DNA from: Micrococcales bacterium
GTDB taxonomy: Bacteria > Actinomycetota > Actinomycetes > Actinomycetales > Cellulomonadaceae
Direction: 5' to 3'
DNA length: 46,685 nt
Assembly: GCA_009779195.1 (NCBI GenBank)
Contig: WRET01000020.1
Coordinates: 1 to 46,685, forward strand
In this document: in pieces, positions 1 through 46,685 of the stretch
Layout: every line of letters begins with the position of its first letter
Position numbering within the stretch: position 1 is the stretch's first letter
The notes under the pieces: model-generated
Databases searched by the model: none
What the model was told of the DNA's origin: nothing
What the model saw: the letters and a program-made list of their open reading frames with translations, nothing else
Translations under genes and position numbers: made by a program

Positions 1-1214
1 GTCGAGCCGGGGACCTGCACGGCTCCGGGAAGAACCGGTGGGCCGATATCCGAGGTCGAGGCTGGGTGCTGGTACTGCTGGGTCGGCGTCATGGACCCGC
101 CACGGGAGGTCAGTGCGGCGGGAAGCAGGGCCGGAGCCACTGTGGTGCCAGACTGGGCTGCGTGCAACGAGGCGTCGGGAAGGAAGGACACGGCGTCGAG
201 CTGCCCGGCGGTGAACGTGGCATTGCCGCCCTGGGCGACGATGGTGCTCTGCGGGTTGAGCTCGAGGGTGGACTGGGCCTGGTTGTTCTGCCACACGATC
301 TTCGCGCTGGGGTCTGAACCCAACAGCGGCGAGATGCCCGGACGATCGCTGAGGAAGGTGTTGTGAGCAACGTACAGCTCGTTGGCGGGCCAGACGTCCG
401 TGTTCTCCCGGGCAAAGCTCACGACGGTGGCGTTGTCCCCGTCGGCCGACTGGCCGAAGATGTTGCCCACCACGAGCGCCTGACCTCCGTCGGGCAGGTC
501 GAGCTCGTAGGACGCCCGGAACGTCGCCGGGTCGTTGTCGTCCGTGAAACGGTTGTACCGGATGATGTTGACGCCAGCGCGGCTCTTGAACAGGTGCCCG
601 CCGTCCGCATGGTGAGAGTAGTTCCCCTCGGCGACCAGCAGGCCGTTCCGGCCGATGTACACGTTGTGGGTGAAGCCCTCGGCGGAGGTCGCCGTCGAGT
701 AGGCGAACTCGTTGTCGTACAGCTCGACCGTCGTCGAGGCCAGGTTGTCGGTCAAGAGGCCCATCTCGTTGTTGAAGAACGCGCAGCCCCGCACGGTCAG
801 GTGCCCGTCGCCCAGGCGGATGCCCGCCCCGTTGTGGTCCGGCACCCGGGCGTTCGTGAACGTGATGTTCTCGATGGTCACCGTGCCGTTGTCCACCACG
901 AAGATCCCTTTGCCGTCCTCAGCCGCACCAGCGGCGTCCAGGACGACCTTCCCCACACCGCGGATGGTGAGGGTCTTGTTGCCGTTCAGACGCAACAGCG
1001 CTTCGGCCCCCCGGTAGGTTCCTGCGTCGATCTCGATGACCGAACCGCTCGCCGCTGCCGCCGCGGCGGCTTTCACGGTGGTGTAAGCTCGACCCGGCCC
1101 GACCTGGATCGTGGTGGAGGCCTGCGCGGCGCTCGGCACCAGCGCGCCTGCGAGCGCGACCGCCAGGACGGCGACGCCAACCAATAATCTTGTCCACAGA
1201 CGCGGGGGGATCAA
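1..1214 (-). CDS. secreted right-handed beta-helix (pectate-lyase-like) protein, 3' end outside window
   Basis: I translated this frame directly, because its start is TTG (1214-1212) and no ATG opens it. A GGAG lies 7 nt upstream of the TTG. The N-terminus is a typical Sec signal peptide: MIPPRLWTR, a hydrophobic core (LLVGVAVLAVALAGAL), then a likely cut after AAQA. The mature part starts with IQVGPGRAYTTVKAA, the usual opening of parallel beta-helix proteins, where a periodic 'xYTTVxAAxxAA...G' segment precedes the coils. Repeated strand-turn units follow, such as VTIENITFTNARV, LTVRGCAFFNNEMG and VELYDNEFAYS, rich in N, G and D. The family includes pectate and alginate lyases and surface glycan-binding proteins. 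I see no decisive catalytic motif, so substrate and activity are open. About 404 codons are visible with no stop before the left edge. It follows a secreted GH-like gene on the same strand, which suggests glycan processing. Confidence 0.75.
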   Translation of the reverse strand, partial: MIPPRLWTRLLVGVAVLAVALAGALVPSAAQASTTIQVGPGRAYTTVKAAAAAAASGSVIEIDAGTYRGAEALLRLNGNKTLTIRGVGKVVLDAAGAAEDGKGIFVVDNGTVTIENITFTNARVPDHNGAGIRLGDGHLTVRGCAFFNNEMGLLTDNLASTTVELYDNEFAYSTATSAEGFTHNVYIGRNGLLVAEGNYSHHADGGHLFKSRAGVNIIRYNRFTDDNDPATFRASYELDLPDGGQALVVGNIFGQSADGDNATVVSFARENTDVWPANELYVAHNTFLSDRPGISPLLGSDPSAKIVWQNNQAQSTLELNPQSTIVAQGGNATFTAGQLDAVSFLPDASLHAAQSGTTVAPALLPAALTSRGGSMTPTQQYQHPASTSDIGPPVLPGAVQVPGS

Positions 1215-1369
1215 AAGAATTCTCCGTGTGAGTATTCAGCCATACCTAGAAAATACCAGCCGGACGACGTGCTCGTCGGCCAGACCAACGCTGGACGTGG
1301 TACGAACCTGATACACCGGTATGGCACTCCCAGAACACGTTCGTCAACACCGCGACCGGTCGGGGAACC

Positions 1370-1414
1370 CGGTGTCCGTCTGGCCGCGAAGACATCCAGG
1401 CCAGACGGACACCG
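1370..1414 (-). terminator. perfect 16-bp stem-loop after the GH39-like gene
   Basis: Positions 1370-1385 and 1399-1414 are exact inverted repeats with a 13-nt loop. The hairpin lies about 50 bp downstream of the stop of the minus-strand gene 1467-3407 and before the next minus-strand gene. There is no T-tract, as is common for actinobacterial terminators. The rest of the 1215-1466 gap holds the AT-richer leader of the beta-helix gene and no ORF I believe in. Confidence 0.6.
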
Positions 1415-1466
1415 CACCAAGGCACCGTGTCACAGGTGTGGGGTCGCGGCGTGCCGGACCGTCACG

Positions 1467-3407
1467 CTATGCGTTCCACGTCACGGCGAAGATGGTCTGT
1501 GCCGGCACGGCCAGACGAGGAGCTCCGCCCTGGCAGTCCACGGTGGCCGTCCGCCGCTTGGAGTCCGGGCCCAACAGCTCGACCTGGGCCTGGCACACCG
1601 CGCCGCTGATGGTCACCTGCTGGGCGCGGTCAGACTTGTTCACCCCGAGCAGCACCCGTTTCGAGCCTTCGCCCAGCTGGACCGCATCCACCTCGAACGA
1701 CGTGTTGCTCGACTGGTACACCTGCCCGCCCCAGTGGTCCGAGATGAACTGCTGGGCCGCACCGACCGGTTTCACCTTGGTGCCGGACTCGTTGAGCATC
1801 CCCTTCGGGTAGCTCCCTTCGTCGGCGATCTTGAACCAGTTCAGCACCTCCAGCGTGCCGTCCGCCGAAGAGTTGACCACCACCGACGTCCACCACAGCG
1901 CCGCGTACTGGGTGTCTTGCTCGTAGGGGCTCAGGTCGGTGCCCGAGGAGATGTTGGTCTGGTCGATCAGCAGGCTCTTGGCCGGCCGGCCGTCTGGGCC
2001 TGTGCCCACCATGTCTGCCGCCGCCTTGATCGAGTCACGGTACTGCCGGGTCGCCAGCAGGTCGCGCACGGCCCATTCGTGCCAGGCCACCGCGTCGATC
2101 CGGTCGCCGTAGGTGTTCAGCAGCTGCTGGGTCCACACGATGCCCCGGTTGGCCGCAAAGTTGCTGTCGGTGCGGAACGGCGCGCCGACGAACCGCGAGC
2201 TGGCGGGCACAGCGACCCGCACCCCAGCCTCCCGTGCTCCGGATGTGCTCTCCAGGCGGCGCAGTGCGCTGTCGAAGTAGGCAGCGTACGCGGCGTAGGT
2301 GGTGAAGTTCAGGTTCGGTTCGTCAGCGAACGACAGGTAGTGCGTCCCACCGTTGACCTGCTTCATCGTGGACACGAACTTGTCCACCCCGCTGGCGGCC
2401 GCACTGGTGCTGATCACCGAGCTGCGGTTCGTCCCGGCGAGCAGCGTCACGTCGGTGGTGATGCCCATCGTCTGCTTGTAGTACTTGCGGAACGAGACCT
2501 CGTTGGCGGCGCCCGCGTCGTGGAAGGTGTAGTAGCTGGCCGAGTCCAGGCCGAGGCTGTTCATGGTCGGCACCGCGCTGGCAGGCGGGGCGTAGTACGG
2601 CATGGCCACACCCACGTGCGGGGACGGCCCGACCTTCGTGGTGCCCACGGTCACCGTAGCCTGCCCGGTCGGCAGCGCCAAGGGGTGCAGGTGCTCGGCC
2701 TTCGGTGCGAAGAGGTTCGCCGTGCCGTCCAGCCAGAACGCGGCCTTGCCCGAACCGCCGAACGTCACACGCCACACCTGGTCAGTCGCCGAGACCGGCA
2801 ACGACACCTTGTCGTACTGGGGGTACTGGCTGTACGAGCGCAACGCCAGGTTCGCAGACGTGTTGTCCGAGACCCGCACGGCCTGCATCGAGCTGACCCC
2901 GCCGTGGTACTTCCCGCACAAGGTCGCCTGCTGGTTCGCGCCCACCCGGAAGTAGAGCTGTGTGCCCGCCGCCAGCTGGGCGGTGGGGTGCACTTTCGTC
3001 GGTTCCAGCTGGATCGCGGTGTTCGGCCCAGCGGTCACCTGGTAGCTGCGGAAGCTGTAGCCCGGCACAGCCAGGGTGTAGTCCCCGGCGGCCTTCGCCA
3101 GGTTCAGGGTGCGTGAGGACGCCGCTGTCCCGGCCGGGATGTCGACCTGGGCAGACAACGAACCCGCCGGGTTCACCAGGTACAGCTGTTCAGCGTTGCC
3201 GTCGGCCGCCCACACCGGCTTCCAGTCCACACTGACCGTCTCGTCAGCGCCGGCCGACAGCCAGACGTGCCCCGCGCGCACCATGCCAGTACCGCTGAGC
3301 AGCGGCGTCGTGCTCGCTGCCTGGGCCGGTGGCGGTGTCGACACCGCCACCAGTCCGACAGCCAACGCCAGTGCTGTGACGATCGCGAGAGTGTGACCTC
3401 GTCTCAT
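1467..3407 (-). CDS. secreted GH39-like (clan GH-A-like) protein with probable loss of the nucleophile
   Basis: 646 residues. I chose ATG 3407 because GGAG lies 7 nt upstream and it gives a clean signal peptide (MRRGHTLAIVTALALAVGL, cut near PAQAA). The longer in-frame start at 3500 adds only a basic stretch. Residues about 35-270 look like beta-sandwich repeats; from about 280 a TIM-barrel-like part follows. FADEPNL (about 360-366) resembles the NEPN acid/base motif of GH39, with E363 in the catalytic place. WHEW is at about 442-445, like the conserved His region on a later strand. At the place of the GH39 nucleophile (T-E-W-N) this protein has LLIDQTN (about 479-485), so no Glu is seen. Fold and family are my inference from motif order; activity is doubtful. 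Secreted and monocistronic, with its own hairpin downstream. Confidence 0.6.
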   Translation of the reverse strand: MRRGHTLAIVTALALAVGLVAVSTPPPAQAASTTPLLSGTGMVRAGHVWLSAGADETVSVDWKPVWAADGNAEQLYLVNPAGSLSAQVDIPAGTAASSRTLNLAKAAGDYTLAVPGYSFRSYQVTAGPNTAIQLEPTKVHPTAQLAAGTQLYFRVGANQQATLCGKYHGGVSSMQAVRVSDNTSANLALRSYSQYPQYDKVSLPVSATDQVWRVTFGGSGKAAFWLDGTANLFAPKAEHLHPLALPTGQATVTVGTTKVGPSPHVGVAMPYYAPPASAVPTMNSLGLDSASYYTFHDAGAANEVSFRKYYKQTMGITTDVTLLAGTNRSSVISTSAAASGVDKFVSTMKQVNGGTHYLSFADEPNLNFTTYAAYAAYFDSALRRLESTSGAREAGVRVAVPASSRFVGAPFRTDSNFAANRGIVWTQQLLNTYGDRIDAVAWHEWAVRDLLATRQYRDSIKAAADMVGTGPDGRPAKSLLIDQTNISSGTDLSPYEQDTQYAALWWTSVVVNSSADGTLEVLNWFKIADEGSYPKGMLNESGTKVKPVGAAQQFISDHWGGQVYQSSNTSFEVDAVQLGEGSKRVLLGVNKSDRAQQVTISGAVCQAQVELLGPDSKRRTATVDCQGGAPRLAVPAQTIFAVTWNA

Positions 3408-3565
3408 AGTCCGTCTCCATAGGTTGTGAGCGGTGGCACGCACGCGCCATCGGGTGCGCGCGCCGTCGTCGAGCCCTCGAGGCTCTTGTGCGCGCGCCAC
3501 ATGGGACGACCATATGAGACCGGTAACAACCCCCCGTCCTGTTCAGCGTTCCAACCCTGAAACAC

Positions 3566-3605
3566 GTGTAACAACCTCGTCACACGTGTGACGATGTTGT
3601 TACAC
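3566..3605. promoter_or_regulatory. 40-bp near-perfect palindrome, probable operator
   Basis: Outer arms GTGTAACAAC and GTTGTTACAC flank a perfect 16-bp core, CGTCACACGTGTGACG. Only one base pair of twenty fails (3576 with 3595). The half-site GTAACAAC occurs again at 3523-3530, 45 bp away on the same strand as the left arm. The site is about 160-200 bp upstream of the GH39-like start codon (3407), so a repressor or activator site for that gene is the simplest reading. As RNA it could also fold into a long hairpin downstream of the DUF11 gene. I do not recognise the cognate regulator. Confidence 0.55.
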
Positions 3606-3638
3606 CCGTCCCGAGCCTCAAAGACTGAGCGTTCCGCC

Positions 3639-3666
3639 GAGGCCTGACGTTGCCAGGTCAGGCCTC
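3639..3666 (-). terminator. stem-loop downstream of the large DUF11 gene
   Basis: GAGGCCTGAC (3639-3648) pairs perfectly with GTCAGGCCTC (3657-3666) around an 8-nt loop, about 100 bp past the stop codon of the gene ending at 3770. No T-tract follows. Confidence 0.5.
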
Positions 3667-3769
3667 ACCGGAAGGCCCAGGCCTTAGACCAGCACGAGGA
3701 CGAGCCGCGTTCTGGGGTCGCTGGCTCGACGCGCTGGTCGAGCAGACGTGGCCGCAGCTCACGTGTCGG

Positions 3770-6700
3770 TTATGCCCTTGTCGCGACGGGCGGGGGGCGG
3801 GGGTCGGTGGCGACGGTCGCGTCGCGGGTGGTCGAGGTGGGTTGGGGGCGCCAGGGGGCGTGTGGTTCGACGGTGTGGGGTGGACGGGTGGTGCGGGATG
3901 TTGGCCTGGGTGTGCCGGGAGGGGTGGTGGGCCTCCAGCGGGCTGGAGCGGTCGGTGCCAGCTGGGCGACGTCGGTGCACAGGGACGTGGACCACAGACG
4001 GTGCCATGGCTGGCCTGAGGTGCACGGTCTGGTACGTCGGTCGCGTCGTCGCTGGTCAGCGGGCACGGCTGGCTTGGCGGCACTCCGCGAGACGGTGTCG
4101 ACGGGGGCGTCGGAGGCATGACGACCCTGGACGAGCGGCTGAGCAGGCTCGACGTCGTCGGGGGCGGCTGTGTGGGCGTGGCGGCCTCGGGCTTCGACAG
4201 CGGTGGGGGCGTCGACGGGTGCCTGGTTGGAGCGCCGACCCCGTGGCGGTGCTCCAGTGGTCGAGTCAGTGGTGTGACGGCCTTGGGCATGCGCAGGTCT
4301 GGGCGTGGTGACCAGGGCAGCTGTGCTGGCGTGACGGCCGCCGATCGCCGCGACAGGGGTCTGTGTGCCCTGGTGACGGCCGTGCGAAGGTGTCAGTTCG
4401 GCAGTGGCAACGGGGACAGCCTCCCCGGGTGCGGGTGGCGTCGAGGCGGCCACGGTGTCGGCCACGGCTTGGTGTGTGTGACGGCCGTGGGTGGTCGGTG
4501 CAGGGTGGTCGGTGCTGTCGACGGGGGCGGTGCTCGCGTGGCGGCTGCGGGTGGTCAGGTGTGGCGCGGCGGCCTCGTCGTGGATTTGTTCGGTGGGCGA
4601 AACAATGGGTTGGACTGCGTGACGAGCCCGGTCGGAGCGGGTGTCGGCGCAGACGGTGTCCACTGCGGTGGTGCTGGTGTGGCGCCCGTGCACGACGGTT
4701 GGCTCTGGACGTGGCTGGGGGACGCGCTCCAGCGCAGGGGACATGAAGCACTCGGCCCACCGGCGGGCGAGCTCGTCGGAGATGACCGGGGACGACGTGT
4801 CTGGCGTGGTGGCTGGCGCACCGCGGTGTGTGGTTGGCGTCGGGTCTGTCGGGCAGGCGGCAGCACGCACGTCGTGGATTTGTTCGGTGGGCGAAACAAT
4901 GGGTGGGGCTGCGTGGCGAGCCTGGCTGGGTCGGGTGTCGGCTTCTACGGCCAGGTACGGTGGCAGCGGGTGTGTGGTTGGCGTCAGGTCGGCGGTGGTG
5001 CTGGCGTGGCGGCCGTGTGCGACGGTCGGCTCTGGACGTGGCTGGGGGACGTGCTCGAGTGCGGTCGAAGACCAGGTGGCAAGCTCGGCCCATGCGCGGG
5101 CGACGACGGGTGCCGCGACGACCGGGGCCGACGGGTCTGGCGCGGAAGGTGCGGTGCACGGCTGCGGTGGCGCTGTGCTCGTGGCGGGACTTCGCGTGTG
5201 GTCGGGGGACATCGTCGCCTCCTGCACCTGGTGGTCGGGCGTGTGGCACATGGTGGTCTCCTTGGTCGGGACCGCGCGGTGGCGGCCGTGGGCTGGAGCG
5301 ACCTGGACTGCAAAGGTTGGGCTGCTGGTGAGCGAACCGACGACGGCTGTGTCTGGCGCGGTCGGGCGTGCGGACCGGGCTGGGCGGGGGCGTCGGCGGA
5401 ACCGCGGGGCCTGGTACAGGCTGACCGCGACGGCGGTGATACCAGGGGCGAGCAGCAGTGCGACGGTGAGCAGGACGAACGCGCCGGACGTGCCGGTGCG
5501 GGCGAGAGGTCCGAGCGGACGCAGCTGGTCGCCACGTCTGGTGGTGCTGCCTGTACCGTTGCCGTTCCTGTCGTCGGTGTTTCCCCAGGCTGCGCTGTTC
5601 GCCCCATCGTTGCCGGCACCGGTGCCGTTGTTGTCCAAGGGGTACCCCTGGGTGCCGCCGTTGCCGTTGCCGCCCCCGTTCCCGTTTCCGCCGTTCCCGT
5701 TCCCGTTGTCGCCCCCGCCGCCCCCGCCATGGCCCTTACCCCCACCGTGGCCCTTACCTCCGCCGTGACCCTTGCCTCCGTCACCGGGGCCGGTACCCGC
5801 GCCGCCTGGACGACGCCCGTTGCCGTTGCCCCCGTTCCCGTTCCCGCTGTTGTCGAAAGAGATCCTCACGGTGTCGGAGCCGGAGACGGTGTCGCCGTCG
5901 GGGAGGGTGCCTGCGGCAGTGACCGTGGACAGGACCTCGCCCGCGTCGATGTCTTCTTCGGTGATGGTGTAGGTGAACTCGCAGGACACGGTTTCGCCAG
6001 GGGCCAGCTGGTCCCACTCGCACGACGCTGGATCCATGCCGGGCAGCAGGCTGTCGGCCACCGACACGTCAGAGGCTGTGGTGTTGCCGGTGTTGGTGAC
6101 AGTGATCCGGAAACGCACGTGGTCACCAGCCTTGGTCCCTCTGGGCACCGAGACCTCGTACGACGTGGTCACCTCCAGGCCGGAGGCCTGGGGCACGGGC
6201 ACGACCCACTCGTCGGAGGCGGACAGCTGCTCTGACGAACCCGGGGGCAGGCCGGTCGCGGTCGCGGTGCTGGTGATCTCACCTGCGTCGATATCCGCTT
6301 GGGTGAGGGTGTAGGCGAGCTCGCAGACCACGTCTTGGCCAGGCGCCAGCTGGTCCCAGGTGCACGACGCCGGTTCCACGCCGGGCAGCGGGTCGGTGAG
6401 CGTGACGTCTGCGAGGGTGACGTGACCACCGTTCGTGACGGTGAACAGCAGGCGCACGACATCCCCGGCCGTGACCCCTCCGGCCACGGGCAGGTCGTAC
6501 GACGTGGTCACGTACAGGTCGTGCGTGTGGGGTGCCGACACAACCCACGGGTCGGCGCCGGACACGTGCTGCGACGAGCCCGGGGGCAGCCCAGTGGCAG
6601 TCGCCGTGCTACCCACCCGTGCGGCGTCGACGTCGGCCTGGGTGAGGGTGTAGGTGGTGTCGCAGACCACGTTCTGACCAGGTGCGAGGTGGTCCCAGGT

Positions 6701-9700
6701 GCACGACGACAGGTCGAGGCCGACCAGGGGGTCGGCGAGCACCACATCGGACATCGTGGTGTTGGAGATGTTCGTCACGGTGAACCGCAGATCCACCGTG
6801 TCACCAACCTTGGCGTCGATGAGCACCGGCGGGTCAGGCGCCGTGGTCACATACAGGCCGAGGGTGTGAGGGATCGTCACGGTCCAGTCTTCGGTGGTGA
6901 ACACCTCGGTCGACGAACCTGGCGGCAAACCCTCAGCGGACGCGGTGCTGGTGATCTCACCTGCGTCGATGTCGGCCTGGGTCAGGGTGTAGACGGTTTC
7001 GCAGACCACGTCCTCGCCGGGGGCCAGCGAGGCCCATTCGCACGAGGCCGGGTGCAGGCCGGGCAGCGGGTCGGCGAACGTCACGTTCGACACGGTGGTG
7101 TTGCCGGTGTTCGTGATGGTGAAATGCACGAGCGCGTCGTCGCCGGCTGTGGTCCCCGACAGGTCGTACGTCATGGTCACGGCCAGGCTCGAGAGGTGGT
7201 CGAGGTCGACATCCCAGTCGTCGGAGGCGGTGACCGGGGTCGTCGACGAGCCTGGGGGCAGGCCCGTGGCGGTCGCAGTGCTGCCGACCGTCGCCGCGTC
7301 GACGTCGGCCTGGGTCAAGGTGTAGACGGCTTCGCAGATCACGTCTTCGCCGGGGGCCAGCCAGTCCCAGTCGCAGTACGACAGCTGCATACCAGGCAAC
7401 CGGTCGTCGACGGTGACGTCGAAGAGGGTGGTGTTGCCGGTGTTCGTGACGGTGAAGCGCAAGAGCACGTCGTCGCCGGCGTTGTGCCCCAGCACGGCGT
7501 ACGCTGCCGTCACGTCCAGGCCGAGCCTGTGGGGAAGGTCGACAGTCCAACTGTCGGAGGCCGACACGGGTGCCGTCGACCGCGGCGCGAACCCTGTGAC
7601 GACCGCGGTGTTGAGTACCTCACCAGCGTCGATGTCGTCCTGGGACAAGACCAGGACCGCTGTGGCGGTGATCGACTGGCCGGGAGCGAGCTCTTCGCCG
7701 AGCCCCGGCCACGTGGGGTAGTCCACGCCTGCGGGGAACAGCCCGTCGTCGATCTGCACACGGTCGAGGGTGACGGTCCCGGTGTTGGTCACGGCGAACG
7801 TGTACGCCACCTCGTCACCAGGTGTGGCGTCGACCACCTCGACGGGGCCCTGTTTGGCCAGCGACAGCTCTGGCCGGAACGTCGTGGTGGTGGTCTCCGA
7901 GTCGATCGCCGACGCATAGCCGTCGTTGGGGGTCTTTCCCAGCGCTTGGGCGGTGTTGACCACAAAACCGGTGTCCAGGTCAGCCTGGGTCATGGTGTAC
8001 ACACCGTTGGCGGTCACGGACTCACCAGGGTCCAGCACACCAGACCACGACGGAAACGTCACCGAGTCCAAGACAGGGTCCAGCACGTCCAGGTCGCTGA
8101 TGGGGACGTTGCCGTAGTTGGTGATCGTGAACGTGTAGCCCACCGGGTCGCCTGCCATGGCAGCGGCGGCCTGCGCAGCGTCGACGGTCTTGACCAGCTC
8201 GAGCGAGAGACCAGGTTCCAGCACGACGGTGAACGAAGCGTCGTCGGTGACGGTGGTGCCGTCGTAGACACCGCTGGCTGCCGCGTTGTTCACCACGACG
8301 CCAGCGCTGATGTGGGCCTGGGCGACCGAAGCGCCTCCGTGTGCGGTGACTGCCTGGCCGGGGGCGAGCGTGGCCCATCCGCTAGGTGGTACCAGGCTGG
8401 TCAGCAACGGGTCGGTCAGGGCGACGTTGGTCAGGTCGACGTTGCCGTTGTTGACGACCAGGAAGTCGTACCCGAGCAGGTCGCCAGGCCTGGCGGCGGC
8501 GAGCTTGTCAGGGTCGCCGGTCTTGGTCAGCACGACCGACGGGGTCGGAGGGGCTGGCCACATCGCGGTGTCGGTGTCGGTGACCGTGACACCGGCGGGA
8601 GACTCAGCCCTGGCAGTCGCCGTGTTGTACACGCTACGTGCGGTGACGTCGGCGGGTGTCAGGATGTAGGTGCCGGTCGCGACGACGGACTGGCCGGGAG
8701 CCAACGTCCCCGCCGGTCCTGGCCAGGTCCCGAACGTCACGCCCGAGAGCTTGGGGTCATCGACACCCACCTGGGATACCGAGACGTTACCTGTGTTGGT
8801 CACCGTGAACACGTAACGGAGCTGGTCGCCGGACACGGCGACGTCCGGGTCTGGCAACACCGGCGCGATCTTGGTCAAGGCGATGGACGCGTCCTGGTCG
8901 AGCGCGACGGTCGCGGTGGTCGCAGCCGTGATGGTGTCGCCGTCGTAGTCGGTGCCTTCGACGCTGGCGATGTTGCGCACCGACCCTGCGTCGATATCAG
9001 CGCGGGTGATCCGGTACGAACCGGTCGCACCGACGAGCTGTCCAGGTGCCAAGATGCCGGGGACACCAGGCCAGGGGCCGAACGCGGCATCCCCCAGCGA
9101 CGGGTCTGTGAGGATGATGTCGCTGATGGTGGCGTTGCCGTCGTTGGTGATGGTGAACGTGTACCGGACCAGGTCGCCAGGTTTGGGGTTGGCGATGGAC
9201 GAGGGGCTGGCGACCTTCTCCAGGACCAGGTCAGGGCCGGGGACCAGAGCCAGGTGCGCGGTGGTGTGGTCGTCGAACCTCGTGGGGTCGCCGGGGTGGG
9301 CGGGGTCAGGCAGAGGGTTGCCCAGCGAGTCGACAGCCACGGCGTGTATCTCGCGGCCGCTGGCGGTGGCGTGGGCTGAAGCGGCGTTGTCAACCCCGCC
9401 GAGGTCCACGTCGAGCTGGGTCAGCCTGTACGAGGCGGTGCATGTGGTGGTCCCGCCGGGGGCGAGAGACCCGGGCGGGCAGGTCACAGGTGACAGGTCC
9501 GCGAGGGTGTCGATGACGGTGACAGCGCTGACCGCGACGGTGCCGGTGTTCGTCACGGTGAACGTGTAGTTCGCCCAGTCCCCCGCGACGCCTTGGGCCC
9601 CACCCAACGACACGGCTTTGCGCACGGTCAGGCCTGCGACCGGAACCGTGGACCCGGCCAGGGGCTGGGGTGCTTGGTCGAGGGTGAGCAGGACCCCGTT

Positions 9701-11563
9701 GGGGTCGACGAACTCCCCAGCAGCGTCCACCGCATAGGCCGAACCAGAGACCCCGTCTGTGCTGATGCCCACAGCACTGGCGGTGTTGCGCAGGGCCCGT
9801 CGTGCCAGGACGTCGGCGACCTGGGCGGTGTAGGTGGCGGTGCACACCATATGTGCTCCACCGACCAGGGTCGTGGCCGGGCAGGTGATCTGTGGTGCGG
9901 GGCCTGTGCTGGTGAAGCCTGCCCAGGTGACAGCCACGTTGTTGACGGTCATGGCTGCGACGTTGGACACGATGATGTCGTAGTGCACCTCTTGGCCCGG
10001 TGCGGTGACCAGGTCGGTGCTCGGTACGGTGCGTAGGGTCAGCCGTGGCACGGCCACGTCGACGATGGTGCCGTACAGGTCGGGGTCTTCTGCCGAGGAG
10101 AAGTCGGTGAATGCCCAGGTGTCGATTTGGGAGTTGTCGCCCCAGTAGTCGGCCAGGACGTTGCTGCCGTCGCCGTTGAAGGCGCCCCACTTGTGCGTGG
10201 GCGAGGCCACGCCGAAGCTCTGCGAGGCGGTGGCGGTCACCGACGGGGACACCCCGCCGATGCGGGGAGCCGCCGACTGGGCGATAAGGGTGTCGTCCCA
10301 GGCGAGGGGTTGTTTGCCCGTGGTGCCAGCCGCACCGATGATCTTGTCCCACTGCTGGCCGTCGATGTATTCGGTGTCGAACAGCACCGAGTGCAGCTCG
10401 TCGGTCGTGAGCAGGTGCACCTGGGCGGAGTTGACCGCCTCGATCTTGGTGACCACGTTGCCGGCCGCGTCGCGCCCGTCCCACACGAAGGTGCGCGTGG
10501 TCAGCGCGTCCACAGCGGTGAACGGGATTTGAAGGTCGACCGGGTCGTCGTAGGACCCGTTGAAGTTCGTGTCGATCTCCAGCGTGTACGAGCCCACGTA
10601 GTGCTCGGTGGTCACCGCGAACGTGCCGGCGAACGGTGCGGCGATCCCCCCGGCGCGTGTGAAGGTCACCACAGGTTTGGACGGTGCCTGGTACACCGGC
10701 ATGACGCTCATCATCTCGCCGGTCATCGGGTCCTTGGCCCGTTGGGGCAGCACGGCCGTGTCGGGCATGGACACGAAGATGTTGTAGAACTGCCCGCACT
10801 CTTCTGACGGGCCCGCGTACACGTCGCGCCCCTCGGCCGCGTCGATGGCCAGCAGCGAGTACGAGGTGTACGCGGCAACGCACTGGCCGACCTGCCGCAC
10901 TCCGGTGGAGCTGAACGAGAACTCTGAGCCCCACCCGTTGTAGTTGAACAGCGTCATCTTGTACAACGCGCCCGAGGGCAGCACGACCCACATGTTCAGG
11001 TCCGTGTTGAAGGCGCTGCCGCCTTGGATCAACCCCAGCGTGCGTGTCCACACCCGCCCTGTTTGTGGCACGCCTCCTGAGAACACTGTCAGGTCCCAGG
11101 TGGTGTAGTTGTACGCGTTGCCTGCGGTGCCTGTGCTGACGGTCCACGACACCGAGTACACGCCGGTGGTCGCCGCGACGAAAGAGCGGTCGTAGGGGGT
11201 GGTGCTGCCCATGACGTCGAGGTCGGTGTAGAGCACCACCCCGTCCGGGTCGCGGTACGTCGCTGAGTACAGGCTCCCTGCTGTCGTGTACACACCCCCG
11301 ACCGTGGTGCTGAACGTGATGGTCTCTCCGGCTCTGGCGTACGCGTACACCGTCCACACGCGGCCGGGGTTGCCGCTGATGCCCCAGGTCGTGCCCGTCA
11401 ACGTCTCAGCGTGAGACCGGACCGTGCCGACCACACCCACCACGCCCAGCACCAGCACCACAGAGAGCAGCAGCCGAGGCAGGGGGCCGATGGTCCGCTT
11501 GGCCGCAGGCGCGCCGGGAGCGGCGGACCCCGCGGGGGCCGCACCGAAGACCGCTCTCCGCAT
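3770..11563 (-). CDS. giant LAXTG-anchored DUF11-repeat surface protein with a long GRH-repeat tail
   Basis: 2597 residues, ATG 11563, GGAGG 10 nt upstream. Order: basic N-terminus and signal/TM (about 29-50, cut near RSHA/ET); a unique region (about 52-510) that I do not recognise; about 12 DUF11-type repeats (about 520-1900, each with a core like AGDxVxxxFTVTNTGN and later LAPGQxV...TQADIDAG); a Gly/Asn-rich spacer (about 1903-1990) with GKGHGGG repeats; LARTG (2020-2024), a hydrophobic helix and FRRRPRPAR. Known class E sortases use LAXTG and such proteins normally end here. This one continues for about 550 residues rich in Pro, Thr and Ala, with a dozen GRH/ARH motifs (HGRHASTT, QGRHTTDS, RGRHAHTA) and a repeated unit of about 100 residues. 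The tail frame keeps high third-position GC to its stop, which argues that it is translated. By topology the tail would be cytoplasmic. Likely role: adhesion or wall structure; tail function unknown. Confidence 0.8.
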   Translation of the reverse strand: MRRAVFGAAPAGSAAPGAPAAKRTIGPLPRLLLSVVLVLGVVGVVGTVRSHAETLTGTTWGISGNPGRVWTVYAYARAGETITFSTTVGGVYTTAGSLYSATYRDPDGVVLYTDLDVMGSTTPYDRSFVAATTGVYSVSWTVSTGTAGNAYNYTTWDLTVFSGGVPQTGRVWTRTLGLIQGGSAFNTDLNMWVVLPSGALYKMTLFNYNGWGSEFSFSSTGVRQVGQCVAAYTSYSLLAIDAAEGRDVYAGPSEECGQFYNIFVSMPDTAVLPQRAKDPMTGEMMSVMPVYQAPSKPVVTFTRAGGIAAPFAGTFAVTTEHYVGSYTLEIDTNFNGSYDDPVDLQIPFTAVDALTTRTFVWDGRDAAGNVVTKIEAVNSAQVHLLTTDELHSVLFDTEYIDGQQWDKIIGAAGTTGKQPLAWDDTLIAQSAAPRIGGVSPSVTATASQSFGVASPTHKWGAFNGDGSNVLADYWGDNSQIDTWAFTDFSSAEDPDLYGTIVDVAVPRLTLRTVPSTDLVTAPGQEVHYDIIVSNVAAMTVNNVAVTWAGFTSTGPAPQITCPATTLVGGAHMVCTATYTAQVADVLARRALRNTASAVGISTDGVSGSAYAVDAAGEFVDPNGVLLTLDQAPQPLAGSTVPVAGLTVRKAVSLGGAQGVAGDWANYTFTVTNTGTVAVSAVTVIDTLADLSPVTCPPGSLAPGGTTTCTASYRLTQLDVDLGGVDNAASAHATASGREIHAVAVDSLGNPLPDPAHPGDPTRFDDHTTAHLALVPGPDLVLEKVASPSSIANPKPGDLVRYTFTITNDGNATISDIILTDPSLGDAAFGPWPGVPGILAPGQLVGATGSYRITRADIDAGSVRNIASVEGTDYDGDTITAATTATVALDQDASIALTKIAPVLPDPDVAVSGDQLRYVFTVTNTGNVSVSQVGVDDPKLSGVTFGTWPGPAGTLAPGQSVVATGTYILTPADVTARSVYNTATARAESPAGVTVTDTDTAMWPAPPTPSVVLTKTGDPDKLAAARPGDLLGYDFLVVNNGNVDLTNVALTDPLLTSLVPPSGWATLAPGQAVTAHGGASVAQAHISAGVVVNNAAASGVYDGTTVTDDASFTVVLEPGLSLELVKTVDAAQAAAAMAGDPVGYTFTITNYGNVPISDLDVLDPVLDSVTFPSWSGVLDPGESVTANGVYTMTQADLDTGFVVNTAQALGKTPNDGYASAIDSETTTTTFRPELSLAKQGPVEVVDATPGDEVAYTFAVTNTGTVTLDRVQIDDGLFPAGVDYPTWPGLGEELAPGQSITATAVLVLSQDDIDAGEVLNTAVVTGFAPRSTAPVSASDSWTVDLPHRLGLDVTAAYAVLGHNAGDDVLLRFTVTNTGNTTLFDVTVDDRLPGMQLSYCDWDWLAPGEDVICEAVYTLTQADVDAATVGSTATATGLPPGSSTTPVTASDDWDVDLDHLSSLAVTMTYDLSGTTAGDDALVHFTITNTGNTTVSNVTFADPLPGLHPASCEWASLAPGEDVVCETVYTLTQADIDAGEITSTASAEGLPPGSSTEVFTTEDWTVTIPHTLGLYVTTAPDPPVLIDAKVGDTVDLRFTVTNISNTTMSDVVLADPLVGLDLSSCTWDHLAPGQNVVCDTTYTLTQADVDAARVGSTATATGLPPGSSQHVSGADPWVVSAPHTHDLYVTTSYDLPVAGGVTAGDVVRLLFTVTNGGHVTLADVTLTDPLPGVEPASCTWDQLAPGQDVVCELAYTLTQADIDAGEITSTATATGLPPGSSEQLSASDEWVVPVPQASGLEVTTSYEVSVPRGTKAGDHVRFRITVTNTGNTTASDVSVADSLLPGMDPASCEWDQLAPGETVSCEFTYTITEEDIDAGEVLSTVTAAGTLPDGDTVSGSDTVRISFDNSGNGNGGNGNGRRPGGAGTGPGDGGKGHGGGKGHGGGKGHGGGGGGDNGNGNGGNGNGGGNGNGGTQGYPLDNNGTGAGNDGANSAAWGNTDDRNGNGTGSTTRRGDQLRPLGPLARTGTSGAFVLLTVALLLAPGITAVAVSLYQAPRFRRRPRPARSARPTAPDTAVVGSLTSSPTFAVQVAPAHGRHRAVPTKETTMCHTPDHQVQEATMSPDHTRSPATSTAPPQPCTAPSAPDPSAPVVAAPVVARAWAELATWSSTALEHVPQPRPEPTVAHGRHASTTADLTPTTHPLPPYLAVEADTRPSQARHAAPPIVSPTEQIHDVRAAACPTDPTPTTHRGAPATTPDTSSPVISDELARRWAECFMSPALERVPQPRPEPTVVHGRHTSTTAVDTVCADTRSDRARHAVQPIVSPTEQIHDEAAAPHLTTRSRHASTAPVDSTDHPAPTTHGRHTHQAVADTVAASTPPAPGEAVPVATAELTPSHGRHQGTQTPVAAIGGRHASTAALVTTPRPAHAQGRHTTDSTTGAPPRGRRSNQAPVDAPTAVEARGRHAHTAAPDDVEPAQPLVQGRHASDAPVDTVSRSAAKPAVPADQRRRDRRTRPCTSGQPWHRLWSTSLCTDVAQLAPTAPARWRPTTPPGTPRPTSRTTRPPHTVEPHAPWRPQPTSTTRDATVATDPRPPPVATRA
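4577..5070 (-). repeat. in-frame duplication within the GRH tail
   Basis: An identical 34-nt segment occurs at 4577-4610 and 4871-4904 (294 nt apart, encoding the IVSPTEQIHD region). A second matching block, encoding VPQPRPEPTVxHGRHxSTT, occurs near 4690-4730 and 5017-5057 (offset about 327 nt). Both offsets are multiples of three, so the duplication kept the frame. This fits selection on protein sequence. Confidence 0.75.
5210..5263 (-). promoter_or_regulatory. two strong internal ribosome binding sites with in-frame ATGs
   Basis: AAGGAG (5263-5258) is 6 nt before ATG 5251, and GGAGG (5222-5218) is 5 nt before ATG 5212. Both ATGs are in the frame of the 2597-codon gene (codons 2105 and 2118), just after the Arg-rich end of the anchor. 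Translation from them would give the GRH tail as a free protein of about 480-493 residues. These sites are better than the one at the gene's own start. Confidence 0.6.
5636..5860 (-). repeat. Gly/Asn/His-rich stalk repeats
   Basis: Short in-frame repeats encoding GNGNGG and three GKGHGGG units (around 5719-5780). They sit between the last DUF11 repeat and LARTG, where a flexible segment would cross the peptidoglycan. Confidence 0.75.
9816..11425 (-). repeat. paralogous repeat, copy A (N-terminal region of the larger DUF11 gene)
   Basis: About 1.6 kb nearly identical, read by eye, to 15355-16970. Long exact runs occur, for example around 10127-10290 versus 15666-15829. The two copies diverge sharply into the signal peptide on one side and the DUF11 repeats on the other. 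This marks a recent duplication or ongoing gene conversion. Confidence 0.85.
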
Positions 11564-11647
11564 GGAAGCCAGACCTCCAAAGCGCGCTGACAGGGTCGAG
11601 GAACAAACAAGACAATCGAAAAGGCCGCGTCTAGTCGGCCGTATAAC

Positions 11648-11653
11648 ATCCTA
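11648..11653 (-). promoter_or_regulatory. putative -10 (TAGGAT) of the larger DUF11 gene
   Basis: Reads TAGGAT on the minus strand, 85 bp before ATG 11563, with flank AACGTAGGATGT. The paralog has AACATAGGATGT at a similar place. No convincing -35. Confidence 0.4.
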
Positions 11654-12143
11654 CGTTCGCGCCGGAAGGGCGCTACTTCGCAGCCCCTATGTGTGCTGGT
11701 GGGAAAGAAATCGCCCAGGACTGGTGCCGGGGTTCGCCGGGTATGCTCCCAATGCCCGCCAATTTGTCCCACGTTTACGCCCGGCTGCTCGCTGGTCGCC
11801 ACTCGGCCATTGAGGTGACGGACGAACCGGAGACACCGTGCGCCGCAGCCATTTCAGACAATCGGCGCGGGGCCGTGCCGGTGCCCCGCCCGCACCGTGA
11901 CAGGCACCGGATCCGCCCTGGCCGCTGGTTGGCAGACGCGCTGGTCAAAGCATTGGTCTGGGTGCCTAACCATCGACCTCTGCCGAAAGCCGTCAGTCCT
12001 AGAACGGTAGCCACACCGACACGTCAGGCCATCTGAATGCCCCGGTGAGGCCATTAGTTTTGGCACCAAACTTTCTGATGCTCTTTCGTCGCCCTACCCG
12101 ACCGTCGCCGGGTTCCACCGGTTCTAGCCGGCGCAGGTGACAG
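11654..12143. other. gap of about 490 bp between the two DUF11 genes, no gene
   Basis: It lies between the -10 of the larger DUF11 gene and the stop codon of the smaller one. A 6-bp stem (12106-12111 with 12128-12133) may end the upstream transcript. A 23-bp element at 12053-12075 recurs upstream of the paralog. Open frames here have no ribosome binding site and no recognisable protein. Confidence 0.55.
12053..12075. promoter_or_regulatory. 23-bp motif shared with 17373-17395, upstream of a DUF11 gene
   Basis: ATTAGTT, nine bases containing CACC, then AACT. It matches the element upstream of the paralog at 16 of 23 positions with identical spacing. It is 490 bp before the start codon of the larger DUF11 gene, so either transcripts have a long leader or it acts from a distance. 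Confidence 0.35.
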
Positions 12144-15100
12144 CTACCTCAGGACGTTCCTGCGGTGTCGAACGGCTACGGCACCACAGCCGGCACTGAC
12201 GAGCAGCAACGTCACGGCGACCAGGAGCACCCGCGCAGGTAGTCCGGTGGGCGCGAGCACCTTCGTCACACGACCGAGCGGGCTGTGTTCTTCGCTGTGG
12301 GCACCATGACGGTTCCCGTCATGGGTTCGGTCGCCCTGACCGTCGTTGTACTCGCTGGTCTTCCCCGCGTCTTCCCCGTTCTTGCCATCGTCGTCGCGGT
12401 CGTCGTTCTTGCCGTCGCCGTCTTCGTCTCCGTCGTTGTCCCGGTCGTTGTCCCCGTCGTTGTCTTCGTCTCCGTTGTTGTCTCCGTCGCCTTCCCCGTC
12501 GTTGTCTCCGTCACCGTCCCCGTCGTTGTCGCCGTCGTTGTCCCCGTCGCCGTCGTTGTCTCCATCGTTGTCTTCGTCCCCGTCGCCGTCGCCGTCTCCA
12601 TCCCCGTCTCCGTCGCCGATCTCGTCGTTGGCGCTGATGAAGGTGACCGTGATGGCTTCTTCGCTGGTGAGGGAGGTACCGCCCGGGGTGGCACCGCGGA
12701 CTGTGGCGGTGCTGACCACAGTGCCTGCGGCGATGTCGTCATCAGTGAGGGTGTAGATGCCGTCGCAGACGACCTCTTCGCCGGGGGCCAGCCATTCCCA
12801 CGCGCAGGCGGTCAGGTCGATACCGGGCAGGTTGTCGGTGACCTTCACGTCGTCGATGGTGACGTTGCCGGTGTTCTTCACCACGAACCTGAAGTAGACG
12901 TGGTCACCTGGTGTGGCGCCTTCAGGGATCTCGACGTCGTAGGGGGTGCTGATATCCAGACCAGGCGACGGCGGCAGGCCCGTGGTCCACGAGCTGGGTG
13001 CCACCGGGGCCGGCCCAGCAGTGCCGCCCAGGGTCCGGTCAGGTGGGGTCCCGGTCACTGTGGCGTCGTTGACCAGCACGCCAGAGTCGATCTCCTCTTG
13101 GGTCAGCACATGGTCGGCGGTGGCGGTGACCGACTCTCCGGGTGCGAGGTTTTCAGGTGTGCCGGGCCACGGGCCGTAGTCCACCCCGCCGGGAATCATC
13201 GCGTCGTCGATCTGCACGCCGGTCATGGTGACCGTCCCGGTGTTGGTCACGGTGAACGTGTACTGCACCTCGTCACCAGCGCGGGCGTCGGCCAGGGCAG
13301 AAGCGTCGCCAGTCTTGGCCATCTCCAGCTGCGGCTCGAACTCGGTCGTGCCGAGGGCGGTGCCGATACCCGAGCTGTTCCCGCCCTGGGGGGTCGTCCC
13401 CAGGGCCTGCCCCACCATGGCCACACCACCGGCGTCCAGGTCTGCTTGGGTGACGGTGTAGGTGCCGGTGTACTGCACGCTCTGCCCCGGTGCCAGCACA
13501 CCGGCCACCCCTGGCCAGCCACCCGTCACCGTCAGTCCCTGCGCCAAGGGGGCGTCCAGGTCGACCTCGTCGAGAGTGACGTTGCCGGTGTTGGTGACGG
13601 TGAACGTGTACGTCAGCACGTCACCTGGTCTCGCGCCGGCCAGGTTGGGGGTCGTGGTCCCGTCGACCGTCGCCTCGACCTCCAGCCCTGGGGTCGGTTC
13701 GAGCGGGACCGTGCCGCTGGCCTCGACCGACAGGCTGGCTCCCGAAGCGGCGGGGGCTGTGGCGGTGGCCGTGGCTGTGTCGGCGAGGAACCCCTCGTCG
13801 ATATCGGCTTGGGTCAAGGTGTACGTGGCTGTGGCGGTGACCGACTCGCGTGGGGCGAGCACCCCTGCCGCCCCAGGCCACGAGCCGAACGTGATGGCCC
13901 CTGGCGGCAGCAACGGGTCTTGGAGGTCCACGCCGGTCAGTTCTGTGGTGCCGTTGTTGGTCAGGACGAACGTGTAGGTGATGGTGTCACCAGGAAGGGC
14001 CCCGGTGAGCTGAGCGGGGGACGCGGTCTTGGTCAGCAGCAGCGACGGGTCGACGACCCCTGGCCACCAATAGGCGGTCACCGGGCCACTGGCGACAGTG
14101 CCACCGGAGGGGGTGGTCGCGGTGGCCTCGGCGGTGTTTTCCACCTTTCCGTTGGGGACGGCGACGGTGTCCACGTCGGCTTGGGTCAGGAGGTACTCGC
14201 CGGTGGCGACCACCGACTGGCCGGGAGCGAGGCTTCCCTCGGTGCCGGGCCAGGTGCCGAACGTGATGGTGGCCAGTGCCGGGTCGTCGATACCGATTCC
14301 GTGCAGGGTCACGTTGCCGGTGTTGGTGACAGCGAACGTGTAGTCCACCACCTCGTCGACGGCGGCAACCAGCGGGGTGGGCGAGGCGTACTTGATCAGT
14401 GTGAGCCCCAGGCTGGCGGGGAGGGAGACAGTCGTCCCTGCGGTCGTGGTGACCGTGGTGCCGGCGGGGGTGCCGTTGGGGTGGACACCGGTGGCGGTCG
14501 CAGTGTTGGCCAGCCCCCCAGCGTCGATATCTGCTTGGGTCAGCCGGTGCGACCCGGTTGCGGTGACCGACTGCCCAGGCAGCAACGTGCCCGGGACCGC
14601 AGGCCCAGGCCACGTGCCGAATGCCACGTCGCTGAGCTGGGGGTCAGACAGCGACACGTCGTCGAGCGTGCCGTTGCCGGTGTTGGTGACGGTGAAGGTG
14701 TAGGTGACAAGGTCGCCGGGCGAGGCGTCGGGGATCGACGTCGGGTCGGCGGTTGCGGTGAGGCCGATCGACGGTGCGGGGTCCAGCCCCAGGTGGGCGA
14801 GCGAGTGGGTGGAGAACTTCGTGGGGTCGGTGGGGTGAGCAGGGTCGGCGACCGCCTGGCCTGTTCCGTCGACCGCGACAGCGTGGACCTGTACCCCGCC
14901 GCCGGTCAGCGCCACGCCGCTCGCGCCGTTGTCCACGCCGCCCATGTCCACGTCGTGCTGGGTCACGGTGTACGAAGCGGTGCACGTTGTGTTCGCCCCG
15001 GGAGCGAGGGCGACCTGGAGGCAGGTCACCGGCGACAAGCCTTCGAGATAGTCCTGGACGGCAAGGGTGTTGAGGGGCACGGTGCCGGTGTTGGAGACGG

Positions 15101-17078
15101 CGATGGTGTAGTTCGCGGTTTCTCCTGCCTTGCCCAGGGCAGGTGGCGCGAGGGCCACGGTTTTGCGCAGGCTGAGCCCTGCCACGTTCACCACCGTGGT
15201 GACCAGGGGCTGGGGTTCGACCCCGGATACCAGGGGCACACCGTTGGGGTCGACGAACTGCCCAGCAGCGTCCACCGCGAAAGCGACCACGGTGGAACTG
15301 TCCGTACCGATACCCGCGACAGTGGTCGTCGCCTGGAGCGCCTGGTGTGCCAGGACGTCGGCGACCTGGGCGGTGTAGGTGGCGGTGCAGACCATATGTG
15401 CTCCGCCGACCAGGGTCGTGGCCGGGCAGGTGATCTGTGGTGCGGGGCCTGCTGCGGTGAACCCTGCCCAGGTGACAGCCACGTTGTTGACGGTCATGGC
15501 TGCGACGTTGGACACAGTGATGTCGTAGTGCACGGTCTGGCCTGGTGCGGTGACCACAGTGGTGTCTGCTGCGGTGCGCACGGTCAGCCGTGGGATGGCC
15601 ACGTCGACGATGGTGCCGTACAGGTCGGGGTCTTCGGCGGAAGAGAAGTCGGTGAACGCCCAGGTGTCGATTTGGGAGTTGTCGCCCCAGTAGTCGGCCA
15701 GGACGTTGCTGCCGTCGCCGTTGAAGGCGCCCCACTTGTGCGTGGGCGAGGACACGCCGAAGCTCTGCGAGGCGGTGGCGGTCACCGACGGGGACACCCC
15801 GCCGATGCGGGGAGCCGCCGACTGGGCGATGAGGGTGTCGTCCCAGGCGAGGGGTTGTTTGCCCAAGGTGCCAGCCGCACCGATGATCTTGTCCCACTGC
15901 TGGCCGTCCATGTATTCGGTGTCGAACAGCACCGCGTGCAGCTCGTCGTTCGTACGCAGGTGAACCTGGGCGGAGTTGACCGCCTCGATGTTGGTGACCA
16001 CGTTTCCGGCCGCGTCGCGTCCGTCCCACACGAACGTGCGTGTGGTCAGCGCGTCCACAGCGGTGAACGGGACGGCCAGGTCGACCGGGTCGCTGTAGGA
16101 CCCGTTGAAGTTCGTGTCGATCTCCAGCGTGTACGAGCCCACGTAGTGCTCGGTGGTCACCGTGAACGTCCCGGCGAACGGTGCGGCGATCCCCCCGGCG
16201 CGGGTGAAGGTCACCACAGGTTTGGACGGTGCCTGGTACACCGGCATGACGTTCATCATCTGGCCGGTCATCGGGTCCAACGCGCGTTCGGGCAGGTTGG
16301 CCGTGTCGGGCATGGACACGAAGATGTTGTAGAACTGCCCGCACTCTTCTGACGGGCCCGCGTACATACCAGTGCCCACGGCTGCGTCGACGCCCAGCAG
16401 CGAATAGGAGGTGTACGCGGCGGTGCACTGGCCGACCCGCCGGACTCCGGTGGAGCTGAACGAGAACTCTGAGCCCCACCCGTTGTAGTTGAACAGCGTG
16501 ATCTTGTACAACGCGCCCGAGGGCAGCACGACCCACATGTTCAGGTCCGTGTTGTAGGCGGTGCCTCCTTGGATCAACGACAGTGCGCGTGTCCACACCC
16601 GTCCTGTTTGTGGCACGCCTCCTGAGGAGACTGTCAGGTCCCAGGTGGTGTAGTTGAACGCGTTGCCTGCGGTGCCTGTGCTGACGGTCCACGACACCGA
16701 GTACACACCGGTGGTCGCCGCGACGAACGAACGGTTGTAAGGGGTGGTGCTGCCCATGGCGTCGAGGTCTACATAGAGAACCGTGCCGTCCGGGCCGCGG
16801 TATGTGGCCGAGTACAGGCTCCCTGCTGAGGTGTACACAGCCCCGGCCGTGGTGCTGAACCTGATGCTCTCGCCGGCTTTGGCGTACGCGTACGCCGTCC
16901 ACACGCGGCCGGGGTTGCCGCTCAGCCCCCAGGTCGTGCCCGTCAACGTCTCGGCGCGAGACCGGACCACTCCGACCACACCGACAACCAACACCACGAC
17001 AAGCATGAGGTAGACGTAGCGCGCGGCCGGGTGCGCAGACCTGCCTGCATGTGCGGGTCCGAAGATCGCTGTGCGCAT
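12144..17078 (-). CDS. LAXTG-anchored DUF11-repeat surface protein with acidic D/G/N stalk
   Basis: 1644 residues from ATG 17078. This start has GGAGG 6 nt upstream and aligns with the paralog's start (MRTAIFGPA versus MRRAVFGAA); the longer in-frame ATG at 17135 lacks both. Order: signal/TM about 25-42, cut near RSRA/ET; unique N-terminal region about 45-505, nearly identical to the paralog; about eight DUF11 repeats (about 511-1480) with cores such as PGDVLTYTFTVTNTGN; an Asp/Gly/Asn repeat stalk (about 1483-1565, DGDGDNDGDND style) that could bind divalent cations; LAPTG at 1608-1612, a hydrophobic helix and the end RHRRNVLR. Unlike its neighbour it stops where LAXTG proteins normally stop. 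Expected at the cell wall, attached by a class E sortase not encoded in this window. DUF11 arrays are known as extended stalks of surface proteins. Function of the N-terminal region unknown. Confidence 0.85.
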   Translation of the reverse strand: MRTAIFGPAHAGRSAHPAARYVYLMLVVVLVVGVVGVVRSRAETLTGTTWGLSGNPGRVWTAYAYAKAGESIRFSTTAGAVYTSAGSLYSATYRGPDGTVLYVDLDAMGSTTPYNRSFVAATTGVYSVSWTVSTGTAGNAFNYTTWDLTVSSGGVPQTGRVWTRALSLIQGGTAYNTDLNMWVVLPSGALYKITLFNYNGWGSEFSFSSTGVRRVGQCTAAYTSYSLLGVDAAVGTGMYAGPSEECGQFYNIFVSMPDTANLPERALDPMTGQMMNVMPVYQAPSKPVVTFTRAGGIAAPFAGTFTVTTEHYVGSYTLEIDTNFNGSYSDPVDLAVPFTAVDALTTRTFVWDGRDAAGNVVTNIEAVNSAQVHLRTNDELHAVLFDTEYMDGQQWDKIIGAAGTLGKQPLAWDDTLIAQSAAPRIGGVSPSVTATASQSFGVSSPTHKWGAFNGDGSNVLADYWGDNSQIDTWAFTDFSSAEDPDLYGTIVDVAIPRLTVRTAADTTVVTAPGQTVHYDITVSNVAAMTVNNVAVTWAGFTAAGPAPQITCPATTLVGGAHMVCTATYTAQVADVLAHQALQATTTVAGIGTDSSTVVAFAVDAAGQFVDPNGVPLVSGVEPQPLVTTVVNVAGLSLRKTVALAPPALGKAGETANYTIAVSNTGTVPLNTLAVQDYLEGLSPVTCLQVALAPGANTTCTASYTVTQHDVDMGGVDNGASGVALTGGGVQVHAVAVDGTGQAVADPAHPTDPTKFSTHSLAHLGLDPAPSIGLTATADPTSIPDASPGDLVTYTFTVTNTGNGTLDDVSLSDPQLSDVAFGTWPGPAVPGTLLPGQSVTATGSHRLTQADIDAGGLANTATATGVHPNGTPAGTTVTTTAGTTVSLPASLGLTLIKYASPTPLVAAVDEVVDYTFAVTNTGNVTLHGIGIDDPALATITFGTWPGTEGSLAPGQSVVATGEYLLTQADVDTVAVPNGKVENTAEATATTPSGGTVASGPVTAYWWPGVVDPSLLLTKTASPAQLTGALPGDTITYTFVLTNNGTTELTGVDLQDPLLPPGAITFGSWPGAAGVLAPRESVTATATYTLTQADIDEGFLADTATATATAPAASGASLSVEASGTVPLEPTPGLEVEATVDGTTTPNLAGARPGDVLTYTFTVTNTGNVTLDEVDLDAPLAQGLTVTGGWPGVAGVLAPGQSVQYTGTYTVTQADLDAGGVAMVGQALGTTPQGGNSSGIGTALGTTEFEPQLEMAKTGDASALADARAGDEVQYTFTVTNTGTVTMTGVQIDDAMIPGGVDYGPWPGTPENLAPGESVTATADHVLTQEEIDSGVLVNDATVTGTPPDRTLGGTAGPAPVAPSSWTTGLPPSPGLDISTPYDVEIPEGATPGDHVYFRFVVKNTGNVTIDDVKVTDNLPGIDLTACAWEWLAPGEEVVCDGIYTLTDDDIAAGTVVSTATVRGATPGGTSLTSEEAITVTFISANDEIGDGDGDGDGDGDGDEDNDGDNDGDGDNDGDNDGDGDGDNDGEGDGDNNGDEDNDGDNDRDNDGDEDGDGKNDDRDDDGKNGEDAGKTSEYNDGQGDRTHDGNRHGAHSEEHSPLGRVTKVLAPTGLPARVLLVAVTLLLVSAGCGAVAVRHRRNVLR
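12392..12625 (-). repeat. hexanucleotide-like repeats encoding the D/G/N stalk
   Basis: Imperfect tandem units of GTCxxC type on the plus strand, read on the minus strand as GAC/GAT/AAC/GGC codons. Length is likely to vary between strains by slippage or recombination. Confidence 0.8.
15355..16970 (-). repeat. paralogous repeat, copy B (N-terminal region of the smaller DUF11 gene)
   Basis: Partner of 9816-11425 in direct orientation, offset about 5.54 kb. Recombination between the two copies would delete or duplicate one gene. Confidence 0.85.
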
Positions 17079-17146
17079 GGAATGCCTCCTACCGGGTCGA
17101 ACCGAGTCGACCGAAAACGTACCGACGATGCTCATACTCGTCGGAC

Positions 17147-17152
17147 ATCCTA
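17147..17152 (-). promoter_or_regulatory. putative -10 (TAGGAT) of the smaller DUF11 gene
   Basis: TAGGAT on the minus strand, 69 bp before ATG 17078. The same hexamer with similar flanks precedes the paralog. Confidence 0.4.
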
Positions 17153-17372
17153 TGTTGTGGACTAACGGCGCGAACGTCGGGAAACGTGCTCGAGCCGGGC
17201 TGCGGCGTCCGTTTCCGGACGCCTAAATCGACCAATAGCACCATTCGTCCGGAACGCCCTTTCGTGGTCGGGGGTTTCGGCGAGAACGACCGGTTCGGCC
17301 GCGCCGCCCGCGGCGGCGTCCCTAATGCAGAACCACAATCACGCCGGTGCGACGAGCACGCTGCTCACACGC

Positions 17373-17395
17373 ATTAGTTAGGACACCGAACTAAT
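17373..17395. promoter_or_regulatory. ATTAGTT-n9-AACTAAT inverted repeat
   Basis: Perfect 7-bp inverted repeat with a 9-bp spacer, 295 bp before the DUF11 start at 17078. The related copy at 12053-12075 keeps the left arm, spacing, CACC and AACT. Operator-like; regulator unknown. Confidence 0.4.
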
Positions 17396-17556
17396 AGCGA
17401 CGAACGGGGTGCCAGCAGAGGAGCGGCGAATCCAGACCACTGCCCAGCGCCAAACACAGCCAGGAAGCCCGGTCGCGAAATTCATCCGACGCCTGGGCGT
17501 GTCGCGGTCATGTGCACGGCACCCGTGGGCGACGTCTGAGGGTCGACAGGTACTGG

Positions 17557-20500
17557 TCAGATACCGGCGATCCAGGCGGTGTCGCGAGAGCGGGACAAGG
17601 CCAGGCCGAGGAGGCGCCGACGCTGGCGCTGGTCCCAGCGCAGAGCGCCGGCGGGGACGACGTCACGGTGGCGGGCGTCGGGGACCAGGACGTGGTCGTA
17701 CTCCACGCCGCGTGAGTCACGGGCGCGGCCCAGGGCCACACCCGGGCGGTCCAGGGCGTCCAGGTCCCGCACGGCCACACCGGCGCGGAACAGCTCGGCG
17801 ACCAGCTCAGGTTCGGGTTCCTCTTCGATATGCAGCAAAGCGATGGACTCGGGCGCCACACCGTCGCGGACGAGCTCGAAAATCCGCTCGATGAGCTTGT
17901 CGCGGCGCAGACGGATCGCCTGGGAGCGCAGGTAGGCCGGACCTTCACCATCGTCCATCCTGCCGGCCAGGCGCGGACGGTCCACCGCCCCGGTGATATC
18001 GCGACCCGTGTCGGGCTGGAGCAGCCGGACCAGGGACGTCCAGGCCGGACCGGTGAGACGGAACTGGTGCGTGAGCTCGATCTGGCGGCCGCCGATATCG
18101 ATCCCTGTGTCGGCGAGAACCGGGCTGACTGGTGCCAGGCCGGGCAGCCCGTCGTCAGCGACGGTCAGGGCGTCGTCGCCGGTCCCGACGATCTCGCACA
18201 CCATGGACAGCTGGGCGGGGGTCAGGTCGTTGGCGTCGTCAACCACCGCGGAGGTGAAACGCGAAGGCACCCCGGCGCGCAGAGCGGCGCGGGCCATACG
18301 GACCAGGTCGTGCTCGTCGGGCACGTTCTGGTGGTGCAGCTCGGCCACGTACGCCTGGTGCAGCACCCACACCTGGTGACGCAGACCCGAGGGAAGCTCT
18401 TTGCGCAGACGCTGGTAGCCGCCCTCGCTCATCGAGCTGTGGCCGCGGATGAGAGTCACCTCGTCGCGCAACAACCCGATGGAACGACCCTGCGCGGCAC
18501 CCAGACCTGTCGCACGTTGCGCGGCAGCCCAGGCCCGGGCTACCTCCTCGGGGGCTGGGTTGACGTCGGTGCCGAACTCGGTGAGCACGGACCCGGCGAT
18601 CCCGGCGGGCACGTCGACGACGATCTGTGCCAGCACGTCCTCGTCGGCGATCGACGCCAGGCGGCGACGCGTCGGCGCGATCTGGGCGGGCGAAGGCACG
18701 ACCACCGCGACCACACCAGGACGGGTCATGGCCAGGTGCACCGCACGGTGGGCCAAGGCCACGGACCGGCCCGTGCCGAACGCACCACGCACACGCACAG
18801 GTCCGGCAAAATGGGTGCTGACGACGGTGGCCTGGGCAGGGGTCAGGTCCCATGGGCCTGTGCGCACCCGCGACGGCGGCGCAGCCGCCAGCCCGTGCGG
18901 CCGTGCCGGGCCTGTCGGTTCGGGCAACGCGACAGGTTCGGTCTGCGCTGGTCCGAGCTCGTCGTCGTCGTCTCTGACGTAGCGTCCGGCTGCACGTGGC
19001 TCGACCGGGCGCACGTACCGTTCGGGGCGGGCGGGTGCGGGCGGCTCCTCGTCGGGGTCGGGCAGCTCGTGTGTCAAAGCGTGGCGGCGGTCGTCGCTGT
19101 CGCCGTGGGTGCTCTCGATGGTCGGGAAGTTGTCGTCGAAGGACAGGTCGTCAGGCTCGTGGACCAGTGCGTCGCTGGCGGGGTCGTCGAGCGGACCGTC
19201 GTAGTCGTCGTAGTCGTCGGCGTCGTGGTCGGTGTGCGCCAGGCTGTCCCGCCCGGGCCGGAAACCGCGGACCACAGCGTCGCCAGTGCGGTGCTGGCCC
19301 GGAAGCGGGTCTTCGTCGACCGGTGTCGAAGGTTCCGCAGGGGCCAGGACGTCGAGGGGATCGTAGTACTGCGCGAACGGCACCTCGTCGGTCTGGTCGG
19401 TACGTCGTGCGACGTCTTCAGCACGCCCGAACGGCAGGTTGTCGACCAGCTCGGGTTCGGGCAGGCCGACGGGGGCGATGGGTTCGTAGTACTGGTCGAA
19501 GGAGATCTCTTCGGCGGGAACGGCCGGTGGGGCCGGTTCGTAGTACTGCTCGAACGGCAACGCGTCGTTGGCAGGCTCGACCGGTGGGTACTTCCCCGTT
19601 GGGTCGTCAGGTTCGGGGCGGATGTAGCGCCCGGGGTGCTCGACAGGAAGGTCGGGGTGCTGGGGCCGGGAACCTGCAGGCGACGAACGCCGCCCAGGCG
19701 GGTCCTCCAACAGCCACGGGTCAGCGCTGGGGACCTCCGGCTCGTCGTCGTCCCACTGCGGGTCTGCCAACGAGTCCTGCGAGAAGGACTCGTGCGCGAC
19801 AGGCTCGCGTGACAACCGCTCCCAGTCGCGTTCGAAGGCGGCGACCGCCTCCTCGGTGATCGGCTCGTGCGGCCACGACTGGGCCTGGGGGGTCCCGTAC
19901 CCAGGGGTGACCAGCGGTTTCGCCGGGTAGTCGACAACACGGGTGCGGCCCATGTCGGACTCGTCGTCGTCGACGTCTGCCCAGTTGGACTCCACGACGC
20001 GGGTGCGGCCCATGTCGGACTCGTCGTCGTCGATATCTGCCCAGGCGGACTGCACCACACGTGTGCGGTGCGGGTCGACCTCGTCCATGTCGACGTCGTG
20101 GGAACCGTGCGCCACCAGCTGGGCCAGGTCAGGCTCCGGCTCAGGGTCGGGCCACATCCCCGGCGGGGGTGCGATCGGCCAGATCGGGTCGGAGGCGTCC
20201 GCCCGACGCCGCTGGGACGGTTCCTCCAGGGCGGGGGGCAGGCCAAGCTCTTCCGGTGTGGGCAGCGGTGGGGGCGGTTCGTCGTACCCGTCGTCGTAGG
20301 AGTCCTTGGAGAGGAAGTGCTCCGGCGGCGGTGCCGCGGGCCGCCGCGCCCCGGGGTCGTTGGTACCCGGTCCGGGCGCGTCCCACCACGACTGGTACGG
20401 GCCAGCAGGCGCACCAGGCGGGACGACGGACGCCCGCGGCGCAGCGGACGGCTCAGGACGCTTGGCCTGCTCGAGCACTTTGGCGGTGCGGCGCGCGAGC

Positions 20501-20964
20501 ACGTCGAGCTGGGTGCTGGTCAGGCGCCGGCCCGGGCTCACGATGATCTGGTGGACCAGACGCTGGCCGACGATGACCACACCTTCCAGGCGCAGCGCGG
20601 GGACCTCTTCAGGCACGACGACCAACGCGTGGGACTCCACGGGGGTCAGCCCCAGGTCGCGGGCCACCTGCACCCGCACCTGGTCGAGGTGCTGGACGTC
20701 TGTGGTGACATCAGCGTCGGCGGTGACGACCCTGCCCCTGGCCACAGCGATGTCGTGCCACGGACGGGCCTCGACGATCCACAGCCCGGACGGGGCCGCG
20801 ACGAGCTCGTCGAGAGGCCGGGTCAGGCCAGGCCACGGAACGTCGCGCAGCACCCGTATGTCGTCGGACGGTTCGACGATCCCCTGTCCCGGGGCAGCAG
20901 CGGAACGCGCACGGTCCGACCCGGAGCGCGCGCGACCTGATCCGTCCTGCACGGACGTCCCCAC
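17557..20964 (-). CDS. NERD-like / UvrD-like protein with degenerate ATPase motifs and a long acidic linker
   Basis: 1135 residues from GTG 20964, which has GGAG 5 nt upstream; an in-frame GTG at 20988 lacks one. Residues about 20-170 resemble a NERD nuclease-related domain (LWIVEARPW, later ALVVVPEEV). Residues about 180-690 are disordered, Pro- and Asp/Glu-rich, with 20-residue repeats (RTRVV...WADxDDDESDMG) and three (F)(E/D/A)QYY(E/D)P units. From about 700 an SF1 (UvrD/Rep) helicase pattern appears: GAFGTGRS (727-734) as Walker A with Arg for the catalytic Lys; VVDDAND (907-913) in place of DEAQD; ELTHQFRL (motif IV-like); RDSRGVEYDHVLV (motif V); LALSRSRD (motif VI). The fold is probably kept while ATP hydrolysis is probably lost. 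It may be a DNA-binding scaffold rather than a helicase. Single gene, divergent from the RHH gene. Confidence 0.7.
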   Translation of the reverse strand: MGTSVQDGSGRARSGSDRARSAAAPGQGIVEPSDDIRVLRDVPWPGLTRPLDELVAAPSGLWIVEARPWHDIAVARGRVVTADADVTTDVQHLDQVRVQVARDLGLTPVESHALVVVPEEVPALRLEGVVIVGQRLVHQIIVSPGRRLTSTQLDVLARRTAKVLEQAKRPEPSAAPRASVVPPGAPAGPYQSWWDAPGPGTNDPGARRPAAPPPEHFLSKDSYDDGYDEPPPPLPTPEELGLPPALEEPSQRRRADASDPIWPIAPPPGMWPDPEPEPDLAQLVAHGSHDVDMDEVDPHRTRVVQSAWADIDDDESDMGRTRVVESNWADVDDDESDMGRTRVVDYPAKPLVTPGYGTPQAQSWPHEPITEEAVAAFERDWERLSREPVAHESFSQDSLADPQWDDDEPEVPSADPWLLEDPPGRRSSPAGSRPQHPDLPVEHPGRYIRPEPDDPTGKYPPVEPANDALPFEQYYEPAPPAVPAEEISFDQYYEPIAPVGLPEPELVDNLPFGRAEDVARRTDQTDEVPFAQYYDPLDVLAPAEPSTPVDEDPLPGQHRTGDAVVRGFRPGRDSLAHTDHDADDYDDYDGPLDDPASDALVHEPDDLSFDDNFPTIESTHGDSDDRRHALTHELPDPDEEPPAPARPERYVRPVEPRAAGRYVRDDDDELGPAQTEPVALPEPTGPARPHGLAAAPPSRVRTGPWDLTPAQATVVSTHFAGPVRVRGAFGTGRSVALAHRAVHLAMTRPGVVAVVVPSPAQIAPTRRRLASIADEDVLAQIVVDVPAGIAGSVLTEFGTDVNPAPEEVARAWAAAQRATGLGAAQGRSIGLLRDEVTLIRGHSSMSEGGYQRLRKELPSGLRHQVWVLHQAYVAELHHQNVPDEHDLVRMARAALRAGVPSRFTSAVVDDANDLTPAQLSMVCEIVGTGDDALTVADDGLPGLAPVSPVLADTGIDIGGRQIELTHQFRLTGPAWTSLVRLLQPDTGRDITGAVDRPRLAGRMDDGEGPAYLRSQAIRLRRDKLIERIFELVRDGVAPESIALLHIEEEPEPELVAELFRAGVAVRDLDALDRPGVALGRARDSRGVEYDHVLVPDARHRDVVPAGALRWDQRQRRRLLGLALSRSRDTAWIAGI
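19931..20050 (-). repeat. two 60-bp tandem repeats encoding RTRVV/DDDESDMG units
   Basis: 19931-19990 and 19991-20050 are nearly identical with exact 60-bp period; a third, diverged unit follows to about 20075. Each unit encodes 20 residues inside the linker of the NERD/UvrD-like protein. Confidence 0.8.
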
Positions 20965-21014
20965 GTTGACTCCAATCGGCAACCACACACCCGAGGTGAG
21001 GAGGGCCCTGGCCG

Positions 21015-21020
21015 ACCCTA
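21015..21020 (-). promoter_or_regulatory. putative -10 (TAGGGT) of the NERD/UvrD-like gene
   Basis: TAGGGT on the minus strand, about 51 bp before GTG 20964. No clear -35. Confidence 0.3.
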
Positions 21021-21109
21021 CTTTGCCACAGCGGCGCGCGTGGGTGAAGCACGGGTGAAGATGAGACGCAGGCCAACTGCCATATCGGGCAGGTTTTCGC
21101 GGGGCGAAC

Positions 21110-21115
21110 TAGCCT
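21110..21115 (+). promoter_or_regulatory. -10 box (TAGCCT) of a leaderless gene
   Basis: TAGCCT, six bases, then ATG 21122. No Shine-Dalgarno precedes this ATG, so transcription probably starts at its A. Confidence 0.5.
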
Positions 21116-21121
21116 CGTCTT

Positions 21122-21415
21122 ATGACAACTGTGACACTTCCCGACGAACTCGCAGACCAGGTGGCTGCTGTCACCTCCCAGGAGCTGTCGACATTTGTCG
21201 AGGCCGCTGTCCGGCAGGTTTTGGTCAGCCGACGCACGCGTCGCAGCCAACGGCCTGTGCACGTCGCTCCGGTCGGATCTGCCCGTCCTGTGCCGGAGGT
21301 CAGCCTGGAGAGGTGGGCCGATTCCGAGCGGGCCTGGGCCGCACAGGCCCACGACCTTGCTGCTGTCGGTGTGGAACGGGACGAATCCCCCCGGAACGGG
21401 GACAAACCCCGGTAG
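21122..21415 (+). CDS. small RHH/CopG-like protein
   Basis: 97 residues, MTTVTLPDELADQVAAV... The opening strand 'TTVTLPDELA' followed by two helices (ELSTFVEAAVRQVLVSRR) is the ribbon-helix-helix pattern of CopG/antitoxin-type DNA-binding proteins. The second half (RWADSERAWAAQAHDL) has the look of a short helical partner-binding tail. No toxin gene follows; the next ORF is a membrane-anchored repeat protein with its own -10 box. So it is either an orphan antitoxin-like regulator or a regulator of its neighbours. The leaderless arrangement fixes the start. Confidence is good that it is a gene, moderate for the fold. Confidence 0.65.
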   Translation: MTTVTLPDELADQVAAVTSQELSTFVEAAVRQVLVSRRTRRSQRPVHVAPVGSARPVPEVSLERWADSERAWAAQAHDLAAVGVERDESPRNGDKPR

Positions 21416-21418
21416 GCT
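21413..21418 (+). promoter_or_regulatory. -10 box (TAGGCT) of a leaderless gene, overlapping the previous stop codon
   Basis: TAGGCT, six bases (CAGCAT), then GTG 21425. The TAG of this box is also the stop codon of the RHH gene. Confidence 0.45.
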
Positions 21419-21424
21419 CAGCAT

Positions 21425-22165
21425 GTGACCTATGCGATCGGCGACCAGGTCGACCACTACGTGCTGACCAAAGGTGGCTGGGTGCCCCAGCTGGACCTCG
21501 ACACCAGCCCGTTCCGCCCTGGGCATGTGGTCAACGACGCGATCCTCACCGCTGACCTGCAGTGGGTCCCGCTGCGCACGTCCCCGTCGGTCCCCTACCG
21601 CGTCGGCGACGTCGTCGACAGCTACGTCCTGGTCCCCTCCGGCGACTGGGTGCCGCTGGCCGGGCAGCTGCGCGACCGTTCCGGGGCCAAGGTGGCACCT
21701 GCCGCCAGCCCTGCCGCCACGACGACTCCCGAGCCCCGCCGCACCGCTTCTGCTCGCACCACCCATACGCAGACCCGTCCCCACGTGGCGGACCAACCTG
21801 TTCCCCAGGCGCACCGCCAGGCCCAGGCCCTCACCCACCAGGTCCGCACCCAGACCCCCTCACACGTCCAGCCCGGGCAGCTGGGTTCCTACCAGCCGGG
21901 TTCCCAGCAGCCGCCCCCCTACTCCCCGGCCCAGCAACCAGGTCCTGGCCGTCCGTTCCCACCGGCCCACCAACCAGGGCCCGCCCCCCAGTACCGCATC
22001 GGGCAGGTCGTCGACGGCCACGTGCTGACCGCCGACCGAGGCTGGGTCCCCATCCCCGAGCAGGCCGCGAGATCCACCGGCTCCGGCTCCGGCGTCGGCG
22101 GCAGGTTCCTGTTCGGCCTCGTCGTCTTGATCGTCCTCGTCGCCCTGCGCGCCTGCGCCGGGTAG
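21425..22165 (+). CDS. C-terminally membrane-anchored protein with VGxVVDxxVLTxxGWVP repeats
   Basis: 246 residues, GTG start with a -10 box 6 nt upstream. Four copies of a motif of about 20 residues: YAIGDQVDHYVLTKGGWVP, FRPGHVVNDAILTADLQWVP, YRVGDVVDSYVLVPSGDWVP and, after a Pro/Gln-rich linker of about 120 residues, YRIGQVVDGHVLTADRGWVP. The protein ends in one hydrophobic helix (FLFGLVVLIVLVALRACAG), so the bulk should be cytoplasmic. I do not recognise the family. The motif looks like a small beta-unit ending in a conserved W-V-P, as in other short actinobacterial repeats placed before a TM helix (for example the DUF2510 W-Y-P-D type), but it is not that motif. Function unknown. Confidence 0.7.
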   Translation: MTYAIGDQVDHYVLTKGGWVPQLDLDTSPFRPGHVVNDAILTADLQWVPLRTSPSVPYRVGDVVDSYVLVPSGDWVPLAGQLRDRSGAKVAPAASPAATTTPEPRRTASARTTHTQTRPHVADQPVPQAHRQAQALTHQVRTQTPSHVQPGQLGSYQPGSQQPPPYSPAQQPGPGRPFPPAHQPGPAPQYRIGQVVDGHVLTADRGWVPIPEQAARSTGSGSGVGGRFLFGLVVLIVLVALRACAG

Positions 22166-22243
22166 ACCTTCGGCGAACCGTCCACAGCCGACCACGACGG
22201 GCCGGTCGCCGGCAAACGGCCCCGGGCGGTGGGTCTGGTGGGG

Positions 22244-22249
22244 CATAGT
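22244..22249 (+). promoter_or_regulatory. -10 box (CATAGT) of a leaderless gene
   Basis: CATAGT, six bases, ATG 22256; no Shine-Dalgarno close to the ATG. Confidence 0.4.
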
Positions 22250-22255
22250 GGCCAG

Positions 22256-23017
22256 ATGCGTCGGTGGTGGCCCTGGGTGGTGCTGGTGGTGTGCTTGGCA
22301 GTGGGGTTGGGGCTGCCGTGGTGGGGGCAGGAACGTACCGCGGGGCAGTACCCGGTGTCGGCGCAGGACCTGGCTGACGGACGGGCGGCGCTGGAGGGGT
22401 TGGAGGTCGCCCCTCGTGGTGTGCGCGAGGGGTACAGCCGCGCACAGTTCGGGCAGGCGTGGGCAGACACCGACGGCAACGGGTGCGACACACGTAACGA
22501 CGTGCTGGCCAGGGACCTGAGCGACGTGGTGACCCGCGACGGGTGCGTGGTGCTGCGTGGGACGCTCGACGACCCGTACACCGGGGACCAGGTGGCGTTC
22601 GTGCGGGGTGTGCACTCGGCAGACGTCCAGGTCGACCACGTCGTCGCCCTGTCGGACGCCTGGCGCAAAGGAGCCGACCAGTGGGACCCGGCCCGTCGGC
22701 TCGCTTTCGCCAACGACCTGGCGAACCTGCAGGCGACCAGCGCGCAGGCCAACCAGGACAAGGGTTCGTCCGACGCGTCGGCCTGGTTGCCCCAACCTGG
22801 CTACCAGTGCGTGTACGTGCTGGTCCAGGTGCGCGTCAAAGCCGCGTACGGGTTGTCGGTGACCAGAGCGGAGAAGTCGGCGATGTCCAAGGTGCTACGC
22901 GGGTGCCGCACGGTCTCGTCACCCGAGGGAGCCCGACCCCCGACGCACCAGCGCCCGGTGTGGGCTACCCGCCAGCGAACGAACGCGTCAGGGGGACGTC
23001 GGTGCCAGTGGCGGTGA
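22256..23017 (+). CDS. secreted or membrane-anchored HNH nuclease (DUF1524-type)
   Basis: 253 residues. ATG 22256 is chosen because a -10 box lies 6 nt before it and it opens the signal or anchor helix MRRWWPWVVLVVCLAVGLGL. Then come the family signatures: WADTDGNGCDTRNDVLARD; QVDHVVALSDAW with the catalytic His of the beta-beta-alpha metal fold; FANDLANLQATSAQANQDKG with the conserved Asn and Lys; a late Cys (YQCVYVL). Proteins of this type are exported nucleases in actinobacteria, used in nutrient release or DNA degradation outside the cell. The last 17 codons or so overlap the 3' end of the opposite-strand DUF2993 gene (22965-23017). The basic C-terminal end (RGCRTVSSPEG... onward) looks like an added extension rather than part of the fold. 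Confidence 0.8.
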   Translation: MRRWWPWVVLVVCLAVGLGLPWWGQERTAGQYPVSAQDLADGRAALEGLEVAPRGVREGYSRAQFGQAWADTDGNGCDTRNDVLARDLSDVVTRDGCVVLRGTLDDPYTGDQVAFVRGVHSADVQVDHVVALSDAWRKGADQWDPARRLAFANDLANLQATSAQANQDKGSSDASAWLPQPGYQCVYVLVQVRVKAAYGLSVTRAEKSAMSKVLRGCRTVSSPEGARPPTHQRPVWATRQRTNASGGRRCQWR

Positions 23018-23726
23018 ACCGCACCCCGCCAGGTACGACCTCAGCGCTGTCCAAGGTCACAGCGTGAGGCAGGCCCGAGACGGGGACCGTCAGCTTGTCC
23101 AGGCTGGAGCGTGTCTGCGCCGGAAGGCGGTCGATCGCGGTGGACATGCCGTCAACGGTCGCGGACTGGATCTCGAGCCGGACGACGTCGATGTCTGTGG
23201 TGAGCACACCCGTCAGCTCCAGCCTCTGGCGCTGCACCGTCGTGGTCACCACGAGGTGGTCGCCTTCGCTGCGCAGGGTCAGGTCGGAGATACCGCTACG
23301 GGTGCGCATCAGCGCCTGGGCAGTCTCCAGGTCGACGGTCGCGCTGACCGTCGCAGACCCGGCCTGGGCGGGGCTGATCGTCACGTCACGCGCTTCGACC
23401 TTCACGTCTGCGGCAGACAACCCGTCGAACACCACCTGGTCGGTGGTCCCGGTGACGTGCCCGAACTTGCCGGTGAGCATCTGCGTGAGGAACGGGAACC
23501 CGTGGATCTTGACCGCAGGGTCTTCCATACCGCTGAACGCCCCCGCGACCTGTGTGGCGACCTGTTTCTCAGCCTGGCTGCGCAGGTATTGGTCCCCAGC
23601 GAACCCCGCCCCGCCCAGCACGGCCAGCACGACGACCACCACGATCCACACCGTCGCAGCTGACCCCGACTGCGACGAGCAGGCACGCAGGCCGCGCAGC
23701 CGCAGCGATGGTCGCAGGAGGATCAC
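22965..23726 (-). CDS. DUF2993 (LmeA-like) membrane-anchored protein
   Basis: 253 residues from GTG 23726. One N-terminal anchor helix (VWIVVVVVLAVLGGAGFAG, about 27-45) is followed by DUF2993 features: AEKQVATQVAGAF, then VKIHGFPFLTQMLTGKFGHV, and alternating strands ending in VRFTATGTDVPL. The family binds lipids at the outer face of the membrane; the mycobacterial member LmeA supports lipomannan elongation. A phospholipid-related envelope role is therefore inferred. A -10 box (TAGTGT) sits 6 nt before the GTG. The 3' end overlaps the convergent nuclease gene by 53 bp. Confidence 0.8.
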   Translation of the reverse strand: MILLRPSLRLRGLRACSSQSGSAATVWIVVVVVLAVLGGAGFAGDQYLRSQAEKQVATQVAGAFSGMEDPAVKIHGFPFLTQMLTGKFGHVTGTTDQVVFDGLSAADVKVEARDVTISPAQAGSATVSATVDLETAQALMRTRSGISDLTLRSEGDHLVVTTTVQRQRLELTGVLTTDIDVVRLEIQSATVDGMSTAIDRLPAQTRSSLDKLTVPVSGLPHAVTLDSAEVVPGGVRFTATGTDVPLTRSFAGG

Positions 23727-23732
23727 GCCGCT

Positions 23733-23738
23733 ACACTA
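23733..23738 (-). promoter_or_regulatory. -10 box (TAGTGT) of the DUF2993 gene, leaderless
   Basis: TAGTGT on the minus strand, six bases, then GTG 23726. No ribosome binding site. Confidence 0.5.
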
Positions 23739-23803
23739 CGTCGTCCGCCCGTCGGTACGACGCAGTATTGGTGAAGATCCTGCACGCAACCTGCGGGCAA
23801 AGA

Positions 23804-26800
23804 TCAGGGCACGACACGCAGGGTGCTGGGGCCTTCGGGGGTGATACGGACCTCGATGCGGTCGGCGATGGCCTGTTTGAGGGTTTCGACGTGGGAGACG
23901 ACAGCCACGGTGCGGCCTCCGGCGCGCAGGCGGGACAGCTCGGTGAGGACCTGGTCGAGGACCTCGGCGTCGAGGGAGCCGAAACCTTCGTCGACGAAGA
24001 GCGTCCCGAGGCTGATACCACCGGCCTCAGCGCCCACGACATCGGCCAGGCCCAGCGCCAAGCACAACGACACGTAGAACGCCTCACCGCCAGACAAGGT
24101 GCGCGGGTCGCGCTGGGTGCCGGTCCAGTGGTCGACCACACGCATGGCCAGGCCGGTGGTACGTGCCGCGACAGCCTCTTTGTCGCCGGAGGGGACCAAG
24201 GCGTAGTGGCCGCCAGAGATCGCGGTCAGGCGTTCGTTCGCAGCAGCGGTGACGTCGGCGAAGCGGCGCGCCAGCACGTACGTGGCCAACGACAGGTGCC
24301 GGGCGTTGTCGGCGCCCTGGCCAGAGACCAGACCAGCCATACGCGTCACCGGGGCGTTGGCGGTGACAGTGTCGGCGACGTCGCGGGCTGCGGTGAACAC
24401 CTGGTCGGCGGCGGCGACGACGTCGGTGCGGACCTGTGCGGCAACAGCCGCGCGGGCCTCGGCAGCCCCGGCCACGTCGCTGGTCGTGGTGGCGGCGAGG
24501 GTTGCGGCCGCCGTGCGCTCGGCCAGCTGTTCGCCGGTGAGGTCGTCGTCCAGGTCGGCGAGCTCGTCGAGCCCGGCGGCGACGTGGGTGGTGGCGGTGG
24601 TGTGGTCGGTGATGGAGCGTTCGAGGGCTGCCAGGTCACCCGGGGTCAGCAGTGCGGCGCGGGCGGCGTCGGCGGACTGTAGGTCTCGGGCGGACAGGGC
24701 GTCGGCGAGGTCGGTGGTCGTGCGGTCGGCGGACCTCCAGGCTGCGGCCAGGTCACGCAGGGCGTTGGCGAGGCGCACGGCGGCGGCGGCGTTGGAGCTT
24801 GCGGCCTCCTGCCGGGCGGCGACGGAGACGTGGTCGCCGCGGGCCTGGGCGACGGTGGTCTCGTCGCTGGCCAGACGGTCGGCGGCGACGTCCAGGGCGG
24901 CCGATGTCGTGGTGCGATGTTCGGCCAGGTCTCGACGGTGGTCTTCGGCGGCGGCAGCCTCTGCGTCGAAGACGACGAGAGCCTCTTCGCCTGCGACGAG
25001 AGCGTCGGCGGCGCGACGGCACTTCGCCAGGGCGTCGTTTGCGCAGGCCAGAGCGTCGGCGGCCGTCGTCGGGGTGTGGTCACCGGCTTGGGCTGCCAGG
25101 GCTGCCACCCGTTCGTCGAGCCGGACGGTGGTCCGGCCCTGTTCTTCGGCGGCTTGTTCGAGGGCACGCCGTCGGGTCTCGGCGTGGTCGACTCCGGCGG
25201 CGTCCACGTGGTCGGCTGACAAGGCTGCGGGGGCGGGGTGGTCGAGCGCACCGCAGACCGGGCAGGGGGTGTCAGCGACCAGAGTGGTGGCCAGCTCGCC
25301 TGCCAGGTTGGCGATACGGGCCTGGCGCAGGGCGGCCTCGTGGGCCACTGCTTGACGGGCGGCGTCCTGGGCGTCGGTCAGGGCTTGGTGTGCTGCGGCC
25401 AGGTCTGCCCGGGCGCTGGCCAGGTCGTCGAGGGTCCCCACCAGCACCTGGGCCTGGGCAAGGGTCTGTTCGGCTGCTGGGGTGCCAGCGGCGGTGACCC
25501 GGGCCTGGGCGACCTGTTCGGCCAGCTGGGCACGGGCTGGCGGACGGGCGGCGGCCTGCTCGTCGGCCTGGGTGGTAGCGGTCGTGGCGTCAGCCAGCGC
25601 GGTGGTGAGCGCGGCGACGGCCAGGCGGGCGTCGTGCAGACCTGCCTCGGCACGTGCTGCGGGGTCGAGGGCTGCCACCTGGGCCACAGCGGTGGTGTGC
25701 ACGTCGAGAAGGTGGTTGACAGCCTCGTCGAGGGCGGCGGACCGGTCGTCCACCGTCGTCAGAGGTCCGGCGCTGGTGTGCACCTGAGGACCGTGCGGCT
25801 GGTCTGGCTGGGTCGCGGCCCCAGGGCCGTGCCGGTGGGTGCCAGCCCAAGGACCCGAGCCGGAACCTGGGTCCTGGAGGTGGGCGCAGTCGATCCCGGC
25901 ACGCACCTCGGCGGGTGCGCACTGGTGGGCTTGTGCTGCGGCGCGCGTCGCCGAGACGACCTGGGTCTGGGCAGCCTCGGCCTGGGACAGCAGACCGGCG
26001 ACCTCCCGGGCCGAACGTGCTGCGGCCAGGCGCGCGACCCGTGCGGCCTGCGCGTCGGCGTCTGCTGCCAGGGTGGCGGCCCGGGCCCGCAGACGGTCGC
26101 GTTCGGCGACGCGGGCTGTGAGACGTTCGTGTTCTGCCAGCTCGTGGGCTGCCTCGACGGCTGCGGCACGGGCCGTGGCGGCCTGGGTCGTGGTGACGGT
26201 AGCCGCCTGCTCACAGCTGGTCGTCACCGGGTCGACGAGCTGGTGCACACCAGCGACCAGGACTGATGCGTCCTTGACCCGGACGGGAACCAGCTCGGCG
26301 ACGGCTTGGACCAGGCCGTGTGGCTCGCGGTCCGCGGGGAACGGCGGTCCAGCCGGCTCGGGCTCGGGGAGCTGGATTGCCGTGGACGGACCGCCAGACG
26401 CCGGACCGCCGGGCTGCACGTCCAGGTCGTACGAGTCGAGACGGGCTGCCCCCACGAGCCGGGCGGTGGCCTCCAGGAGGGCCGCGCGGGCTTCGCGGAC
26501 GCTCTGCTCACCGGTCCGGCGCATCTCGGCGAGACGTTCGGCGAGACGTTCGTAGACCTCGGTGCCGAAGATACGTCCGAGCAGCTCACGGCGGTGCTCA
26601 GGACGGGCCCGCAAGAACCGTGCGAACTCCCCCTGCGGGAGCACGACCGTCTGGACGAACTGTTCGCGTTCCAGCCCGACGAGGTCGACGACGCGTTGCC
26701 CGACCTCGTCGAGCCGGGTCGCCAACGGTTCGCCGGTACGGTCCAGGACGACCAACGGGTCCTCGTCGTCGCCAGCACCAGCGACAGCGTCCGCCCAGGT

Positions 26801-27166
26801 GGCCGGTAGCCGCCACAGCCGTGCTGTGGCGTTGGCGGTGGTCGTGCCGGCGCCGCGGCGTCGTGCCCGGGTGTAGGTGGGGGTGCGTCGCACGCGGAAC
26901 ACCCCGGCGTTGACCTCGAACACCACATCGACGAAGGTCTCGTCCGACGGGCCGGCGAAGGCCGAACGCAGGCGGTCCTCGCAGGTCGTCTCGTAACCGA
27001 GCTTGCCGTACAGCCCGAACACGAGAGCGTCGATGAGCGTGGACTTACCCGCCCCGGTCGGACCTTCGAGCAAGAACAGCCCGTCCGCCCCGAGCCGGGC
27101 CACGTCCACGGTGTAGCGGTCGGCGAACGGGCCGAGCGCTGCGATGGTCATGGAGTGCAGCTGCAT
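23804..27166 (-). CDS. sbcC: SbcC, exonuclease subunit (Rad50-like SMC ATPase)
   Basis: 1120 residues. N-terminus MQLHSMTIAALGPF is the usual SbcC opening. Walker A is GPTGAGKST (35-43). The middle is a long Ala-rich coiled coil broken by the zinc hook CPVCG (635-639), where two SbcC arms join through one zinc. The C-terminal ATPase half has the ABC signature LSGGEAFYVSLCLALGLA (from 1024) and Walker B LGTLFVDEGFGS (D1059, E1060). With SbcD it forms the ATP-driven nuclease that cleaves DNA hairpins and processes double-strand ends and stalled forks. Its ATG is one base past the TGA of sbcD (TGACATG), so the two are translationally coupled. All key motifs are intact and length is in the normal range. 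Confidence 0.95.
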   Translation of the reverse strand: MQLHSMTIAALGPFADRYTVDVARLGADGLFLLEGPTGAGKSTLIDALVFGLYGKLGYETTCEDRLRSAFAGPSDETFVDVVFEVNAGVFRVRRTPTYTRARRRGAGTTTANATARLWRLPATWADAVAGAGDDEDPLVVLDRTGEPLATRLDEVGQRVVDLVGLEREQFVQTVVLPQGEFARFLRARPEHRRELLGRIFGTEVYERLAERLAEMRRTGEQSVREARAALLEATARLVGAARLDSYDLDVQPGGPASGGPSTAIQLPEPEPAGPPFPADREPHGLVQAVAELVPVRVKDASVLVAGVHQLVDPVTTSCEQAATVTTTQAATARAAAVEAAHELAEHERLTARVAERDRLRARAATLAADADAQAARVARLAAARSAREVAGLLSQAEAAQTQVVSATRAAAQAHQCAPAEVRAGIDCAHLQDPGSGSGPWAGTHRHGPGAATQPDQPHGPQVHTSAGPLTTVDDRSAALDEAVNHLLDVHTTAVAQVAALDPAARAEAGLHDARLAVAALTTALADATTATTQADEQAAARPPARAQLAEQVAQARVTAAGTPAAEQTLAQAQVLVGTLDDLASARADLAAAHQALTDAQDAARQAVAHEAALRQARIANLAGELATTLVADTPCPVCGALDHPAPAALSADHVDAAGVDHAETRRRALEQAAEEQGRTTVRLDERVAALAAQAGDHTPTTAADALACANDALAKCRRAADALVAGEEALVVFDAEAAAAEDHRRDLAEHRTTTSAALDVAADRLASDETTVAQARGDHVSVAARQEAASSNAAAAVRLANALRDLAAAWRSADRTTTDLADALSARDLQSADAARAALLTPGDLAALERSITDHTTATTHVAAGLDELADLDDDLTGEQLAERTAAATLAATTTSDVAGAAEARAAVAAQVRTDVVAAADQVFTAARDVADTVTANAPVTRMAGLVSGQGADNARHLSLATYVLARRFADVTAAANERLTAISGGHYALVPSGDKEAVAARTTGLAMRVVDHWTGTQRDPRTLSGGEAFYVSLCLALGLADVVGAEAGGISLGTLFVDEGFGSLDAEVLDQVLTELSRLRAGGRTVAVVSHVETLKQAIADRIEVRITPEGPSTLRVVP

Positions 27167-27167
27167 G

Positions 27168-28352
27168 TCAGGCGGCCCTCTGGGCTGCGAGGACGTCTTC
27201 GTACGCGCTACGCAGCACCGCCAGCTCGGCGTCGGACGGGCCGCTGCCGGTCACATGCGCGACGAAATCCCCAGCGACCTGCACCGGGTCAGCCCCAGGG
27301 CGTTGCGCCGGAGGCACCGCCGACCGCAACGTGCACGAAGCCGCCTCGTCTTCGGCCTGTGGTGTGTGGTCGGCCACCAGCAGGTGCGCGAACCGCCGCC
27401 TCAGCCGCGCGACCATGTCGGGCGGACGAGCCGGGTCGGTCACGCGGACTTTGAGCCAGTGGTCGGCGAACGGCTCCCCCGCTGCTCCCAGCAGGTCGTC
27501 CAGGCGTCCGCTCACCTGCGACATCGTCCGCGGGACTGGGGTCGGCACCAACGTCGTACGGACCCGGTGCCCTCGGCGGTGCGCCTGGCGCGCGTCCAGC
27601 TCGACCAGCACCGACGACTTGGGCTCGGTCTCGACGAACGAGTACGCCAAGGGCGACCCGCTGTAACGCATCACTGTCCCGGTTGGTCCAACGACCTCCT
27701 GCGGTGAGTGCAGGTGCCCCAACGCCACATAGTCCACGCCACCGAAGACCTCCGCCGGGACGCTGTCGCTGCCCCCCACCTGGATGTCTCGCTCGGACTG
27801 CGACAACAACCCACCAGTGACGAACGCGTGCGCCACCACCACCGACCGCACCCCTGGCCTGCTGGCCAGGTCGGTGCGGACCCGGTCCATGGCAGCGCCG
27901 AGCACCGCCTCGTGCGACCGCTCAGGCAGCTGGTCGCCGACGGCCAGCTGGTGGCGGGCCGTGGTCGGGTCCAGGTACGGCACCGGGTAGACCACCACGT
28001 CGTCGGCCAGCACCACCGGCTCGGCCAACGCCGCCACCCGCGTGCGCACCCGCACCCGTTCGCGCATGAGCGCCGCCCCGAACCCCAGCCGTGTCGCCGA
28101 GTCGTGGTTGCCTGGTGTCACCACGACCGTCGTGTGGTCGGCCAACCTCGCCAGCAGGTCCGACAGCAGGTCCACGGCTTCGACGGGTGGGACTGCCCGG
28201 TCGAACACGTCCCCGGCGACGAGCACCGCGTCCACCTGCTCGGCGCGCACCACCTCGACCAGGTGGTCACCGAACGCCGCCTGGTGCTCGACCAGGTCGA
28301 CGCGGTGCAGGCACCGCCCCAGGTGCCAGTCCGACGTGTGCAGCAGCCGCAT
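27168..28352 (-). CDS. sbcD: SbcD, exonuclease subunit (Mre11-like phosphoesterase)
   Basis: 394 residues from ATG 28352; an in-frame start at 28424 adds 24 residues without family support. Calcineurin-like metal-binding motifs in order: HTSDWHLG (4-11), VAGDVFDRA, VTPGNHDSA, VVVAHAF and VALGHLHSPQ. These supply the Asp, His and Asn ligands for two Mn ions. The C-terminal part carries the cap that contacts DNA and SbcC. First gene of the sbcD-sbcC pair. Promoter: TACGGT 7 nt before the ATG, with no ribosome binding site, so probably leaderless. Confidence 0.95.
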   Translation of the reverse strand: MRLLHTSDWHLGRCLHRVDLVEHQAAFGDHLVEVVRAEQVDAVLVAGDVFDRAVPPVEAVDLLSDLLARLADHTTVVVTPGNHDSATRLGFGAALMRERVRVRTRVAALAEPVVLADDVVVYPVPYLDPTTARHQLAVGDQLPERSHEAVLGAAMDRVRTDLASRPGVRSVVVAHAFVTGGLLSQSERDIQVGGSDSVPAEVFGGVDYVALGHLHSPQEVVGPTGTVMRYSGSPLAYSFVETEPKSSVLVELDARQAHRRGHRVRTTLVPTPVPRTMSQVSGRLDDLLGAAGEPFADHWLKVRVTDPARPPDMVARLRRRFAHLLVADHTPQAEDEAASCTLRSAVPPAQRPGADPVQVAGDFVAHVTGSGPSDAELAVLRSAYEDVLAAQRAA

Positions 28353-28359
28353 GTCCCAG

Positions 28360-28365
28360 ACCGTA
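28360..28365 (-). promoter_or_regulatory. -10 box (TACGGT) of sbcDC, leaderless
   Basis: TACGGT on the minus strand, seven bases, then ATG 28352. Confidence 0.45.
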
Positions 28366-28576
28366 CGGCCAACCACCCACACGCTCAGCCACGACACCCC
28401 CGGCGGAGCCGACACCCCCGACACCCCGGGCGGACCCGATGGCTGCGGACCCGAAACGTCCTACGAGGTCAGCGCCCCATCGCCCGGACGTCGTGCTGTC
28501 ACAGGGTGAGGCAGCGCGAAGGCCAGGTGTGCAGTTGCGGGTTGTCAGTGGGCGGCGTACCGCACCGGCGGACCGT

Positions 28577-28912
28577 CTACTCTCCGGCGGTCTTGACAAG
28601 GCCAGCGAGGCCGACGAGCGCCAGGGTGCTCAGCAGCACACGCTCAGGGTCGTACAAGGTCAGGTCGACGCCAGCCTCCTGCATCGCACGGGCCAGCTGG
28701 ATGACGAAAGCGACCCCGGAGGAGTCGACGAAGGTGGCCGCAGAAGCGTCCAGGACCACGGGCATCCCGCCCATGAGAGCCAGGCCCATGGAGTCGGAGG
28801 CTTGTTGGCGAAGCGCTGAGTCAATGGCTCCGACCAGGCAAACCCTGGTCTGATCCTGGCGGTGGTTGACCAAGATCGCCCCGGAGATGGTCCGGTCCTT
28901 CAGATCCGTCAT
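28577..28912 (-). CDS. STAS-domain anti-sigma factor antagonist
   Basis: 111 residues from ATG 28912 (GGAG 7 nt upstream); the longer in-frame start at 29014 is not supported. The STAS pattern is clear: VCLVGAIDSAL early, PVVLDASAATFVDSSGVAFVI in the middle, then VDLTLYDPERVLLSTLALVGL. In SpoIIAA/RsbV proteins the Ser in D-S-S-G is phosphorylated by the anti-sigma kinase, and the unphosphorylated form releases the sigma factor. No kinase or sigma gene is adjacent, so the partner is unknown. Stand-alone gene between sbcD and a divergent membrane gene. Confidence 0.85.
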   Translation of the reverse strand: MTDLKDRTISGAILVNHRQDQTRVCLVGAIDSALRQQASDSMGLALMGGMPVVLDASAATFVDSSGVAFVIQLARAMQEAGVDLTLYDPERVLLSTLALVGLAGLVKTAGE

Positions 28913-29316
28913 CTTGCCGCTCCGTTCGAGCCGCTGTGCTGGTGTGGGCCGCCGCGTTGCGTCGCTTCCAGGTGTCAACTCTGCCACCGATCTGGGCTCA
29001 AAGGCAGGGTCCAAAGTGTGAGGAGACCGTGAACGCCGTCATTCATCCGTAGGTTGGCTGGTCCGGGAGTAGTCACAAGAGGTTCTCCAGCGTGTCGCTC
29101 GGCGTGTCGTGCACGAGTTCGGTCGTCAAAACGCGGACGAATCCCGACAGCCCCGGCACCTAACCGTGTCGCCCACCCGGGTCACAGTGCCCCGAACGGC
29201 CGACCAACCGTACACGTCCGGCTCACAGCCTCGGCTCTGCCGCGCGGGGCGCAACCAACCCCGGCACCATGGGCGCGGGCGCTGAGGTGCGTGCGGGGCC
29301 AAGACCCGGAGGTACC
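28913..29316. other. about 400-bp gap between divergent genes
   Basis: Upstream regions of the STAS gene (minus) and the DUF1361 gene (plus). A TTGACA matching the -35 consensus reads on the minus strand at 28978-28973, but no good -10 follows at 16-18 bp. No ORF or RNA recognised. Confidence 0.5.
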
Positions 29317-30033
29317 GTGCTCCAGAGCCTGCTCATCGGTGTCGTTGCCCTGTTCACCTTGGCGGTGGTGCTGGTCGTGGCTCGCGGGCCGCTGTTCGGC
29401 ACGCGGATCTACCGTCCGATGCTGTGGAACCTGGCGTTGTCGCTGGCACCGCTGTTCGTGCTGTTCGTGGCGATGGTGCTGTGGGCGGTGGCCACAGCCT
29501 TGGGGGCGTACGTGGTCGCGGGAACGGTCGTGGCGGTCGGCGCCGTGGCGTGGCTGCTCATGCTGCCCAACGCGGCGTACCTGGTCACCGAGCTGAACCT
29601 CAACCACCGGCGCCCCGGCGAGAAAGTGCCTGAGTGGTACGACGTGCTGTCGGTGCTCGTCCTGGCCATGTCCGGGGTGCTGACCACGGTGCTCAACGTG
29701 TTCGTCGTGCAGGTGGAGTACATGGTGGTGCGTTTCGGTGACACCGCTGCTCCGCTGGTCAGCACCGAGATGCGGGTGATGGGTGGCGTGGTGCTGGTGC
29801 TGGTCTCCTTCGGGGTGTGGATGGGCCGCAACATCCGGGTCAACTCCTGGGACGTGCTGCGCCCGTGGCGGTTCGCCGCCCGGGTCCTCGCCCACCTGCG
29901 CACCCAGGGGACCGCGCTCAACGCCTTGGGTTTCACCGTCGTCGCCACACTGTTCTTCGCCACGATGTACCTGGTCATCGTCGGTCCCGTCATCGAGGGC
30001 CTGGTCCTCATCGAGGCCCTGCGCGGGGGGTGA
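29317..30033 (+). CDS. DUF1361 integral membrane protein
   Basis: 238 residues from GTG 29317 (GGAGG 4 nt upstream), which starts directly at the first helix (MLQSLLIGVVALFTLAVVLVV). Six to seven hydrophobic helices. Family features: WLLMLPNAAYLVTELNLNHR, PEWYDVLSVLVLAMSGVL and GVWMGRNIRVNSWDVLRP, which match the conserved P-N-x-x-Y and R-x-N-S-W-D sections of DUF1361. Function of the family is not known. It ends 25 bp before the hrpA start, but hrpA has its own -10 box. Confidence 0.85.
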   Translation: MLQSLLIGVVALFTLAVVLVVARGPLFGTRIYRPMLWNLALSLAPLFVLFVAMVLWAVATALGAYVVAGTVVAVGAVAWLLMLPNAAYLVTELNLNHRRPGEKVPEWYDVLSVLVLAMSGVLTTVLNVFVVQVEYMVVRFGDTAAPLVSTEMRVMGGVVLVLVSFGVWMGRNIRVNSWDVLRPWRFAARVLAHLRTQGTALNALGFTVVATLFFATMYLVIVGPVIEGLVLIEALRGG

Positions 30034-30046
30034 GGCCTGCGGCGTG

Positions 30047-30052
30047 GACAAT
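30047..30052 (+). promoter_or_regulatory. -10 box (GACAAT) of hrpA, leaderless
   Basis: GACAAT, six bases, then GTG 30059; no Shine-Dalgarno. This decides for 30059 over the upstream in-frame GTG at 30044. Confidence 0.4.
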
Positions 30053-30058
30053 GGACCA

Positions 30059-33000
30059 GTGCCTGGACAGCCACGACGAGCACGCGGCCAGCTGGCTGCG
30101 GCGCGCGCCAAGGTCGTGCTCGGTCCCATCACCTACCCCGAAGAGCTGCCGGTCAGCGCCATGCGCGCCCAGATCGCCTCAGCAGTCGCAGCGCACCCGG
30201 TCGTTGTCGTCTCAGGGGAGACAGGGTCGGGCAAGACCACACAGCTGCCCAAGATCTGCCTCGAGCTCGGACGTGGGCGCGCCGGCCAGATCGGGCACAC
30301 CCAGCCCCGCAGGATCGCCGCGCGCGCCGTGGCCGAGCGGGTCGCTGCCGAGCTGGGCACTGCTGTGGGTCAGGCAGTGGGCTATCAGGTGAGGTTCACT
30401 GACACCTCGTGTGACAACACCCTGGTCAGGGTCATGACTGATGGAATCTTGCTCGCACAGGTCCAGCGGGACCCGATGCTGCGTGCCTACGACACGATCA
30501 TCGTCGACGAGGCCCACGAACGGTCCCTGAACATCGACTTCCTCCTCGGCTACCTCACCGACCTGCTGCCGCGGCGCGACGACCTCAAGGTCATCATCAC
30601 CTCCGCGACGATCGACTCAGCCAAGTTCGCCGCCCACTTCGGCACCCCCGGCTCCCCCGCCCCGGTGGTCGAGGTCACTGGGCGCACCTACCCCGTGGAG
30701 GTCCGCTACCGGCCTCTGGCTCCTGAACCGCCGTCCGACGACCCGGACGAGACGCAGGGTCCGCTGCCGCCTCGTCCGTCGAAGGCGAAGCCTGGACGAC
30801 GACCCAGTCCCCAACGGGCCAAGAGCCCGGCCCAGCCCCCAGACCGCGACCTCATGACCGCGATCTGCGAAGCCGTGGACGAGCTCGTCGCGCAAGGCCC
30901 CGGCGACATCTTGGTGTTCACCAGCGGAGAACGAGAGATCCGCGACGCCACCGACGCCCTGCGCACCTGGCTGGGGCCCCGCGCCACCGACCCGCGCCAC
31001 CCGGGGGCGGTCGACCTGCTGCCGCTGTACGCGCGGCTGTCCGCGGCTGAGCAGCACCGGGTGTTCGAGCCCCACACGAGACGTCGGGTGGTGCTGGCCA
31101 CGAACGTCGCCGAGACGTCGCTGACCGTCCCTGGGGTGCGGTACGTCGTCGACCCGGGCACCGCGCGGATATCTCGGTACTCCAAGACCACCAAGGTCCA
31201 GCGTCTGCCGATCGAGGCGATCTCCCAGGCCAGCGCCGACCAACGTGCAGGACGGTGCGGACGTGTCGCCGACGGGATCGCAGTGCGGCTGTACTCGGCC
31301 GACGACTACGCCGGGCGCCCGCAGTTCACCGAACCGGAGATCTTGCGCACGTCCTTGGCGTCGGTGATCTTGCAGATGGTCGCCGTCGGTGTGGTGTCCA
31401 CACCTGACGACGTCGCCCAGTTTCCTTTCGTGGACCCCCCTGATGTGCGGGCGGTACGTGACGGGGTCGCGCTGCTCACCGAGCTCGGGGCCCTGTCGGC
31501 CGGCAACAAGACCGAGGGCGGCTCACGGGGCGAAGGGAAGGTCAGGTTGACCGATGTCGGGCGGGCGCTGGCGCGGCTGCCGGTGGACCCACGGCTGGCG
31601 CGGATGGTGGTCGAGGCCGGGCGGCGGGGGGTGGCCCGCGAGGTGGTGGTGATCGCGGCGGCGCTGTCGGTCACCGACCCGCGCGAACGGCCGGCCGAAG
31701 AGCGTGAGGCTGCTGACGCGTTGCACCGGCGGTTCGTCGACCCCACGTCTGACCTGCTCGGGTACCTGAACTTGTGGACGTGGCTGCGCGAACGGCGCCG
31801 TGAGCTGTCGTCCACGGCGCTGCGGCGCAAAGTCCGGGGCGAATACCTGCACTACCTGCGCATACGCGAGTGGCAAGATGTCGTGGCCCAGCTGCGCGAG
31901 CTGTGCGCCGAGCTGGGGATCGACGCCAGAGGGGCGCCTCGTCCTGTGGCGGCACAGGTTCTGGCGGCGCCGGGCACGACGGGCAAGAAAGGCAAGAGGC
32001 GTGGGGGAGCCCGTGAGCAGACGGCTCAGACCGCTGTGCCTGACCAGACCGCTGTGCCTGAGCAGACAACCTGGTCGTGGGACGCCGACAGCATCCACCA
32101 GGCGGTGCTGTCCGGGTTGCTCTCGCAGGTTGGTGTGCAAGAGGTCCCCAAGGCGCCGGACAAGCAGGGTGGCCGGCGCCAGCGTGTGGAGTACCTGGGT
32201 GCGCGTGGGGCGAGGTTCGCGTTGTGGCCAGCCTCTGCTCTGGCCCGGCAACCCGCAGCGTGGGTGATGGCCGCCGAGCTCGTCGACACCTCGCGCCTGT
32301 GGGCCCGTGATGTGGCGCGGATCCGTCCGGAGTGGGCCGAAGAGCTCGGGGCGCACCTGGTCAAACGTGTCTACGCCGACCCTGGGTGGGCCAAACGCCA
32401 GGGTGCGGCGACGGTCACGGAGAAAGTGTTCTTGTACGGGGTGCCGTTGGTCGCTGACCGCAGGGTGCTGCTGGCCAAGACCGACCCGCAGACCGCACGC
32501 GAGCTGTTCGTCCGCCATGCCCTGGTCGACGGTGAGTGGAACACCCACCACCGGTTCTGGGCGGAGAACCAGCGTCTGCTCGCCGAGGCTGAAGCCTTGG
32601 AGGCGCGCACCCGTCGTCGGGACCTGCTGGCCGACGACGAGACCATCGTCGACTTCTACGACGAACGGGTCCCCGACCACGTCGTGTCGGTCCGCCACTT
32701 CGACCGGTGGTGGAACGCCACCCGTCGTGACCAGCCCGACCTGTTGACCTTCACCCGTGAGCTGCTGCTCGGGCCTGAGGCCGCCGACGTGGACGCCACC
32801 GCGTTCCCCACCGTGTGGCCAGCCGGCGAGACCCGCCTGACCATGACCTACCACTTCGACCCTGGTGGGGCTGCCGACGGTGTGGCGGTGCTGGTCCCTG
32901 TGGCCACGTTGCCCCGGCTGGACCCGGACCCGTTCACCTGGTTGGTCCCGGGCCTGCGCCGCGAGCTGGTCACCGCGACGATCCGCGCCCTGCCCAAACC

Positions 33001-34276
33001 GTTGCGCGTCGCGCTGGTACCCGCCCCGGACACCGCCGGGGCAGTCGTGGAGTGGCTGGAGGACCACGATGCCACCGGCACGTTCCACGAGGCGTTCTCC
33101 CAGGGCGTGGCGGCGGTCCGTGACGTCCTCGTCCCTGGCGACGCTTTCGACGACGACAAGCTGCCCGCTCATCTGCGGATCACCTTCCGGGTGGTCGACG
33201 AGACCGGGGTCGTCCTCGCCGAAGGCAAAGACCTGCGCTTCCTGCAGCGCCAGCTGGCCACCGTGGCCCAAGACGCCGTCTCCCACGCGGTACGCACCGC
33301 TGTGCGCACCGCGATGGACGAAGCCCGTGGCATCCCCTCCCCCGCTGCGGTCGCCCGTGCCAGACCCAGCACGCCAGACCCGGCTGGCCCGGTCGCGGTG
33401 GACCTGGAGCAGACCGGTCTGACGTCCTGGCCCCGCCTGGGCGGACCGTTGCCCGTCGAGGTGACCGCCCCCGGCCCCGCAGGCCCTGTGCGCGGGTATC
33501 CGGCCCTGGCCGACGAGCAGGGGACCGTAGCCGTACGGGTCCTGGCCGACGAGCACCTCGCCGCCGCCTCGCACCGCGAAGGCCTGCGCCGGTTGCTCGT
33601 CGCCGACGTGGGTCTGCCCACCGCGCGTGTGACCACCCGCTGGACCGGCACCCAAGCCCTGGTCCTGGCCGCGTCGCCCTACCCGAGCACCCCGGCACTG
33701 GTCACCGACGTGCAGCTGGCCGCCGTGGACGCCCTGCTGCCCGACGACGTGACGTCCATCCGTGACGCCGACGCCTACGCAGCGGTGCGCGCCGACATCC
33801 GCCAGCGTCTCGAAGACCAGGTCCACACCGTGGTGGCAACGGTGGTCGACATCCTGGCCGCCTGGCGCGAGCTCGACGCCGCTGTGCGTGCCACCACGAG
33901 CCTGGCACTGGTCGCCACTGCCGCCGATATCCGTGACCAGCAACACCACCTCGTCTACGACGGTTTCGCGTCGGCCACCGGCCCGAAACACCTCACCCAC
34001 CTCGTGCGCTACCTACGCGCGGCCACCCACCGCCTCGAACGCGCCGAACGTGACCCCTACCGCGACCAAGCCCTGCACGCCCAGGTCCGCGAAGTCGCCG
34101 ACGAGGTGGGGGCTGTTCGCGGTGCCCTCCACTCCCCCGCAGCCCAACCCGCTCTGGCCGACCTGCGCTGGCAGCTCGAAGAGCTCCGTGTGTCCCTTTT
34201 TGCCCAACACCTGGGCACCCCCACCCCCATCTCCCCCCAACGCATCCGCAAAGCCCTCGCACACCTGCGCCCTTGA
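30059..34276 (+). CDS. hrpA: HrpA, DEAH-box ATP-dependent RNA helicase
   Basis: 1405 residues. SF2 DEAH motifs: GETGSGKTTQ (motif I, 53-62), TQPRRIAARAVAERVA (Ia), DEAH (150-153, motif II), ITSATID (III), TNVAETSLTVPGVRYVVD (V) and QRAGRCGRV (VI). Between the RecA-like lobes is a basic, Pro-rich insert (around EPPSDDPDETQ to SPAQPPDRD). The C-terminal half matches the HrpA-specific extension with the DUF3418 region (TMTYHFDPGGAADGV, LVPGLRRELVTATIRALPK, PAHLRITFRVVDETG). HrpA unwinds RNA and in E. coli rescues stalled ribosomes; that role here is by homology. All motifs intact. Alternative start GTG 30044. Confidence 0.95.
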   Translation: MPGQPRRARGQLAAARAKVVLGPITYPEELPVSAMRAQIASAVAAHPVVVVSGETGSGKTTQLPKICLELGRGRAGQIGHTQPRRIAARAVAERVAAELGTAVGQAVGYQVRFTDTSCDNTLVRVMTDGILLAQVQRDPMLRAYDTIIVDEAHERSLNIDFLLGYLTDLLPRRDDLKVIITSATIDSAKFAAHFGTPGSPAPVVEVTGRTYPVEVRYRPLAPEPPSDDPDETQGPLPPRPSKAKPGRRPSPQRAKSPAQPPDRDLMTAICEAVDELVAQGPGDILVFTSGEREIRDATDALRTWLGPRATDPRHPGAVDLLPLYARLSAAEQHRVFEPHTRRRVVLATNVAETSLTVPGVRYVVDPGTARISRYSKTTKVQRLPIEAISQASADQRAGRCGRVADGIAVRLYSADDYAGRPQFTEPEILRTSLASVILQMVAVGVVSTPDDVAQFPFVDPPDVRAVRDGVALLTELGALSAGNKTEGGSRGEGKVRLTDVGRALARLPVDPRLARMVVEAGRRGVAREVVVIAAALSVTDPRERPAEEREAADALHRRFVDPTSDLLGYLNLWTWLRERRRELSSTALRRKVRGEYLHYLRIREWQDVVAQLRELCAELGIDARGAPRPVAAQVLAAPGTTGKKGKRRGGAREQTAQTAVPDQTAVPEQTTWSWDADSIHQAVLSGLLSQVGVQEVPKAPDKQGGRRQRVEYLGARGARFALWPASALARQPAAWVMAAELVDTSRLWARDVARIRPEWAEELGAHLVKRVYADPGWAKRQGAATVTEKVFLYGVPLVADRRVLLAKTDPQTARELFVRHALVDGEWNTHHRFWAENQRLLAEAEALEARTRRRDLLADDETIVDFYDERVPDHVVSVRHFDRWWNATRRDQPDLLTFTRELLLGPEAADVDATAFPTVWPAGETRLTMTYHFDPGGAADGVAVLVPVATLPRLDPDPFTWLVPGLRRELVTATIRALPKPLRVALVPAPDTAGAVVEWLEDHDATGTFHEAFSQGVAAVRDVLVPGDAFDDDKLPAHLRITFRVVDETGVVLAEGKDLRFLQRQLATVAQDAVSHAVRTAVRTAMDEARGIPSPAAVARARPSTPDPAGPVAVDLEQTGLTSWPRLGGPLPVEVTAPGPAGPVRGYPALADEQGTVAVRVLADEHLAAASHREGLRRLLVADVGLPTARVTTRWTGTQALVLAASPYPSTPALVTDVQLAAVDALLPDDVTSIRDADAYAAVRADIRQRLEDQVHTVVATVVDILAAWRELDAAVRATTSLALVATAADIRDQQHHLVYDGFASATGPKHLTHLVRYLRAATHRLERAERDPYRDQALHAQVREVADEVGAVRGALHSPAAQPALADLRWQLEELRVSLFAQHLGTPTPISPQRIRKALAHLRP

Positions 34277-34382
34277 CGCTAGGACACGTCAGCGATCATC
34301 GTTAGTTCCAGCACTTGTGTCGCGTGCACGAAGTTCTTGACGGTCTGCAGCACTGGGCGGGCGCGTCGCGGCGTTGTCGTCG

Positions 34383-34401
34383 GCCTCACCTCCAGTGAGG
34401 C
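34383..34401 (+). terminator. 7-bp stem-loop between hrpA and the next gene
   Basis: GCCTCAC (34383-34389) and GTGAGGC (34395-34401) with a 5-nt loop, about 110 bp past the hrpA stop. No T-tract. Confidence 0.3.
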
Positions 34402-34484
34402 TCTCCACCTCCGCCTGGCGACACCCGCCCAGCACCACAACAGCTTCCCACACGCGACACCAGACCCAGAATGGAGCCGGGTTC

Positions 34485-35783
34485 ATGGTGAGCTTGTCGA
34501 CGATCCAACGGCCGAAAGTGCTGGTCGTGGCCGGGAGCGTCGCCCTGGTCGTGTGCGCTATTCCCCTGGTACGGGCCCTGGTCGACGGTGACGGGTACTG
34601 GTTGTGGCTCATGCTGCTGTCCACCGGACGGGCTGCGGCCACGGCCGTGGCAGTCTCGGCGCTGGCCACGATCATCGTCGGCATCATCTGGTGGGTGGAC
34701 GAGCGCCGCAGCGCCGCACGCTCCCAGACCTCCACGCAGTGGTTGGCGGAGGTGGGGCCACGTACCTCCACCTGGGCACCCAGATGGACGACTTTCGCAG
34801 GGCTGGTGTTCGTCGCCGTGGGGTTCGGGTTGGTGTTCGCCTCCGGAGGCCAAGACTGGGACGAGGCCCCGTGGGGTGCGCCCGAAGAGGTCGCACCGCT
34901 GGTCTCGCTGGTCAAGCTTGTCGGAGGGGTGCTCCTGCTCGCCGCGCCCGGCACAGTGATCGCCGGAGGGTTCTGGTGGCTCGCCCGCCTGCAGGCCGGT
35001 CGCGTCGTGGAACCCGTTGCGCCCGCCAGCGACAGCCCCGCAGACGCCGGCCCGGATTCCGAGCCACAACCCGCGCGGCGCAGCCCCAGCCAGCTCGCCA
35101 CCAGCGGCGCGACGAAGATGCGCAAGTGGCTGACCGGTCCTCTGCGGCGAACAGCGTGGCTCGGGCTCGTCGGGGCTGTGGTGGCCGCACTGGGTTCCGT
35201 GGTGGTCGTCGTGACGAACCTCGTCGGTGAAGTGGGCAACTTCCCTGGCAAGTACGACATCTCGCCGGAGGACGGCCTGCTGCGGTGCTGCACGTTCGCC
35301 CCCGCCGGGACCACCTTGACCGTCTGGTTCCTCGCCGGGGTCCTGGTGCTGTGGGTGGGTCTGACCGCCGTCGTGGTCGCCGCGTGGTGGTGGGACACCG
35401 AACGGCAGGACCGCCGCCCTCCGGCTCCCGCCTGGGTGGCCGACCTGGAACCAGCTGCCGCAGCCGCGCCGATCACCCGGGAGTTCCCCCGCACAGGCGC
35501 CCCACCCGAACCCGGCGAGGTCCACGCCGCGGCCCCCCAGGCCGTCCGGGTCGCCCCCCGCGCCTCCACGGCCCTGGTCCTGGCCATCAGTGGCCTGGTC
35601 GCCGCAGCCGTCGGCGTGGTGCTCACCATCACCCTCGACACCGAGCTCGTCGGCACCACCTTGTACGTCTACGGCGAGGGCCCGCTCCTGCTCGGCCTGG
35701 TCTTCCTGGTGCCCGTCGGCCTGGCCCTGGCAGCCAGCGGAGCACTGTGGTGGCTCACCCCCCGCCCCCAGCGCGGCCGCTGA
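34485..35783 (+). CDS. polytopic membrane protein, about eight helices
   Basis: 432 residues from ATG 34485 (GGAG 8 nt upstream); the longer in-frame ATG at 34374 would add a Ser/Thr/His-rich stretch with no ribosome site. About eight hydrophobic helices in four pairs, each pair ending in a Trp-rich boundary (GIIWWVDERR, GGFWWLARL, VAAWWWDTE, GALWWLTPR). This recurring hairpin-plus-WW pattern suggests internal duplication of a two-helix unit. Pro/Ala-rich loops join the pairs. I do not recognise the family and give no function. Probably monocistronic. Confidence 0.7.
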   Translation: MVSLSTIQRPKVLVVAGSVALVVCAIPLVRALVDGDGYWLWLMLLSTGRAAATAVAVSALATIIVGIIWWVDERRSAARSQTSTQWLAEVGPRTSTWAPRWTTFAGLVFVAVGFGLVFASGGQDWDEAPWGAPEEVAPLVSLVKLVGGVLLLAAPGTVIAGGFWWLARLQAGRVVEPVAPASDSPADAGPDSEPQPARRSPSQLATSGATKMRKWLTGPLRRTAWLGLVGAVVAALGSVVVVVTNLVGEVGNFPGKYDISPEDGLLRCCTFAPAGTTLTVWFLAGVLVLWVGLTAVVVAAWWWDTERQDRRPPAPAWVADLEPAAAAAPITREFPRTGAPPEPGEVHAAAPQAVRVAPRASTALVLAISGLVAAAVGVVLTITLDTELVGTTLYVYGEGPLLLGLVFLVPVGLALAASGALWWLTPRPQRGR

Positions 35784-36143
35784 CCCTTTCGGCAAACCGT
35801 CACAAATAGAACGTTTCTCTCGCGAGAGCAGGCCTCGAGAAAACGTCAGACGGCCTCGAGGTACGAAAGGTGGCCAGCCGACAACGAGGCCCGACGAGAC
35901 TGTGGGGGCAATTACCGGCTGAGGCGAAAACGGTGGGGAGGTTCTGGCGGTCTTGTGGGGTTCTGGGACAACGTCGCAGGTCGCGGAGGCGTTCCCAAGG
36001 TGAGCCGGCTCTCCGGGCCCAATCGGTCTTGCCCCAACACCAGGTCCTGCGTGTTCTGCTTCTGGGCTGGACGGGTGACGACTCGACGAGTGATGCGGCG
36101 TGCCGTCTCTTCCACAGCAGGAGAAAACCTCTATGGTGGATCA
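35784..36143. other. 360-bp gap with palindrome and direct repeats
   Basis: Contains the 12-bp palindrome CTCTCGCGAGAG (35817-35828), flanked by ACGTTT (35811-35816) and AAAACGT, and GGCCTCGAG twice (35831-35839 and 35852-35860, 21 bp apart, two helical turns). The promoter of the 65-residue gene is at the right end. No gene otherwise. Confidence 0.5.
36110..36137 (+). promoter_or_regulatory. promoter of the 65-residue gene (TTCCAC-16-TATGGT), leaderless
   Basis: -35-like TTCCAC at 36110-36115, 16-bp spacer, -10 TATGGT at 36132-36137, six bases, ATG 36144. The ATG has no close Shine-Dalgarno. Confidence 0.5.
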
Positions 36144-36341
36144 ATGACCTCGAATGGGCAGAACCAAGAGGCAGTGGCCGGAGCCAGGGCAGCGCTCGCC
36201 ACCAAAGAGCCGCCCGCACCCGACGTCGTCGAGGCTGTGGCTGATGCTCTCCAGACCGTCCCCGCGCCCTTGCTCATGGTCCCGCACCCGCGGACCGTGC
36301 ACGCCCCGGGCACGCCGATCCGGGTCCGGCGCCGCCCGTAG
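36144..36341 (+). CDS. small conserved-looking protein, 65 residues
   Basis: MTSNGQNQEAVAGARAALA..., acidic helix (VVEAVADALQTVPAPLL) then a basic end (RTVHAPGTPIRVRRRP). The ATG sits exactly six bases after a good -10 box, which argues for a real leaderless gene. The longer in-frame start at 35955 would need an unlikely Arg/Cys-rich leader. I do not recognise it. It is 234 bp before metF, which has its own -10, so a link to methionine synthesis is not implied. Confidence 0.55.
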   Translation: MTSNGQNQEAVAGARAALATKEPPAPDVVEAVADALQTVPAPLLMVPHPRTVHAPGTPIRVRRRP

Positions 36342-36505
36342 GCTCTCGCGTCCCGTCCGGACCGTGTGACGAGGCTCCCTGCGCGCTGCGGCACGCACGC
36401 TCGCCACGTTGCCGGTCGTCGACAGCAGCGTTGCTGGTCTCCTCCTCGTCTGGCGAACGCACGCCGGACGCACCTCGCATGCGCACGGACTTTCGCCACA
36501 CGGCC

Positions 36506-36511
36506 TAGGAT
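36506..36511 (+). promoter_or_regulatory. putative -10 (TAGGAT) of metF
   Basis: TAGGAT, 65 bp before ATG 36576. Predicts a leader of about 55-60 nt that includes the hairpin at 36526-36550. No recognisable SAM or cobalamin riboswitch. Confidence 0.4.
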
Positions 36512-36525
36512 GCTCCTATCCACGA

Positions 36526-36550
36526 CGCCACCCCGCAGCGGGGCGTGGCG
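36526..36550 (+). promoter_or_regulatory. hairpin in the metF leader
   Basis: CGCCACCCC (36526-36534) pairs with GGGG...TGGCG (36540-36550) with a 2-nt bulge and a 5-nt loop. It ends 14 nt before the ATGGAG that carries the metF ribosome binding site. A role in translation control is possible but unproven. Confidence 0.3.
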
Positions 36551-36575
36551 CCGTTGCCGCAGCCATGGAGACCCG

Positions 36576-37586
36576 ATGACCGACGCCCACGACGCCACCG
36601 CGCCGTCGCACGCCGACCGTTCGCACCTGGCCGACCGTTCCCACCTGGCCGACCGTTCCCACCTGGCGCCCGCGGACCGTCCCACCGTCTCCTTCGAGCT
36701 GTTCCCCCCGGCCACCAACGACGGCGAACGGCGCCTCGTGGGCACCTTGCACGCCCTGGAGCAGGCCCGCCCAGATTTCGTGTCGGTGACCTACGGCGCC
36801 TCAGGGCGCACCCGCGTGACCACACGCCGGTTGGTCTCCCAGATCCTGCACACCACGAGCCTGACCCCAATCGCCCACCTGACCTGCGTAGACACCTCCC
36901 GCGCCGAGACTGTCGCCATTGTCGAGGAGTTCTTGGACGCCGGGGTCCGTTCGTTCCTGGCCCTGCGCGGCGACCCCCCCGCAGGACAGGTCGACTGGCA
37001 CCCGCACCCGCAGGGCCTGCACACCGCCGCCGAGCTCGTCGAGCTCTTGCGTGCCGTGGAGGCCGAACGCTGCGCCCGCTCCCAGGCCCAGGTCGTGCGC
37101 GGCCTGGTCAAACCCCTGTCGGTGGCCGTCGCAGCCTTCCCCCGCGGCAACCACGCCACCGGCGGCACCCGGGCCGACGACGTGCGCGCCTTGTTGACCA
37201 AACAGCACGCCGGCGCCGACTTCGCCATCACCCAGATCTTCTTCGACGCCCCCAGCTACCTGGCCCTCGTCGCCGAAGCCCGTACCGCCGGTGTGACGAT
37301 CCCCATCATCCCCGGCATCTTGCCCGCAACCGACCCCGACCGTCTGACCCGCGTCGGGCACCTCGCCGGAGTCGACCCACCCCAAGACCTCCTCGACCGC
37401 TTGTCCGCCGTCGACGACCCCGAGGCCCGCCACCGCACAGGTGTGGCCGCCACCGCCGACCTCGTCGAAGCCGTCCTGGCTGGAGGAGCCCCCGGCATCC
37501 ACGTCTACACCTTCAACCAGCACCGCCCCGCCCTCGACCTCCTGGCCGCCACCCACCTCGGCGGCGTACCCCGCCCCCGGTCCTGA
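36576..37586 (+). CDS. metF: 5,10-methylenetetrahydrofolate reductase MetF
   Basis: 336 residues from ATG 36576 (GGAG 5 nt upstream). The enzyme reduces 5,10-methylene-THF to 5-methyl-THF with NAD(P)H and FAD. MTHFR signatures: VSFELFPP (with the catalytic Glu), FVSVTYGASG, PIAHLTC, FLALRGDPP, DFAITQIFFD, IIPGILP and the end GIHVYTFNQH. The usual bacterial length is near 300; the excess is an N-terminal segment with ADRSHL three times in a row, encoded by 18-bp tandem repeats at about 36617-36665, of no known role. It feeds MetE (39616-42033), separated by a membrane-protein gene on the same strand. Confidence 0.93.
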   Translation: MTDAHDATAPSHADRSHLADRSHLADRSHLAPADRPTVSFELFPPATNDGERRLVGTLHALEQARPDFVSVTYGASGRTRVTTRRLVSQILHTTSLTPIAHLTCVDTSRAETVAIVEEFLDAGVRSFLALRGDPPAGQVDWHPHPQGLHTAAELVELLRAVEAERCARSQAQVVRGLVKPLSVAVAAFPRGNHATGGTRADDVRALLTKQHAGADFAITQIFFDAPSYLALVAEARTAGVTIPIIPGILPATDPDRLTRVGHLAGVDPPQDLLDRLSAVDDPEARHRTGVAATADLVEAVLAGGAPGIHVYTFNQHRPALDLLAATHLGGVPRPRS

Positions 37587-37646
37587 CCACGACCTCGACG
37601 ACGCCCGCCAGGCGGACCTGCGGAGGCCGTGGAACGATGGCGGCCC

Positions 37647-39320
37647 ATGATGAGCGTTCCTGGTCTCTACGAGCTCAGACGTGCCAGCGCCCCGGGCACG
37701 CTCCTCGACCCCGGCCAACCCCACGTGGACGAGCACACCGCGCAGAAACCAGAGGGCGGCACAGCTAAAGGGGTGCGAAAAAATCCGCACAAGGTGCGTG
37801 GTGCACTGTGGCGCACGGGAGAGCTGCTCGCAGGCCTGGCTGTCGCAGCCATGTTCCTGCCCGTCACAAAACTGATCGCCTACGACCCCACGGACCGGAC
37901 GGCCCAGATCTCGGCGGAAGCAACACTGCATATGGTGGCCGTCGCTGCCGGTGCTGCCATCGTGGTCGGTCTGGTGGTGAGTTTCCGCATCAAGGACGCG
38001 CTTGCAGGAAAACGACTGCGGGCTGTCTGCTGGTCGGGGGTCAGCGGGGTCGCCTCAGGGTTCGTCGCTGCCGGTTCGTGGTTTGCGCTGCGAGGTACAG
38101 ACTATATGTACGGCGGCGCCTTCGGGGACGCGAGAGCCTATCTGGACTGGACAGAGAGCGTGATGGCGGAAGGCCCTTTCGCTGTTTCTGCCAACTATCC
38201 TCCGCTTGTGATGTGGTCCGCGGCACTCGTCGCCAAGGTGTTGGACATTCCCGCGAGCCTCGCCCTGAAGCTACTGATGCTCGCCCTGACGATGGCAGCG
38301 CTGCCGTTGGTCTACCTGGGCAGCAGGATGATCTTGCCGCCAGGTTGGGCACTGGTCCCTGTGTTCGCGTCGTTACCCCTGTTCAACCCGGTAAAACCGT
38401 TCGAAGCACTGACGATGGCACTGTTCGTCGTCATGTCGATCCGCCTGCTGGCGAGCCTTTCACAGCCGTCGCGCGGTCGGCTCTCAGACCGTCGACGGAT
38501 GGGGGCCGCCGCAGGTCTCGGTGCTGGGATCGGGATTGTGTGCATCACATACTCCGGATGGTTCTTCTGGTGTGTGCTGGCCTGTCTCGGGCTGGCCGTG
38601 CACGCGTTTTTCGTCTCGCCGGACAGGCTGAAGACGCTGCTGGACGCCTTAGTCGCCGCCGCAGCGTTTCTGACATCTGCTGGCGTGTACGTGTTCCGAC
38701 TGGTGTTCGTGGTCGGGACGATGAACGACGACTACTTCTACAGCGACACCCGGAACGACCCGGCGTACTTCTTGTTGTACCGAGGCACCCCGGGTGCCGA
38801 CGAGTACGATTTCACACCGCCAGCCGGCGACTTCGTCAACGTTGGGGTATTCACCCTCCTGCTCGTGGCGGCTCTGGGTGGGCTGGCTGCTATCAGCTGG
38901 GATCGTATGTCGACCAAGTTCATCGTGTTCGCTGCGCTCTCAGCGTGGGTGATGCGTATGTATTTCGCGTCGCAGATGTACGAGACGGGTCTCGTACAGC
39001 TTTACCCAAGGACTTCGCGCATCCTGAACTTCCTCTTCGTCTTTGCCTTGGGGCTGTTGGTCATGCACGTGGCCGACAGGTTTGCCGGACCCCTGACGTC
39101 AGGTCGTCGGCGGGCAGCCACCGCATCCGCTGCGGCAGCGGTCCTCGTCTTGTCGATGGCGGCCTCAGCGATCACCGACACGCACATGTTGTCGCGCGAC
39201 GACAAGACCGCTGCGGCGGCAACAGGTTCCTGGCTCGCGTGGCTGGCCCACTGCTCGGGAGACCTGTCGCCGTTCGTCACCTCCGACGAGTGCGTCCACA
39301 CAGTCTGGAGCGACCCCTGA
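37647..39320 (+). CDS. polytopic membrane protein, GT-C glycosyltransferase-like (AftA-like)
   Basis: About 557 residues, 12-13 hydrophobic helices. A cytoplasmic basic N-terminus (KGVRKNPHKVRGALWR) precedes the first helix. The first large outer loop has GGAFGDARAYLDWTESVMAEG followed by ANYPPLVMWSAALVA. An acidic residue in loop 1 and a Y-P-P before the next helices are typical of GT-C enzymes that use polyprenyl-phosphate sugars, including the arabinofuranosyltransferase AftA. The later outer segment (DPAYFLLYRGTPGADEYDF) could be the acceptor loop. Family assignment is inference. Start is uncertain: ATG 37647, ATG 37650 or GTG 37629. Base composition is less GC-rich than metF and metE on either side, so it may be a transferred gene. 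Confidence 0.5.
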   Translation: MMSVPGLYELRRASAPGTLLDPGQPHVDEHTAQKPEGGTAKGVRKNPHKVRGALWRTGELLAGLAVAAMFLPVTKLIAYDPTDRTAQISAEATLHMVAVAAGAAIVVGLVVSFRIKDALAGKRLRAVCWSGVSGVASGFVAAGSWFALRGTDYMYGGAFGDARAYLDWTESVMAEGPFAVSANYPPLVMWSAALVAKVLDIPASLALKLLMLALTMAALPLVYLGSRMILPPGWALVPVFASLPLFNPVKPFEALTMALFVVMSIRLLASLSQPSRGRLSDRRRMGAAAGLGAGIGIVCITYSGWFFWCVLACLGLAVHAFFVSPDRLKTLLDALVAAAAFLTSAGVYVFRLVFVVGTMNDDYFYSDTRNDPAYFLLYRGTPGADEYDFTPPAGDFVNVGVFTLLLVAALGGLAAISWDRMSTKFIVFAALSAWVMRMYFASQMYETGLVQLYPRTSRILNFLFVFALGLLVMHVADRFAGPLTSGRRRAATASAAAAVLVLSMAASAITDTHMLSRDDKTAAAATGSWLAWLAHCSGDLSPFVTSDECVHTVWSDP

Positions 39321-39417
39321 GCGGGAGCGCTGTCTGGTGGCTGCCACCGGGTCGTCCGTCGTCGTCGCGGCCTTCCCCCGGTCTTGACCACGGTGTCGAG
39401 GCGGCGGCCTGGTCGTT

Positions 39418-39433
39418 GCGGGACGGGTCCCGC
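39418..39433 (+). terminator. short GC-rich hairpin after the GT-C-like gene
   Basis: GCGGGA/TCCCGC with a 4-nt loop, about 100 bp past the stop at 39320. Confidence 0.3.
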
Positions 39434-39499
39434 CCAGGTGGTGGTTGCGGTCCGGGCGGTTGGATGCAGCCCAGGTCGTCGGGCGACGTGCGTTTCCCG

Positions 39500-39505
39500 T
39501 ACCCT
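39500..39505 (+). promoter_or_regulatory. putative -10 (TACCCT) of the metE leader transcript
   Basis: TACCCT, 42 bp before the leader ORF start at 39542. I see no cobalamin riboswitch between here and metE; the space is too short for one. Confidence 0.35.
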
Positions 39506-39541
39506 CTGCCCCAGAGACTGCTCACCAGACTAGGAGACATC

Positions 39542-39619
39542 GTGACCCGCCAGGCCTGCGCCACTGCTGGCGGACACCTGACCCGCCCCGAGGCGCAACC
39601 CACCAGGAGACAGCCATGA
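39542..39619 (+). CDS. 25-residue leader ORF coupled to metE
   Basis: GTG 39542 has GGAG 5 nt upstream (39533-39536). The frame encodes MTRQACATAGGHL... and ends at a TGA (39617-39619) that overlaps the metE start codon as ATGA. The metE ribosome binding site (GGAG, 6 nt before ATG) lies inside the last codons of this ORF. Ribosomes finishing the leader would therefore restart on metE, and stalling or skipping the leader would change metE output. The peptide has one Cys and no Met after the start, so classical Met-codon attenuation is unlikely. Length, coupling and ribosome site support translation; there is no homology evidence. Confidence 0.5.
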   Translation: MTRQACATAGGHLTRPEAQPTRRQP

Positions 39620-42033
39620 CCCCCGCCTTCCCCGCCGCCACGATCCTCGGCTACCCCCGCATCGGCCCGCGCCGTGAGCTCAAACGGGCGCTGGAGTCGT
39701 TCTGGGCAGGTAAGACCAGCGCCGCCGACGTCGAACAGGTCGCCGCTGACCTGCGTGCACGCACCCGCGACCGGCTGGTCGAGCTGGGGCTGGGCGCCAA
39801 GGACGCGTCCATCCCGTCGGCGTTCTCCTTCTACGACCACATGCTCGACATGGCGTTGCTGGTCAACGCGATCCCGGAGCGGTTCGTCGACGTGGTGCAC
39901 CACGGGCAGGTCGGCCTGGCCGGGTACTCCACGATCGCCCGGGGCCGCGGCGACGACCTGCCGCTGGAGATGACCAAGTGGTTCGACACGAACTACCACT
40001 ACCTCGTCCCCGAGATCGGCCCGGACACCCCCCTGCGCTACACCGGCGCCACCGCCGACGGCAAGTGCTACTGCGACCTGCAGCTGACGGCGTGCGGCGG
40101 CGGCCACTCGCGCCTGGTCGCCGAGTTCGTCGAAGCCCTCGACGCCGGGGTGCTGACCCGCCCGGTCCTCGTCGGGCCCATCACCTTCCTGGCCCTGTCC
40201 AAAGCCGCGCCCGGCGCCCCTGAGGGCTGGTCGCCGATGGAGCGGCTCGACGAGCTGGTCGAGGTGTACGTGCATATGCTCGCCGACCTGGCTGCGGCCG
40301 GGGCGACCTGGGTTCAGCTGGACGAACCGGCTCTGGTCTCTGACATGCTCGCGGTGCCATCTGACATCGTGACCAGGGTGTACACCCGGCTCACCACGGC
40401 GAACGCGCCGCGTATCAGGGGCCGGCACCCCGTCGGCGAGACCGGTAGCCCGACGCTTCCGAGCCGTCCGGCCCTGTTCGTCGCCGCACCGTACGCAGAC
40501 CTGGGCGACCACCTGGCAGCGCTGGCTGCGACCGGCGTCGATGCGATCGGCCTGGACCTGGTGCGTGGGTCCGCCCCGGCCTCCCCCGTCCCGGGCCTTG
40601 CCAACGTGACCTTGGTCGGCGGTGTCATCGACGGCCACAACATCTGGCGCGCCGACCTGGACGCCAAGCTGTCGGTGCTCGAAAAGCTGGAGACCCTCGG
40701 CGCGGCCCGGGTGACCGTGGCCACGTCCACGAGCCTGTTCCACGTCCCCCACGACGTGGCCGACGAACCTGCCCTCGACCCGCGCCTGGCGTCGTGGCTG
40801 GCGTTCGCCGACCAGAAGGTCGCCGAGGTCGTCACTCTCGCTGAGGGTCTGACCGAAGGCCGCGAAGCCATCCACGCCCAGGTCATGGCCGCCGCTGACG
40901 CCCTGGCCGACCGGGCCTGCGCCCCCGGCGTGGTCAACCAGCAGGTCCGCGACCGTGCCGGTGCGCTGGGCGACGCGTCGTTCACCCGCGGCCCGTTCGA
41001 CGAGCGCCGCACCGCCCAGGAGGCGCGTCTGCACCTGCCTCCCCTGCCCACCACGACGATCGGCTCGTTCCCCCAGACCCAGGAGATCCGCAACGCCCGC
41101 GCAGCGTTCAACCGCGGCGACCTGAGCGCGCAGGCGTACGACGAGGAGATGCGCGCCGAGATCCGCCGCGTCGTCGAGCTGCAGGAGACCCTGGGCCTGG
41201 ACGTGCTCGTCCACGGCGAACCTGAGCGCAACGACATGGTCCAGTACTTCGCCGAGAACCTCGACGGTTTCGCCGTCACTGCCAACGGCTGGGTCCAGTC
41301 GTACGGTTCGCGCTGCACCCGTCCGTCGATCCTGTGGGGCGACGTCACCCGCCACGGCCCCATCACCGTCGAATGGTCGTCGTACACCGCGTCGCTCACC
41401 GACAAACCCGTCAAAGGTATGCTCACCGGCCCCGTCACCATCTTGGCCTGGTCGTTCGTCCGCGACGACCAGCCGTTGGCCGACACGGCCTTCCAGGTCG
41501 CCCTGGCCCTGCGCGACGAGATCGCCGACCTAGAGTCCGCAGGTATCCCCGTCGTCCAGGTCGACGAACCCGCCCTGCGCGAGCTTCTCCCCCTCAAGTC
41601 TGCCGACCAGTCCTGGTACCTGGACTGGGCCGTGCGCTCGTTCCGCCTGGCCACCTCCGGCGTCCGCGCCGAGACCCAGATCCACACCCACCTGTGCTAT
41701 TCGGAGTTCGGCGAAGTCATCGAAGCCATCGACGGCCTCGACGCCGACGTCACCTCCATCGAAGCCGCCCGCTCCAAGATGGAGATCGTCGCCGACATCG
41801 CCGCCCACGGCTACCCCCGAGGAATCGGCCCCGGCGTGTGGGACATCCACTCCCCCCGCGTCCCCTCCGCCGCCGAGATGACGACGCTGCTGTCTGGCGC
41901 CGCCACCCAGATCGCCCCCGACCTGCTGTGGGTCAACCCCGACTGCGGCCTCAAAACCCGCCGCTACGAAGAAGTCAACCCGTCGTTGGAACACCTCGTC
42001 GAAGCAACAAAAGCAGTCCGCGCGACCCTGTGA
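39616..42033 (+). CDS. metE: cobalamin-independent methionine synthase MetE
   Basis: 805 residues from ATG 39616 (GGAG 6 nt upstream). It transfers the methyl group of 5-methyl-THF (triglutamate) to homocysteine. Both halves are present: N-terminal [16 protein letters not shown] and [16 protein letters not shown]-terminal catalytic half from [10 protein letters not shown], with [26 protein letters not shown] and [10 protein letters not shown]. The zinc site is complete: HTHLCYSEF (His, Cys), [10 protein letters not shown] (Glu) and NPDCGLKTR (Cys). Length is normal (about 750-800). Translation is probably coupled to the leader ORF. A strong terminator follows. Confidence 0.96.
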
Positions 42034-42125
42034 CCTTATGCGCTACTGGATCCACGCCATCCCAGGCGGTAGGCCGAACCGTCACCCTTTAGTGATGGCG
42101 TGCTCGCCGAGGTGCGAACAAGATT

Positions 42126-42166
42126 GCGTCGTGCTAACCTCTAGGTTCGCACGACGCGTTTTCGTT
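42126..42166 (+). terminator. strong intrinsic terminator of metE
   Basis: GCGTCGTGC (42126-42134) pairs with GCACGACGC (42149-42157); inside, AACCT (42136-42140) pairs with AGGTT (42143-42147). One mismatch separates the two stems. GTTTTCGTT follows. About 90 bp past the metE stop. Confidence 0.85.
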
Positions 42167-42239
42167 CGCACGGGGTGGACACAGCGTCGATCAGACGTCG
42201 GCTATGGCCCCTTTTGATGGCATGGGAGGTTTCTAGCCA

Positions 42240-42950
42240 ATGCACACTGCTGGTGAGCCCGCGGCACCTACTTTCGACACGATCCGGCGGCTGTGGGCCA
42301 TCACAGACGACCACGGTTTCACCGGCGAGCAACTCGCCGAGTTCGCCGCTCTGTGGGGTCCCATACCGGCTGTCCTGGATGCCTACTACCGTCAGCTGGG
42401 CGCTCACCGACCACTGAACCAGACGCAGGACAGCCTGGTGGAGCCCAGCGATGTCGTCAAAGAATACGAAATCCAGGCGGCCCACCCGGAGTGGAACTAC
42501 CCGTACTGGATGGACCAGCCAGACTACCAAGTCTTCTACGGAGAGAACCAGGGCAACTATGCCTGGGCTGTCCTCGCTGCCGACGCCGCGCAATCGGATC
42601 CCCCGGTCTGGGTCAGCGAAGGACCGCAGACTTGGTCGCGCGAGTCCGACAGCGTCAGCGACTTCCTGACCTCGATGGCTCATCTACAAGCCGTCTTCGC
42701 TCTTCCGTTCAGCTCAGGACTGTGCTCCGTCGAGCTGGACGACCTTCCCACGGTCGGGGAACGGTTTGCCGTCAAGGCCGCACCTTTCCAGCGCACCCGC
42801 GGCACAGAGTTCTTCGGCAACCACGACGACGACTCCATCGTCGTCATGTACGAAGACGACGACGTTTGGATGATTTACGCGTCCGGCACCAAGGCTCACT
42901 TTGACCAGATGCAGTCCGTCCTCTGCGAGATCGCCGACCCCGACTCCTGA
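42240..42950 (+). CDS. SUKH (SMI1/KNR4)-like immunity-type protein
   Basis: 236 residues, ATG 42240, GGAGG 10 nt upstream. RLWAITDDHGFTGEQLAEFAALWGPIPAVLDAYYRQLG matches the opening of SUKH-fold proteins, where an acidic helix packs before the strand hairpin. Then come a Trp/Tyr-rich section (HPEWNYPYWMDQPDYQVFYGENQG), YAWAVLAADAAQSDPPVWV and a C-terminal strand region (DSIVVMYEDDDVWMIYASG). The WAV...DPPVW arrangement is typical of bacterial SUKH members that neutralise polymorphic toxins. No toxin is next to it. A DUF1963 gene, another family common in immunity arrays, lies 0.8 kb on. Assignment is from pattern only. Confidence 0.6.
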   Translation: MHTAGEPAAPTFDTIRRLWAITDDHGFTGEQLAEFAALWGPIPAVLDAYYRQLGAHRPLNQTQDSLVEPSDVVKEYEIQAAHPEWNYPYWMDQPDYQVFYGENQGNYAWAVLAADAAQSDPPVWVSEGPQTWSRESDSVSDFLTSMAHLQAVFALPFSSGLCSVELDDLPTVGERFAVKAAPFQRTRGTEFFGNHDDDSIVVMYEDDDVWMIYASGTKAHFDQMQSVLCEIADPDS

Positions 42951-43019
42951 GAAACCCGCTCTGCGAAAGAGCAATGCCCGGCCCCACCCGTCACGCGCAC
43001 GCGCACGCGCAAAGACGTA

Positions 43020-43303
43020 CCTGGCGGACGAGCACGACGCGCAAGCCATGTCTTGAACGGTTCAGCCTTCTTGCTGGGGACCGACTGGGCCAGACGCCCT
43101 CGTCGGCGACGTCTGTGAGGCGCCGCCTTCCGTCCGCTGTCAGACGCAACTGGGGACACTCTGTCACCGTTTTGGTCCCCCTCCTCCCGCGGGCGCTGCT
43201 TGAGCTTGTTCCAGGACTTGCGAGCCTTCGCCGCGTCGGGTTGGTCGGTCAGCACGGCCACCACGGCGACCACCGAGAACAGCCACGTCTCGTTCTCGGG
43301 GTC
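43020..43303 (-). pseudogene. frameshifted remnant of a Bro-N / phage-antirepressor-like gene
   Basis: Read on the minus strand, one frame gives ENETWLFSVVAVVAVLTDQ then SWNKLKQRPREEG. The next frame continues with TECPQLRLTADGRRRLTDVAD, and the first frame returns with QSVPSKKAEPFKTWLA. Joined, these match the conserved core of Bro-N/antirepressor-like proteins (a W-x-F-S-V-V-D-V-V-A-V-L-T-D block, then L-T-D-V-A-D, then Q-S-I-P-S-x-K-A-E-P-F-K-x-W-L-A). So at least two frameshifts are present, near 43160 and 43085, and both ends are missing. It marks an old prophage or accessory insertion. The rest of 42951-43529 holds nothing I can identify; a short CGCGCA repeat is at about 42991-43011. 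Confidence 0.7.
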
Positions 43304-43529
43304 TGCACCTGTCGCGGCTTGCCGCCTCAGGGCACCTCGAACGCCTCGGCCACGGCATCTACCGTGCCCTCCACCTGGGGCCGATCGCCTGGCCATCAGG
43401 ATGTGTGCCGCAACCGATCGACGGAAGCCGGGGTGACCCAGAGCTGGGTCGCGGACAAGGCCTTCGCCGACAGGACGAGGATACGAGGACTAGACTGGCC
43501 ATGAACCTCGATGACCAGACGGGAGGGGC

Positions 43530-43723
43530 ATGAGCGTCCAAAAGTCGACCGGGTCGATCCGGGACAACATCATGTTCTTCGCCATGGCAAAGAACCTTGT
43601 CGACGGCCCGGCGTTCTACGTGCCGACGGCGAGAGCGAGGACGACCTGTTCGCCCGCCGTGAACAGTGGATCGACGACTGGGCAGGTACCGGCAGCCGTC
43701 TTCCACCCGAGCTTTGGCAGTAA
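43530..43723 (+). pseudogene. short accessory gene broken by one frameshift
   Basis: Starts at ATG 43530 after a GGAGGGGC. The first frame gives MSVQKSTGSIRDNIMFFAM through NLVDGPAFY. Near 43612-43622 the plausible reading moves to the next frame: ADGESEDDLFARREQWIDDW, then AGTGSRLPPELWQ and a stop at 43723. The second frame has far higher third-position GC and a natural acidic, Trp-containing composition, while the first frame beyond this point does not. The intact product would be about 63 residues. Without the shift, the first frame runs to a TGA overlapping ATG 43766, so a 78-residue reading cannot be excluded. Family not recognised. Confidence 0.5.
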
Positions 43724-43765
43724 GGACGCTGCGGGTAACATCACAGGCAAGCCAGAGGAGCCCTG

Positions 43766-44566
43766 ATGGATCTTGAGACGTTCGAGAAGGTCATCACCAG
43801 CGCGCCGGACCTTGCGGAGCACCGCGAGTTCCTCCGGGGGCTGCTGCGGCCATGCGTCCGAATCACGATCACACCTGAAAAGCCGGACGGGGTGCAGAGC
43901 CAGTTCGGCGGGAGCCCCATGGTGCCGGCCGATTTTCAGTGGCCCGAGCACGACACCTTTCTCTACTACTTCTTGGGCCAGATCAACTTTGCGGAGATTG
44001 TCGACCGCCCCGACCCGTTGCCGTCCCACGGGTTGCTGTCGCTGTTCTACGCGGACTACGACCCAGACTCAGACTTCGGGGGAGAGCTCTTCTGGGGTAA
44101 CGACGGCTATCTGAAGGTCTGGTACTTCGATGACCTGGATGCGCTCGTGAAGAAGAAAGCTCCGCACAAGGGGAAGGTGCCAGGTCGTCGCATCACGCTG
44201 ACCGGTGGCGAGTACGACATGCCACGCGACCATTTTATGCGAGAGGAATGGCCGTTCGACTTCGATATCTTGGACTCGCTGATCGACGACCCTGGGTGGC
44301 CCTACGCCCTGCGGACAGTCCGGGCGGGCGACGAACCTGACCCGACCTTCGTGCTCGCGACCGACTACCTGCTGGGATACCCGTCGTACTACAGCCTCGG
44401 CTACAACCCGACCCCCGGGGACGACTGGGTAGCGCTTCTCACGCTGCACTCGCACGAAGACATGTTTGGCTGGTGCTGGCAGGACGCCAACAAACTGATG
44501 GTGTTCATCGAGCGCGACAGGCTCGCGGTCGGCGACTTCTCCGCCCTGAAGTGGGACGCGGGATAG
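43766..44566 (+). CDS. DUF1963 (YwqG-like) protein
   Basis: 266 residues, ATG 43766 with GAGGAG 5 nt upstream. DUF1963 features: a helical start (FEKVITSAPDLAEHREFLRGL), QSQFGGSPMVPADFQWPEHD (the conserved G-G-x-P-x-x-P...W-P block), FLGQINFAEI, GLLSLFYADYD, then HFMREEWPFD, LLGYPSYYSLGYNPTPG and WVALLTLHSHEDMFGWCWQDANKLMVFI near the end. The D-A-x-x-L-x-F-I end is diagnostic. Family members occur alone (YwqG) and in toxin-immunity arrays; with a SUKH-like gene nearby, immunity is a reasonable inference. It is convergent with the DUF1703-type gene. Confidence 0.85.
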   Translation: MDLETFEKVITSAPDLAEHREFLRGLLRPCVRITITPEKPDGVQSQFGGSPMVPADFQWPEHDTFLYYFLGQINFAEIVDRPDPLPSHGLLSLFYADYDPDSDFGGELFWGNDGYLKVWYFDDLDALVKKKAPHKGKVPGRRITLTGGEYDMPRDHFMREEWPFDFDILDSLIDDPGWPYALRTVRAGDEPDPTFVLATDYLLGYPSYYSLGYNPTPGDDWVALLTLHSHEDMFGWCWQDANKLMVFIERDRLAVGDFSALKWDAG

Positions 44567-44638
44567 AAGCGACGACTTCGACGCGGTTCGGCGGCTGTGG
44601 CACATATCGCACGATCAGCTCGTCGGTCAAGGCGCTCG

Positions 44639-46186
44639 TCATGCCACTTGTTCGACGTCGAAGGCGGCGATGTTGCGGGTCTCGGGGGAGAACTCGACGC
44701 CGATCTGGTAGACCGGGAGTCCTTCGGCGAGGTACTTGTCGGTGTACCGCTGGGTCTGGATCTGGGCCATGGCCGAGCCAGCCGGTGCGGGAGGGACGAC
44801 GTTGAACTCGAACACGAAGATCCCTGTCGCGGTGCGTACTGTCATGTCGACCCGGCCGGTCGACGACGCGTCCTCGGTGATCACCGTCAGTCCGGCGGCG
44901 GCGAAGTAGGCGTAGAACACCGACGCGTAGTACCCCTCGATCCCCCTGATCTGGCTCCTGGTGTGCCAGTTCGTGGGGATGCCGGAGAACATCGCCGACA
45001 CGTAGGCGCGCAACCGGTCGAAGTCCGCTTCAGCAAGCAGGCGGCGCAGGGCGGTCGGGCCAGTCCCAGCAGTCTCGGCGTCCATCGGGCGCAGGTAGTC
45101 CAGCAACGCGGCCGACAGGCTCGTGCGGACCTCGGCGTTGGGGTACTTCAGCCGGTACACGTCTGGAGGCTCGGACCGGTCCGGGTCGATCGTCAGGTAT
45201 CCGGTCTGGAACAACAACGCCACCGTCGACAGGTTCCCCACGTCCAAGATCCCCAGCTGGGTGCTCGACGCCTCCAGGCCAGCCAGCTGGGGCAGGTACG
45301 AACCACGCCGAGCCAACGTCTCCACCAGGAAGCTAGGCGTCGCGGTCTCGAACCAGTAGTGGCCGAACTCCTTGTGGCGGAACAGCAGCAGCACGTCGAA
45401 CGGGTTGTACACGGCCCCCCCGCGCCAGTTGTACCCGTTGTACCACTCGCGGACCTTCTCGCGGTCCAGCCCGTCCAGCTCGGGGGCGAACACTGTGTCG
45501 AGGTCTTCTTCGGTGTATCCGCAGACCGTCGAGTACTGCGGACTCAAGGTGATGTCTTCGAGGTTGTTCAGGCCGGAAAAGATGTTCACCTTGGAGAACT
45601 TCGACACCCCCGTCAGCATGACGAACTTCAGCTGGTCGTCGAGGTCCTTCAGCACTGAGTACAGGTGACGGAGCCCGTCACGCATCTGCTGGGCAGCCTC
45701 GGGGTCGGTGATGATGTCCAGGATCGGCTTGTCGTACTCGTCGACCAGCACCACGACCCGCTGTCCGTACGCAGCCTCGGCGTTGCGGACCAGCATGGAC
45801 AACCTGCCCGGGATCGTCCCCGACCCGGTCGGCACGCCTAGCCGCTGCTCGTTGTCGGCGAGGATCTCGTGGGTCCTTTCGTCCAGACCCTCGCGCGTGG
45901 GCCCCACCCCCGAGGCGAAGCTGATCCTCACCACGGGATACACCGTGCCCCAGTCCCAGGCGTCGTAGCACGCCAAGCCGTCGAACAATTTCTTGTTCCC
46001 AGCGAACATCTCAGCGAGGGTATCCAGGAACAGGCTCTTGCCGAAGCGTCGCGGACGCGATAAGAAATAGTACGAGCCCTGCTCGACCAGCTGCAGGGCA
46101 AACTGCGTCTTGTCGACATAGTAATAGTCTTCAGTCCGGATCCTGCGGAACGACTGGATGCCGATTGGCAGCTTCTTGCGGTCCAC
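44639..46186 (-). CDS. AAA-ATPase / PD-(D/E)XK nuclease-superfamily protein (DUF1703 type)
   Basis: 515 residues from GTG 46186 (GGAGG 4 nt upstream). N-terminal AAA-ATPase_like domain: LPIGIQSFRRIRTEDYYYVD, SRPRRFGKSLFLDTL (Walker A-like RRFGKS, 46-51), VVVLVDEYDKPI (Walker B-like) and FVMLTGVSKFSKVNIFSGLN. C-terminal PD-(D/E)XK region: EGYYASVFYAYFAA, then GRVDMTV (444-450, the Asp) and FVFEFNVV, where E460 is kept but the usual Lys is Asn462. The family is common in accessory regions of bacteria and host-associated genomes; its function is not established. The Lys-to-Asn change suggests reduced or altered nuclease activity. The sequence is otherwise full length. Confidence 0.85.
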   Translation of the reverse strand: MDRKKLPIGIQSFRRIRTEDYYYVDKTQFALQLVEQGSYYFLSRPRRFGKSLFLDTLAEMFAGNKKLFDGLACYDAWDWGTVYPVVRISFASGVGPTREGLDERTHEILADNEQRLGVPTGSGTIPGRLSMLVRNAEAAYGQRVVVLVDEYDKPILDIITDPEAAQQMRDGLRHLYSVLKDLDDQLKFVMLTGVSKFSKVNIFSGLNNLEDITLSPQYSTVCGYTEEDLDTVFAPELDGLDREKVREWYNGYNWRGGAVYNPFDVLLLFRHKEFGHYWFETATPSFLVETLARRGSYLPQLAGLEASSTQLGILDVGNLSTVALLFQTGYLTIDPDRSEPPDVYRLKYPNAEVRTSLSAALLDYLRPMDAETAGTGPTALRRLLAEADFDRLRAYVSAMFSGIPTNWHTRSQIRGIEGYYASVFYAYFAAAGLTVITEDASSTGRVDMTVRTATGIFVFEFNVVPPAPAGSAMAQIQTQRYTDKYLAEGLPVYQIGVEFSPETRNIAAFDVEQVA

Positions 46187-46257
46187 GACCCCTCCCGGTG
46201 CCTACAGTTCCCCTTCATCCTACCCAGCCCTGTCCCACGGGTGGGCTTCTCGGCCGC

Positions 46258-46297
46258 AGCCGGTGCGACCAGGGTTGGCGGGGGAGTCGCACCGGCT
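46258..46297. promoter_or_regulatory. perfect 12-bp inverted repeat in the gap before the toxin-type genes
   Basis: AGCCGGTGCGAC (46258-46269) and GTCGCACCGGCT (46286-46297) with a 16-bp spacer. It lies just before a TAGGAT -10 (46306-46311) on the plus strand and 70 bp upstream of the minus-strand gene at 46186. It may be an operator or a terminator. Confidence 0.4.
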
Positions 46298-46305
46298 ACG
46301 GTCCC

Positions 46306-46483
46306 TAGGATCCCTACTTCGAGGAGACCCCCATGGTCCGAGGCGCTGCGCGTCCTCGACAAGAGTCTCCCTGCCGACTTTTCTACTATGCGCCTGAAGG
46401 TGGTTGGTGGGTACGCGCTCCAGGTTCTCACGATCAGGCCGTTGACGATCTCGCGGGCTCGGCGATCGCCATTATCGCTCTGA
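46306..46483 (+). pseudogene. possible nucleotidyltransferase-like (antitoxin-type) gene remnant
   Basis: A TAGGAT -10 (46306-46311), GGAG and ATG 46333 look like a real gene start, but the best protein-like reading is in the next frame: SEALRVLDKSLPADFSTMRL then KVVGGYALQVLTIRPL, stop at 46483. K-V-V-G-G-x-A-L is the strand-turn of DUF6036/nucleotidyltransferase-like antitoxin proteins, which normally run on to a D-I-D motif. Here the reading ends about 15 residues later. So a start-proximal frameshift and a lost C-terminus are inferred. Its end overlaps the 3' end of the PIN gene. Confidence 0.3.
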
Positions 46484-46685
46484 GATCACATGGACATGCT
46501 TGCGGTCGAAGGGTTTGAGCGAGGCACGGATCTTCGTGTCGAAGGTCGCCAAGACACCGCCATGAGCGATGGCAAGGTTGAGCAGGTATGTGTCGGTGAC
46601 CTGTCGGTGGCCGGTGACGTGCCGGGTCAGGGCCCTGGCGTCGGTGAGGGAGGTCGTGTCGGCAAGGAACTCCGCGTTGGGCAGA
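46472..46685 (-). CDS. PIN-domain (VapC-like) toxin, 5' part outside window
   Basis: 71 codons visible from the right edge to TAA at 46474-46472. The reading is LPNAEFLADTTSLTDARAL, RHVTGHRQVTDTYLLNLAIA, then HGGVLATFDTKI and an end at HVHVISER. V-T-D-x-Y-L-x-x-L-A and L-A-T-F-D-x-x-I are the third and fourth PIN motifs, carrying acidic residues that bind Mg. VapC proteins cleave tRNA or rRNA unless held by VapB. The cognate antitoxin, normally upstream, would be beyond the window. Confidence 0.75.
   Translation of the reverse strand, partial: LPNAEFLADTTSLTDARALTRHVTGHRQVTDTYLLNLAIAHGGVLATFDTKIRASLKPFDRKHVHVISER

Follow-up and report, generated by a model that had tools for sequence, protein, structure and literature searches.

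The window, by which we mean the whole stretch of 46,685 nucleotides that was analysed, carries on its reverse strand a composite open reading frame of 2597 amino acids (3770-11563, -) that runs from an export signal through an N-terminal domain, a series of DUF7507 repeats (12 stretches by Pfam in the ectodomain), a Gly/Asn-rich stalk and a LARTG anchor into a tail of GRH motifs. The export signal was judged by inspection as a hydrophobic stretch ahead of SHAETLTG, and a similar one is found in the paralogue described below; a low-confidence structure model of the ectodomain (pLDDT 46) places a helix at 27-44, and the fold matches of this model were set aside given its poor quality. The features of a sortase substrate follow one another in the usual order: the sorting motif LARTG at residues 2020-2024 (5492-5506, -), a membrane helix at about residues 2024-2050 (5414-5494, -), modelled by AlphaFold2 at positions 5-31 of the stretch submitted, and the Arg cluster RRRPRPARSAR (5366-5398, -), where sortase substrates usually terminate. 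The sorting signal of this protein is not C-terminal, and 533 residues, counted from residue 2065, lie beyond the anchor (3773-5371, -); they form a putative cytoplasmic tail of GRH repeats, predicted as disordered, whose delimitation rests on motif counts, homology and pLDDT. The first-pass annotation had described a LARTG motif, a helix and an Arg cluster followed in frame by a tail without a stop codon, as the sequence confirms; its estimate of about 550 residues becomes 533 with the count from residue 2065.

Next to this gene lies a tandem paralogue of 1663 amino acids (12144-17135, -), which ends after an LAPTG motif without a tail and whose N-terminal domain is 87% identical to that of the composite protein. 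Downstream of the adhesin pair are encoded a protein of 677 residues (1467-3500, -), which has no match in Pfam and whose N-terminus resembles an export signal, and a beta-helix protein (3-1214, -). A protein with AAA-ATPase_like and PDDEXK_9 domains is encoded at 44639-46186 (-), and a kinase domain was not found among the ten other open reading frames of the window that were scanned.

Two strong hairpins, detected as inverted repeats with arms within 3566-3605 and 3620-3685 (3566-3685, -), are located 85-204 bases past the stop codon of the tailed gene; their folding energies are -35.0 and -53.2 kcal/mol, computed on pieces of 61 and 91 bases with no shuffle control. Neither is followed by a clear T-run, no strong hairpin precedes the tail, and the two perhaps mark the end of the transcript. 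A terminator scan that requires a T-run placed its five sites on the strand opposite the tailed gene and none on that gene's own strand, and a promoter scan of 3300-6000 gave no promoter-like site on either strand.

Motifs, duplication and predicted disorder of the tail

The tail contains 13 GRH-type motifs, including one SRH and one GRR. Nine of these fit [GA]RH[ATV], a number far above that of codon shuffles (n=2000; mean 0.23, maximum 3), and the five other frames of the same DNA have 0 or 1; the dozen or so GRH/ARH motifs noticed at first pass are confirmed. The consensus, common to the window and to the relative described below, is roughly [GA]RHASxAxVD. One motif, GRHR at residue 2093, precedes both of the candidate internal starts that are discussed later. 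With regard to composition, Ala, Pro, Thr, Arg and His are abundant and the pI is 9.05. The AlphaFold2 model of anchor plus tail, obtained from a two-row alignment, has a mean pLDDT of 39.8, with values of 62, 87 and 67 for the first three ten-residue blocks and of 53 or less for the remaining ones; from this model the tail is predicted to be disordered except for the membrane helix and two short helices of low confidence. A Pfam search of the tail at E 0.01 matched 0 families.

An in-frame duplication within the tail had also been proposed, and the alignment of its two copies (5145-4870 and 4809-4576, -) upholds it; the copies show 71% DNA identity and differ by 42 bases in length. At the end of both copies, roughly 35 bases are identical (4870-4904, equal to 4576-4610); they encode PIVSPTEQIHD, and here the copies are more alike than in their remainder.

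Distribution of the tail and its probable coding character

Searches with the tail by sequence alone gave no homologue in its own genome, in 57 relatives or in plasmids, nor in the protein databases among the 7981 and 7988 candidates with the highest word overlap; these database negatives are weak, given that one of the searches missed the tailed sequence P0001 although its length was admitted, and the other excluded it by length. Matches in the genome G030 (E 0.62) and in contig C13 of the window genome (E 0.0099), where by eye the reading frames resemble pyruvate kinase, were judged to be chance, and so were two profile matches (E 0.013 and 0.023) that contain internal stops. A standalone GRH gene was not found by profile search in 395 other genomes of the order, with no more than four candidates scored in each, nor was a standalone GRH protein found elsewhere in the window genome or in the relative; the sensitivity of these searches is limited.

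The relative was located through the ectodomain of the tail-less paralogue (P0001; L005 in the scan of GTDB contigs). Its genome, G058, is the metagenome-assembled genome Lab288P3bin128, of the same genus as the window genome; G464, with identical contig coordinates and scores, was taken as the same genome, and P0001, with an overlapping protein and a contig of equal length (6364), as the same sequence as L010, and each was counted once. According to a table note in PMC7886697, the prefix Lab in such names stands for the termite Labiotermes labralis, and by this naming pattern the relative would come from the gut of that termite. It has a tail-less gene on contig C140 and a tailed gene on contig C118, in which the frame is open throughout from LGYTG through a hydrophobic stretch and RRRT into a tail of 445 residues, counted from GPHRATRR, with 12 [GA]RH[ATV] motifs (shuffle maximum 3). 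Over a part of 653 codons the ectodomains of window and relative have an amino-acid identity of 67% (dS 0.79, dN 0.26); the tails are far less alike, with 37% identity in a gapped alignment, and keep the motif. When the window genome was searched with the relative's tail, the window's own tail was absent at E 10; therefore, the case for homology is made by the shuffle test, the motif and the placement of both tails behind an anchor, taken together. C140 terminates in the N-terminus of another copy downstream of its tail-less gene, and as far as the contigs reach this agrees with the window, where the tailed gene follows the paralogue; contig C52 terminates in a similar N-terminal piece, and the gaps between contigs are unbridged. 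The matching tail in a second species makes a frameshift or an assembly error very unlikely. The relative's orthologue of the tandem paralogue, L005, has a normal ending without a tail.

Several other traits of these genes were observed. The stalk of the tandem paralogue is acidic (Asp/Gly/Asn), as is that of L005, and the gene pair of the window differs in stalk charge as well as in the tail. After the relative's tailed gene, at about 5680-5800 of L010, there are short repeats containing GGGGACGGTTCC; translated text like that of these repeats also occurs in L033, near the second sortase of the window genome.

Ectodomain matches at 1e-8 were obtained in 9 of 396 genomes of the order, including the window's (no more than three candidates scored in each), and in 8 of 221 genomes of the family, including the window's and G464 (no more than six). 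The distant homologues occupy 15 places in 13 genomes; in two the frame runs off, and the 13 with a readable C-terminus all end 36-60 residues past the first residue of the sorting motif, which in one case, MPRTG, was read by eye. As a base rate, TIGR01167 loci were taken from 39 genomes, the 30 with the best scores and hence no random sample; 29 of them were readable, with a stop 33-45 residues after the L; the window genome has 11 TIGR01167 matches, and the four that were read, one of them already among those 30, end 34-37 residues after the L. The objection foreseen at first pass, that homologues all stop after the Arg cluster, applies to the 13 distant ones and the paralogue but not to the closest relative, which has its tail on C118. 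As far as we searched, the tail appears confined to two species, both of the same genus.

Comparison of the two species makes it very probable that the tail codes for protein. With the last part excluded, the alignment of the tails gave a z of 7.3 in the frame of the gene (60 shuffles per frame pair), against 3.2 and 0.1 in the other same-offset frames and at most 0.1 in six mixed frame pairs; the raw scores are close, 238 in this frame and 232 in the next, with shuffle means of 109 and 185, respectively. A stop-free frame of tail length occurred in 0.4% of composition-matched shuffles for the window and in 0.75% for the relative (2000 trials). The codon-usage score per codon is approximately +0.2 to +0.45 in the stalk before the anchor and mostly -0.25 to +0.06 in the tail, and in places within the window tail a reverse-strand frame scores equally high. 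As the first-pass annotation stated, the window tail has raised third-position GC, and this holds for most of its length. From about position 4063 onward, however, the codon-position pattern is different, and a shift is also seen towards the end of the relative's tail. Between the copies of the duplication, dN/dS is 0.73 in the frame of the gene and 0.81 and 0.84 in the other frames, a weak contrast. The codons of the motifs, which were chosen by amino acid, differ at their third bases (as third-base entropy), from which it follows that the motifs are not recent DNA copies, and only that.

The last 95 residues or so are doubtful as coding sequence. There the best z, 2.3, belongs to a frame other than that of the gene, which reaches 1.2, and the assignment is not secure because of the codon-position shift after about 4063, the near-zero codon-usage score and the rival reverse frame. 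A frameshift and a true C-terminal domain were both considered for this end and neither was established, as no frame pair aligns convincingly; the shared ending DPRPPP was discounted as too short. For residues 2065-2490 it is unlikely that the tail is an artefact.

Candidate internal starts and the sortases

Two possible internal starts were identified at the beginning of the tail in a scan for Shine-Dalgarno (SD) sequences. The first (5249-5263, -) consists of AAGGAG (5263-5258) and an ATG (5251-5249) at residue 2105, and no counterpart of it was seen in the relative's C118. The second (5207-5223, -) consists of AGGAGG (5223-5218) and an ATG (5212-5210) at residue 2118, and lies in a block, GGAGGCGAYGATGTCC, that is common to window and relative with 15 of 16 bases identical; the aligned ATG of C118 is preceded by GGAGG, a match of 5 bases, at the same scored spacing. 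An SD sequence with an in-frame start is in this way kept in the one relative, there as a 5-base match. The window tail has three in-frame ATGs, and before two of them the SD match amounts to 6 bases, with a spacing scored as 5. For comparison, 71 in-frame ATGs were taken as controls from coding stretches of C118, L005, the paralogue and the tailed gene, and of these none reaches 6 bases and four reach 5; when GTG and TTG are added to the controls, 1 of 446 reaches the 6-base match. In codon shuffles of anchor plus tail (n=5000), at least one such SD/ATG pair appeared in 0.6% and two in none. Within the GGAGGCGAYGATGTCC block the third bases agree at 5 of 5 codons, one of them trivially as an ATG, versus 54% (98/180) in columns of identical residues, bearing in mind that the block is short. 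Only two species have the tail, and the conservation of the internal start rests in consequence on a single species pair.

Initiation at the second site would yield a free GRH protein of 480 amino acids with a computed pI of 9.2 (3770-5212, -), and the predicted equivalent in the relative has 405 residues. Given the in-frame SD/ATG pairs at the start of the tail, one of them with a counterpart, some, or even most, of the tail protein may be made independently of the adhesin, in the cytosol. The linker between the anchor and the internal start is free of stops in both species, but so are 47% and 61% of length- and composition-matched shuffles, and an open linker is therefore no proof that the fusion is under selection.

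A class E sortase is encoded in each of the two genomes and exceeds the cut-off of NF033747 (247.5 and 231.8 bits); the window genome has a second one besides, which falls below the class cut-offs. Class E sortases are reported to use LAXTG (an excerpt of PMC5148588), and the LARTG substrate of the window would be cleaved by this enzyme; the sorting motif of the relative, LGYTG, departs from LAXTG, which makes cleavage by its class E sortase less certain.

The sequence ARHAN was noticed in the cytoplasmic N-tail of the class E sortase, beside the membrane helix (L107, G000:C33:11098-11112; L032). It is present in both genomes with a GRH tail and, by eye, absent after the start in the other readable sortases. 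As a general feature of class E sortases it was rejected, since [GA]RH occurs, within the part that was read, in only 5 of the 25 loci that could be parsed out of 30 sortase loci; in the window genome it follows a plausible start, and in the four others it lies, by eye, upstream of the start. The sortase of G058, read separately from these 25, has ARHAN. In the window's own genome, leaving out the serines TCN, [GA]RHA[SN] is found in 10 places, two of them in the tail and one in the sortase, versus 29 in a backwards control, so that the sharing of a motif by sortase and tail remains a lead.

Possible products of the gene and related systems

An open frame implies that ribosomes coming from the adhesin would continue into the tail, and the internal sites suggest that ribosomes also start there. 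We tentatively favour a dual-output gene, a reading that is quite possible, in which the locus would encode a membrane-spanning sortase substrate with a cytoplasmic tail of motifs and, in addition, a free GRH protein of about 480 residues. From the normal start, a surface adhesin with Ig-like repeats and a LAXTG anchor would be exported, while its C-terminal part, disordered and with repeated [GA]RHASxAxVD-like motifs, would remain in the cytoplasm; cleavage between T and G by the class E sortase would then transfer the ectodomain to the wall, so that a stub with the tail stays in the membrane, and the in-frame internal starts just past the anchor would give the free protein. A short motif that is repeated, spaced and disordered is most readily understood as a multivalent docking array, in this case for a cytoplasmic partner, which the tethered form would bring to sites of adhesin export; the free form would act in the cytosol. 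We infer both products, the cleavage and the docking from these features, and likewise the coupling of the tail to surface assembly that was suggested at first pass. In a further and doubtful step, the adhesin remnant with its cytoplasmic array of 530 residues and the free cytosolic array would compete for the partner or co-assemble with it, the cell would read in this manner the adhesin that is in transit or anchored, and the class E sortase, through ARHAN, may share the same partner.

In favour of two products we count the frame that is open in two species, the z of 7.3, the motif counts, the SD/ATG pairs and the sortases, together with the gene order of the relative and the hairpins that lie after the tail and not before it. 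Against it are counted the near-zero codon usage, the missed search with the relative's tail, the close raw scores (238/232), the single species pair, the first window site without a counterpart, the 5-base site of the relative (equalled by 4 of 71 controls), LGYTG, a linker that may be open by chance, the weak dN/dS, the unmatched last 95 residues or so, the lack of a promoter-like site, and the failure to find a standalone GRH protein in searches of limited sensitivity. A rival reading, that of the first pass, has a single product: the tail would occur in no other form than as the adhesin's cytoplasmic end, the sortase would leave a GRH stub that reports on or localises surface assembly, and the SD/ATG pairs would be due to chance. 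In its favour, the frame is continuous in two species, a class E sortase is present in both, GRHR at residue 2093 precedes both internal starts, so that the motif content begins earlier, and there is a precedent for a membrane remnant of sortase cleavage that is sensed (passages of PMC11502775 and PMC11326707). We consider this rather unlikely; against it, both SD/ATG pairs of the window exceed all 71 control ATGs and one of them has its counterpart in the relative.

The ribosome-binding-like site of the tail, the linker that stays stop-free in 47% and 61% of shuffles, and the existence of a tail-less paralogue and 13 distant homologues, from which the tail is no part of the usual anchor, would all fit an accidental fusion, that is, an adhesin gene that lost its stop codon upstream of a separate GRH gene with its own ribosome-binding site, so that the free protein alone would be of consequence, the fused form being a tolerated by-product. 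Nevertheless, the arrangement is kept in both species across an ectodomain dS of about 0.8, and no standalone GRH gene appeared among the four or fewer candidates scored in each of 395 genomes, nor in the two genomes themselves, which makes such an origin improbable. An artefact, with a tail that does not code or that owes its frame to faulty assembly or a frameshift, could be argued from its low-complexity composition, the weak dN/dS in the duplication, the near-zero codon-usage score and the codon-position pattern that shifts near the tail end in both species; an independent genome with the same architecture and the same motif, whose best match is in the frame of the gene, leaves this barely credible.

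If the large cytoplasmic extension kept in two species is what it appears to be, what a sortase leaves behind can be an independent protein, and the tailed remnant would physically link surface assembly with the cell interior in a direct way; if the internal start is used, one reading frame would yield products both at the wall and inside the cell.

The sorting signal of a sortase substrate is generally regarded as terminal, with a short membrane peptide remaining after cleavage. The standard definition of the signal, as worded in a passage of PMC10107303, includes a positively charged cytoplasmic tail at its end. In searches of open-access literature, judged by titles and the openings of abstracts, no description was found of a sortase substrate with a cytoplasmic extension or remnant of this kind. 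The class E substrates known as chaplins in Streptomyces coelicolor, as presented in the excerpt of PMC5148588, share with the window protein the export signal, the LAXTG motif, the helix, the Arg cluster and the sortase; in class E substrates, in contrast, the sorting signal is C-terminal with a short charged end, and the window protein has 533 residues more. The DUF7507/DUF11 surface proteins of Actinobacteria share the ectodomain architecture, and among them are distant homologues of the N-terminal domain that carry sorting motifs; all 13 readable ones stop 36-60 residues past the first residue of the sorting motif, whereas the window protein continues.

Sensing of a sortase C-peptide in Streptococcus gordonii was reportedly described by Hall et al. 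in 2019. In this bacterium the membrane-embedded end of the sorting signal that is left after cleavage acts as a signal, according to passages of PMC11502775 and PMC11326707; in S. agalactiae, as stated in a passage of the former, the C-peptide is not the signal in the case studied. The shared idea is that a post-cleavage remnant carries information inward, but the remnant of S. gordonii is short and is sensed by a membrane histidine kinase, whereas that of the window would be a large cytoplasmic array of motifs. In-frame internal starts that give long and short forms are known for CheA, ClpB and SctQ. With these, the candidate starts of the window share an SD sequence and a start codon inside a longer frame, and a short form without the N-terminal part; unlike them, the short form of the window would be limited to the cytosolic tail, the rest of the protein being exported and anchored to the wall, and the two products would reside in two compartments.
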